From the NCBI GenBank assembly GCA_039028935.1, contig JBCCHD010000034.1:1-41602 (forward strand): a stretch of DNA of 41,602 nucleotides. Reading direction: 5' to 3'. The notes below the pieces were generated by a model. The model saw only the letters and a program-made list of their open reading frames with translations. It was not told where the DNA came from and searched no databases. Shown piece after piece: positions 1 through 41,602 of the stretch. A program made the position numbers and the translations under genes. Position 1 is the first letter of the stretch, and every line of letters begins with the position of its first letter. The stretch is from Pseudomonadota bacterium (GTDB lineage: Bacteria > Pseudomonadota > Gammaproteobacteria > Steroidobacterales > SZUA-146).

Positions 1-296
1 CGCTGACCCTAATGAAGCCTAGTGTCCAAGTCCTCGCGAATTGTTACCCGTCCACTCGAAGGCTCTGTTAGGTCGCACTCCGAAGTTGCTCCCATTGCGG
101 AGCATAAAATGCCGACACAAGTTCGCTGATTGAATCAAGCGTTCACCTATTACCTAAAACAGATATTGGCTTGCTGAGCAACGCGCTCTTGGACATGTCC
201 TGAGCGGGTGAACGATGAATTTCATCGCGCGTCTTTGTCATTTCGGCGTTGTTCGCGTCGTTTTGTATTCAGCCGAATCGAACGGTTCGAAAAAAT
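1..296. other. left-edge intergenic stretch, no gene seen
   Basis: I find no convincing coding frame here on either strand. It lies downstream of the minus-strand tRNA. The only structure noted is a 13-bp near-palindrome at 278-290 (6-bp arms around one base), next to the A/T-rich run that follows the tRNA CCA end. It has no proper hairpin loop, so I do not call it a terminator. Confidence 0.5.
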
Positions 297-373
<77 letters not shown>

Positions 374-414
374 TTTGTGCGGACGGCAAGTATAGCGGGC
401 GCGCGCGAAAACCG

Positions 415-1281
415 CTATGCGTCTTGTGGCTTGGGCATGCGCGCCACCGCGGCCGGCAGCAACGTGTTGGCATCGTCAGCAAATTTAAGGGTGGCCAGGT
501 CATCGGCCCGCGTCATGCCCTGGTTGATGATCACGACCGGCAGGCCGCGCTGGTGGAAGTCACGGGCAATGCGAAACCCAGAGAAGACAATCAATGATGA
601 CCCGATCACGAGCAGGCGGCGGGTGGCGGCCTGCGCCGCCTGCGTGTTGCGCACCGTGTCGGCGGGGATGGTCTCGCCAAAGAACACCACGTCGGGTTTG
701 AGCCGGCCGCCGCATCGTTCGCACCATGGAGGGTTGAATCCAGCATAGGCATCATCGCGCAGTTCGACGTCACCATCGGGTTTGCGGTTGGCCAGGTTGT
801 AGGCGCGACGCGCCTCGTGTTGCGCCAACCACTGCTGATTGTTGTCGCGGATAACCGCTTGTAGCGTATCGCGATCATGGCGATTGCCGCAGGATTGGCA
901 CGATACGGTGCCCAGGCGTCCGTGTAAGTTGATTAGGCGCTGGGAGCCGGCGCGTTCGTGAAGGCCGTCGACATTCTGTGTAATCAGTGTGTGCAATCGT
1001 GCGCGGGCCTCGAGTTCGGCGAGCGCTTGGTGGGCTGCGTTGGGGTCGGCGCTGCCCATCGTGCGCCAACCAACCGAGCTACGCGCCCAGTATCGGCGGT
1101 AGATAAAGTCGCTGTCCATGAATTCACGATATTGCACTGGCTTAGCGTGCTTCCAGTTGCCGTCGGCATCGCGGTATTCGGGTATGCCGGACGCGGTGCT
1201 GATGCCCGCGCCTGTCAGCACCAGCAGCGGGGTAGGATCGCTCAAAAAGTCGGCGAGCGTTTGGGCATGTTGCGACGTCAT
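415..1281 (-). CDS. SIR2-family NAD-dependent protein deacylase (class II, SIRT4-like)
   Basis: Sirtuins remove acyl groups from lysines using NAD+, giving nicotinamide and O-acyl-ADP-ribose. The protein shows GAGIS followed by SGIPEYR (NAD binding), TQNVDGLH and the catalytic HG. It also has two Cys-x2-Cys pairs for structural zinc, separated by a long insertion that ends in PDGDVEL, then KPDVVFFGE and a GSSL segment. The long inter-cysteine insertion and PDGD are typical of class II (SIRT4-like) sirtuins rather than E. coli CobB. I start it at the ATG at 1281, giving 288 aa with about 23 residues before GAGIS. An in-frame ATG at 1338 would add 19 residues. Neither start has a clear Shine-Dalgarno, so this choice is weak. 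It is convergent to nothing nearby and divergent from malic enzyme. Its targets cannot be read from the sequence. Confidence 0.93.
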   Translation of the reverse strand: MTSQHAQTLADFLSDPTPLLVLTGAGISTASGIPEYRDADGNWKHAKPVQYREFMDSDFIYRRYWARSSVGWRTMGSADPNAAHQALAELEARARLHTLITQNVDGLHERAGSQRLINLHGRLGTVSCQSCGNRHDRDTLQAVIRDNNQQWLAQHEARRAYNLANRKPDGDVELRDDAYAGFNPPWCERCGGRLKPDVVFFGETIPADTVRNTQAAQAATRRLLVIGSSLIVFSGFRIARDFHQRGLPVVIINQGMTRADDLATLKFADDANTLLPAAVARMPKPQDA

Positions 1282-1584
1282 GATGCGGCCGATGATCGCG
1301 AGTGGCGGTGAAGCGCCCGGTCTTGAGAGAGCGGCCATCCGCGTGACGAGAGATGCTGCGCATCGAATGATAATTGAGAAATAAAGCGACTCATCTCGTC
1401 GAAAGTGTAAAAGAGAATCGTGGCGACTGAAAGCGAGCGTGCGACAGGCCCTTAGGTGGATTGTCGAAGGATGGCGATTATCGAGCGCTTGTTGCGTGAG
1501 GGGAAACGGTTATCCCTTGATGTCTGAACGTCAGACTCGTAGAGTCTCACTTCTCTTTAAGCGGCCATGTTTTCAGGAGCCCGC
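1282..1584. other. divergent intergenic region between sirtuin and malic enzyme
   Basis: This 303-bp stretch should hold the promoters of both neighbouring genes. I find no convincing -35/-10 pair. The right half carries two overlapping inverted repeats at 1522-1547, listed separately, and the Shine-Dalgarno of malic enzyme. No additional gene is apparent. Confidence 0.5.
1522..1547. promoter_or_regulatory. two overlapping inverted repeats upstream of malic enzyme
   Basis: The first repeat, at 1522-1536, is GTCTGA-ACG-TCAGAC. The second, at 1533-1547, is AGACTC-GTA-GAGTCT. Both have perfect 6-bp arms and a 3-nt centre. They share AGAC, and their centres are 11 bp apart, about one helical turn. 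They lie 38-63 bp before the malic enzyme ATG. They may be a double operator, or mutually exclusive RNA hairpins in the leader. Confidence 0.5.
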
Positions 1585-3288
1585 ATGAGCGAGCCGGTCA
1601 AGTTTTCATCCGATATGACACCCATTCGCGTGACCAAGCGCGGATACGAGGTTATTCGCGATCCATTGCTGAATAAAGGCACCGGCTTTAGCGGGAAAGA
1701 GCGCAAGGCGCTCGGGCTGGAGGGCTTGTTGCCGTTTGAGATTCACGATCAGGACACGCAGCGCGAGCGCATATATCGACGCCTGTCGCAATTGCCCAAC
1801 GACCTGGCCAAGTACGAATCGATTACCGCGCTGCAGGACCGCAACGAGCATCTCTTTTATACGGTGCTGTGCGCCTATCTCGAAGAGCTACTGCCGATTA
1901 TTTATACGCCCACTGTCGGACAAGCCACGAAGCGGTATAGCCACGTGTTTCGCCGAGCGCGTGGCGTTTGGATTACACCAAAACACCGTGGCCGCATTAG
2001 AGAGGTGTTGAAAAATGCCACCCATGGTCGCCAGGTAAAACTCATGGTGGTCACGGATAACGAGTCCATATTGGGTATTGGCGACCAAGGTGCCGGCGGC
2101 ATGGCGATTTCTGTGGGCAAGCTGGCGCTCTATTGCGCAGCGGCGGGCATACACCCTTCAACGACTCTGCCTGTGAGTCTGGATGTGGGCACCGAAAACG
2201 CTTCCTTGCTCGATGATCCGCTCTATCTTGGGTGGCGTCACCGGCGGCTGCGCGGCGAGGAATACGAGTCGCTCGTTGAGGAGTTTGTCGACGCGGTGAA
2301 CGAGGTCTTTCCCAATGTCATGCTGCAGTGGGAGGATTTTCGCAAAGACAACGCGCTGGCTATTCTCGATCGTTACACCCACCGCATCGCGTCCTTTAAT
2401 GATGATATTCAAGGCACAGGCGCTGTGGCGCTCGCCGGTATCCAATCGGCGCTGCGTGTGAGTGGGCAATCGCTCGCAGCGCAACGCATCGTCATTTTGG
2501 GCGCTGGCGCAGCGGGATTGGGCATCGCACGTCAAATCAAAAATGGCCTGGCGAAGGCGGGACTCGACGCCGACGCGCAGTCCGCTGCCGTGGCGGTGCT
2601 CGACAGTCGTGGGTTGATTGTGAGTGACGCGCCGCTTCGTGATGAATACAAAAAGGAAATGGCCTGGTCCGAAGAGATCGCCGCACGCTACGGCCTTTCG
2701 GACCCATCCAATCGCGATCTATTGAGCGTCGTTCAGAACTTCCGGCCGACCGTTCTCATTGGCTCATCTGGTCAGTCCGGTGCTTTTACGCAGGACGTGA
2801 TCACCACCATGGCGAGCCACACGGAGCGCCCGGTGATTTTGCCGTTTTCGAACCCCAATGATCTGTCGGAAGCCCGGCCGCGTGACGTGTACGATTGGAC
2901 CGATGGTCGAGCGCTGGTGGCCACCGGAAGCCCGTTTGCCGACGTGACGTTTAATGACCGAACGTACAAAGTTGGACAGGGTAACAATGCGTTTATTTTT
3001 CCCGGTGTCGGGCTCGGCGCGCTGCTGTGCGGCGCGACGTCGATAACCGATGAGATGATCTCAGCGGCGGCCGATGCCTTAGCGCAGGCGCTGACCGATG
3101 ACGAACTCGACCAAGGGCTCTTGTTTCCGCGAGTTGAGCGACTTCGAGCGGTGAGCCATCAGGTTGCTTGTGCCGTGATTCGCGAGGCCGTTGAACAAAA
3201 CGTGGGTGCGCAGCCAGGCGACAATATCGAGGCATTTGTCGAAGCGGCGATGTGGAAACCGCTCTACCGCGAATACGTTGCCGAGTAG
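1585..3288 (+). CDS. maeA: NAD-dependent malic enzyme (oxaloacetate-decarboxylating)
   Basis: It oxidatively decarboxylates malate to pyruvate and CO2 with reduction of NAD(P)+, feeding pyruvate from the TCA cycle. The 567-aa length fits the large, eukaryote-like malic enzyme group of E. coli MaeA (565 aa). Visible motifs are YTPTVGQA (substrate region), the VTDNESILGIGDQG block, DVGTEN, QWEDF, the metal-binding FNDDIQGTGAV and a Rossmann motif GAGAAGLGIA. The start is the ATG at 1585, because AGGAG at 1575-1579 stands five bases upstream. An ATG at 1567 in the same frame would lie before this ribosome-binding site. The large group usually prefers NAD, but cofactor choice cannot be settled by eye. 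Two overlapping palindromes just upstream suggest specific regulation. The HAD gene follows 39 bp later. Confidence 0.96.
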   Translation: MSEPVKFSSDMTPIRVTKRGYEVIRDPLLNKGTGFSGKERKALGLEGLLPFEIHDQDTQRERIYRRLSQLPNDLAKYESITALQDRNEHLFYTVLCAYLEELLPIIYTPTVGQATKRYSHVFRRARGVWITPKHRGRIREVLKNATHGRQVKLMVVTDNESILGIGDQGAGGMAISVGKLALYCAAAGIHPSTTLPVSLDVGTENASLLDDPLYLGWRHRRLRGEEYESLVEEFVDAVNEVFPNVMLQWEDFRKDNALAILDRYTHRIASFNDDIQGTGAVALAGIQSALRVSGQSLAAQRIVILGAGAAGLGIARQIKNGLAKAGLDADAQSAAVAVLDSRGLIVSDAPLRDEYKKEMAWSEEIAARYGLSDPSNRDLLSVVQNFRPTVLIGSSGQSGAFTQDVITTMASHTERPVILPFSNPNDLSEARPRDVYDWTDGRALVATGSPFADVTFNDRTYKVGQGNNAFIFPGVGLGALLCGATSITDEMISAAADALAQALTDDELDQGLLFPRVERLRAVSHQVACAVIREAVEQNVGAQPGDNIEAFVEAAMWKPLYREYVAE

Positions 3289-3327
3289 TCTTTCGATGCG
3301 TAAGCGTACAGCGATGCGGACCCTTCG

Positions 3328-4047
3328 ATGAGCAATCGAGTCGATCTGTCGAGGATCAAAGCGCTAAGTTTTGATTTGGACGACACGCTGTGGGCCATCA
3401 TGCCCATCATTCATCAAGCGGAGAAAGCGTCGCGCGATTGGTTGCTCGACCATTACCCCGACACCGCCTCCTTTTTTGCCACGCAAAGCGTACTCAGCTT
3501 GCGCGAAGCGGTGTTAGCCGACTATCCCGATCGTCATCATGATTTGAGCTTTTTGCGCAAGGAATGCATTGGTCGAGTGCTCGAGGACGCAGGCTACACG
3601 CGCGAGGGCGTAGACGGTGCATTCGAAGCGTTTTGCTACGCGCGCAACACGATCGAGCTATTTGATGATGTTGTGCCATTCTTCGACGAGTTTGCGTCGC
3701 GCTATGTGTTTCTTGCACTCACCAATGGCAATGCGAGCGTGGCGCGCACGCCGCTCAAAGACACCTTCGACACGTACCTCAACGCCATTAAGGTCGGCGC
3801 GGCTAAACCGGAGCCGATAATGTTTGAGACAGCGCTTGCGGCGCACACGCTCGCCCCCGATGAGATGCTTCATATTGGGGATGATCTGTATAGCGACGTG
3901 CAGGGGGCGGCCCAGCTCGCCATTCCGACTGTGTGGGTTAATCGCTTTGGCCGGCCATGGTTAGCGGAGTCGGATGTTCGGCCTGACTTTGTGATTAATT
4001 CGCTGACCCAGCTTGGCCATATTCTGGCCGCCACCGAACAGCGCTAG
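3328..4047 (+). CDS. HAD-superfamily hydrolase, YigB-like (subfamily IA phosphatase)
   Basis: This is a predicted cytosolic phosphatase of 239 aa. The nucleophile motif is FDLDDTL near residues 15-21, with D16 attacking phosphate and D18 as acid/base. It is followed by a helical cap, a motif II segment LALTNGN, a motif III lysine in GAAKPEP and motif IV IGDDLYSDVQGA. The layout matches YigB-type HAD-IA enzymes, and E. coli YigB dephosphorylates FMN. Substrate range in this family is broad, so FMN phosphatase is only a possibility. It lies 39 bp after malic enzyme and may be co-transcribed with it. A hairpin with A and T runs on its two sides follows immediately. Confidence 0.88.
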   Translation: MSNRVDLSRIKALSFDLDDTLWAIMPIIHQAEKASRDWLLDHYPDTASFFATQSVLSLREAVLADYPDRHHDLSFLRKECIGRVLEDAGYTREGVDGAFEAFCYARNTIELFDDVVPFFDEFASRYVFLALTNGNASVARTPLKDTFDTYLNAIKVGAAKPEPIMFETALAAHTLAPDEMLHIGDDLYSDVQGAAQLAIPTVWVNRFGRPWLAESDVRPDFVINSLTQLGHILAATEQR

Positions 4048-4055
4048 CGTCGAGC

Positions 4056-4087
4056 AAAAAAAACGGAAGCCGAAGCCTCCGTTTTTT
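4056..4087. terminator. bidirectional rho-independent terminator between HAD gene and rpoD
   Basis: A run of eight A is followed by CGGA, a short internal stretch, then TCCG and six T. ACGGA pairs with TCCGT around a GAAGC-containing loop, and the A run can pair with the T run. On either strand the stem is followed by a U tract, so it can stop the HAD transcript from the left and the rpoD transcript from the right. Confidence 0.8.
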
Positions 4088-4163
4088 GTCTGGGTCGCCG
4101 CCGGGAGCCGCCGATAGATTGGCTCGCCGTGGGCGTGCAGTCAGTTTCCTTCGCGGGCTGCCA

Positions 4164-5975
4164 TCAATCCTCAAGCAAGAAACTGCGAAGCTGATCCGAA
4201 CGACTTGGGTGGCGTAGTTTGCGCAGCGCTTTTGCTTCAATCTGACGAATACGTTCCCGTGTCACATCGAACTGCTTGCCCACTTCTTCAAGTGTGTGGT
4301 CGGTATTCATGTCGATGCCGAAGCGCATGCGCAGCACTTTGGCCTCGCGCGGGGTAAGACCGGCGAGCACGTCGTGCGTGGTTTCTTTGAGCCCTTCGGA
4401 CGTGGCCGACATAATGGGGCTGTCAGCGCCGGTGTCCTCAATGAAATCGCCGAGGTGCGAATCTTCGTCGTCGCCAATCGGTGTCTCCATCGAGATGGGC
4501 TCTTTGGCGATCTTGAGTACCTTGCGCACCTTGTCTTCCGGCATTTCCATGCGCTCTGATAGCTCTTCGGGTGTGGGCTCGCGGCCCATTTCTTGGAGCA
4601 TTTGTCGCGAGATGCGGTTGAGCTTATTGATCGTTTCGATCATGTGCACCGGAATGCGGATCGTGCGGGCCTGGTCGGCGATCGAGCGCGTGATGGCTTG
4701 TCGGATCCACCACGTTGCGTACGTGGAGAACTTATAGCCTCGACGATATTCGAATTTATCGACCGCTTTCATCAAGCCGATGTTGCCTTCCTGAATGAGA
4801 TCCAGAAACTGCAAACCGCGGTTGGTGTACTTTTTCGCAATCGAAATCACCAGACGTAAGTTCGCCTCCACCATTTCCTTCTTGGCGCGACGGGCTTTGG
4901 CCTTACCAATCGACATTTGTCGGTTGATCTCTTTGATCTCGTTGATCGACATGCGCGACACTTCCTGAATCAGCACCAGCTTACGCTGTGCTCGCAGGAT
5001 GTCGGTTTTGAGCTTGGACAAAATCGACGAGTGCTTACGCTTCGCGCGAATGTGTTTGTCGATCCACTCAAGGTTGGTTTCGTTCGCCGGGAAGCTGCTG
5101 ATGAAATCACGGCGCGGCATGCCGGCCTGCTGTACGCAGTAGCGCATGACCTGACGCTCATGGGTGCGAATCTCGTCGATCGCGTAACGCACTTTCTCAG
5201 CCAGCGCATCCGAACATTTCGGCGCCAGTTTCAGGTGCATGAGCTCGTCGACTACCTGATCACGTAGTTTTTCGGTTTTGGGGTCTGAGCCTTCGCCATT
5301 TTCGATGTTGGTCAGAATCTTGTTGTGCAGCCGCTTGATTTTTCCAAAGCGGCGCTTGACCTCGGCCGGATCGGGGCCGGTATCGGGCTCATCGTCATCA
5401 TCGTTTTGCACGCCGCCGGGTGGAATCGGCTCATCAGGTGCGTGCGGATCCAAAAAGCCCGTCATGATGTCGGCCAGTCGACCTTCGCCATCCACGGTTT
5501 CTTGATAGGCGTTGAGTAGGAAATCGATGCTGGATGGAAAACGACCCATCGCGCGACGCACCTGATTGAGGCCGTCCTCTATCCGCTTTGCGATCTCGAT
5601 TTCGCCTTCGCGTGTGAGCAGCTCCACGGTGCCCATTTCGCGCATGTACATGCGAACTGGATCCGTCGTACGACCAAACTCGCTATCGGCCGTTGCGAGC
5701 GCGGCTGCGGCTTCCACAGCGGCATCGTCGTCGGTGTTGACGGCGGTGTCAGACAGCACGATGGAGTCGGCGTCGGGGGCTTTTTCGTAAACGGTAATGC
5801 CCATGTCATTAATCATGTTTACGATTTCTTCAATCTGCTCCGGGTCGACTATGTCGTTGGGGAGGTGATCGTTGATCTGCCCGTAGGTCAGGTACCCTTG
5901 CTCCTTGCCGTTGGCAATGAGCTGTTTGATTTGCGACTGTTTGTCAGTCGTCACATTAGTTTGTTCTGGTTGCAT
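4164..5975 (-). CDS. rpoD: RNA polymerase primary sigma factor RpoD (sigma-70)
   Basis: This is the housekeeping sigma factor that directs RNA polymerase to -35/-10 promoters. At 603 aa it is close to E. coli RpoD (613). In order it has region 1.1 (about 1-80, beginning with the [20 protein letters not shown] stretch), region 1.2 ([11 protein letters not shown], about 104-114) and the acidic non-conserved region. Region 2 follows with [18 protein letters not shown] and the [12 protein letters not shown] helix that melts the -10 element. Region 3 comes next, then region 4 with [20 protein letters not shown] for -35 recognition. It follows dnaG with a 102-bp gap. That gap is A/T-rich around 6036-6081 and holds a weak promoter-like pair on the minus strand (TTGTAG, 18 bp, TATATC), so rpoD may have its own start in addition to read-through from dnaG. 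Confidence 0.99.
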
Positions 5976-6077
5976 GGAGTGTGCTCTACCTCAATCTGCC
6001 ATGGGCCGTAGCCGTGCTTCAGCCAAGCCGGCCATGATATAGGAACAGCTTATAAATGGCTACAAAATAAGCATTTT

Positions 6078-7844
6078 TCAAGCCCGGGCTAAAAACCGGT
6101 TTAGCTGTGTAAGCTCCTGATTTTGTTCACTAGTTATTGAGCCGGTGTACAACAGCTGTTGCAATTCGTCACGTCGAATTTCGGCTTCGTAGGTTTGCAC
6201 GAGTCGGTCAAAAGTTTCTGCAATTTCTATGCCAGTCTCTTCTGTTGCCTCCAGTTCTGAGCGCTTCGACGCGATTCGCATCAGGTACTCATAATGCTTG
6301 GACTCTCTGTCCCGCCATCGTTCCACGAGCATGGCCGAATTATGAATGTCGGACTCCTGAAGTTCCTCGAGTACCTCGATCAGTAAGGGAATACCGGGTA
6401 TGGGTAGATCCTCGAGTTTGGACGGCCATTCTAAGCGGGCGGCAATCTGCGGGAAGTGCACGATTCGTTCGATCGCGGCGTGCACCCACTTGCGGTAGCC
6501 GCTCAGCTTGCCCGGCGCCTCGGGTTTGGGCGGCGTGGGACGCCTGGCCGAGGAGGGCGATGCCGCCTGTTGTGGAATATGTTGTGTGAGGGTACGAGCG
6601 GAGACGGACGCAGCGCGGGCCACGCTGTCGATGAGCATGTCCCGATAAATGCCGTTGGGCACCCGCTGGATGAGCGGTTTGGCCGCCTCAGCAAAGCGTG
6701 CGCGCCCGTCGAGATGGCTCATGTCGATGTCGGCGCTTAAATGGTTGATTAAAAACTCGGATAGTGGCGTAGCCTGATGCACGCGGCGTTCAAACGCCTC
6801 GCGGCCTTCCTCTTTGACCAGACTGTCCGGATCATGACCGTCGGGCAAAAACAAAAATGACAGCGTGCGACCGTCGCGCACTTCTGGCAAGCATGTCTCT
6901 AACGCGCGCCATGCCGCCTTGCGGCCCGCATTGTCGCCATCAAAGCAAAACACCACTTCTTGTGAAATGCGAAACAGTTTCACCAGATGATCGCGCGTGC
7001 AGGCCGTGCCCAATGTCGCCACAACGTTGCCGATGCCGGCCTCGTGCAGCGCCACGACATCCATATACCCTTCCACCATGAGCACCGTGCTCAAATCAAA
7101 TCGTGCCTGGCGTGCTTCGTATAGACCGTAGAGTTCGCGTCCTTTTTGAAACACCGGCGTTTCGGGTGAGTTGAGGTATTTTGGATTCTCGTCTTCGATG
7201 ACCCGACCACCGAAGGCGATGGTGCGTCCGCGCGGATCTCGAATGGGAAACATGACGCGATTGCGGAAGCGATCGTAGTGGCCGCCGCTTTCCTCTCGCT
7301 CAATGATCAGCCCCGCGGTCTCCAGGTGCTGGTTGTCGATGTGGTCGAAGTGCCTGAGCAGTCCATCCCAGCCTTTTGGCGCAAAACCGACGGCAAAGCG
7401 CTTGGCGATTTTGCCGGATAAGCCACGACGTTTTAGATAGTCGATGGCGACGGGTGCGTCTCGCAGCTCACGCTGAAAAAAATCGCTGGCTTGGTCCATG
7501 AGGCCATACAGGTCAAATTCGGGCTGACTCGGGGCGCGACGCCCCTGCTCGCGGGGCACGTCCATGCCCAGTTGGCCGGCCAGGTCCTCGACGGCCTCGA
7601 CGAAACTCAGCTGCTCGTAGTCCATTAAGAAACCGAGCGCCGTGCCGTGTGCCCCGCAGCCGAAGCAGTGATAGAACTGCTTGTGAGGTACCACGTGAAA
7701 AGAAGGGGTTTTTTCGTCGTGAAACGGGCAGCACGCCTTAAATTCTCGCCCCGCTTTTTTGAGCGGCACGCGCTGGCCGATCACCTCGACAATGTCGACG
7801 CGGGCCATGAGGCCGTCGATAAAGTGTTGAGGAATTTTACCCAT
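6078..7844 (-). CDS. dnaG: DNA primase DnaG
   Basis: It makes RNA primers at the replication fork together with the DnaB helicase. At 588 aa it is close to the E. coli protein (581). The N-terminal CHC2 zinc finger has C39, H42, C60 and C63. The TOPRIM core is visible as VEGYMDVVALHEAG followed by FCFDGDNAGRKAAW, which supply the acidic metal ligands. The C-terminal third, after a proline-rich linker near residue 440, corresponds to the DnaB-interacting domain. The ATG at 7844 gives the expected MGKIPQHFID-type start. In many gammaproteobacteria dnaG directly follows rpsU and yqeY. Here those genes lie 16.4 kb away and an unrelated methyltransferase is divergent just upstream, so dnaG must be expressed from a promoter in 7845-7963. 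Confidence 0.99.
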   Translation of the reverse strand: MGKIPQHFIDGLMARVDIVEVIGQRVPLKKAGREFKACCPFHDEKTPSFHVVPHKQFYHCFGCGAHGTALGFLMDYEQLSFVEAVEDLAGQLGMDVPREQGRRAPSQPEFDLYGLMDQASDFFQRELRDAPVAIDYLKRRGLSGKIAKRFAVGFAPKGWDGLLRHFDHIDNQHLETAGLIIEREESGGHYDRFRNRVMFPIRDPRGRTIAFGGRVIEDENPKYLNSPETPVFQKGRELYGLYEARQARFDLSTVLMVEGYMDVVALHEAGIGNVVATLGTACTRDHLVKLFRISQEVVFCFDGDNAGRKAAWRALETCLPEVRDGRTLSFLFLPDGHDPDSLVKEEGREAFERRVHQATPLSEFLINHLSADIDMSHLDGRARFAEAAKPLIQRVPNGIYRDMLIDSVARAASVSARTLTQHIPQQAASPSSARRPTPPKPEAPGKLSGYRKWVHAAIERIVHFPQIAARLEWPSKLEDLPIPGIPLLIEVLEELQESDIHNSAMLVERWRDRESKHYEYLMRIASKRSELEATEETGIEIAETFDRLVQTYEAEIRRDELQQLLYTGSITSEQNQELTQLNRFLARA

Positions 7845-7881
7845 GGATTAGCGAGGACAGTGGCTGGAACACAGGCAGACT

Positions 7882-7893
7882 ATAAAACATTTG
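7882..7893 (-). promoter_or_regulatory. 12-bp match to the RpiR-region repeat, in the dnaG/methyltransferase divergent promoter
   Basis: The minus strand here reads CAAATGTTTTAT, identical to the core of the 17-bp repeat at 13554-13570. It lies about 40 bp before the dnaG start and about 70 bp before the methyltransferase start. It may be an extra operator, or a chance A/T-rich match, since TTTATAG nearby could simply be a -10 element. Low confidence. Confidence 0.2.
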
Positions 7894-7963
7894 ATCGGGT
7901 GGCGGTGACCGACGCGAGATTCCCTGATAGGGTGGTGCCCATTTTTGAGACGGAGTGCGACGC

Positions 7964-8614
7964 ATGAGAATGGTGATCCTATCGCTGCTGGCTTTGGCCG
8001 CTGCCGCGATCATCCGCAAGGGCTTGCGCTACAGTCACTTAAGTCCTCTGCTGCCACGCAAATACAACTTTGGCAAACGCGGAGTAACCCTGCGTGAAAC
8101 GCTGCGGCTCCTGACCGAGCGTCGCTGCAGTGTGCTGGTCGAAACCGGCGTTGCGCGCAACGGTCTGGAAAAAACCAAGGGTGACGGTGCCTCGACCATC
8201 GTTTTTGCGCTGTGGGCGAAAGCGCACGATGCGCGACTTCATACGGTGGATATTGACGGCGGCGCGATCGCCACCGCTAAGACCACGCTCGATAGCCTGC
8301 ATCTCACTGATTGTGTCAAGCTGCATACCTCTGACTCGGTCGCGTTTCTCGAAGCGTTCGATGAGCCGGTCGATTTTCTGTATCTCGACAGCTACGACTA
8401 CCACCGGCATGACACGTCGATTCAGCAGGCGAGCCAAGAGCACCACCTCAAAGAATTCAAAGCGATTGAATCCCGTCTTCACGACGGGTCCTTTGTGCTC
8501 ATTGACGACTGCGATCTACCCGCCGGCGGTAAGGGTAAGCTCGTGATCGACTACATGTTGGGACGCGGCTGGAAAATGCACTTGCTGAAGTATCAGGCGT
8601 TGCTCACGCGTTGA
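7964..8614 (+). CDS. membrane-anchored SAM-dependent methyltransferase-like protein
   Basis: This 216-aa protein has an N-terminal hydrophobic segment (about residues 4-17) with a positively charged flank, which looks like a signal anchor. A Rossmann-type methyltransferase core follows. LVETGVARNG (near residue 60) corresponds to the SAM-binding motif I, TVDID to the acidic residue that binds the SAM ribose, and FLYLDSYDYH to the motif near the active site. It ends with a VLIDDCDLP segment. This pattern is seen in Methyltransf_24-like proteins, but I cannot name the acceptor. I start at the ATG at 7964, because CGGAG at 7951-7955 stands eight bases upstream. A GTG at 7955 overlaps that site. 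It is divergent from dnaG and convergent, 17 bp apart, with the next gene. It belongs to the accessory block. Confidence 0.75.
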   Translation: MRMVILSLLALAAAAIIRKGLRYSHLSPLLPRKYNFGKRGVTLRETLRLLTERRCSVLVETGVARNGLEKTKGDGASTIVFALWAKAHDARLHTVDIDGGAIATAKTTLDSLHLTDCVKLHTSDSVAFLEAFDEPVDFLYLDSYDYHRHDTSIQQASQEHHLKEFKAIESRLHDGSFVLIDDCDLPAGGKGKLVIDYMLGRGWKMHLLKYQALLTR

Positions 8615-8631
8615 CGTGCGCAGCGATACGG

Positions 8632-9024
8632 TCAAAGCAAGCCGTTTTCCTCGAGCACTTTGCGTGCCACGCGAAAGCACTCCAGTGCGGCAGGTACACC
8701 CGCATAGATACCCACCACGTGGATGATCGCGCGAATCTGTTCGGGCGTGACGCCATTGGTCAGCGCGCCGCGACAGTGAATTTCCCACTCGTGCATTTTG
8801 CCTAGCGCGCCGATCATGGCGAGATTCATCATGGATCGGGTCTTCTCATCGATGGCGTCATCGCCCCATCCGAATCCCCAACACCAAGCGGTCATGGCTT
8901 CCTGAAAGGGTCGCGTAAAGTCGTCGGCCGCGGCGAGGTTGTTTTCCACATACTCCGCACCCAGTGTGGCTTTGCGTTTCGTGAGACCGGTGTCAAAAAG
9001 GGTGTCCAATGACTGCTTGCTCAT
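8632..9024 (-). CDS. carboxymuconolactone decarboxylase family protein
   Basis: This 130-aa protein is of the AhpD/CMD fold, the size of PcaC-type gamma-carboxymuconolactone decarboxylases. The family signature is clear in the C-terminal half: KTRSMMNLAMIGAL, then EWEIHCRGALTNGVTPEQI, then YAGVPAALE. There is a single Cys in HCRGA and no CxxC pair, so it is not an AhpD-type peroxidase partner. True decarboxylases act in protocatechuate breakdown, but no other pca gene is present. Many family members have unknown roles, so I give only the family. It is transcribed away from the S9 peptidase gene, with 242 bp between the two starts. Confidence 0.88.
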   Translation of the reverse strand: MSKQSLDTLFDTGLTKRKATLGAEYVENNLAAADDFTRPFQEAMTAWCWGFGWGDDAIDEKTRSMMNLAMIGALGKMHEWEIHCRGALTNGVTPEQIRAIIHVVGIYAGVPAALECFRVARKVLEENGLL

Positions 9025-9266
9025 AATGTGATCCTCAGTGTGCGTCTACGAAGAGTGGACGACACTATACGCGATTTGCAATGCGCGTCGACACACGGTC
9101 CAGCGCATAGCCACCATACCGATAGGCTCACTATCACAAGATATTTTGGCCGACATGAGTCCCGACGACCCAGCGCCTGGCTGTTGGGCGTCGCAGTGCA
9201 GCGTTTTGCGCTTGCCGTGTTGCTGCTAGACTCACGACAGAAAAATAATGGAGGGCAGAATAGAAC

Positions 9267-11240
9267 ATGAAGACAATAACGAATGAAACGACATATCTTT
9301 ACGCGCCACTCATACTGGCGCTGAGTCTGTTAATGACGGTGCCTTCTTGGGGGGAAGGGCCGTCGTCACCCGCTGAGCTACCGCTCAAAGCCTTTGCTCA
9401 GCTTCCGCTGATGCAAGATGTTGAGCTCTCGCCGGATGGTACGCACATCGCGTTTATGTATCCCATCGACGGACGCAATCACATCGTGATTCAGCCCGTG
9501 TTCAATGCGGATCAGCGAAAAGTCATTCCGCCGCCCGGTGAGCTCGAGTTTGATTGGTTGCGCTGGGCGAACGATGAGCGATTGGTGTTCGTGGCCAATT
9601 ATTTTGATCGTCGTTCAAACGTCGAGACGGTTGAAACACGACTGGCGTCGATCAAGCGCGATGGCACGGATGTGAAATGGATCATCAAACCCGCGGCACC
9701 GAAGTCCACAGCCGGGTCTCGGTTATCGCGAACCGCCGAGAGCGTGGCACCACAGCTGCAAGACGACGTGATCGACTGGTTGCCGAGTGATCCCGACCAT
9801 ATTTTGGTGGCGCTGGATGAGGATTTTGATGCGCGCTGGGAAGTGCGCAAAGTCAATGTCAATAACGGCGATTACAAAATTGTGCGTGGTGGCTTCGAGG
9901 GCGTTCAGAACTGGAAATCCGACGCTGACCACGTCGTGCGTTTAGGTTGGGGTTATGACCAGTCCGAATTCAAAGTGATTTACTTGAATCAAGATGGCGA
10001 CTGGAAAAGTGCGGTGCGCACCGATTGGTGGGACCGAGGATGGCGTCCCGGCGCGTTTACCGACGATCCCGAGGTGGTTATCGCCAGTGGCTACGACCAG
10101 GGTCGTGCCATTTACTCTAAAATTAATATTTCCTCTGGAGACGTACTAGAACCGGTCTTTAGCCACGATCAATACGATGCCGACTATCTATTAAGCGAAG
10201 GCTATACCGGGGGTATTGTGGGCGTGCGCTACACGTCGCACTTTCCGCAAACAAAGTACTTTGACGCTGAACTCGATAAGCTGCAGCGTTCGGCTGAAAA
10301 AGCGTTTGCCGGCATGAATGTGCAGCAGGTCAGTCATTCGGCTGATCGAAAGCAACTGCTCATCAAAGTCTCAAGCGACAATGATCCGGGTGTGATGTAC
10401 ATGTGGGATCGTGAAAACAAGAGCATGGATGTGCTGTCGGAGATGATGCCCGGGCTGCTGCCAGAGCTCTTGAGTTCGGTTAAGCCGATAAGCTATGCCG
10501 CTCGCGATGGCTATGACATTCCTGGTTATTTGACGTTACCGAAAGGCAAGGGCGATAAAAATCTGCCTACTGTGATTATGCCGCACGGTGGGCCGAGTGC
10601 GCGAGATGATCAGAGTTTTTGGTTTCTCTCACAGTTTCTGGCCTCACGGGGTTATGCAGTGCTTCAGCCCAATTTTCGTGGTTCGACCGGATACGGAGCC
10701 GCGCACGAGAATGCCGGTGCGAAGCAGTGGGGCGGTCTTATGCAGGATGATGTCACCGATGCCGCGAAGTGGATTGTCAGTAGCGGGATTGCCGATCCCG
10801 AACGTATATGCATCGTGGGCTGGTCGTATGGTGGGTATTCCGCCGCAATGGGCGCGGTGAAAACACCGGACCTATTTCGCTGTGCCGCGAGCATAAACGG
10901 CGTGTTGGATATTCCGCGTCAGGTGAACGACGGTCGCAAATACGTCGGTGGTAAAGCCTGGTCGGAAGCGATATCGCTGGAGGGGGCGAGCCTTAAGGAT
11001 ATTTCGCCTTTACATCAGGCTGAGAAAATCACCATACCCATGCTGATTATCCAGGCCAAAGATGACGCGCGCGTGCATAAAGAGCAAGGTTCGAGTATGG
11101 CCAAGCGTCTCGATAAGCTGGGTAAAACCCATACGTACATTACCGTCGATCACGGCGGGCACAGCATGAACAACGAGCCCGCGCGAGCCATTATTTTGGA
11201 GTCGGTAGAACGATTCCTCGATAGCAATATCGGCACCTGA
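9267..11240 (+). CDS. S9-family (prolyl oligopeptidase type) peptidase, exported, paralogue 1
   Basis: This is a serine peptidase of the DPP / acylaminoacyl-peptidase group, 657 aa. The N-terminus has a hydrophobic stretch (about residues 12-25) ending in PSWGEG, a probable signal peptide, so it should act in the periplasm or outside. Residues to about 390 form the beta-propeller region (ELSPDG, WANDERLVF). The C-terminal alpha/beta-hydrolase domain begins near SYAARDGYDIPGYL. It carries PHGGP (oxyanion region), the nucleophile S520 in GWSYGGYS, the acid in KDD (D599 or D600) and H632 in DHGGHSM. It closely resembles the second S9 gene at 22029 along its whole length, so the two are paralogues. 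A strong terminator follows 23 bp after the stop. Substrate preference, proline or acylated N-termini, cannot be told. Confidence 0.95.
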   Translation: MKTITNETTYLYAPLILALSLLMTVPSWGEGPSSPAELPLKAFAQLPLMQDVELSPDGTHIAFMYPIDGRNHIVIQPVFNADQRKVIPPPGELEFDWLRWANDERLVFVANYFDRRSNVETVETRLASIKRDGTDVKWIIKPAAPKSTAGSRLSRTAESVAPQLQDDVIDWLPSDPDHILVALDEDFDARWEVRKVNVNNGDYKIVRGGFEGVQNWKSDADHVVRLGWGYDQSEFKVIYLNQDGDWKSAVRTDWWDRGWRPGAFTDDPEVVIASGYDQGRAIYSKINISSGDVLEPVFSHDQYDADYLLSEGYTGGIVGVRYTSHFPQTKYFDAELDKLQRSAEKAFAGMNVQQVSHSADRKQLLIKVSSDNDPGVMYMWDRENKSMDVLSEMMPGLLPELLSSVKPISYAARDGYDIPGYLTLPKGKGDKNLPTVIMPHGGPSARDDQSFWFLSQFLASRGYAVLQPNFRGSTGYGAAHENAGAKQWGGLMQDDVTDAAKWIVSSGIADPERICIVGWSYGGYSAAMGAVKTPDLFRCAASINGVLDIPRQVNDGRKYVGGKAWSEAISLEGASLKDISPLHQAEKITIPMLIIQAKDDARVHKEQGSSMAKRLDKLGKTHTYITVDHGGHSMNNEPARAIILESVERFLDSNIGT

Positions 11241-11263
11241 CGGAACCAGTTACGCAACCTGCG

Positions 11264-11293
11264 GCCGCGGCCTACGAGGCCGCGGCTTTTTTT
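11264..11293 (+). terminator. rho-independent terminator after S9 peptidase 1
   Basis: A perfect 9-bp GC stem (GCCGCGGCC with GGCCGCGGC) around a 5-nt loop TACGA is followed directly by seven T. It lies 23 bp after the peptidase stop codon. A second, weaker plus-strand signal follows at 11332-11369: a 5-bp ACACC/GGTGT stem, then a T-rich run. Confidence 0.93.
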
Positions 11294-11532
11294 ATGCGCA
11301 TAGTGGTGAGTCGTGTGGTGCTGACGGTGTGACACCGCGGCAAAGGTGTTTGAGTTTTTTTCTTTTTTTGCAGACGGCGTCGTGCTCGTCTGTTGAACGG
11401 ATAGAGAATCGTTCCGAATGGCAGTACGCCACTATGTCTCCGTGCCGGCGACAGACTGAGAAAATTGACGCCGACGGCGCGCGTCCAGCCGGACTGTGAT
11501 AGCGGTGGATAGTGGCCGGACGATCCGTCGAA

Positions 11533-12633
11533 CTAGCTGTCGGCCGGCAGCCCTTGTTGATACCAATCATGCAACGCGCGAATGGAATGTTCAGAGCGCA
11601 CGCCGCCGGCGGGATCGAGCACGAGCGGCCCCGGCCGATAGCCGCGGCTATTGAGGCCGCGCTGCACGGATTCAACAAGACGTATGTCTTCGGCCACGGT
11701 CGTGTCGCGGTCCTGAATGGCCAATTGTCGAGCCACGTCGGGATCGATGTGGCCACCTTCATACCATCCGCGAATCACGTCAACGCGGGCTTCGCCCAGG
11801 TCGCGCCAGTGGTAGGTGTTGAGCACGTTTCCGGGGTACACCTGAAACGAAAACATGGGCCATAAGAACCATGAAGAGTAGTTGCCGGCTTTTGCGTGGC
11901 CGTCCAGATCGATCGGGTAGGTCATGCTGTCGAGGTTTTGGCATTCGGTCGTGTGGCGCAGGCAATGACCTTGCGGCTGGATGTCGTAGGTTGATGGCTT
12001 GACCACCCCCTTGGAAAAGGTCGGGTGATTGCGTTCGCAGTGGTAACACTCCGAGTAGTTTTCGATCGACACTTTCCAGTTGCAGTCTTCCGCGACACTG
12101 ACCCATTGCTGGAGTTTGAGTTGGTCAAGATGCGGCACATACGCACTGAGCTCGTCCCGCACACCAGGAAACCACTCATCCATCGGGCGCGCATTCTCAT
12201 CGAGATTCACAAACACAAAGCCCAAAAAGATCTCGGTGCGAACAGACGTCAAACAGATCTGGCTTTTGTCAAAGCCCGGGGTCACGTTAATGTTGGGACC
12301 GGCGCGAAGTTCACCGCTCAGTTCGTATGTCCAGGCGTGATACGGGCACACAAGCAGACGGGCGTTGCCATTGCCGTTGACCAGCTCGTGGGCGCGATGC
12401 TGGCACACGTTGTAGAACGTATTGATCTGGTTATCTTTACCGCGAACGCAAAACAGCGCTTGGCCGGCCACCGTAAAGCTCACATAGTCGCCCGGCTTGG
12501 TTAATTCGCTCTCGTGTGCGGCAAACTGCCAGGTGGAGGCCAGCACCGTATTTTTTTCCAGCGCGTACACATCCGGATCGGTGTAGTACCGGGCCGCCAG
12601 TGCTTTGCGTGGTTCGGTGGGCGAATGGTTCAT
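11533..12633 (-). CDS. Rieske non-heme iron oxygenase, betaine/carnitine demethylase type alpha subunit
   Basis: It is predicted to hydroxylate an N-methyl group or C-N bond with O2 and electrons from a reductase, releasing formaldehyde or a cleaved amine. The Rieske cluster ligands are C77, H79, C96 and H99 (CQH, 16 residues, CPYH). The mononuclear iron site is in ENYSECYHCERNH: H198, H203 and later D316 in AEDIRLVESVQRG. The bridging residue between subunits is E195 where naphthalene dioxygenase has Asp. Glu at this place is known for carnitine monooxygenase CntA, and the ENYxECYHC pattern is shared with glycine-betaine and proline-betaine oxygenases. Length is 366 aa. Its ATG overlaps the stop of the upstream RpiR gene (ATGA), so the two are translationally coupled. 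No reductase partner lies in the window. The substrate is inferred only as a quaternary amine. Confidence 0.93.
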   Translation of the reverse strand: MNHSPTEPRKALAARYYTDPDVYALEKNTVLASTWQFAAHESELTKPGDYVSFTVAGQALFCVRGKDNQINTFYNVCQHRAHELVNGNGNARLLVCPYHAWTYELSGELRAGPNINVTPGFDKSQICLTSVRTEIFLGFVFVNLDENARPMDEWFPGVRDELSAYVPHLDQLKLQQWVSVAEDCNWKVSIENYSECYHCERNHPTFSKGVVKPSTYDIQPQGHCLRHTTECQNLDSMTYPIDLDGHAKAGNYSSWFLWPMFSFQVYPGNVLNTYHWRDLGEARVDVIRGWYEGGHIDPDVARQLAIQDRDTTVAEDIRLVESVQRGLNSRGYRPGPLVLDPAGGVRSEHSIRALHDWYQQGLPADS

Positions 12634-13517
12634 GCGTCCTCATCATCCACGTAAACGCCAAGCTCAGTGCGGCGGGCGTGGAACTGTTCGATCTTGTCAA
12701 CGACGTCGGGGTCAGCTTCGGCGATGACAAACGCCATGAGCGTTTCCAATAACGCACTTGTGGCGAGCGTCGATGTAAAAAACTGCGGTGTTTGCGTTTG
12801 TACCACAAAGCGTATGGGGCTACCCATGACCACAGGCGACGCCGGACTGTCTGAAATACCGATGACTTGGACACCGCGGGCGCGCGCTAATTTAACCGCG
12901 CTGAGAACTTCCGCTCGGTAGGGTTTGAATGTCATCACGAGCAACACGTCTTCTGGCCCCGCGCGCGCAATGTCGTCGGTCGCGAGCTGTCCGGCGCGTG
13001 GGATGGCGTGCACGTTGTCGAGGGCCATGTCGGCAAGATAGGCAAACTGGCGGGCTAGCGTGTGGTTGATGCCCACGCCGAGCACAAAGGTATGGCGGGC
13101 ACCGATGATCGCGTCGGCGGCGACCTTAATATCCGGCGCGCCAGTTGCCGCGAACGTGCGCTGTAGGTTATGCATAGCGGAATCGGCCATCGCGGCGTAG
13201 AGACCGTCAAGACGACTGTTTTGCGCAAGCGACTGCAACCAACGGGCGCGGTCGGGGAAACTTAAGCCTCCGCGTCGAAGCTCCTCACGAAACGGGGCGC
13301 GAAACTCATCGTAGCCGCTGTAGCCGCACGCCCGAGATAAACGCACTAAAGTGTTGGGTTTGACGGCCGCCAGGCCCGCTAATTCGCGAATGGAGCTCAC
13401 GCCAACATCATTAGGATTTTCAAGGGCATACACCGCTGCTTTGTGAAGCTCGGGGGTCATTTCCGGAAGCTGCACAAAGAGTTCTCTGAGCGTATCGTCG
13501 AGCGTGGCGGTGGTCAT
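12630..13517 (-). CDS. RpiR/MurR-family transcriptional regulator
   Basis: This 295-aa DNA-binding regulator has an N-terminal HTH_6 domain (about residues 1-80; SIRELAGLAAVKPNTLVRLSR is the helix-turn-helix region). A C-terminal SIS domain follows (about 120-260; VLGVGINHTLARQFAYLAD, then VLLVMTFKPYRAEVL). SIS domains usually bind phosphosugars, but RpiR members also control other catabolic operons. I choose the ATG at 13517 because it gives the usual family length. The frame stays open further upstream but would run into the divergent promoter and the next gene. It stands between the Rieske gene (ATGA overlap) and the divergent flavoprotein operon, and two near-identical 17-bp repeats lie in the shared promoter region. 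The simplest reading is that it autoregulates and controls both directions. Inducer unknown. Confidence 0.93.
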   Translation of the reverse strand: MTTATLDDTLRELFVQLPEMTPELHKAAVYALENPNDVGVSSIRELAGLAAVKPNTLVRLSRACGYSGYDEFRAPFREELRRGGLSFPDRARWLQSLAQNSRLDGLYAAMADSAMHNLQRTFAATGAPDIKVAADAIIGARHTFVLGVGINHTLARQFAYLADMALDNVHAIPRAGQLATDDIARAGPEDVLLVMTFKPYRAEVLSAVKLARARGVQVIGISDSPASPVVMGSPIRFVVQTQTPQFFTSTLATSALLETLMAFVIAEADPDVVDKIEQFHARRTELGVYVDDEDA

Positions 13518-13553
13518 CGTCGTGAATGGCTGCCTTGTGACTGTCCCGTAAAA

Positions 13554-13600
13554 GTACAAATGTTTTATTATTCGTTGACAATGGTACAAATGTTCTATTA
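13554..13600. promoter_or_regulatory. twin 17-bp direct repeats, candidate operators of the RpiR regulator
   Basis: GTACAAATGTTTTATTA (13554-13570) and GTACAAATGTTCTATTA (13584-13600) match at 16 of 17 positions and begin exactly 30 bp apart, about three helical turns. Both contain ACA-AA-TGT, a small inverted repeat. They lie in the 127-bp gap between the divergent RpiR and flavoprotein genes. The right copy covers the -35/-10 spacer and -10 of the plus-strand promoter. The left copy would overlap a possible minus-strand -10. This placement suits repression of both directions by a cooperatively bound regulator. Confidence 0.75.
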
Positions 13601-13601
13601 G
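13575..13601 (+). promoter_or_regulatory. candidate sigma-70 promoter of the flavoprotein operon
   Basis: A consensus -35 box TTGACA (13575-13580) is followed after 15 bp by TATTAG (13596-13601) as a possible -10. The spacing is short but workable. The start of transcription would fall near 13608, leaving a leader of about 37 nt before the GTG start at 13645. The box sits between, and partly inside, the twin repeats. Confidence 0.5.
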
Positions 13602-13644
13602 CGTGTCCAGGTGGCAGCAAGCGTAGCGGCAGGAGTTTTCGCGG

Positions 13645-16116
13645 GTGAGTGAACACAACGGTAAGTCGGTGCCATCGCAGGCACGCGTCGTGATTGTGGG
13701 TGGCGGCATTATGGGGTGTGGGCTTGCCTACCATTTGGCACACGCCGGCTGGACAGACATCGTGTTGCTGGAGAAAGCCGCGCTCACATCGGGTTCGACT
13801 TGGCACGCCGCTGGGCAGATCACCCACTCCACATCGAGCTATGGGCTGGGTCGGTGTGTCGATTACAACATCGGCTTGTACTCGGGCTTGTTGGAAGAAG
13901 AAACCGGGCAATCGGTCACCTGGCATGGTTGCGGATCGCTGCGCCTGGCCTACACCGACGACGAAATGGACTGGTTGCGCCACACCATGAGTGTCGGCAG
14001 CTCATTAGGTTTTCCGATGGAGATGGTGGGCCCGCAGCGCATTCGTCAATTGCATCCGTTTTACAACCTCGACGGCGTTCAGGGCGCGCTGCATACGCCT
14101 GAGGATGGTCATGTCGACCCGTCAGGCGTGACGCAGGCGTTGGCCAAAGGTGCGCGACAACTTGGTGCGCGCATCGTGACGCGTTGTCGCGCCACCAATA
14201 TCACGCGTACCGCAAATGGCGAATGGCAGGTGGATACCGAGCGCGGGTCAATCCGTTGCGAGCACGTCGTTAACGCTGGCGGCACCTATGCGCGACAGAT
14301 GGGTGAGTGGTCTGGGCTACAGCTGCCCATGACGTCCATGACCCATCACTATTTAATCACCGATACGGTTCCACAGTTTGTTGACCTGGAGCACGAGTTG
14401 CCGGTAGTGCGCGACGACCGCTTGGTGTCCGGCTACATTCGCATGGAGCAAAAGTCAGGCCTTATCGGTATCTATGAAAAAACCGATCCCAACACCGTGT
14501 GGGAAACGCATTGTCCGTGGGAGGCTGAGAACGAGCTTTTTGAAGCGGACTACGACCGCATTATGCCGTGGTTGGAGAACGCCATGGATCGGATGCCGAT
14601 TTTGGCCGAAGTGGGCATTAAGCAGGATGTGCATGGGGCGATTTCCCATCCGCCTGACGGTAATCCACTTATCGGTCCAGTCGGTGGTGCACCCAATTAT
14701 TGGTGTTGCTGTGGCACGCAGATCGGCATCGGCTGGGGGCCGGGTCTCACGCGCGAACTGGCAGCTTGGATGGTCCATGGCGCCGCCAACATCTCGATGC
14801 GCGAGTTCGATCCGCGGCGATTTGGCGACTACGCCACACCCGACTGGCAGATTGTGAAGGCCAAAGAAGACTACTGTCTGCGACACGAAATTCCGTTTCC
14901 TCACTTTAACCGCCTTGAAGGACGGCCGATCAAACCAAGTCCGATGTATGACGTGTTGAAAGACAAAGGCGCGGTGTTTGAAGAGGTGTTTGGTCATGAG
15001 CGGCCGCGTTGGTTTGCACCAGCGGGTACCGAACCGGTGGACCAATATTCGTTTCAGCGCAACGCTGTACATGACATTGTGGCGGCTGAAGTGGCTGGCG
15101 TTCGCGAGCGCGTCGGGATCATGGATATCACCGCGTTTGCCAAGGTCGAAGTCGCCGGTCCTGAAGCGGCGAAATTTCTCGATGCGCTGATTGCGAATCG
15201 CTTGCCGAGCAAGGTGGGCGGTATTATTTTGACGCACCTTCTCAGTGACGCCGGCCGCATTGAACTCGAGCTCACTATTGCGCGTCTCGAAGACGCTCGT
15301 TACTACCTCACCTGCGCCGCGTTTTTCGAACAGCGATTGCTCGATCATCTGCATCGCTTTGAGCCCGGTCCAGACGTCGACATCATCAATCGCTCAAGCA
15401 CCTGGTCGGCGTTGGCGCTGCAGGGACCGAGAAGTCGAAGCGTGTTGGCCGATAACACCTCGTCCGATTTGAGTAACGCGGGTTTTCGCTGGCTAACAGC
15501 ACAAGAGATTTCGGTGGCGGGCCATCCGCTTTGGGCATTGAGACTGTCGTACGCGGGGGAACTTGGTTGGGAACTGCATGGACCGCGCGAATCGATGGGC
15601 GCGGTGTACACCGCGTTAGCCGATTCTGGAGTGCCACACGGAATGGTCGACTACGGCTCGTTCGCGATGAATGTCATGCGTATGGAGAAGGGATTCAAAG
15701 GGGCCGGCGAACTCACCAATGAGGTGACACTGCCCGAAGCCGATGTCATGCGGTTTGTGAAACTCGACAAACCGACGTTCGTTGGCAAAGCGGCGACGGA
15801 GCGCAGTGCCGCAGATGCCAATCCGCCATGGCGATGCGTGTATTTAGGCATCGATCCACCCACGGATTCTGCACTCATGAGCGATGGACACGGTGGCGAG
15901 GCGGTACTACTTAATGGTCAGGCGGTCGGCTCGACAAGCTCCATGGTGTTTGGCCACTCGGTGGGTATGGGCCTCGCGTTCGCCTACGTCAAACCCGATG
16001 CGGCACGTCCTGGCACCGAGCTTGAGGTGCTGATTATGAACGAACGCCGCGCTGCGCGTGTTCTCGATAAGCCTGCGTATGATGCCGAGAGCCTGTTGCC
16101 CCGTGTGGATGGCTAG
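13645..16116 (+). CDS. dimethylglycine/sarcosine dehydrogenase-like FAD oxidoreductase with GcvT (folate) domain
   Basis: It is predicted to oxidise an N-methyl group of a tertiary or secondary amine with FAD and pass the one-carbon unit to tetrahydrofolate. At 823 aa it has the two-part layout of DMGDH. The N-terminal DAO domain has the FAD dinucleotide motif GGGIMG (19-24), E43 at the end of the second strand, and GSTWHAAG, in which H54 matches the histidine that carries covalent FAD in mammalian DMGDH. From about residue 430 a GcvT/aminomethyltransferase domain follows (MDITAFAKVEVAGPEA, LSYAGELGWELH, the C-terminal barrel). It starts with GTG, and AGGAG at 13631-13635 supports this start with a 9-base spacing. 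It heads the operon opposite the RpiR gene. Its true substrate may be an N-methylated product of the Rieske oxygenase rather than dimethylglycine. Confidence 0.94.
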   Translation: MSEHNGKSVPSQARVVIVGGGIMGCGLAYHLAHAGWTDIVLLEKAALTSGSTWHAAGQITHSTSSYGLGRCVDYNIGLYSGLLEEETGQSVTWHGCGSLRLAYTDDEMDWLRHTMSVGSSLGFPMEMVGPQRIRQLHPFYNLDGVQGALHTPEDGHVDPSGVTQALAKGARQLGARIVTRCRATNITRTANGEWQVDTERGSIRCEHVVNAGGTYARQMGEWSGLQLPMTSMTHHYLITDTVPQFVDLEHELPVVRDDRLVSGYIRMEQKSGLIGIYEKTDPNTVWETHCPWEAENELFEADYDRIMPWLENAMDRMPILAEVGIKQDVHGAISHPPDGNPLIGPVGGAPNYWCCCGTQIGIGWGPGLTRELAAWMVHGAANISMREFDPRRFGDYATPDWQIVKAKEDYCLRHEIPFPHFNRLEGRPIKPSPMYDVLKDKGAVFEEVFGHERPRWFAPAGTEPVDQYSFQRNAVHDIVAAEVAGVRERVGIMDITAFAKVEVAGPEAAKFLDALIANRLPSKVGGIILTHLLSDAGRIELELTIARLEDARYYLTCAAFFEQRLLDHLHRFEPGPDVDIINRSSTWSALALQGPRSRSVLADNTSSDLSNAGFRWLTAQEISVAGHPLWALRLSYAGELGWELHGPRESMGAVYTALADSGVPHGMVDYGSFAMNVMRMEKGFKGAGELTNEVTLPEADVMRFVKLDKPTFVGKAATERSAADANPPWRCVYLGIDPPTDSALMSDGHGGEAVLLNGQAVGSTSSMVFGHSVGMGLAFAYVKPDAARPGTELEVLIMNERRAARVLDKPAYDAESLLPRVDG

Positions 16117-16222
16117 CGTAAGCGCGGAAGCGGCTCGCTTGGCATGCCAACGACCCGTAGCGCTTGCTGTTGCCGCCACACCCGATTATTTTTAATGGCC
16201 TTCATGCAGGGATAACAACACG

Positions 16223-17323
16223 ATGCAACAGACCGTCCCACCCACCATGCAGGCCATGCTGCTGACCGGACACGGCGGCTACGACAAACTCGTTTTTCGT
16301 GACGACGTGCCAACGCCTGTGCCCATGGCCGGTGAAGTGCTCATTCAGGTGCACGCCTGTGGGCTGAACAATACCGATATCAACACGCGCACAGCGTGGT
16401 ATTCAAAAGGCGTTACCTCAAACACGAGCGATACCGCTCAGGATAACGCCGACGATGAGGATGCGGGGTGGGGCGGCACATCGATTACGTTCCCACGTAT
16501 TCAAGGTGCCGACGTGGCCGGTACTGTCGTCGCGCTGGGCGAAGGTGCCAACCCGTCGCTGCTTGGCCAACGGGTCATGATTGATACCTGGCTTAGAGAT
16601 TGGGATCACCCCCTTGATATGAATCGCACCGGCTACTACGGCAGCGAACTCGATGGTGGGTATGCGCAGTACACGAAAATCGATCAGCGCCATGTTCACG
16701 TGGTGGATTGCGCGCTGAGTCACGCCGAACTTGCGACCTTCGCGACGTCGTACATCACGGCAGAAAACATGCTGGAACGCGCAAACGTTGCAGACGGTGA
16801 CACAGTGTTGGTGACCGGTGCGTCGGGTGGTGTGGGTTCGGCGCTTATTCAATTGGCGCATCGTCGTGGCGCGCGCGTGGTGGCGTTGAGCGGCGAGAGC
16901 AAGCACGAACAGCTCGCCGCGTTGAACCCGGCGGCCATTCTGCCACGCTCGCCCGTTCATTTAGCGGACGCCCTGGAGGACGCGCTTGGCGTGCGCAGCG
17001 TCAGTGTGGTGGCGGACGTCGTGGGCGGAATGCTGTTTGGTCAGCTCATCGACGCGCTGGATCGCGGCGGGCGTTTCACGTGCGCTGGCGCCATCGCCGG
17101 GCCGATTGTCGAATTTGACTTACGTACGTTTTATTTAAAAGACCTGACCTTTACCGGCGCCACAATTGTTCCGCCGGGCTTATTTGCGCGACTAGTGTCG
17201 TACATTGAGCGCGGCGAGGTGCAGCCGCTGCTGGCCAAGACTTTCCCGCTGCAGGCGCTACATGAGGCTCAAAAAGCGTTTGTGGCGAAAGAACACCTCG
17301 GAAACATAGTGGTTGAGCCGTGA
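16223..17323 (+). CDS. zinc-independent MDR (quinone oxidoreductase-like) dehydrogenase/reductase
   Basis: This 366-aa protein is of the medium-chain dehydrogenase/reductase superfamily. The GroES-like N-terminus is visible (AGEVLIQVHACGLNNTDI, then IQGADVAGTVVALGEG). The Rossmann part has VTGASGGVGSALIQLAHRRGA for NADPH. I do not see the four-cysteine structural zinc lobe of zinc alcohol dehydrogenases, and the NNTDI segment is of the quinone-reductase type. An insertion rich in Thr, Asp and Ser near residues 58-80 separates the first motifs. It lies 106 bp after the flavoprotein and overlaps the next gene by four bases (GTGA), so it is part of the operon. It probably reduces or oxidises a carbonyl or enone intermediate; the substrate is not known. 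Confidence 0.88.
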   Translation: MQQTVPPTMQAMLLTGHGGYDKLVFRDDVPTPVPMAGEVLIQVHACGLNNTDINTRTAWYSKGVTSNTSDTAQDNADDEDAGWGGTSITFPRIQGADVAGTVVALGEGANPSLLGQRVMIDTWLRDWDHPLDMNRTGYYGSELDGGYAQYTKIDQRHVHVVDCALSHAELATFATSYITAENMLERANVADGDTVLVTGASGGVGSALIQLAHRRGARVVALSGESKHEQLAALNPAAILPRSPVHLADALEDALGVRSVSVVADVVGGMLFGQLIDALDRGGRFTCAGAIAGPIVEFDLRTFYLKDLTFTGATIVPPGLFARLVSYIERGEVQPLLAKTFPLQALHEAQKAFVAKEHLGNIVVEP

Positions 17324-18444
17324 GTTCGCGCGATTCGATCATCGAGCGCGTGACCGTTTGGCATAAAGTGCTGCCGCTCACACATCCGTACGCTCTATCG
17401 GGTGGCCGCTTGCGGGTAGAGGCGCTCGATTCGACGATCGTGCGCGTGGAGTGCGCTGACGGACTGAGCGGCTGGGGTGAGGGTTGTCCGTGGGGGCACA
17501 CGTATCTTCCTGCATTTGGGCCCGGACTGCGTGCCGCGATTGAATTATTGGTACCGGTATTGATTGGCGCCGATGCGCGCGGCATCGATGTGCTCAATCG
17601 GGCGATGGACGTTCAGCTCCCGGGCCATCTGTATGCCAAGTCGCCGCTGGATATTGCGTTGTGGGATATCGCTGCGAAACGCGCCGGCGTACCGCTCTAC
17701 ACGCTGCTCGGTGGCGCAGATGGTGACGCCGTCGAGATTAATTCCTCGATTTCTAGCGGCACGCCCGACGAGATGATCGCTCATATTCAAACCGCACGTG
17801 ACCAAGGCTATCGCACGCACTCGGCCAAAATCGGTGGCTCGGATGCCGCGCTGGATATCGCTCGCATCAACGCGATCGACGCCTTCACGCAAGACGACGA
17901 GCACGTGACCTTTGATGTGAATCGGGCTTGGATGCCGGCAACCGCCATTGAAGTCATGAATTCCGTCACGACACAAGAGTGGTTCGAGCAACCTTGCGAC
18001 ACGCTAACGCAGTGCGAAAGCGTCGCGCACAATACAACGCAAAAAATCATGCTCGATGAGTGCTTACACACGTTTGATGATCATCTGCGCGCGTGGCGAC
18101 AAGCTGTCTGCCAAGGCGTGAAGGTCAAACCCAACCGGCTGGGCGGCATCACGAAGGCGCGTCAAGTGCGCGACTTTGGGGTGAGTGTCGGTTGGCAAAT
18201 GCATGTGGAGGATTTGGGTGGCACTGTCTTAGCGGACACCGCCGCGATGCATTTGGCGTGGTCGACGCCCGCGCCCAATCGATTGGCGTCTTGGCTAAGT
18301 CACGCACACCTGACCGATGATTATTTGCCGGGTCAGGGTGCCCGCGCGGTGGGCGGTCACATCCAGCTCGCACCTGAGCCGGGTTTGGGAATTGCGCCAC
18401 CAGAGGACTGGCTTGGCGAACCCTTTGCCGTCCATGTACGTTAA
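17320..18444 (+). CDS. enolase-superfamily enzyme (MLE group), hydroxyproline-betaine epimerase-like
   Basis: This 374-aa enzyme is of the mandelate racemase / muconate lactonizing group, which abstracts the proton next to a carboxylate with Mg2+ help. Metal ligands are D199 (FDVNR), E223 (FEQPC) and D246 (LDEC). Candidate general bases are K170 (SAKIGG) on one face and K270 (KVKPNRLGG) on the other, so it could act on both faces as an epimerase or racemase. The first Lys of the usual KxK motif is Ser168. From memory, the same pattern (x-x-KIGG, EQPCNTL, MKLTRIGG) occurs in the 4-hydroxyproline betaine 2-epimerase HpbD and in cis-3-hydroxyproline dehydratases. The GHLYAKSPLDIA segment also fits that group. 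It starts with GTG inside the stop of the previous gene, so it is translationally coupled. Function as a betaine or imino-acid epimerase or dehydratase is inference. Confidence 0.85.
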   Translation: MSSRDSIIERVTVWHKVLPLTHPYALSGGRLRVEALDSTIVRVECADGLSGWGEGCPWGHTYLPAFGPGLRAAIELLVPVLIGADARGIDVLNRAMDVQLPGHLYAKSPLDIALWDIAAKRAGVPLYTLLGGADGDAVEINSSISSGTPDEMIAHIQTARDQGYRTHSAKIGGSDAALDIARINAIDAFTQDDEHVTFDVNRAWMPATAIEVMNSVTTQEWFEQPCDTLTQCESVAHNTTQKIMLDECLHTFDDHLRAWRQAVCQGVKVKPNRLGGITKARQVRDFGVSVGWQMHVEDLGGTVLADTAAMHLAWSTPAPNRLASWLSHAHLTDDYLPGQGARAVGGHIQLAPEPGLGIAPPEDWLGEPFAVHVR

Positions 18445-18457
18445 TGCGGAGTGAATT

Positions 18458-19756
18458 ATGAGCAGCAAGCCGATCAATCCCACCTTAGCTGAACAGGTAT
18501 TGGACCAAGCCCATCAAACCCTCCCCGCGGGCGGTTTTGGTAATTTCGATCCGGGCGTCGTGATCAGTTACGGCAAAGGCAGCCGCGTGTGGGACATCCA
18601 TGGCACGGAGTATGTCGATTTTCTGATTGGCTCTGGTCCGATGCTGGTCGGGCATTCTCACCCTGAAGTGGTCGCGGTGATTCAAGAGCAAGCGGCGCGA
18701 GGACAGACGTTCTTTACCAGTAATCCGCTGGGTATTGAGCTGTCAGGAGCGATTTGTAATGCGATGGCGTGCGCCGATCAGGTGCGGTTTGTTAGCAGTG
18801 GCGGCGAAGCCGATATGTACGCGATGCGGCTCGCACGGGCCTTTACCGGCCGCGACAAAGTTCTCAAATTTGAGGGCGGTTATCACGGTATGTCCGGTGA
18901 AGCGCTGATGAGTTTGTTTCCGACCGAGGCCGCCGACTTACCCAATGCCCAAGCGGATAGCGCTGGCATTCCGGATGCCGTCGCTCGTGAGATGCTCATT
19001 GCGCCTTACAACGATCTTGACTACGTCGAGCGTCTGGTCGCGGAACACGGTCAGGATATCGCTTGTATTTTGGTCGAGCCGCTACAGCGTATTGTGCCGC
19101 CCGCGCCCGGCTTTTTGGCAGGGCTGCGCGCACTCTCAGACCGTGCGGGCATCGTGCTTGTTTTCGACGAGGTGGTCACAGGCTTTCGCCTAGCCTATGG
19201 GGGCGCGCAAGCGCATTATGGCGTGGTGCCCGATTTGTGCACGTTGGGCAAGATCATCGGCGGCGGCTTGCCGCTGGCGGCCGTAGCGGGCCGCGCCGAC
19301 ATTATGGCGCATTTTGACAAAGCCAAAGTCGGTGCTAAGGGGTTCACGCTGCAAATCGGTACGCTGAGCGGTAACCCGTTGGCGTCGGCGGCGGGCCTAA
19401 AAACCATGGAGATTCTGTCGCGCGAGGGGATGTACGAACGATTGCGTGCCAACGGTCAGCGTGTCATCGATGCGGCGACCCGCGCCTTGAACGAGCATGG
19501 TATTGCCCATCAGATAGTGGGTGATCCCGTGCTGTTTGACATCGTCTTTACCGATCAACCCGTGACCAACTATCGGCACACGATTAGTGGGAACGCCCAG
19601 CAGGCCGCGGTGTTTAACACCGAGCTTCGACAGCGCGGCATACTTAAATCGCCGACCAAGTTTTACGCGTCGGTATCGCTTACAGAGGACGATCTTGAGC
19701 GCACCGAACGGGCGTTGCGCGGTGCGGCCGAGGCGATTGCGGCACAGCATTTATGA
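18458..19756 (+). CDS. class III PLP-dependent aminotransferase (GSA-aminomutase-like)
   Basis: This 432-aa fold-type I PLP enzyme resembles glutamate-1-semialdehyde aminomutase and related class III aminotransferases. Visible motifs are VWDIHGTEYVDF, GHSHPEV, SSGGEADMYAMRLARAFTGR (PLP phosphate region), FEGGYHG, VFDEVVTGFR (Asp to the pyridine nitrogen) and the Schiff-base lysine K265 in LGKIIGGGLPLAA. A good ribosome-binding site (GGAG at 18448-18451) stands six bases before the ATG. It lies 13 bp after the enolase-family gene. The heme-pathway HemL is not the best reading, because the gene sits in a catabolic operon. It more likely removes or moves an amino group from a demethylated intermediate. 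Substrate and acceptor are unknown. Confidence 0.9.
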   Translation: MSSKPINPTLAEQVLDQAHQTLPAGGFGNFDPGVVISYGKGSRVWDIHGTEYVDFLIGSGPMLVGHSHPEVVAVIQEQAARGQTFFTSNPLGIELSGAICNAMACADQVRFVSSGGEADMYAMRLARAFTGRDKVLKFEGGYHGMSGEALMSLFPTEAADLPNAQADSAGIPDAVAREMLIAPYNDLDYVERLVAEHGQDIACILVEPLQRIVPPAPGFLAGLRALSDRAGIVLVFDEVVTGFRLAYGGAQAHYGVVPDLCTLGKIIGGGLPLAAVAGRADIMAHFDKAKVGAKGFTLQIGTLSGNPLASAAGLKTMEILSREGMYERLRANGQRVIDAATRALNEHGIAHQIVGDPVLFDIVFTDQPVTNYRHTISGNAQQAAVFNTELRQRGILKSPTKFYASVSLTEDDLERTERALRGAAEAIAAQHL

Positions 19757-19760
19757 TGTC

Positions 19761-20078
19761 ATGAAGCTGGCCTACACCAATGCCAATCGCATGATGGTAC
19801 TCAACGTGCAAAACTTGCTTGAGCGCGAAGGGATTAAAACCTTGCTGAGAAACGAGTATGCCGTTGGCGCGATGGGGGAGATTTCGCCCTTTGAGGTTTG
19901 GCTCGAAGTGTGGGTATTTAATCAAGCCGATTACAATCGGGCCCGCACGCTCGTGTCGACCTCGATCAGCGATTCGCACGCGCCCGAGTGGCTGTGCCAC
20001 GAATGTGGCGAGCGCAACGATCCGTCATTCGATTTTTGCTGGAACTGTCAGACCGACGCGCGCGCCTCGCGATCGTGA
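19761..20078 (+). CDS. DUF2007-like protein with C-terminal zinc ribbon
   Basis: This 105-aa protein starts at the ATG at 19761, four bases after the aminotransferase stop. The N-terminal 65 residues (MKLAYTNANRMMVLNVQNLL, then an acidic beta-rich part) look like the DUF2007 / putative signal transducing protein fold, as seen in small PII-like regulators. The C-terminus has CHECGERNDPSFDFCWNC, four cysteines arranged as a RanBP2-like zinc ribbon. No function can be assigned. The tight spacing suggests co-transcription with the catabolic genes, but such genes are widespread and this may be only a neighbour. Confidence 0.75.
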   Translation: MKLAYTNANRMMVLNVQNLLEREGIKTLLRNEYAVGAMGEISPFEVWLEVWVFNQADYNRARTLVSTSISDSHAPEWLCHECGERNDPSFDFCWNCQTDARASRS

Positions 20079-20197
20079 TCGTCATTCGATAACGCACAAC
20101 GAGTGCGAGGTTGCCTCGTGTGGATCGCCTGTTTCACTGACCGCTCACTTCTCGCCCACCATACTGCCAGTGGGTAAAAATAGACGGATCAACAACC

Positions 20198-21022
20198 ATG
20201 CCTGAAGGGCCAGAAATCCGCCGAGTGGCCGATCGTCTTCAAGCCATCGTGTGTGGCAAGCCTCTCAATGAGGTTTGGTTTGCTCGGCCTGATCTGCATC
20301 AGTACGAGCGCGCACTTGGCGCCTCGAAAGTGGTGGCCGTGCGCACCAAAGGCAAGGCGCTGCTCACAGAGTTTGACTGTGGTCTCACAGTCTATAGCCA
20401 CAATCAACTCTACGGTCGCTGGTTTTTCAAGCCATTCGGTGAACGGCCCAAAACCAATCGCTCTGTGCGGTGGCGACTGGATACGCCGACGCACTCAGCC
20501 TTGTTGTACAGCGCCTCAGATATTGATGTTCTGCCGTCTGATCAACTCGACTCGCATCCGTTTTTAGCCAAAGCAGGCGTGGATGTGTTGTCGGATAAAC
20601 CTACGCTTAAAGCCCTGAGCGATTACGTCGGCGAATCTCGATTTGCGCGTCGAGCGCTGGGTGGCCTGCTGCTCGATCAGCACTTTGTTGCCGGAATTGG
20701 TAATTATCTGCGTTCAGAAATTTTGTTTGGTGCGGGTCTGTTGCCGTCGTGCAAACCGGGCGATTTGGATGGCCACGGACGTCGCCGACTGGCGCGCAAC
20801 ATCATTCTGATGACCGAGCGGGCGTATCAAACCGGTGGCATCACAAATGAAGCGGCGCTGGCGAAACGCCTGAAGAACCGGGGGTGGACGCGCGGCGAAT
20901 ACCGTCACTATGTGTTTTCTCGTGACGGTCAGCTCTGCCACGTGTGTGGGGATACAATTATCAAGTCGGTGGTGGCGGGCCGCCGGCTCTATCATTGCCC
21001 AAGCTGCCAATCCGAAGCGTAG
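20198..21022 (+). CDS. nei: endonuclease VIII (DNA glycosylase/AP lyase, Fpg/Nei family)
   Basis: It removes oxidised pyrimidines from DNA and cuts the resulting abasic site. The protein begins MPEGPEIRR, as in E. coli Nei, so P2 is the catalytic amine and E3 the partner. KGKALLT holds the conserved lysine. The SHNQLYGRW stretch matches Nei rather than Fpg. The helix-two-turn-helix is near VAGIGNYLRSEILF. The C-terminal zinc finger is CHVCG with CPSCQ. Length is 274 aa against 263 in E. coli. The 119 bp upstream show no clear promoter. It is convergent to the SDR gene downstream; a weak 6-bp hairpin at 21032-21050 lies between. Confidence 0.96.
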   Translation: MPEGPEIRRVADRLQAIVCGKPLNEVWFARPDLHQYERALGASKVVAVRTKGKALLTEFDCGLTVYSHNQLYGRWFFKPFGERPKTNRSVRWRLDTPTHSALLYSASDIDVLPSDQLDSHPFLAKAGVDVLSDKPTLKALSDYVGESRFARRALGGLLLDQHFVAGIGNYLRSEILFGAGLLPSCKPGDLDGHGRRRLARNIILMTERAYQTGGITNEAALAKRLKNRGWTRGEYRHYVFSRDGQLCHVCGDTIIKSVVAGRRLYHCPSCQSEA

Positions 21023-21145
21023 TCCATCCGATCAACGCGTTCGCCGTTGAGCGCTATCTCAGCGTGTCACGCGTGTGTGGGTCATGCCAGTGGCGCGCAT
21101 ACGTTCGCCGCAGACCTGACAAGGGGAGCGGTGACATCGCGCACG

Positions 21146-21880
21146 TTAGGGCGGTACCGCTTTACCCTGCCAGTCGAGCACCAAACCACTTTGCGCGGGG
21201 GTGCAGCCCTCCAGGACTGCGAGCAGTTGCTCAGCGGCCCGTTCTGGGGAAAACAGTGCCTCGTCGGGCACGTTGGCCTGAAAGGGCTTCGATAGCGGTG
21301 TGTCGACGGTACCGGGATGAAGCCCCAGCAGCACGGCGGCACGATGTGTGCGGGCCAGTTCAATCGACGCGCTTTTGATCATCATGTTGAGGGCGGCTTT
21401 GCTGCTGCGATAGGCGTACCAGCCACCAAGGCGGTTGTCGCCGATGCTCCCGACACGCGCGGATAAACACGCCACGACGCTACGCGCGTCTCGGGAAAGA
21501 GTCGGCAGCAGGTGCTTAAGAACCAGTGACGGACCGGTGCAATTGACGGCAAACGCGCGTGCCATGGCGTCGGGCGAAATGGCGCGCCAGGTTTTCTCCG
21601 GACGCATTGACGCACCGTCATGAAGCAGGCCCGTGGCGACAATAGCGAGGGAGATGGGTTGCTGCGCGGCGTGTTCTATCGCCGTTTGGATTGAGGACTC
21701 ATCCGTTAGGTCGAGCGCCAGCGCGCGTACCGTGGGCAGTGTAAAGATGGGCGGCTGTCGACCTGTTGCAAACACGCGTTCAAATTGCCCGGACGCGGCG
21801 AGCGCGTCGACCAGCGCGCGCCCAATACCACCGGTTGCGCCAATAACCAGCGCGTTTGCGCCATTGTTAAACTCGGTCAT
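21146..21880 (-). CDS. short-chain dehydrogenase/reductase (SDR), C-factor-like
   Basis: This 244-aa Rossmann-fold oxidoreductase has the cofactor motif GATGGIGRAL near its start and the catalytic YAYRSSKAALN (Tyr and Lys four apart). HPGTVDT follows in the usual place. This combination, with only about 240 residues, resembles the CsgA/C-factor and YciK-like SDRs. I start at the ATG at 21880 because AGAGGA stands six bases upstream. The open frame continues another 100 residues upstream, but that part has no SDR features and overlaps the divergent peptidase gene. Substrate unknown. It is divergent from S9 paralogue 2, with 148 bp between the starts. Confidence 0.87.
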   Translation of the reverse strand: MTEFNNGANALVIGATGGIGRALVDALAASGQFERVFATGRQPPIFTLPTVRALALDLTDESSIQTAIEHAAQQPISLAIVATGLLHDGASMRPEKTWRAISPDAMARAFAVNCTGPSLVLKHLLPTLSRDARSVVACLSARVGSIGDNRLGGWYAYRSSKAALNMMIKSASIELARTHRAAVLLGLHPGTVDTPLSKPFQANVPDEALFSPERAAEQLLAVLEGCTPAQSGLVLDWQGKAVPP

Positions 21881-22028
21881 GTTGGTTCCTCTGATGCCGC
21901 CTAGCCGGCCTTCGATGCGTCGTTTCTGCGGCGCTCTGGCGACACTACTGAGCCGTAGGTCAACATCGTGTGAGCGGCAGGAACCCACGCGGAGGCGAGA
22001 GCGACGACGTCTGCTACCATAGGGCGAG

Positions 22029-24017
22029 ATGAACCAAAAAACGAGAAAATTGATGAAAACGCTGGTGCGCGGTCTGATGATCGCCTTGATGTGGGGCGAG
22101 TCGGCCGCGACGGTCGCGAACGATGAGACCGTATCGGCGTCGCCGAGTGATCTCGCGTTGGAATCGTTCGCGCAATTACCCCGTATGCGCAACGCCGAGT
22201 TGTCACCAGATGGTCGCTTTGTGGCGTATTTCTATCCGCTCGAAGGACGGGATCATATTGTCATGCAGCCGCTGGCAGACGGAGATCAACGACGCATCGT
22301 ACCGCCGGTGGGTGAGCTCGATTTTCGCTGGTTGAAGTGGGCGAACAATGAGCGGCTCGTGTTTGCTGGTGCGTATTCAGGGGAACGGTTCAATCAAGAG
22401 ACCGTTGAAACTCGGCTTGGCTCGATCAAAAGCGATGGCTCGGATTTGGTCTGGATTGTTAAGCCTGCTCAGCCCGACGCGGAATCGGACTCAACATCGG
22501 ATAAGCCGCACGATATTCCCCCTCAAATTCAAGATAACGTGATCAGTTGGCTGGCCGATGAACCCGACCATATTTTGGTTTCGCTCGACGAGAATTTCGA
22601 TCTAAAAGACGAAGTTCGACGGATCAACATCGACAATGGCGATTACACGATTGTGCGGCAAGGATTGGACGGCGTTCAGGACTGGATTGCCGATTCGAGC
22701 GATGCGGTGCGGCTCGGGTACGGCTACGATGAAGACGGATTTGTTGCCACGTATTGGGGCGCGCAAGAGCAATGGATCGATCTGACCGCCACGTCCTGGT
22801 GGGGTGATGGTTGGCAGCCGATTGCGTTTACGGACAATCCAGCGATGGTGTATGTCATCGGCCCGGATGCGGATGGTTTCGACGTCATCAAAACACTCAA
22901 CGTCGAAACCGGTGAATTTACTGAGGACATTTTTTCGATCGACGGTTATGACGTCAGTGGTGTTGTGCTTGATACCGTGTCGGGTCGACCGGTTGGCGTG
23001 CGGTACGTCGATCACCGGCCGCGTGTGAAGTACTTTGATGCGGTCGTCGATAAGCTTCAGCGCACGGTGGACAACGCATTTGGCGGCATGCATGTAAGCC
23101 TAATTAGTTTTTCTGCGGATCGACAGAAAGTGCTGGTTAAAGTGTCATCGGATACGGATCCAGGTGTCCTGTACTTTTGGGATCGATCGAACAAGAGCAT
23201 GGATGTGGTGAGTGAGCTGATGCCGGGTCTGGCGCCGGAGTTACTCAGCCCCGTCAAACCGGTTTCTTACAAGGCGCGCGATGGCTACGTGGTACCGGCC
23301 TATCTGACCACCCCGCTGAATCAAGCAGCGCGCGATCTGCCGACTATCGTGATTCCTCATGGCGGGCCGGCCTCTCGCGTCAGTCAGTCGTTCGATTATT
23401 TGTCTCAGTACTTAGTGTCGCGCGGTTACGCGGTGTTCGAACCCAATTTTCGTGGATCCGCAGGCTATGGGGCGGCGCATCGTCAGGCCGGCAAAGGCCA
23501 ATGGGGCGGACGCATGCAGGATGACGTGACCGATGGCGTCAAGTGGTTGATCGAGACCGGCGTCGCGCAGGCCGAGAAAATTTGCATTGTGGGTTGGTCT
23601 TATGGAGGCTACGCGGCTGCCATGGGGTTAGCCCAAACGCCTGAGCTCTATCGTTGTGCGGTGAGTATCAATGGTGTGTTGGATTTGCCACGACTTGTGG
23701 CCGACGATAACAAGTCCACCGGTGGGCGACCGTGGGTGCACGACATCGGATTGGAAGGCGACAAGCTGGAGGTCATCTCGCCTTACCATTTGGCGGAGCA
23801 AATCGAGGCGCCACTGCTGCTCATCCAGTCCAAGGATGACACGATCGTCAACATTGACCACGCCACCAGTATGGAGAAAAAGCTGCGTAAGTTAGATAAA
23901 GCCGTTGAGCTTGTGACTGTGGATCTCGGTGGACACAGCATGAACAACACGGCGGCTCGGCGGACGGTGCTTGAGCGCATCGAAGCGTTTCTCCAAACCC
24001 ACATCAAGGGCGAATAA
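22029..24017 (+). CDS. S9-family (prolyl oligopeptidase type) peptidase, exported, paralogue 2
   Basis: This 662-aa serine peptidase has the same architecture as the gene at 9267: an N-terminal signal segment (KTLVRGLMIALMWGES), a beta-propeller with ELSPDG and WANNERLVF, and an alpha/beta-hydrolase domain. Catalytic residues are S524 (GWSYGGYA), D603 or D604 (KDD) and H636 (DLGGHSM, where paralogue 1 has DHGGHSM). Long stretches agree with paralogue 1 in both domains, so they arose by duplication, but their DNA has clearly diverged. It should degrade peptides in the periplasm. The ATG at 22029 has AGGG only four bases upstream; an ATG at 22053 is an alternative that still leaves a signal peptide. 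No clear terminator follows in the 238 bp before yqeY. Confidence 0.94.
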   Translation: MNQKTRKLMKTLVRGLMIALMWGESAATVANDETVSASPSDLALESFAQLPRMRNAELSPDGRFVAYFYPLEGRDHIVMQPLADGDQRRIVPPVGELDFRWLKWANNERLVFAGAYSGERFNQETVETRLGSIKSDGSDLVWIVKPAQPDAESDSTSDKPHDIPPQIQDNVISWLADEPDHILVSLDENFDLKDEVRRINIDNGDYTIVRQGLDGVQDWIADSSDAVRLGYGYDEDGFVATYWGAQEQWIDLTATSWWGDGWQPIAFTDNPAMVYVIGPDADGFDVIKTLNVETGEFTEDIFSIDGYDVSGVVLDTVSGRPVGVRYVDHRPRVKYFDAVVDKLQRTVDNAFGGMHVSLISFSADRQKVLVKVSSDTDPGVLYFWDRSNKSMDVVSELMPGLAPELLSPVKPVSYKARDGYVVPAYLTTPLNQAARDLPTIVIPHGGPASRVSQSFDYLSQYLVSRGYAVFEPNFRGSAGYGAAHRQAGKGQWGGRMQDDVTDGVKWLIETGVAQAEKICIVGWSYGGYAAAMGLAQTPELYRCAVSINGVLDLPRLVADDNKSTGGRPWVHDIGLEGDKLEVISPYHLAEQIEAPLLLIQSKDDTIVNIDHATSMEKKLRKLDKAVELVTVDLGGHSMNNTAARRTVLERIEAFLQTHIKGE

Positions 24018-24255
24018 CCCCACATTCATTGGGTGCTAAACCGCCCGGCCATTCCGGTCTGGGTCTCGCCCTTGCGTCTCAGTGACGGTGCACGGGCATG
24101 GCTGTCGATGAGATCGTGTTATTCGCGGCGATGGACCATAGTGGTGCGCAGGCGGGTCGAGTCTGCACGTGTATCACGGTTTTCGATATACACAGAGCGG
24201 ATCGCTCGCGGCAGGCGTACTTGGCGTCGGGCGAATGGAGGCGGGTAGGGCGGGA

Positions 24256-24699
24256 TTAGCCTAATTTGGCGCGAACCAACGCACCGGCAGCGCTCATGTC
24301 GACGCGGCCTTGAGCGTTGGCTTTGAGCTGGCCCATCACCTTACCCATGTCTTTCATCTCGCTCGCGCCAGTCGCGGCAATGATGTCGTCGATGAGCGCT
24401 CCCACCTCGTCGTCACTGAGCTGTTCGGGCAGGTAGTGCGACAGGAACTCGATTTCCGCTTCTTCTTTGTCAGCCAATTCCGGTCGATCGGCATCGCGAT
24501 ATTGCTTGGCGGACTCGCGACGCTGCTTCACCAGTTTTTCAACGACAGCAAGTGTGCCGGCGTCTTCGAGGTCTTTGCGCGTATCGATTTCGATTTGCTT
24601 GATGGCCGATACGGTCATTCGAATAACACTCAGGCGCTCTTTATCCGCGGCTTTCATAGCCGCTTTCATGTCAGCGATCAGAGTGTCTTTCAAAGTCAT
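24256..24699 (-). CDS. GatB/YqeY domain protein
   Basis: This 147-aa helical protein is the size of E. coli YqeY. The family is related to the tail domain of GatB of the tRNA amidotransferase. It begins MTLKDTLIADMKAAMKA. It has RLSVIRMTVSAIKQIEID, then LSHYLPEQLSDDEV, and ends with the GKVMGQLKANAQGRVDM motif. Its function is not firmly known; a tRNA-related role is assumed from the fold. It follows rpsU by 91 bp on the same strand, as is common in gammaproteobacteria. Here the next gene downstream is not dnaG but the convergent S9 peptidase. Confidence 0.94.
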   Translation of the reverse strand: MTLKDTLIADMKAAMKAADKERLSVIRMTVSAIKQIEIDTRKDLEDAGTLAVVEKLVKQRRESAKQYRDADRPELADKEEAEIEFLSHYLPEQLSDDEVGALIDDIIAATGASEMKDMGKVMGQLKANAQGRVDMSAAGALVRAKLG

Positions 24700-24759
24700 G
24701 GGGGACGCACAGTGGAAGAGAGTATCGTAAACGGGTCGTTATGCTGTTTTGTTCGTTCA

Positions 24760-24778
24760 GCCGGCCAGGATGGCCGGC
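24760..24778 (-). terminator. perfect hairpin between rpsU and yqeY (attenuator-like)
   Basis: GCCGGCCA-GGA-TGGCCGGC is a perfect 8-bp stem with a 3-nt loop, 12 bp after the rpsU stop. No U tract follows on the minus strand, so it may be a partial or factor-dependent terminator, or an RNA-stabilising or processing structure. E. coli has an internal terminator at the corresponding place after rpsU. Confidence 0.55.
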
Positions 24779-24790
24779 GAGACAACAAAC

Positions 24791-25006
24791 TTAGTACAGC
24801 CGCTTACGGCGCGCGACCTCGCCCGCCACTTTTTTGGCATGGCGTTTTACGGCCGCTGCTTTCTTACGCTTGCGTTCCTGTGTGGGCTTTTCATAGTACT
24901 CACGTCGGCGCAGCTCGGTGAGAATACCGGCCTTTTCGCAGGCGCGCTTAAAACGACGCAAAGCTGAATCAAAATATTCGTTTTCTCGAATTCGTACGCT
25001 GGGCAT
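24791..25006 (-). CDS. rpsU: 30S ribosomal protein S21
   Basis: This 71-aa basic protein is identical in length to E. coli S21. The sequence starts [20 protein letters not shown], contains [16 protein letters not shown] and ends in a strongly basic tail with KRLY. S21 binds the 30S platform near the anti-Shine-Dalgarno and aids initiation. It is divergent from tsaD with 151 bp between starts, the conserved arrangement. The usual downstream partners dnaG and rpoD are displaced by 16.4 kb. Confidence 0.99.
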
Positions 25007-25157
25007 AGTGTGTCCGCTGTCTTTAGTTTAAGGTTTCGTGGTTTCCGCCTGATTCGGACGCGCCAAGGCGCCGCCGACCCAGCCGGAAAGGAGGCGCATT
25101 CTAAAACGCGGCTTCGCAAAAGAAAAGGCCGCGTGCCGATTGGCTTTGGAGACAACT

Positions 25158-26174
25158 ATGCGGGTGCTCGGGATCGAGTCCTCATGCGACGAGACTGGCG
25201 TCGCAATTTACGATTCAGAACAAGGACTTATGGCTGAAGAGCTGTATAGCCAGGTGGCACTGCACGCCCGTTATGGGGGGGTGGTCCCTGAACTGGCGTC
25301 TCGGGATCATATCCGCAAGGTTTTACCTTTAGTAGACAAGGTGTTACGAGCAGCTGGGCCCCGTGAAGCGGCCGCACCGGTCGACGCGGTGGCGTATACG
25401 GCGGGGCCCGGGTTGGTGGGTGCCTTGCTTGTCGGCGCGACCGTCGCGCAATCACTGGCCGCCGGCTGGCAAGTGCCCGCCATGGGTGTGCATCACATGG
25501 AGGGCCATTTGCTGTCCCCCATGCTCGCGGCGGACCGGCCGTCGTTCCCGCTCGTCGCGTTGCTGGTCTCCGGTGGCCATACCCTGCTGGTCGATGTACA
25601 GGCGCACGGTCACTATCGCGTACTTGGACAGTCTCTCGATGATGCGGTGGGCGAGGCGTTTGATAAAACCGCCAAGCTCATGGGGCTTCCTTATCCAGGT
25701 GGGCCCCAGTTGGCGAAATTGGCCGAAGAGGGTGATTCGGCGCGCTACAACTTTCCGCGGCCGATGCTCAAAAAACCCGGACACGATTTCAGTTTTAGTG
25801 GACTTAAAACCAGCGTTTTGTTGACGTGGCAGTCCAGCGACCAGCTGCCACAAACCCGTGCCGACATTGCGGCGAGTTTTCAGGAGGCGGTCGTCGACAC
25901 GTTAACCACCAAGGTCAAGCGCGCACTGCAGTCGACTGGCCATACGACCGTAATGGTCGCCGGTGGCGTGGGCGCGAACACGCGCTTGCGCGAAGCGCTG
26001 GCGGGAATGTGTGACGACATCGGCGCGAACGTCTATTTTCCCCCTATGCGGCTTTGCACCGATAACGGTGCCATGATTGCCTATGCCGGATGGCTACGAC
26101 TGCAGCGAGACGGTTTGCATGCCGATTATTACGCGCCGGTTCGTGCTCGTTGGTCGCTTGAAGCGCTCACGTAA
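25158..26174 (+). CDS. tsaD: tRNA N6-threonylcarbamoyladenosine transferase TsaD
   Basis: It transfers threonylcarbamoyl to A37 of ANN-decoding tRNAs with TsaB and TsaE. The N-terminus [17 protein letters not shown] and the metal-binding HMEGHLLSP motif (H113 and H117) are diagnostic. [12 protein letters not shown] supplies the third ligand, D302. The ATG at 25158 has GGAG at 25148-25151 six bases upstream and gives 338 aa, matching E. coli (337). A TTG six codons earlier overlaps that ribosome-binding site. A 7-bp stem with a 15-nt loop (25106-25134) lies in the leader. Confidence 0.98.
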
Positions 26175-26288
26175 GTACGCAGCGCTTCTGCACCGCAGGT
26201 ACGCTACACTCTTTATGAATCTATTGAACAAACGCGATGTTGGCGGCGAACGCTTGGCCATCGCGTCACCACTATTCGGACAAACAGC

Positions 26289-27158
26289 ATGAGCGATATA
26301 ATTTTTCTCGAGGCCCTCGAAATTGAGGGCATCATCGGTATCTACGATTGGGAGCGCACCACCAAGCAGACCATTCGCTTGGATTTGCAAATGCCCGCAA
26401 ATGCCTCACGGGCATCGGGTTCTGATGATATTTCCGATACGCTCAACTACAAAGATATTGCCAAGCGCATTATCTCGTATGTGGAAGGCACCGAGTTTCA
26501 GCTTATTGAGACTCTCGTCGAGCGCGTTGCGGCCATCATTCTCGACGAATTTAAAGTCAGCTGGGTGGATGTGAGCGTCAGCAAACCCGGCGCAATTCGT
26601 GGCTCAAAAAACGTCGGTATCCGAATACGGCGAGGCGTTACAGATGACAAAGGACAACACGATGTCTATCTGGCGTTGGGCAGCAATATCGAACCCAAGC
26701 GCCATCTAAAAACCGCACTGGAGCTTTTGGTAAAACACTACGGATCCTTGCGTCAATCCACGGTGTATCAAAACAAAGCGGTCGGATTCCAAGGCGACGA
26801 TTTTTTGAACATGGTCGTGGGCTTTCGCACCCGCCATAGTCTCGATGCGCTTCGTCAGACCATTACCGACATTGAAGATGTTTGTGGCCGCGTGCGGGGG
26901 GCGGAGAAATTTGCGCCGCGCACGCTCGACATCGATATGTTGATGTTCGGCGACACGGTGATAACCAGCGGGCCGACGCTGCTTCCGCGCCCTGAGATTC
27001 TTAAATTTCCCTTTATGTTAAGACCCCTTGCGGAACTTGCGGGCGATCTGCGGCATCCAACGCTAGACTACACCCTTGCGCAGCTGTGGACCGAACTTCG
27101 CGACGATACGAAAGATGGCCATGCCATGCGTCCAGTGGATCTCGATAGCGACGAGTAA
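26289..27158 (+). CDS. folB-folK: bifunctional dihydroneopterin aldolase / 6-hydroxymethyl-dihydropterin pyrophosphokinase (FolB-FolK fusion)
   Basis: Two consecutive folate-pathway enzymes are joined in one 289-aa chain. Residues 1 to about 118 are FolB: IYDWE with E22, Y54 in LNYKD and the catalytic K99 in SKPGAI. Residues about 125-270 are FolK: YLALGSNIEP, then GRVRGAEKFAPRTLDIDML with R201 and R211 for ATP and D214 and D216 for Mg2+. The Trp before GPR in E. coli FolK is Phe here. A linker of only about eight residues connects them. FolB makes hydroxymethyl-dihydropterin plus glycolaldehyde and FolK activates it with ATP, so the fusion passes the product to the next active site. It lies 114 bp after tsaD. 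The start ATG is well placed for FolB, though its ribosome-binding site is weak. Confidence 0.95.
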   Translation: MSDIIFLEALEIEGIIGIYDWERTTKQTIRLDLQMPANASRASGSDDISDTLNYKDIAKRIISYVEGTEFQLIETLVERVAAIILDEFKVSWVDVSVSKPGAIRGSKNVGIRIRRGVTDDKGQHDVYLALGSNIEPKRHLKTALELLVKHYGSLRQSTVYQNKAVGFQGDDFLNMVVGFRTRHSLDALRQTITDIEDVCGRVRGAEKFAPRTLDIDMLMFGDTVITSGPTLLPRPEILKFPFMLRPLAELAGDLRHPTLDYTLAQLWTELRDDTKDGHAMRPVDLDSDE

Positions 27159-27169
27159 CGAGTACAGTC

Positions 27170-28498
27170 ATGACAATATTTAAGCGTCTGAATCCTCTTA
27201 TTCTGATGGCCCTTCTTACGGGGTGTGGTGGGAGTGGGGGCGACGCACCTGCACCGGCTGCGCCGCCTGTCGCCGGTTGCACGATCGTCGAACAAAATCA
27301 GTTTGTTATCGACCTGATGCGCGACATTTATTTTTGGCTGGACGAGCTACCTGCCAACATTAGTGCGGCAGACTACGATTCTCCCTCGGCGACCATGGCC
27401 GCCATGACCTTCGACTCATTGGACCGTTTTAGTGGTATTCGCGATCAGGCGGCAAACGATGCCTTTTTTTCGGAGAGTCAGTTTATCGGTGTGGGCATTA
27501 CCCTCTCCTTTACCGACGATGATCGGGTCTTGCTGGCGCAGGTGTTCGGTGATGGTCCGGCCGCTGCAGCAGGACTCGCGCGCGGTTACGAGCTGCTGGA
27601 GATTAACGGCCGCAATGTCGCAGCCATGATCGCCGCAGGCGAAAGCGTGAGCGACGCGTTTGGACCGAACGAACTTGGCGTTAACGTTGATATTCGCTAC
27701 CGCGATCTGACCGGCAGTGAGGCGAGCGTCAGTTTTGCGAAAGCCCTCGTAACGATCGAAACGGTGACCACGGCCAAAGTCATTGATATCAACAACACGC
27801 CAACGGCTTATCTGGGGTTTCGCAATTTTGTTCAGCCTTCGTTTGATGCATTGCGTGAGGCGTTTGAACTGTTTGCCAATGAGGGCGCGACCGAGATGAT
27901 TTTGGATGTGCGCTACAACGGTGGTGGGTTGCTGAGTGTGGCCGGCTTCCTCTCCTCTTTGATGGGTGGCTCTACGACCGATGGCGAATTGCTTGCGCGT
28001 CGCGCCCACAATCGTCTCAATACGTCGCTCAATCAGGACACGAATTTCACTACCGAAGTGAATGCACTCAATCTCACTAAAGTGGTTGTGATCACTTCCG
28101 GCTCGACCGCCTCAGCCAGTGAGCTGGTGATCAATGGATTGGCGCCCTTTATGGACGTGACGTTGGTCGGCGAACAGTCGTTTGGCAAGCCTGTGGGCTC
28201 GTACGGTTACGATTTTTGCGACAAAACCGCCGTTCCGATCGCCTTCAATCTTGTCAACGCAGTCGGCGTGGGCGACTATTTTGATGGCTTTGAAGTGGAC
28301 TGTCCGGCTGAAGACGATCTCTCCGAGCCGCTCGGCAGTGAGCAAGAAGGCATGCTGGCTGAGGCCATTACGGTCATGGCAACCGGTAGCTGCTCTACGC
28401 GTGCCACCGCTGCCAAAGCCGACGGTATGCCCCGCTCAAGCGCCAAACGCGTGCTGCGCGGCGAACCGGAATTTGTGGCGCTGATCGGCGCCTTTTAA
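27170..28498 (+). CDS. S41-family (tail-specific, C-terminal processing) peptidase, lipoprotein
   Basis: This 442-aa serine protease has a lipoprotein signal: a hydrophobic segment and LLTGC, with the lipid-bearing Cys at 19, followed by a Gly/Pro/Ala-rich linker. The N-terminal part has DIYFWLDELP, then a PDZ domain (about residues 100-150: FIGVGITL, GDGPAAAAGLARGYELLEING). The S41 domain has LDVRYNGGG, SGSTASASE with S315 as the probable nucleophile, and GKPVG with K340 as the general base. The 25-residue Ser-Lys spacing fits the family. It should be anchored in the outer or inner membrane and cut peptides at C-termini in the periplasm. It begins 11 bp after the folB-folK stop, so it may be co-transcribed. 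Substrates unknown. Confidence 0.92.
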   Translation: MTIFKRLNPLILMALLTGCGGSGGDAPAPAAPPVAGCTIVEQNQFVIDLMRDIYFWLDELPANISAADYDSPSATMAAMTFDSLDRFSGIRDQAANDAFFSESQFIGVGITLSFTDDDRVLLAQVFGDGPAAAAGLARGYELLEINGRNVAAMIAAGESVSDAFGPNELGVNVDIRYRDLTGSEASVSFAKALVTIETVTTAKVIDINNTPTAYLGFRNFVQPSFDALREAFELFANEGATEMILDVRYNGGGLLSVAGFLSSLMGGSTTDGELLARRAHNRLNTSLNQDTNFTTEVNALNLTKVVVITSGSTASASELVINGLAPFMDVTLVGEQSFGKPVGSYGYDFCDKTAVPIAFNLVNAVGVGDYFDGFEVDCPAEDDLSEPLGSEQEGMLAEAITVMATGSCSTRATAAKADGMPRSSAKRVLRGEPEFVALIGAF

Positions 28499-28611
28499 CG
28501 CTTCAGAATGCTCGCCTTCGCACCGCCTCGTCGGCGCGCAGTGCGTTTGTTGTGACGGCGTGCATTCCCATTCTGACACACAGAGCGTGTCTTCGTTCTC
28601 GCGTCGCCGGC

Positions 28612-29376
28612 CTAACTGCGTAGGCGTCGACCGCCGTCGACCGCAATGATCTCGCCGGTGGTGTAGGTGGCATCGCGAAGCAAAAATAGTGCTGCGCGCG
28701 CGATGTCGTGCGGGTGGCCACTGCGTTTGAGCAGCGTGCTGTCAACGATCGAATCTTTGCTCTCGTCCGACATCGCATTTTCCGGCCACATTACCGGCCC
28801 AGGCGCAATCGCATTGACCCGGACTTGCGGCCCAAGCTCCTTCGCCAGTGACTGAGTCAACATCACCAAGCCTGCTTTTGCGGCACAGTAAACGGGGTGC
28901 TCATGTAGCGGGCGAGACGCATGAATATCGACCATGTTTAAGATGGCCCCCCGACGCGCCGCCAGTTCGTTAGCCAGCGCTTGGCTGAGAAAAAACGGCG
29001 CGCGTAAGTTGCTCGCCATTAGGTCGTCCCACTGTTCGAGCGTCACGCTACCGATCGGCGTTGGGTAGAATGATGACGCATTGTTGATCAGTGCATCGAC
29101 ACGTCCAAACACGTCTATGGCTGTGCGAGCGAGTGTGTCGAGAGCGCCGGTATCAGCGAGATCGCCTTGAAGCGCGCGCGCTGATGCGCTGCGCTGGGCA
29201 TTGAATTCCGCGCACAGCGCCTCAGCGTCCGTTGCCGAGTGGCGATAGTGAATAATCACCCGTGCCCCATCGGCGTGACATTGCGCCGCCATCGCGGCGC
29301 CGAGACGGCGCGCGGCGCCGGTAATAAACACGACCTTATTGTCGAGCGAATGGGACGGAGCGATATCGTTTGGCAT
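28612..29376 (-). CDS. pteridine reductase-like SDR (FolM/PTR1 type)
   Basis: This 254-aa short-chain reductase has the nucleotide motif TGAARRLG, i.e. TGx3RxG, the signature of pteridine reductases as opposed to the ordinary TGx3GxG. Further supports are NNASSFYPTP and the catalytic YCAAKAG (Tyr and Lys four apart). FolM of E. coli reduces dihydromonapterin or dihydrofolate with NADPH. The folB-folK fusion lies two genes away, which agrees with a pterin role. The start ATG has no clear ribosome-binding site. It is divergent from the MidA-like gene, with 98 bp between, and convergent with the S41 gene. Confidence 0.87.
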   Translation of the reverse strand: MPNDIAPSHSLDNKVVFITGAARRLGAAMAAQCHADGARVIIHYRHSATDAEALCAEFNAQRSASARALQGDLADTGALDTLARTAIDVFGRVDALINNASSFYPTPIGSVTLEQWDDLMASNLRAPFFLSQALANELAARRGAILNMVDIHASRPLHEHPVYCAAKAGLVMLTQSLAKELGPQVRVNAIAPGPVMWPENAMSDESKDSIVDSTLLKRSGHPHDIARAALFLLRDATYTTGEIIAVDGGRRLRS

Positions 29377-29474
29377 GGTGCGGTGGACATTCTGGCTTCT
29401 GAATAGTCGCTGTTATAAGCTGCGCGCGGTCGTTTGTCCACGCGACCAGACCGATTGCGGCGGGTAAACAACCG

Positions 29475-30689
29475 ATGTTTGAGTCCAACACCGACACTTC
29501 TCGACTGCCCACTCCCCCTGCTGAGGCGCTGACCCACAGTGCGACGCTCGTCGATCAACTTCGGGCGGACATTGCGCAGTCCGGGCCACTCACGTTTGGT
29601 GCCTATGTGCATGAGGCACTGTACCGACCGGGTCTTGGGTATTACGCGTCGGGCACACAGAAATTTGGCGCGCAGGGTGACTTCATTACGGCGCCTGAAT
29701 TGGGTTCGGTGTTTGCGCATTGTGTTGCGCGCGGCATCGCGCGCGTGCTTCGACAATTGTCCTCGAAGTCAGTGGTACTGGAGCTCGGTGCGGGGAGCGG
29801 AGAGTTTGCGCTGCATTGTTTGACAGCGCTGCAACATTTGGAAGCGTTGCCCCAGCGCTATCAAATCCTCGAAGTCAGCCCAACTTTGCAGACCAGACAA
29901 AAAGAACGGCTCGAGTCTTTGCCCTCTGAACTTTCATCTCGCGTCGAATGGCTGGATGCACCACCTTCGGCCCCGTTCGAGGGTGTCGTGTTCGCCAATG
30001 AGGTGATCGATGCACTACCGATGGAGCGCTTTGGTATCAATGAGCACGGAGACGTGGTGCAGGCGCGGGTGGAGCTGGGCGAAAAGCCTGAGGCGCTGAC
30101 GCTAACCGCTCACGCGCCCACGCGTGCGGTTGCTGAGGGCGTGTTGGCATTGCAATCGCGCCTGCGTGATCGGGATGAGGTCTGGATGCCGTTTTATACG
30201 CATGAATTTCGACCGGGACTAACGGGCTGGCTGCATACCGTCACGGATCATCTTACACGCGGAGCGGCACTGTTCGTTGACTATGGCACCGACGAGTTGG
30301 CGCTCTATCGCGGTGACCGGTCGCGCGGCACACTGCTGTGTCATTTCCAACACCGTGCGCACGACGATGCGCTGCTGTGGCCGGGCCTTCAAGACATCAC
30401 AAGTTGGGTCGACTTTTCGGCGTTGGCGAACGCAGCGCATGACCTGGGCCTCACGATTGATGGCTACACAACCCAAGCGCATATGCTCATTGATACGGGT
30501 TTGGACAGCGTGGTGAGTGCGCGCTTCGAGCAGGCAACTCGCACCGAGCAGTCTGCACTTGCTCGCGAAGTGCGGCAGTTGACTCTGCCCGGTGATATGG
30601 GCGAACGATTTAAGGCACTCTCGATGCGGCGGGGACTGGACAACGGCGTCTTCTCGCCACACCATACATCGCTGACGCACCGCTTGTAG
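29475..30689 (+). CDS. SAM-dependent methyltransferase of the MidA / NDUFAF7 family (COG1565)
   Basis: This 404-aa protein is recognised by SGPLTFGAYVHEALYRPGLGYY at the N-terminus, FGAQGDFITAPE, the SAM motif VVLELGAGSGEFA, FANEVIDALPM and FVDYGTDE. In mitochondria NDUFAF7 dimethylates an arginine of complex I subunit NDUFS2. The role of the bacterial relatives is less clear, but assembly of respiratory complexes is a fair guess. An NDUFA9-like gene also occurs in the window, though 8 kb away. It is followed by uppP after 54 bp. Confidence 0.93.
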   Translation: MFESNTDTSRLPTPPAEALTHSATLVDQLRADIAQSGPLTFGAYVHEALYRPGLGYYASGTQKFGAQGDFITAPELGSVFAHCVARGIARVLRQLSSKSVVLELGAGSGEFALHCLTALQHLEALPQRYQILEVSPTLQTRQKERLESLPSELSSRVEWLDAPPSAPFEGVVFANEVIDALPMERFGINEHGDVVQARVELGEKPEALTLTAHAPTRAVAEGVLALQSRLRDRDEVWMPFYTHEFRPGLTGWLHTVTDHLTRGAALFVDYGTDELALYRGDRSRGTLLCHFQHRAHDDALLWPGLQDITSWVDFSALANAAHDLGLTIDGYTTQAHMLIDTGLDSVVSARFEQATRTEQSALAREVRQLTLPGDMGERFKALSMRRGLDNGVFSPHHTSLTHRL

Positions 30690-30743
30690 GATGCGAGGGC
30701 GTGCGAACACACGTACGCCCATGTCAAAAAGGCAGACTGAATC

Positions 30744-31541
30744 ATGACGTCACTCCAAGTTATTGTGCTTGCCCTGGTGCAGGGACTCACTGAGTTTTTA
30801 CCCATCTCGAGCTCCGGTCATCTGATTCTCACGCCACACTTTTTAGGCTGGAGCGACCAAGGTTTGGCGTTTGACGTCGCCGTACACCTCGGCACGCTGT
30901 TTGCGGTCATGCTGTATTTCCGTCGCGATATCATCGATATGGCTGGTGCCGGTATTGGGGTGCTGCGCGGTGAACCGGTTACGCCTTCGGCGCGCTTGCT
31001 CATGTGGGTTGCGCTGGCGACAGTGCCGGCAGGATTAGCGGGCCTGCTGTTGAGCGATTTTATTGAGACGTCTCTGCGATCGCCCTTTGTCATTGCCATG
31101 ACCACTATCGGATTCGGTGTATTGCTTTGGCTCAGTGACGTGTTCAAGCGCGAGCATCGAGTCGAGCGCGACCTGACCTACAAAGACGCGTTGCTCATAG
31201 GGGCGGCGCAGGCGCTGGCCCTGATACCCGGCACATCGCGATCCGGCATTACCATGACGGCCGGGCTAGCGCTGGGGCTGGGTCGTCAGGCGGCCGCGCG
31301 TTTTAGCTTTCTGATGAGTATTCCGATCATCCTGTTGGCGAGCGGCCTGCAGGTGCTTAAGCTGATCAAAGCCAATGAATCGGTCGATTGGTCGATGCTG
31401 TTGTTGGGTGTTGTGTGCTCGGCGGTAGCGGCGTACCTGTGTATTCGCCTGTTCCTGAGTTTTATCGATCGAATTGGGTTCTTGCCGTTTGCGCTCTATC
31501 GCGTGGCGCTCGGTGCCTTAATTTTGTGGGTACTCGTTTGA
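30744..31541 (+). CDS. uppP: undecaprenyl-diphosphatase UppP (BacA)
   Basis: This integral inner-membrane enzyme of 265 aa recycles undecaprenyl diphosphate to the monophosphate carrier for peptidoglycan and other glycans. The (E/Q)xxxE motif is Q13-GLTE17, followed by FLPISSSGH. The second signature is IPGTSRSG. About eight hydrophobic segments are visible. Its 3' end overlaps the convergent cca gene by 24 bp, so the two transcripts must overlap at their ends. Confidence 0.98.
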   Translation: MTSLQVIVLALVQGLTEFLPISSSGHLILTPHFLGWSDQGLAFDVAVHLGTLFAVMLYFRRDIIDMAGAGIGVLRGEPVTPSARLLMWVALATVPAGLAGLLLSDFIETSLRSPFVIAMTTIGFGVLLWLSDVFKREHRVERDLTYKDALLIGAAQALALIPGTSRSGITMTAGLALGLGRQAAARFSFLMSIPIILLASGLQVLKLIKANESVDWSMLLLGVVCSAVAAYLCIRLFLSFIDRIGFLPFALYRVALGALILWVLV

Positions 31542-32750
31542 TACCTGTTTCACCGCGTTGAGTCGACGACGATGTAGCTGCTGAGCGATCTGTTCGCCTT
31601 CCATGTCAGGCGTGATGAAATCGCGTGGATTGATGGCACTTGCGGCGGCCAGGGCGTGGAGCAGATAGTCCGCCTGAGGATAGGGGTTCTTCTCAAGTCC
31701 TAAGCGGCCACGACTGTCGGCCTCGCACGCGGTGATAAAGTCCTTAAAACGCTCCGGTTTGCGAAATGCATCGGTTGCTAGAAGCAGCTTGAGCACAGTG
31801 CTGGCTTTGAGATCAAAAGCGCGATGGACTTTGCCGTGATGGGCCGCAACGAGAATCGCCAGATCGCGATAGCGTTTTGGCACAGTGAGTCGCGCGCACA
31901 GTGTTTTGAGTAAATCGACACTGCGCTGCTCGTGCCCATGGTGGCTCGGGAGAATGTCCGCCGGTGTTGTCGCTTTGCCCAAGTCGTGCACAAGCGCGGC
32001 AAACCGTACTTCAGGGTTGTCGCTCAGTTGCGCCGCCTGATCGATCACCATCATCGTGTGCACCCCCGTGTCGATTTCCGGATGCCAGCGTGGCGGTTGA
32101 GGTACGCCGTACAGCGCGTCGAGCTCAGGGAAGAGCACGGCCAGGGCATTACAGCGGCGTAAGACGTCGAAGTACACACTGGGTGTTGGGCCGGCCAATG
32201 CGCGTTGGGTTTCGCTCCAAACCCGTTCCGGCACAAGATGATTCACCTCGCCGTTGCGCACCATTTCGCTCATGAGCGCAAGCGTCGAGTCATGCACGGT
32301 GAAACCTCGTGCGTGATAACGCGCCGCAAACCGTGCGACGCGTAGGATTCGCACCGGATCTTCGCTAAATGCTGGGGACACATGACGCAACAACCCCGCA
32401 TCGAGATCGTGCTGGCCGTTGTAGGGATCGATCAGGGCGCCGTCAGCCGTTTGAGCGATCGCGTTGATGGTCAAATCGCGCCGCGACAAGTCATCTTCCA
32501 ACGTCACCGAGGCAGACGCATCGAATTCAAAGCCAGCATAACCGGGTCCGGTTTTCCGTTCCGTGCGAGCCAGCGCATACTCTTCGTGATTGTCGGGATG
32601 TAAAAAGACTGGGAAGTCCTTGCCGACCGATTTATAGCCAAGTGCCGCTAGCTCCGCAGCCGTCGCGCCCACCACCACCCAATCGCGGTCGACAACCTCG
32701 ATGCCAAGTAATCTGTCGCGCACCGCGCCGCCGACCAAGTAAACATCCAT
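31518..32750 (-). CDS. cca: multifunctional CCA tRNA nucleotidyltransferase with HD domain
   Basis: It adds or repairs the CCA end of tRNAs. At 410 aa it matches the gammaproteobacterial form (E. coli 412). The catalytic head has LVGGAVRD and the metal pair D21 and D23 in VDRDWVVVG, then RRDLTINA and EDPVRILRVARFAARY. The C-terminal HD domain is seen in ALVHDLGKATTP with HHGHEQRS further on, which gives 2',3'-cyclic phosphodiesterase and phosphatase activity in E. coli. The last 24 bp overlap convergent uppP. Confidence 0.98.
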   Translation of the reverse strand: MDVYLVGGAVRDRLLGIEVVDRDWVVVGATAAELAALGYKSVGKDFPVFLHPDNHEEYALARTERKTGPGYAGFEFDASASVTLEDDLSRRDLTINAIAQTADGALIDPYNGQHDLDAGLLRHVSPAFSEDPVRILRVARFAARYHARGFTVHDSTLALMSEMVRNGEVNHLVPERVWSETQRALAGPTPSVYFDVLRRCNALAVLFPELDALYGVPQPPRWHPEIDTGVHTMMVIDQAAQLSDNPEVRFAALVHDLGKATTPADILPSHHGHEQRSVDLLKTLCARLTVPKRYRDLAILVAAHHGKVHRAFDLKASTVLKLLLATDAFRKPERFKDFITACEADSRGRLGLEKNPYPQADYLLHALAAASAINPRDFITPDMEGEQIAQQLHRRRLNAVKQVSNEYPQN

Positions 32751-32827
32751 GCGTCATTGTAGAAGTTTGATTGGAGAAATGCGCGTTTTATCTAGCGCTT
32801 ACTCGCCGGATGTTGCACATTGGGACC

Positions 32828-33898
32828 ATGAAACGATTCGTTTTGTTATTCGTTGTCCTGGTCCTCGCTCAGGGCTGCACGAGCGTGCGCTACTACAGTC
32901 AGGTCACACGCGGTCATCTCGACCTGATGTCGCGACGGGTGCCAATCGATGATCTGCTGGCCGATCCGACGGTTGATGCGCAGCTCAAAACCCGCTTGAG
33001 CCAGGTCCTCGACGCGCGCGCATTCGCCGTGTCGGAACTGCGGCTGCCCGACAATGGCAGTTATCGAAGCTATGCGGATCTTGAGCGGCCGTTTGTCGTG
33101 TGGAACGTGTTCGCCACCCCAGAGTTTTCGGTCGTGCCGACGACGTGGTGCTATTGGTTTGTCGGCTGTCTGGGCTATCGTGGCTATTACGCTGAGGCGG
33201 ATGCCGAGCGTGAGCGACGACGGCTCACCGAGCAAGGCTACGACGCGTTTGTCGGTGGTGTTGCCGCGTATTCAACCCTCGGCCGCTTTGACGATCCGGT
33301 CCTCAACACCATGCTCCGTCGTGGTGATACCGAGCTTGCGGGACTGTTGTTTCATGAATTGACACACCAAGTGGTGTATCGGGTCGGCGACAGCGAGTTC
33401 AGTGAATCGTTGGCGTCATTTGTGCAGATGGAGGGTGTGCGACGCTGGCTGCTTAGGACCGGCAATACCGAGTTGATCGACGTCTACCGCCAAGCGGAAG
33501 TGCGCAACACCCAGTTTGTTGAATTGGTCAGTCGAACCCGTACCGTGCTCGCGGATATTTACGCGCGCGAATGGCCACCTGCGCAGATGCGTGAGGCCAA
33601 AGTGCGCGCATTCGAGTCGCTAAAAAACGATTATCGGACACTCAAAGCGCAGTGGGGTGGCTACGCAGGGTACGACGGCTGGTTTGATCGACCGCTCAAC
33701 AACGCGCATGTGGCGTCGGTGGCGACGTACAATCGATTTGTGCCAGCATTCGCCCAAGTACTGCGTGAGTCGAATAATGATTTTGATGCGTTTTTTCGTC
33801 GCTGTGCCGAACTCGAAAAAATGGACGCGGAACCGCTAGCGCGCGAACTGGAGCGATTGATGTCTCAGGCCGCGCAGTATGAGGGATCCGCTCCCTAG
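32828..33898 (+). CDS. putative zinc aminopeptidase, lipoprotein (PF10023-like)
   Basis: I start this at the ATG at 32828, giving 356 aa and a typical lipoprotein signal (KRFVLLFVVLVLAQGC, Cys 17). The -3 residue is Ala rather than Leu, which is slightly atypical. A longer frame from 32771 adds 19 residues before the signal and is unlikely. The protein has TSVRYYSQVTRGHLDLM right after the lipid Cys, as in this putative aminopeptidase family. It also has the zinc motif HELTHQ and a glutamate in FSESLASFVQMEG as a likely third ligand. It should act in the periplasm. Specificity has not been read from the sequence. It is divergent from cca, with 77 bp between starts. Confidence 0.85.
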   Translation: MKRFVLLFVVLVLAQGCTSVRYYSQVTRGHLDLMSRRVPIDDLLADPTVDAQLKTRLSQVLDARAFAVSELRLPDNGSYRSYADLERPFVVWNVFATPEFSVVPTTWCYWFVGCLGYRGYYAEADAERERRRLTEQGYDAFVGGVAAYSTLGRFDDPVLNTMLRRGDTELAGLLFHELTHQVVYRVGDSEFSESLASFVQMEGVRRWLLRTGNTELIDVYRQAEVRNTQFVELVSRTRTVLADIYAREWPPAQMREAKVRAFESLKNDYRTLKAQWGGYAGYDGWFDRPLNNAHVASVATYNRFVPAFAQVLRESNNDFDAFFRRCAELEKMDAEPLARELERLMSQAAQYEGSAP

Positions 33899-34038
33899 CG
33901 GCGATATAGTCGATCGGACAAGACGCGCACATCGCGCTGCGTGCAGCACACCGCCGTTGTTCTGATTGCCACGTCGCTGGCATAGGCGCACCGCGCGTGG
34001 TCGGCTTGGTCGCGCAGTCGGCCGCTCGCCACGCCGCG

Positions 34039-34806
34039 CTAGAATCGGAGGGTCATGTCCTCCACTTCGCGAACCTGCCGAGCGTTCATCGTGCCGCCCG
34101 ATCCAAAGTCTGGGTCAACATTGCCAGAGCGTGTGCGCTCAAGAAACAGGCTGAGGTCGCAATCCCGTGTACGATCGACCTCGGTAGACGATGCGGCACT
34201 GAGCTGACTGAGCGGAAAACTCTCGAACCCGTCGTCACTGAGATCAAAAAATTGGGATGACACTGTCGTCGAGCCCCCGTTATTGGTGCATCGGGTGGTG
34301 ATACCAAGCGTGATGGAGCGCCCAGGGTCGGGGGGCGACCACGCTACCAGCAAATTGTCACTGACCGAATAGGTGTCAGAGACCGACGGCAGCGTAATGC
34401 TAAAATTGGGCGGTAGAAACACCGACGAGCCGTCGATAATTTCGCCATTTGCCCGAAATAGCGTCACGCGGTAGGGCATGCTGCTTTCTGACGAATCGAA
34501 GCGTACTTCGTAGTCCACATCGAACAAATCGGTGTCGCGGTTCATGACTTTGGTTTCGATGCCGTTGCTGGCTTCAAGTCGCTCGTTCGCCGTCAAAGAA
34601 ATGTTGGTGCCGTTTGAGCCGCCGACATTGAGTTCGACCGTGACTTTTGACGATCCGGTGCTTAACGCATCGACATTGATGCGGGCGAAGATGCCGGGGG
34701 AGGCGATGTTCTCAGATTCGGTGGTTTCGGTACTGCACGCACCGCAGATCAAGACAAAAGCGAGCAGGAGAGCACCGATCGGTCGCTGTGAGTGTGGCAG
34801 ATCCAT
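34039..34806 (-). CDS. hypothetical lipoprotein, beta-rich
   Basis: I do not recognise a family in this 255-aa protein. It has a hydrophobic signal (PIGALLLAFVLICGACS) with a cysteine around residue 24 that could carry lipid, though CGAC is not a strong lipobox. The rest is rich in Thr, Ser, Asn and Asp with alternating hydrophobic residues, as in beta-sandwich exported proteins. Four further features are a LPSVSDTYSVSDNLLVAWSP segment, CTNNGGSTTV, a cysteine in RDCDLSLFLERTR and a DFGSGGTMNA stretch. I prefer the ATG at 34806, because AAGGA stands nine bases upstream; the ATG at 34812 is only three bases from it. It is convergent with the aminopeptidase gene. Codon use looks ordinary for the window. 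Confidence 0.75.
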   Translation of the reverse strand: MDLPHSQRPIGALLLAFVLICGACSTETTESENIASPGIFARINVDALSTGSSKVTVELNVGGSNGTNISLTANERLEASNGIETKVMNRDTDLFDVDYEVRFDSSESSMPYRVTLFRANGEIIDGSSVFLPPNFSITLPSVSDTYSVSDNLLVAWSPPDPGRSITLGITTRCTNNGGSTTVSSQFFDLSDDGFESFPLSQLSAASSTEVDRTRDCDLSLFLERTRSGNVDPDFGSGGTMNARQVREVEDMTLRF

Positions 34807-35425
34807 AAACATTCGTCCTTTGTCGCGTCAGTAGTGGCTACGAGTGATCGCGTACAAAATTGTTCCGATTGTGGTGTGAAATTTCCAGCAACGATGTGCT
34901 TTGCGCCGCGACATTTTGTGTTGGAAAAAAACCTCGAACAGGGTGAGCTTAGTGACCTAGAAATATTGTAGGACACTAATTTTTCACTTACGTCAGTCGC
35001 TTAATTGGTGATTGGATGGTCGGTGTGGCGCAGACACAATAGTGGGTTTGATACCAATATCTGCTCGAGAAAAAAACGATTCTTTTTTTATCGAGGGTCC
35101 CAACGGCGTTATTCGCCGATAAATTGCGCGATACGTTGATTCACGCATCGCCGCCGACGGTGGTCCTTGAATGAAAGTCATTCAAATCGCATCTCGAGAT
35201 TCGTGCCTCGGCCAAAGACCCGGTGAGCGCCGCGTGAAGGCGGCATCAGGCGTCGATAATACGGCCACGAACGCGGGCGTTTGACGCGGGGAAGTCGCCA
35301 TTGACCGTTTTGCGAGCAAAGTTTCGGCTTTCACGGGTACCTTCTGCTCGGTAGTTCTGTCAAAATGACCGATTAGCTCTTCCAGGCTTCTCTGGAGGCA
35401 GCCCGAATTCAACACGGATACGATC
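34807..35425. other. 619-bp divergent intergenic region with an A/T palindrome
   Basis: This is the longest non-coding stretch in the window, more A/T-rich than its surroundings around 34850-35110. It lies between the unknown lipoprotein (minus) and the M3 peptidase (plus), so it should contain both promoters. I could not place them securely; TTGACC at 35301-35306 is a possible -35 without a good -10. An unusual inverted repeat at 35064-35095 is listed separately. No tRNA or obvious small gene is seen. A small RNA cannot be excluded. Confidence 0.5.
35064..35095. repeat. inverted repeat with A7/T7 arms
   Basis: CTCGA, one G, seven A, a 6-nt centre CGATTC, seven T, one A, then TCGAG. Twelve base pairs form, with one G-A mismatch between the CTCGA helix and the A/T helix. 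It lies between divergent genes, so it is not an ordinary terminator of either. Confidence 0.7.
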
Positions 35426-37594
35426 ATGACTTTAAAGAGACTAATTCCTGTTCTATCGATGTGCGTTGTACTTGTCGCGTGTAGCGGCGGTGGTGACGAC
35501 GAGGCGGTTACCAGCGAGGCACCGACCTCCTCTGCGGTTCCGGATATTTCTGTTTCAGCGGCTGAGCTGGAAGGTAATCCGTTTTTTAAGGAGTGGGATA
35601 CGCCGTTCGGCGTTCCGCCATTCTCCGAAATCAAAGACGAGCACTACATGCCGGCGTTCAAGCAAGCCATTTTGGATCTGCGTGCGGAATACGATGCGAT
35701 TATCAACAATCCCGAACCGCCCACATTCGACAATACGATTCTGGCGATGGAGACCGCCGGCGATACGGCGCGGAAGGTGCTGTTTACGTTCTATCCACTG
35801 ACGGGTACGGAACTCAACGACAACCTGCGCGCCCTTCAGCGTGAGATCGGACCCATGTGGTCGCGCGAAACGGACGCAATCACGTTCAATGAAAAACTGT
35901 TCGAGCGCGTGCAGTCGGTGTATGACCAACGCGGTTCACTGGATCTCGATGAGCAGCAAGCGCGACTGCTGGAACTGGCGCATCGACGGTTTATTCGCTC
36001 GGGCGCGGCGTTGTCCGATGACGCGAAGCAGCAAGTTGCCGACATCAATTCGCGACTGTCCCAGCTGTCAACGCAGTTTGGTCAGAATTTGCTCGCGGCC
36101 ACCAAAGCGTTTTCGATCGAGCTGACCGACGAGGCCGATACTGTCGGTCTGTCAGACGACTTCAAAGCCAACATCTGGAACGAAGACAAGCAAGCGTGGG
36201 TTTTGGGTCTCAATCGCTCGGTCTATGAAACGTTCATGACGCAATCGCAGAATCGCGCGCTGCGCAAGCGCTTGTTTGACGGCTATACCAATCGAGCCAA
36301 TTCGGGTGAATTTGACAACGGCCCCATTTTGATTGAAATCGCGCAGCTGCGTGCAAAGCGTGCCGAGCTCATGGGCTATGCGTCGCACGCGCACTACCAA
36401 CTCGATGTGCGGATGGCCAAGACGCCAAAAGGCGCGGAAGACTTCCTACTGCGTGTCTGGCAACCGGGTCTGGCACAGGCGAAACAAGAGCGCGCCGACA
36501 TGCAGGAGCTAGTGGGTGACGAGTTTGCGCTCGAAGGCCATGATTGGTGGCACTACTCGGAAAAGCTGCGAGCGCAGCGATTCGATCTTGATGAGAATCA
36601 ACTGAAGCCGTATTTCGAGCTGGGCGCCGTGCGCCAGGGCGCGTTTGATATGGCAAAGCGGTTGTTCAATGTCGACTTTACAGAAATCGATGTGCCGGTT
36701 TGGAACGATGTCGTGACCGCGTATGAAATTACGGGCGAGAACAATGAACACCTAGGCGTGTTCATGATGGATATGTTCGCACGTGATTCGAAGCGAGGCG
36801 GGGCGTGGATGAATAGCTATCGCTCTTCTTCCAATATTAACGGCAATAGTATTCGCCCGGTCGTGACGAACAACATGAACCTGTCCAAACCGCCCGCCGG
36901 TGGTGCTGCGCTGATGCGATTCTCAGAAGTGGAAACCCTGTTTCATGAGTTTGGGCATGGCTTACACGGACTGTTGACGCGTATCGATTACCCCACCTTC
37001 TCGGGCTTGGATGGTCCGACCGATTACACGGAGTTCCCGGCGCAAATACTCGAGCATTGGGCATCGCAGCCCATGATGCTGGAAAGTTACGCGACGCATT
37101 ATGAAACCGGTGAAGTCATTCCCAACGAACTCGTTGAGCGATTGCTCGCGGCGGCGAATCACAATCAGGGATTTGCCACGACCGAGTTTATCGCGGCTTC
37201 ACTGCTTGATCTTCGCTGGCATTTACTGAGTTCTGAAGAGGCCAATACCATCACCGATGCCAAGGCGTTTGAAGACAAGGTGCTGGCCGAGTACGGCTTG
37301 ATCGATGAGATCGAGCCTCGCTACCGCTCACAGTATTTCTCTCACATCTTCGCGGGTGGTTATTCAGCGGGCTACTATGCGTACCTCTGGTCCGAAATTT
37401 TGGATTCAGATGGCTTTAATGCGTTCATTGAAACCGGCGATATATTCGATCCGGAAACGGCGGCGCGATTGAAGAAATGGATCTATGAGTCTGGGGGACT
37501 ACGTGAGGCGGATGAGTTGTACCGTCAGTTCCGCGGAAAAGATCCCAGCATTGAGCCTTTGCTGGAAGGACGAGGATTCTCGACCGGCGGCTAA
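35426..37594 (+). CDS. M3-family zinc oligopeptidase (Dcp/OpdA-like), lipoprotein
   Basis: This 722-aa metallopeptidase has a lipoprotein signal with VLVACSGG (lipid Cys 19) and an acidic/serine linker up to about residue 48. The family N-terminus NPFFKEWDTPFGVPPFSEI follows, as in peptidyl-dipeptidase Dcp. Zinc ligands are H507 and H511 in HEFGHGLH, with E508 as the general base and E536 in TDYTEFPAQ as the third ligand. The C-terminal YFSHIFAGGYSAGYYAYLW stretch is also characteristic. E. coli Dcp removes dipeptides from C-termini in the cytoplasm or periplasm; this one should be membrane-anchored in the periplasm. The ribosome-binding site is weak. A strong hairpin follows the stop by 23 bp. 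Confidence 0.95.
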   Translation: MTLKRLIPVLSMCVVLVACSGGGDDEAVTSEAPTSSAVPDISVSAAELEGNPFFKEWDTPFGVPPFSEIKDEHYMPAFKQAILDLRAEYDAIINNPEPPTFDNTILAMETAGDTARKVLFTFYPLTGTELNDNLRALQREIGPMWSRETDAITFNEKLFERVQSVYDQRGSLDLDEQQARLLELAHRRFIRSGAALSDDAKQQVADINSRLSQLSTQFGQNLLAATKAFSIELTDEADTVGLSDDFKANIWNEDKQAWVLGLNRSVYETFMTQSQNRALRKRLFDGYTNRANSGEFDNGPILIEIAQLRAKRAELMGYASHAHYQLDVRMAKTPKGAEDFLLRVWQPGLAQAKQERADMQELVGDEFALEGHDWWHYSEKLRAQRFDLDENQLKPYFELGAVRQGAFDMAKRLFNVDFTEIDVPVWNDVVTAYEITGENNEHLGVFMMDMFARDSKRGGAWMNSYRSSSNINGNSIRPVVTNNMNLSKPPAGGAALMRFSEVETLFHEFGHGLHGLLTRIDYPTFSGLDGPTDYTEFPAQILEHWASQPMMLESYATHYETGEVIPNELVERLLAAANHNQGFATTEFIAASLLDLRWHLLSSEEANTITDAKAFEDKVLAEYGLIDEIEPRYRSQYFSHIFAGGYSAGYYAYLWSEILDSDGFNAFIETGDIFDPETAARLKKWIYESGGLREADELYRQFRGKDPSIEPLLEGRGFSTGG

Positions 37595-37617
37595 TGATTG
37601 ACGCGATAACGTTGGGG

Positions 37618-37646
37618 CAGGCCGTCGCACGCACGGCGACGGCCTG
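37618..37646. terminator. 11-bp perfect hairpin between convergent M3 peptidase and HupE genes
   Basis: CAGGCCGTCGC, loop ACGCACG, GCGACGGCCTG: a perfect 11-bp stem. It starts 23 bp after the M3 stop and ends right at the stop codon of the minus-strand HupE gene. No U tract follows on either strand, so it may be an I-shaped or RNA-end-protecting terminator serving both genes. Confidence 0.65.
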
Positions 37647-38438
37647 TCACACCGAAGCGAGGCGTTCAATCGCCCAGAGTGAGCCGATTAGCGCGATCAC
37701 TAGCGAACAGGGCACCACCACAAACCGGCGGTAGCGACCGGATGTGGCATCGGTTTCGATCCCCCGCCGTATGAACACCGCCAGCACAAAGGCTAGCGCC
37801 AGCACGGCTATCTGTCCGATTTCCCCGCCAATGTTGAAGCCGATAAGACCGGCAACAAACTGATTGTCGGGCAGGTTGAGTTGCCCGAAGAATCCGGCAA
37901 ACCCCAGTCCGTGCAGCAGACCGAACACAAACACAACCGGCAGTCGCCAGCGCGGCAGGCTTTTCACAAACACGTTTTCGACTGCCACAATCGCGATTGT
38001 GGCGGCGATCAACGCTTCCACCCAGGCGGCATTGACGGTGACCAGTCCCGCGGCGGCTAATCCGAGTGTCAGCGTGTGCGCCAACGTAAACATGGTGATT
38101 TGCAGTATCAATGCGCGCCATCGCGTCGACGTTAAAAACAGCGCCAGTACGAAAAGAATGTGGTCGAGTCCGCCGGGTAGGATATGACCGATGCCAATCT
38201 GGGTGTAAAGGCCGATGGTCGAGAAAGCACTGCGCTCGTTGCCGTCCGCATCCACCAGCGGCCGCACGGGTTCACCGCTTTGCATTGCGTTGAGTGCCTC
38301 GCACAGCGCGGGGTCGAGTGCCGATTCCCCTGGCGTGCAGAATTCGTCCTCTGGATGGGCCTGAGCCGAGAGCACCACCATAGCGAAAAGCAGAGTCGCG
38401 GCTATTCGCACGGTGTGACGTAACTCAAAGGGCCTCAC
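37647..38438 (-). CDS. HupE/UreJ family membrane protein
   Basis: This 263-aa protein has an N-terminal signal peptide ending near SAQAHPEDEFC, a periplasmic part with three cysteines, and then about six membrane segments. The family motif is visible: YTQIGIGHILPGGLDHILFVLALFL, then FTLAHTLTLGLA, VENVF and FGLLHGLGFAGFF. The histidines in GIGHILPGGLDH and FGLLHGLGF are the likely metal-contacting residues. HupE and UreJ relatives are nickel transporters, but this longer form (HupE_UreJ_2 type) is of unknown substrate; no hydrogenase or urease gene is in the window. The gene is transcribed toward the M3 peptidase. Confidence 0.88.
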   Translation of the reverse strand: MRPFELRHTVRIAATLLFAMVVLSAQAHPEDEFCTPGESALDPALCEALNAMQSGEPVRPLVDADGNERSAFSTIGLYTQIGIGHILPGGLDHILFVLALFLTSTRWRALILQITMFTLAHTLTLGLAAAGLVTVNAAWVEALIAATIAIVAVENVFVKSLPRWRLPVVFVFGLLHGLGFAGFFGQLNLPDNQFVAGLIGFNIGGEIGQIAVLALAFVLAVFIRRGIETDATSGRYRRFVVVPCSLVIALIGSLWAIERLASV

Positions 38439-38553
38439 TGGATTCGTCTACCCTACAGCGCGATGACACACGCGCAGAGCGACCCACAGCAACAGGGTTT
38501 GGAGTCCAATGCGTTTGGCGCCTGTTGTGCCGCTCGGCAGTCGGCGCGAGCCA

Positions 38554-39516
38554 TTAGTCGCGCCCAGCTTTGGCGCGCATCCGTCCAAATCGTCGAGACT
38601 TCACGCCGTCGCCCAGATAGGTGGGCATTACCGCATCCAGTGACTGCGGCGCGATGTCGAGCCGAGCGAAGCCATCCGTATCGCAAATACTGTGCACAGT
38701 CAGGGATTTATAGTTGTCGGATGAAAACGGTTTGCCCGGCACAAAATCCATAAACCGCGCCTGAACGCGCGCAAGCACATCGGGCATTTCTACAATTTTA
38801 CGGCGAATACCCAGTTGAGCCCGGATTTTGGACACAATCTCGTGCAAGGAATACACATGCGGTCCACACAGCTGATAGGTTTTACCGTGTGTGTCGTCTC
38901 GGGTGATGCAGGCGTGGATGGCCTTGACCACATCGTCGACGAAGACCGGCGCAAATCGCGCCCGCGCACGCGGCAGCGGTAAAAACGGAGCGGGCAGTTT
39001 GAGCAGGCCGGCAAATCGATTCACAAACGAATCTTCCGTGCCAAATATGACCGAGGGCTGTACGATCGACCAACGCAGAGTGGTCGCCTGTCGCTTAATC
39101 ACGTTTTCGGCTTCGCCTTTGCTGCGCAGATAGGCACTCGGCCCGTCCTCCGCATCGGCCTTGAGGGCGCTCATATGAACAAGGCGTCCTACGCCGGCCG
39201 CCAGGCACGCGCCAACGGTCACTTCTGTGAGGTCGATGTGCGCGCGCTTAAATTTTTCGTTTTTGCCGCCAAACTCGTTGAGAATGCCGACCAGATTCAC
39301 CACGCAATGTGTGTCAGTGAACTCACGTGTGAGGAAGGCAGCGTTATAAACGTCTCCCTCAACTACCTGTACTTGCGGCTGCACGAGCAATTGGCGACAC
39401 GCGTTACGGTAGCGCGTGAGCACTTTTACCGCATAGCCTTGATTGGCCAGATGCGCCACAAGGCTGCGACCGACAAAGCCGCTGCCGCCTAGAATGGTGA
39501 TGTGTTTACCGGACAT
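38554..39516 (-). CDS. NAD(P)-binding protein of the complex I NDUFA9 family (atypical SDR)
   Basis: This 320-aa protein has the nucleotide motif ILGGSGFVGRSLVAHL at the N-terminus, then VVEGDVYN, VNLVGILNE, HMSALKADAEDGPSAYLRSKGEAE and RWSIVQPSVIFG. The MSAL...YLRSKGEAE arrangement matches NDUFA9-like and related atypical SDRs, which bind NAD(P)H but often lack oxidoreductase activity. In eukaryotes NDUFA9 is an accessory subunit of complex I. Its bacterial role is unclear. GGAA stands near the expected ribosome-binding position before the ATG. It lies 143 bp downstream of slt on the same strand. Confidence 0.9.
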   Translation of the reverse strand: MSGKHITILGGSGFVGRSLVAHLANQGYAVKVLTRYRNACRQLLVQPQVQVVEGDVYNAAFLTREFTDTHCVVNLVGILNEFGGKNEKFKRAHIDLTEVTVGACLAAGVGRLVHMSALKADAEDGPSAYLRSKGEAENVIKRQATTLRWSIVQPSVIFGTEDSFVNRFAGLLKLPAPFLPLPRARARFAPVFVDDVVKAIHACITRDDTHGKTYQLCGPHVYSLHEIVSKIRAQLGIRRKIVEMPDVLARVQARFMDFVPGKPFSSDNYKSLTVHSICDTDGFARLDIAPQSLDAVMPTYLGDGVKSRRFGRMRAKAGRD

Positions 39517-39590
39517 GTGATGAATTCCGAAGAGCTATGCCGCGCAGTATAAAACAACTCTGGCCGACTGACAGCCGCGCATTCGGCGTA

Positions 39591-39629
39591 ACAGCGCGAA
39601 CACGCCGTCGGCTCGGCGTGTCTCGCTGT
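39591..39629. terminator. hairpin between slt and the NDUFA9-like gene
   Basis: An inner perfect 8-bp stem ACACGCCG/CGGCGTGT with loop TCGGCT (39600-39621) is extended by an outer perfect 6-bp stem ACAGCG/CGCTGT after a small internal loop. It lies 31-69 bp beyond the slt stop. No U tract is seen, so termination strength is uncertain. Confidence 0.55.
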
Positions 39630-39659
39630 GGCAATTAGGATTGGGCCTAAGGCGTTGCC

Positions 39660-41602
39660 TTAACGCTGTGCGAAACGATTGGCGTCCACCGGGTTGTTCA
39701 GAATAGGCGGCATCATGCCGGCTAGTCGCTGCTCTTTGCCGGTCAGTCGCCAATGAAATATCGCTTGTGCCGCCAACACTTTTTTGACGTAGCGTCGCGT
39801 TTCGTTGAACGGGATGTTCTCGACCCAAACGTCCGCGTGCCAGGTGGATTCGGGTAGCCAGCTTTTTACCCGGTGCGGGCCAGCGTTATAGGCGGCCGTA
39901 GCAAGGACCATGTTGCTGCCGAATCGACTGAATACCTGCCCAAGATAGTGCGTGCCGAGCTTAATATTGGTATGTGGATCGAGTAGCGTCGCTGTACCAC
40001 GGTAGGGAATGTGTGCCTGTTTTGCAGTCAGTCGACCTGTGCTTGGAATAATTTGCATTAAACCATAGGCGTTGGCCTTGGAGCGCACGTCTGGCATGAA
40101 TAGACTCTCCGTGCGCGCTATTCCGTATGCCCAAGTGCGCTCGATGCCGTTGGCCAGTGCCCCTTCGTCAAACTGTGCTTTGTATGGGGTCGGGTATGAC
40201 ACCATTACGTCTCGACCGTCAGAGCGCGCCTGCGCGTTGATGGCGCGCGAATGCCAGTTCCATTGATGTGCGAGCAGTGCGGCTTGTCCGCGCTCGGTGC
40301 GCGACAGCGAATTGAGCACGCGGTTCCACTCCGATCGCGCCATGCCATTACGACCGACTGCGAACAGCTCACGGGCGCGGATTAATCGCGGATCGTGTTG
40401 CAAGCGTGTGAGAGTGGATTCGTCCCGCTCGAGTGGATCATGGCCAAATTCATAGGGCACACCCAATCGATCGGCGGCCAGAAAACCATAGTAAGAACGT
40501 TCGCTCGACAGCGCGGCGTAGATGTCGGCCGCGGCGGATTTTTGCCCTGTGGCTTCGTGCGCGCGGGCGCGCCAGTATTGCCAGGTCGCGTCTCCTGCGA
40601 TGCTCTCTGGCAAGGCATCGAGCGCGCGCATGACACGCGGCCAGTCTCCGCTGGCCAAGGCACGCCGCACATGCCACGCACCGGAATCATCGGTGTGATC
40701 CTTTATCGCTTCCATCCAATCGAGCGCGACGGGTAAATGGTCACGTGCCGCCGATAGCGCCAGTCCACGTTCGACATCGCGTTGCTCTTCGCGACTAAAT
40801 CGATAGCGCTCTCGGAATGCGGGCCACACCTTGTAGGTCGTTTGTGGGTCGCGTCTGGCCGCACGTTTTATCCCATAAAGAACCAGCTTGCGATTTGCGG
40901 CGTTGTCACGCAGTTTGCGTGAAGCCGCCAACTCGGCAAGCGGATTGCGTCGCATGCGGGTCCAACGGCTTACACGATCGGCATCAATTCGGTGGGCTGA
41001 CTTGGCAAGATACGTGGCCAGCTTGGTGTTGCCGGCGTTAAGCGCCAGGTCGATGCGTTGGCGCAGGCGCTTCACAGTGAGTAGCTCTGCCTGTTCAAGT
41101 TGAGCGAAGACCGGATCGCATTCATCCGGTAGTGATTCGCCGTTCATCCACAAATCGAGTGCGCGTTGCTGGCTGGCGGCACCTGGTGCCACACGCAGTT
41201 TGGCGCGTGCGGCGAGACACTGAATCACGTCGTCTCCGGAATCGGCGTAGTGCCGATCGAGCAATGCATTGAGCTGAGTCCATTTGCCGCGTTTGGCCAG
41301 ATGGCTGGCAAATCGATAGCGCAAACTATTGACCGATGCCTTGCCCGCGTGTTCGTTGATGAGTCGCTCAATGGTGTGGTCGTCGATATGGCCGAGTCGA
41401 GTGCGGTAGTAGGTGGCCTGAATGTCGATATAGAGCGGATAGGCCCTGAGGTCGCTGCTGGCGTTGCGCAGAGCGCGGCTGTCCCCCTGGGAGGCTAGGG
41501 CATACGCCTCGCGAAACTCACTGCGTACCTGGTCGCTGTAGCCGTTTTCTAAGCCAAACGCTGAGTTCGTAGTCAGGATGCACCCAACTGAGAGTGTTAA
41601 AG
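39660..41602 (-). CDS. slt: soluble lytic murein transglycosylase Slt (5' end beyond window)
   Basis: It cleaves the MurNAc-GlcNAc bond of peptidoglycan to 1,6-anhydro products in the periplasm. The reading frame is open to the right edge, so the gene is cut. The last readable residues there, LTLSVGCILTTNSAFGLENG, look like the end of a signal peptide, so only a few residues of the N-terminus are missing. A TTG at 41324 lies inside the gene and is not its start. The 647 visible residues have the long superhelical alpha U-domain (YPLYIDIQATYYRTRLG, many helical repeats). The C-terminal SLT domain has the catalytic Glu in ARTESLF, AYGLMQIIPSTG, and TAAYNAGPHRVKSW. The total size agrees with Slt70 of E. 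coli. Confidence 0.95.
   Translation of the reverse strand, partial: LTLSVGCILTTNSAFGLENGYSDQVRSEFREAYALASQGDSRALRNASSDLRAYPLYIDIQATYYRTRLGHIDDHTIERLINEHAGKASVNSLRYRFASHLAKRGKWTQLNALLDRHYADSGDDVIQCLAARAKLRVAPGAASQQRALDLWMNGESLPDECDPVFAQLEQAELLTVKRLRQRIDLALNAGNTKLATYLAKSAHRIDADRVSRWTRMRRNPLAELAASRKLRDNAANRKLVLYGIKRAARRDPQTTYKVWPAFRERYRFSREEQRDVERGLALSAARDHLPVALDWMEAIKDHTDDSGAWHVRRALASGDWPRVMRALDALPESIAGDATWQYWRARAHEATGQKSAAADIYAALSSERSYYGFLAADRLGVPYEFGHDPLERDESTLTRLQHDPRLIRARELFAVGRNGMARSEWNRVLNSLSRTERGQAALLAHQWNWHSRAINAQARSDGRDVMVSYPTPYKAQFDEGALANGIERTWAYGIARTESLFMPDVRSKANAYGLMQIIPSTGRLTAKQAHIPYRGTATLLDPHTNIKLGTHYLGQVFSRFGSNMVLATAAYNAGPHRVKSWLPESTWHADVWVENIPFNETRRYVKKVLAAQAIFHWRLTGKEQRLAGMMPPILNNPVDANRFAQR

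Follow-up and report, generated by a model that had tools for sequence, protein, structure and literature searches.

Within the window, the whole stretch of 41,602 nucleotides from contig JBCCHD010000034.1 that was analysed, six genes with intact open reading frames are arranged as two divergent operons. These genes and the neighbouring features are the following.

8632-9024, minus strand: CMD (carboxymuconolactone-decarboxylase-like), 130 amino acids; PF02627
11533-12633, minus strand: Rieske oxygenase, 366 amino acids; PF00355 and PF00848
12630-13517, minus strand: RpiR/MurR-family regulator with SIS domain, 295 amino acids; PF01418, PF01380
13518-13644, no strand: intergenic region shared by the divergent operons; a pair of near-identical direct repeats, TACAAATGTTYTATTA
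13645-16116, plus strand: DMGDH-type flavoprotein with a fused GcvT folate domain, 823 amino acids; DAO, FAO_M, GCV_T, GCV_T_C
16223-17323, plus strand: MDR-family reductase, 366 amino acids; PF08240, PF00107
17320-18444, plus strand: enolase-superfamily enzyme, subfamily A (MLE-type), 374 amino acids; PF02746, PF13378
18458-19756, plus strand: class III (GSA-type) aminotransferase, 432 amino acids; PF00202
19761-20078: DUF2007 gene at the right edge, next to the aminotransferase gene

The six genes named in the preliminary description were all found to be open, each matching the named family in profile searches, and the two divergent operons with their overlaps (ATGA between RpiR and Rieske, GTGA between MDR and enolase) were seen in the sequence. 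DMGDH and MDR are separated by 106 bp, enolase and aminotransferase by 13 bp. Of the gaps of 4-106 bp described previously, the larger one was recovered, but the 4 bp are the distance to the DUF2007 gene, which is not a member of the set. Similarly, the range of 11533-20078 holds all six genes, but omits CMD and includes DUF2007. The reading frame of RpiR is open from position 13709 (12630-13709, minus strand), and the start at 13517 is preferred as the likely one.

The conservation of the gene set was surveyed in 80 named enolase loci, many of them cut by contig ends and 41 with full 10-kb flanks. Identity thresholds for the presence of a gene, 38-55% depending on the gene, were set by the analysts after a looser first count. 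Failure of the homologues to co-occur in other genomes had been named beforehand as the result that would speak against the set; instead, all six genes were over threshold in 33 of the 41 full-flank loci and in 44 of all 80 named loci, and the set survives this test because its genes co-occur in many genomes. RpiR and DMGDH were divergent in 51/52 loci, Rieske and RpiR were adjacent in 49/50, and DMGDH and MDR in 51/60. The relatives are mostly Alphaproteobacteria, many of them marine, and often contain extra tandem enolases and dddQ.

It is extremely improbable that the genes form a chance or merely regional neighbourhood without a common pathway. CMD lies apart from the rest at this locus, and 8 of the 41 full-flank loci are without one or more partners: L044, L089, L105 and L109 keep one or none of the other five genes, Rieske and RpiR are absent from L035 and L059, DMGDH and the aminotransferase from L063, and Rieske from L074. 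Among the named loci, L109 and L111 hold only Rieske and enolase. However, the 33 complete loci contradict a chance arrangement, as do the sets of Mesorhizobium (L064, L067), which are rearranged yet complete. The control consisted of paralogous enolases from the order of the host: from the 33 best matches other than the host's own (36-39% identity), 20 were picked for long contigs, with 11-19 kb fetched for each. None of these 20 loci had a Rieske, RpiR, DMGDH or aminotransferase gene that passed the thresholds used for the relatives; below threshold, DMGDH-family matches at 25-40% were present in three, and locus L214 contained an MDR (51%) as well as a match resembling DddQ (26%). A chance arrangement was rejected on this control and is contradicted by the co-occurrence counts, and the gene set is genuine and common to many bacteria.

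At the edges of the set, a CMD homologue with 75-90% identity recurs in 34 of the 80 relatives' loci. Both genes are present in 31 loci, and in 7 of these CMD is the direct neighbour of Rieske. The CMD gene is the sole match in the host genome. On these sequence data, CMD is taken to be a recurrent seventh member of the set, despite the S9 peptidase gene which stands between it and the rest at this locus. DUF2007 was rejected as a member and is placed outside the set, because no homologue was identified at E <= 1e-3 in any locus of the three surveys (80 named, 40 with dddQ, 20 control).

The direct repeats TACAAATGTTYTATTA of the divergent intergenic region, located at 13555-13570 and 13585-13600, represent a candidate RpiR operator. 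In raw counts over related rows, the 8-mer ACAAATGT was present in 33/49 homologous intergenic regions, and the 16-mer repeat with up to 4 mismatches in 25/49. The RpiR regulator would sense a ligand and control both operons from this shared region.

The closest solved chain to the Rieske protein is the oxygenase subunit of carnitine monooxygenase, 6y8j (E 2.1e-61). Like the CntA/YeaW carnitine monooxygenases, to which it is homologous over the whole length, it contains an intact Rieske motif (CxH, CxxH), the mononuclear-iron ligands and a Glu replacing the usual bridging Asp. The ligands are invariant in 47/47 filtered rows, this locus included. The Glu is not specific to the CntA/YeaW type, since the two other Rieske proteins of the host genome also carry it at the bridging place. 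Unlike that type, the protein is only 33% identical to E. coli YeaW and has no YeaX-like reductase in the set; a search of the genome with YeaX gave no match at E <= 0.001, and the three matches to PF00970 all lie away from the cluster. An identity as glycine betaine monooxygenase was rejected, with 173.6 bits against the cut-off of 670 for the NCBIfam equivalog GbcA.

For the DMGDH/GcvT flavoprotein, the closest solved structures are the dimethylglycine dehydrogenases 5l46 and 4p9s (E about 1e-155). It shares with these enzymes full-length FAD and GcvT homology, the DAO-FAO_M-GCV_T-GCV_T_C architecture and the motif STWHAAG, presumably the flavin attachment motif, which is kept in 60/60 filtered rows; it differs in standing among enolase and aminotransferase genes. 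The claim that the Rieske protein and the flavoprotein are of N-demethylating kinds is borne out by their families and nearest solved relatives. MDR is closest to 4j6f, a 'putative alcohol dehydrogenase' (E 1.1e-95), and may be read as a quinone-oxidoreductase type by its motif. The aminotransferase has kept the PLP lysine motif LGKIIGG, with the Lys in 44/44 filtered rows, and matches the beta-transaminases 2yku and 4ao9 along with many other class III enzymes. It was rejected as HemL (glutamate-1-semialdehyde aminomutase), the score of 358.8 bits being below the NCBIfam equivalog cut-off of 527.3.

In enolase A, the residues K170/K270, D199/E223/D246 and W325 are conserved. The enzyme had been described as HpbD-like, and 4E8G is taken here to be HpbD. 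The shared subgroup holds, but a close kinship does not: enolase A is closest to 2QDD (63% identity, 518 bits) and nearer to 2QDD and 3EEZ than to 4E8G (31%, 166 bits). W325 aligns with the Trp of 4E8G, which we assume to face the quaternary nitrogen, in 64/64 A rows and 23/23 A2 rows scored. The tandem paralogues B, C and D contain an Asp at the next position (42/42, 26/26 and 11/11 rows; 79/79), like 4MGG, presumably a cis-3-hydroxyproline dehydratase. Enolase A has the fold and the Lys/Lys and Asp/Glu/Asp site in common with 4MGG, but is 37% identical to it and carries W325 where 4MGG and enolases B, C and D share their Asp pattern. Assignment as cis-3-hydroxyproline dehydratase was rejected (272.4 bits against a cut-off of 500). 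In a tree of 65 enolase rows, the host locus falls into a supported trio with L034 (Alphaproteobacteria) and L036 (Gammaproteobacteria), but the host branch is long and its placement uncertain. No rRNA gene was recovered from any of five genomes examined for a 16S placement of the host.

Among the matches listed for the remaining 245 genomes of this order, full-length enolases do not exceed 41% identity and some short matches reach 42%; the two congeners gave no match. This scarcity fits a horizontal gain, a reading weakened by the fragmented state of the two draft congener genomes (completeness 92% and 84%). An empty site at the Nei gene adjoining the cluster was not identified in either congener (no match in G004, one at 49% in G019). 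Elsewhere, the host genome encodes an enolase D homologue (59%) outside the cluster, a separate 4E8G homologue (51% identity) on another contig, and, on contig C42, an MttB-kind methyltransferase, a B12-binding protein, a pterin-binding protein and a RACo-type activator. PMC12478193 reports a set of the latter kind from R. pomeroyi, where it serves glycine betaine. Because of the separate 4E8G homologue and the MttB-kind set, the cluster probably serves another substrate, and glycine betaine and (hydroxy)proline betaine are less likely ones.

The gene for the DMSP lyase, dddQ, is responsible for production of the climate gas dimethyl sulfide. It was identified in 19 of the 80 named loci, and 18 of those 19 have it within 150 bp of a cluster gene and on the same strand. 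In a separate survey of 40 dddQ-like loci from one order, taken as Rhodobacterales, 27 had both Rieske and DMGDH. Locus L172 of Roseovarius nubinhibens, which encodes the enolase structures 2QDD and 2RDX, has RpiR-Rieske divergent from DMGDH-MDR-enolase A-aminotransferase, like the host cluster, but adds two dddQ genes and enolases B, C and D. The host cluster, in contrast, contains a single enolase, and its genome has no match to DddQ (PF16867) at E <= 0.001. The MDR homologue of L172 (62%) adjoins dddQ; an MDR gene (MDR028, ISM_14095) beside dddQ, as well as dddQ1 and dddQ2 in Roseovarius nubinhibens, is reported in PMC3338564. In the dddQ-bearing loci L179 and L188, RpiR, MDR, enolase and aminotransferase are kept, and no Rieske or DMGDH was identified within the 18 kb fetched, so that N-demethylation looks like a detachable module. 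Both dddQ and Rieske are mentioned in PMC5068391 (methanesulfonate), and no paper treating both dddQ and mandelate racemase was found in the open-access literature searched.

What can be read from the sequence are the genes with their conserved catalytic motifs, their conservation as a group and the divergent arrangement; the chemistry is drawn from homology and neighbourhood. It is probable that this conserved cluster is catabolic and serves a betaine in the broad sense (a carboxylate whose amine is methylated, quaternary or tertiary), and that it was gained from or is shared with marine Alphaproteobacteria. Most likely, a quaternary-ammonium carboxylate would be N-demethylated and also pass through an enolase reaction, with transamination as the last step. 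By epimerisation or beta-elimination, the enolase would act on the alpha carbon, next to the carboxylate, while the betaine is still quaternary. The Rieske oxygenase would take off the first methyl group as formaldehyde, the flavoprotein would move further methyl groups to tetrahydrofolate, and the aminotransferase would act on the freed amine. MDR may reduce an unsaturated or carbonyl product, CMD may act downstream, and in operons that include dddQ its product would contribute a further lyase, one that works by beta-elimination. The order described previously (two demethylations, an epimerisation or dehydration, and removal of the amino group last) can only be conjectured. The set encodes no dedicated Rieske reductase or transporter, and CntA-like Rieske enzymes can cleave C-N bonds instead of demethylating; both speak against the N-demethylation of a betaine by this cluster, as do the eight incomplete full-flank loci, L179 and L188 with neither Rieske nor DMGDH identified, and the reduced loci L109 and L111. 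As had been supposed, no published pathway combining these genes was found in the open-access literature searched, and a search on homarine gave no lead on the substrate. Variant neighbourhoods contain a DoeA-like gene, an S/N-oxide reductase and a glutamine-synthetase-like protein, but these clues are so scattered that they point to no particular substrate.

Other substrates have been considered. It is unlikely that a beta-betaine or a betaine-lipid head group (beta-alanine betaine, DGTA/DGTS) is degraded, with the aminotransferase acting on a beta-amino acid. Since the ammonium would be beta to the carboxylate, enolases and DddQ would share beta-elimination chemistry, and both the presence of this beta-eliminating lyase in the named loci and the Rieske and DMGDH genes of the dddQ-like loci would suit such a route, as would the beta-transaminase matches. 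However, GSA-type aminotransferases are broad, many other class III enzymes also match, and DddQ is absent from the host genome at the family level. An Hpb-type pathway for (hydroxy)proline betaine, in which the enolase would serve as epimerase or racemase, appears quite unlikely. The Hpb route also uses Rieske and flavin demethylases, and the enolase is of the MLE type, in the subgroup of 4E8G and 4MGG and with the Trp of 4E8G. Yet enolase A is nearer to 2QDD and 3EEZ, the genome has its own 4E8G homologue, and the cluster contains an aminotransferase, MDR and CMD instead; we know of no role for a GSA-type aminotransferase in the Hpb route.

It is unlikely that the substrate is carnitine or gamma-butyrobetaine, where the enolase would dehydrate carnitine to crotonobetaine, MDR would reduce it, Rieske and DMGDH would yield GABA, and the aminotransferase would form succinic semialdehyde, finished by an aldehyde dehydrogenase. 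The closest solved relative of the Rieske protein points to this route, GABA transaminases are among the class III aminotransferases, and an aldehyde dehydrogenase is encoded in 25/80 loci (best model betaine-aldehyde dehydrogenase, below cut-off). Against it stand the low identity to YeaW and the finding that R. pomeroyi CdhABC turns carnitine into glycine betaine, this cluster not being mentioned in the available part of that report (PMC12478193). The R. pomeroyi cluster may be a short form without Rieske and DMGDH, which weakens the argument from CdhABC.

Returning to the wide-sense betaine cluster, a more specific proposal is tentative and, on balance, doubtful: an undescribed marine betaine pathway, to which dddQ would be a late or optional addition. 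The native task of DddQ would be a beta-elimination on a sister compound of the N-methylated substrate or on an intermediate from it, with DMSP lysis as a shared or side activity, and enolase A would act on the quaternary form, enolases B, C and D on the demethylated amines. For the structures 2QDD and 2RDX no function assignment, and for 2QDD no paper, was found in the open-access literature searched; the set, which is present in many marine Alphaproteobacteria, places both in one pathway context. With dddQ located in a methyl-amine operon, the question of the native DddQ substrate becomes directly testable. Betaines and DMSP are major marine currencies of carbon, nitrogen and sulfur, for which some of the breakdown routes are still missing.

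All six genes of the set were identified in the window as open reading frames of the families named in the preliminary description: the genes for a Rieske protein and an RpiR regulator on the minus strand, and those for a DMGDH/GcvT protein, an MDR protein, an MLE-type enolase (enolase A) and a class III aminotransferase on the plus strand. The claim of two divergent operons was borne out by direct reading of the sequence, in which the RpiR and Rieske genes overlap by ATGA and the MDR and enolase genes by GTGA. The RpiR gene probably starts at 13517, since the longer open reading frame extends into the DMGDH gene. The 127-bp divergent region (13518-13644) contains two near-identical direct repeats. 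The extension of the set to position 20078, as originally proposed, was not retained: it takes in a DUF2007 gene (19761-20078), located 4 bp downstream of the aminotransferase gene, which was excluded because no homologue (0/140) was found among the loci compared. The catabolic genes are flanked by two paralogous Peptidase_S9 genes (PF00326; 54% protein identity), one on each side, at 9267-11240 and 22029-24017.

For the analysis of relatives, a named genome collection was scanned with an alignment made from the window enolase and 2QDD, and the best 80 of 177 relatives found were kept, comprising, by record title, 75 from Alphaproteobacteria, four from Gammaproteobacteria (L036, L042, L061 and L089) and one from Gemmatimonadetes (L043). 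Loci extended up to 10 kb per side, many being shortened by contig ends. Over identity thresholds chosen by the analyst after a first look at the data, DMGDH was identified in 65, MDR in 66, aminotransferase in 62, and Rieske and RpiR each in 54 of these 80 loci. The complete set was present in 44/80 loci, and in 33 of the 41 with full flanks, so that the co-occurrence in other genomes on which the preliminary description made its claim depend was found; in three of the 33 (L049, L060 and L098), the class III aminotransferase is a different one. Among the eight full-flank exceptions, L035 and L059 lack Rieske and RpiR, L063 lacks DMGDH and aminotransferase, L074 lacks Rieske, and L044, L089, L105 and L109 retain at most one of the five genes besides the enolase. 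Over the same thresholds, the 80 loci also contain a carboxymuconolactone-decarboxylase-like gene (34/80), the tandem enolase paralogues B (48/80), C (32/80) and D (12/80), and genes for ALDH (25/80), DddQ (19/80), AMDase-like (16/80) and sulfotransferase-like (14/80) proteins. The latter two correspond to ORF clusters c9 and c10 (L034-L113), a sulfotransferase-like gene in 14 and a weakly AMDase/EutA-like gene in 16 loci, adjoining the cluster.

As a control, 20 loci carrying paralogous enolases (36-39% identity) in genomes of the window's order were compared; they were taken from the 33 best matches outside the window's own genome. Over the same thresholds, Rieske, RpiR, DMGDH and aminotransferase were each found in 0/20. 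Below threshold, DMGDH-family matches (25-40%) occurred in L212, L214 and L215; in L214 this match was accompanied by an MDR with 51% identity and a DddQ-like match with 26%. The six-gene set in the window is a real finding.

No core gene is present in every locus except the enolase, which was the search query. Two loci, L179 and L188, have a short form consisting of RpiR, MDR, DddQ, enolase C, an enolase of the A-related subfamily A2 and aminotransferase, with Rieske and DMGDH not found in the 18 kb examined. Conversely, L109 and L111 contain a minimal pair of Rieske and enolase A, which in L109, where families were scanned, adjoins genes for an S/N-oxide reductase and a DoeA-like ectoine hydrolase; the same ORF clusters are present in L111. 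These partial sets suggest a demethylation module separable from a core that the MDR, enolase and aminotransferase genes form.

In all enolase rows scored, both catalytic lysines are kept, as are the metal ligands, after a length filter that removed 3/67 A, 1/43 B, 1/27 C and 1/12 D rows. Position 325 is Trp in 64/64 A rows, in 23/23 A2 rows and in the solved structure 4E8G, and Cys, Thr or Leu in enolases B, C and D; the following position is Asp in 79/79 rows of these three enolases, as it is in 4MGG. These residues suggest that enolase A may bind a quaternary form, and B, C and D an amine. The Rieske, flavin and PLP motifs showed no variation among the filtered rows. The cluster probably N-demethylates a betaine-type carboxylate as its putative substrate class. 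The betaine-type breakdown originally proposed is likely right, and "undescribed" holds as far as the searched literature shows: the enzyme families are all known already; their combination and its substrate are not described there.

Contig C1 of the window's own genome encodes a 4E8G homologue (51%), and contig C11 a homologue of enolase D (59%); neither a DddQ-family (PF16867) nor a YeaX match was found at E <= 0.001. A second methyl-amine locus, on contig C42 (L127, 5798-15387), codes for another Rieske protein, ALDH, an MttB-type methyltransferase (its TIGR02369 match falls below cut-off), a B12-binding and a pterin-binding protein, and an activator of the RACo type. These genes resemble the cobalamin system for glycine betaine reported in R. 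pomeroyi (PMC12478193). From the C1 homologue and the C42 system, (hydroxy)proline betaine and glycine betaine are therefore probably handled elsewhere than in the cluster.

The 200-amino-acid cupin of the relatives' operon was identified as DddQ (PF16867, 67 bits); the solved structures related to it are those of DMSP lyases, and several carry the name DddQ. In 18 of the 19 dddQ-bearing loci among the 80, a cluster gene is found no more than 150 bp from dddQ and in the same orientation. Locus L172 encodes a 364-residue segment 100% identical to 2QDD and a segment 99.7% identical to 2RDX, and was for this reason taken as Roseovarius nubinhibens, the source organism of both entries; the A2 subfamily represents 3EEZ (best 92%, in L168). 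In L172, the operon with MDR, DMGDH and aminotransferase includes two dddQ genes and all four enolases (A to D), and RpiR and Rieske run divergently from it. An MDR028 gene has been linked to dddQ in R. nubinhibens and R. pomeroyi, and did not relieve the sensitivity of E. coli to acrylate; the parts of that report available mention no other cluster gene beside dddQ (PMC3338564).

A dddQ survey covered 292 genomes of the order to which L045 (Pseudohalocynthiibacter) belongs, here taken to be Rhodobacterales; 41 of them gave DddQ matches at E <= 1e-15. Among the 40 dddQ-like loci examined, four (L179, L188, L199 and L184, the last on a 3.2-kb contig) contained only parts of the cluster, and nine no cluster gene over threshold, DddQ identity being 41-48% in three of these nine. 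In 27 of the 40, Rieske and DMGDH were both present, and the operon described here is, unexpectedly, the site of dddQ in these 27 surveyed loci.
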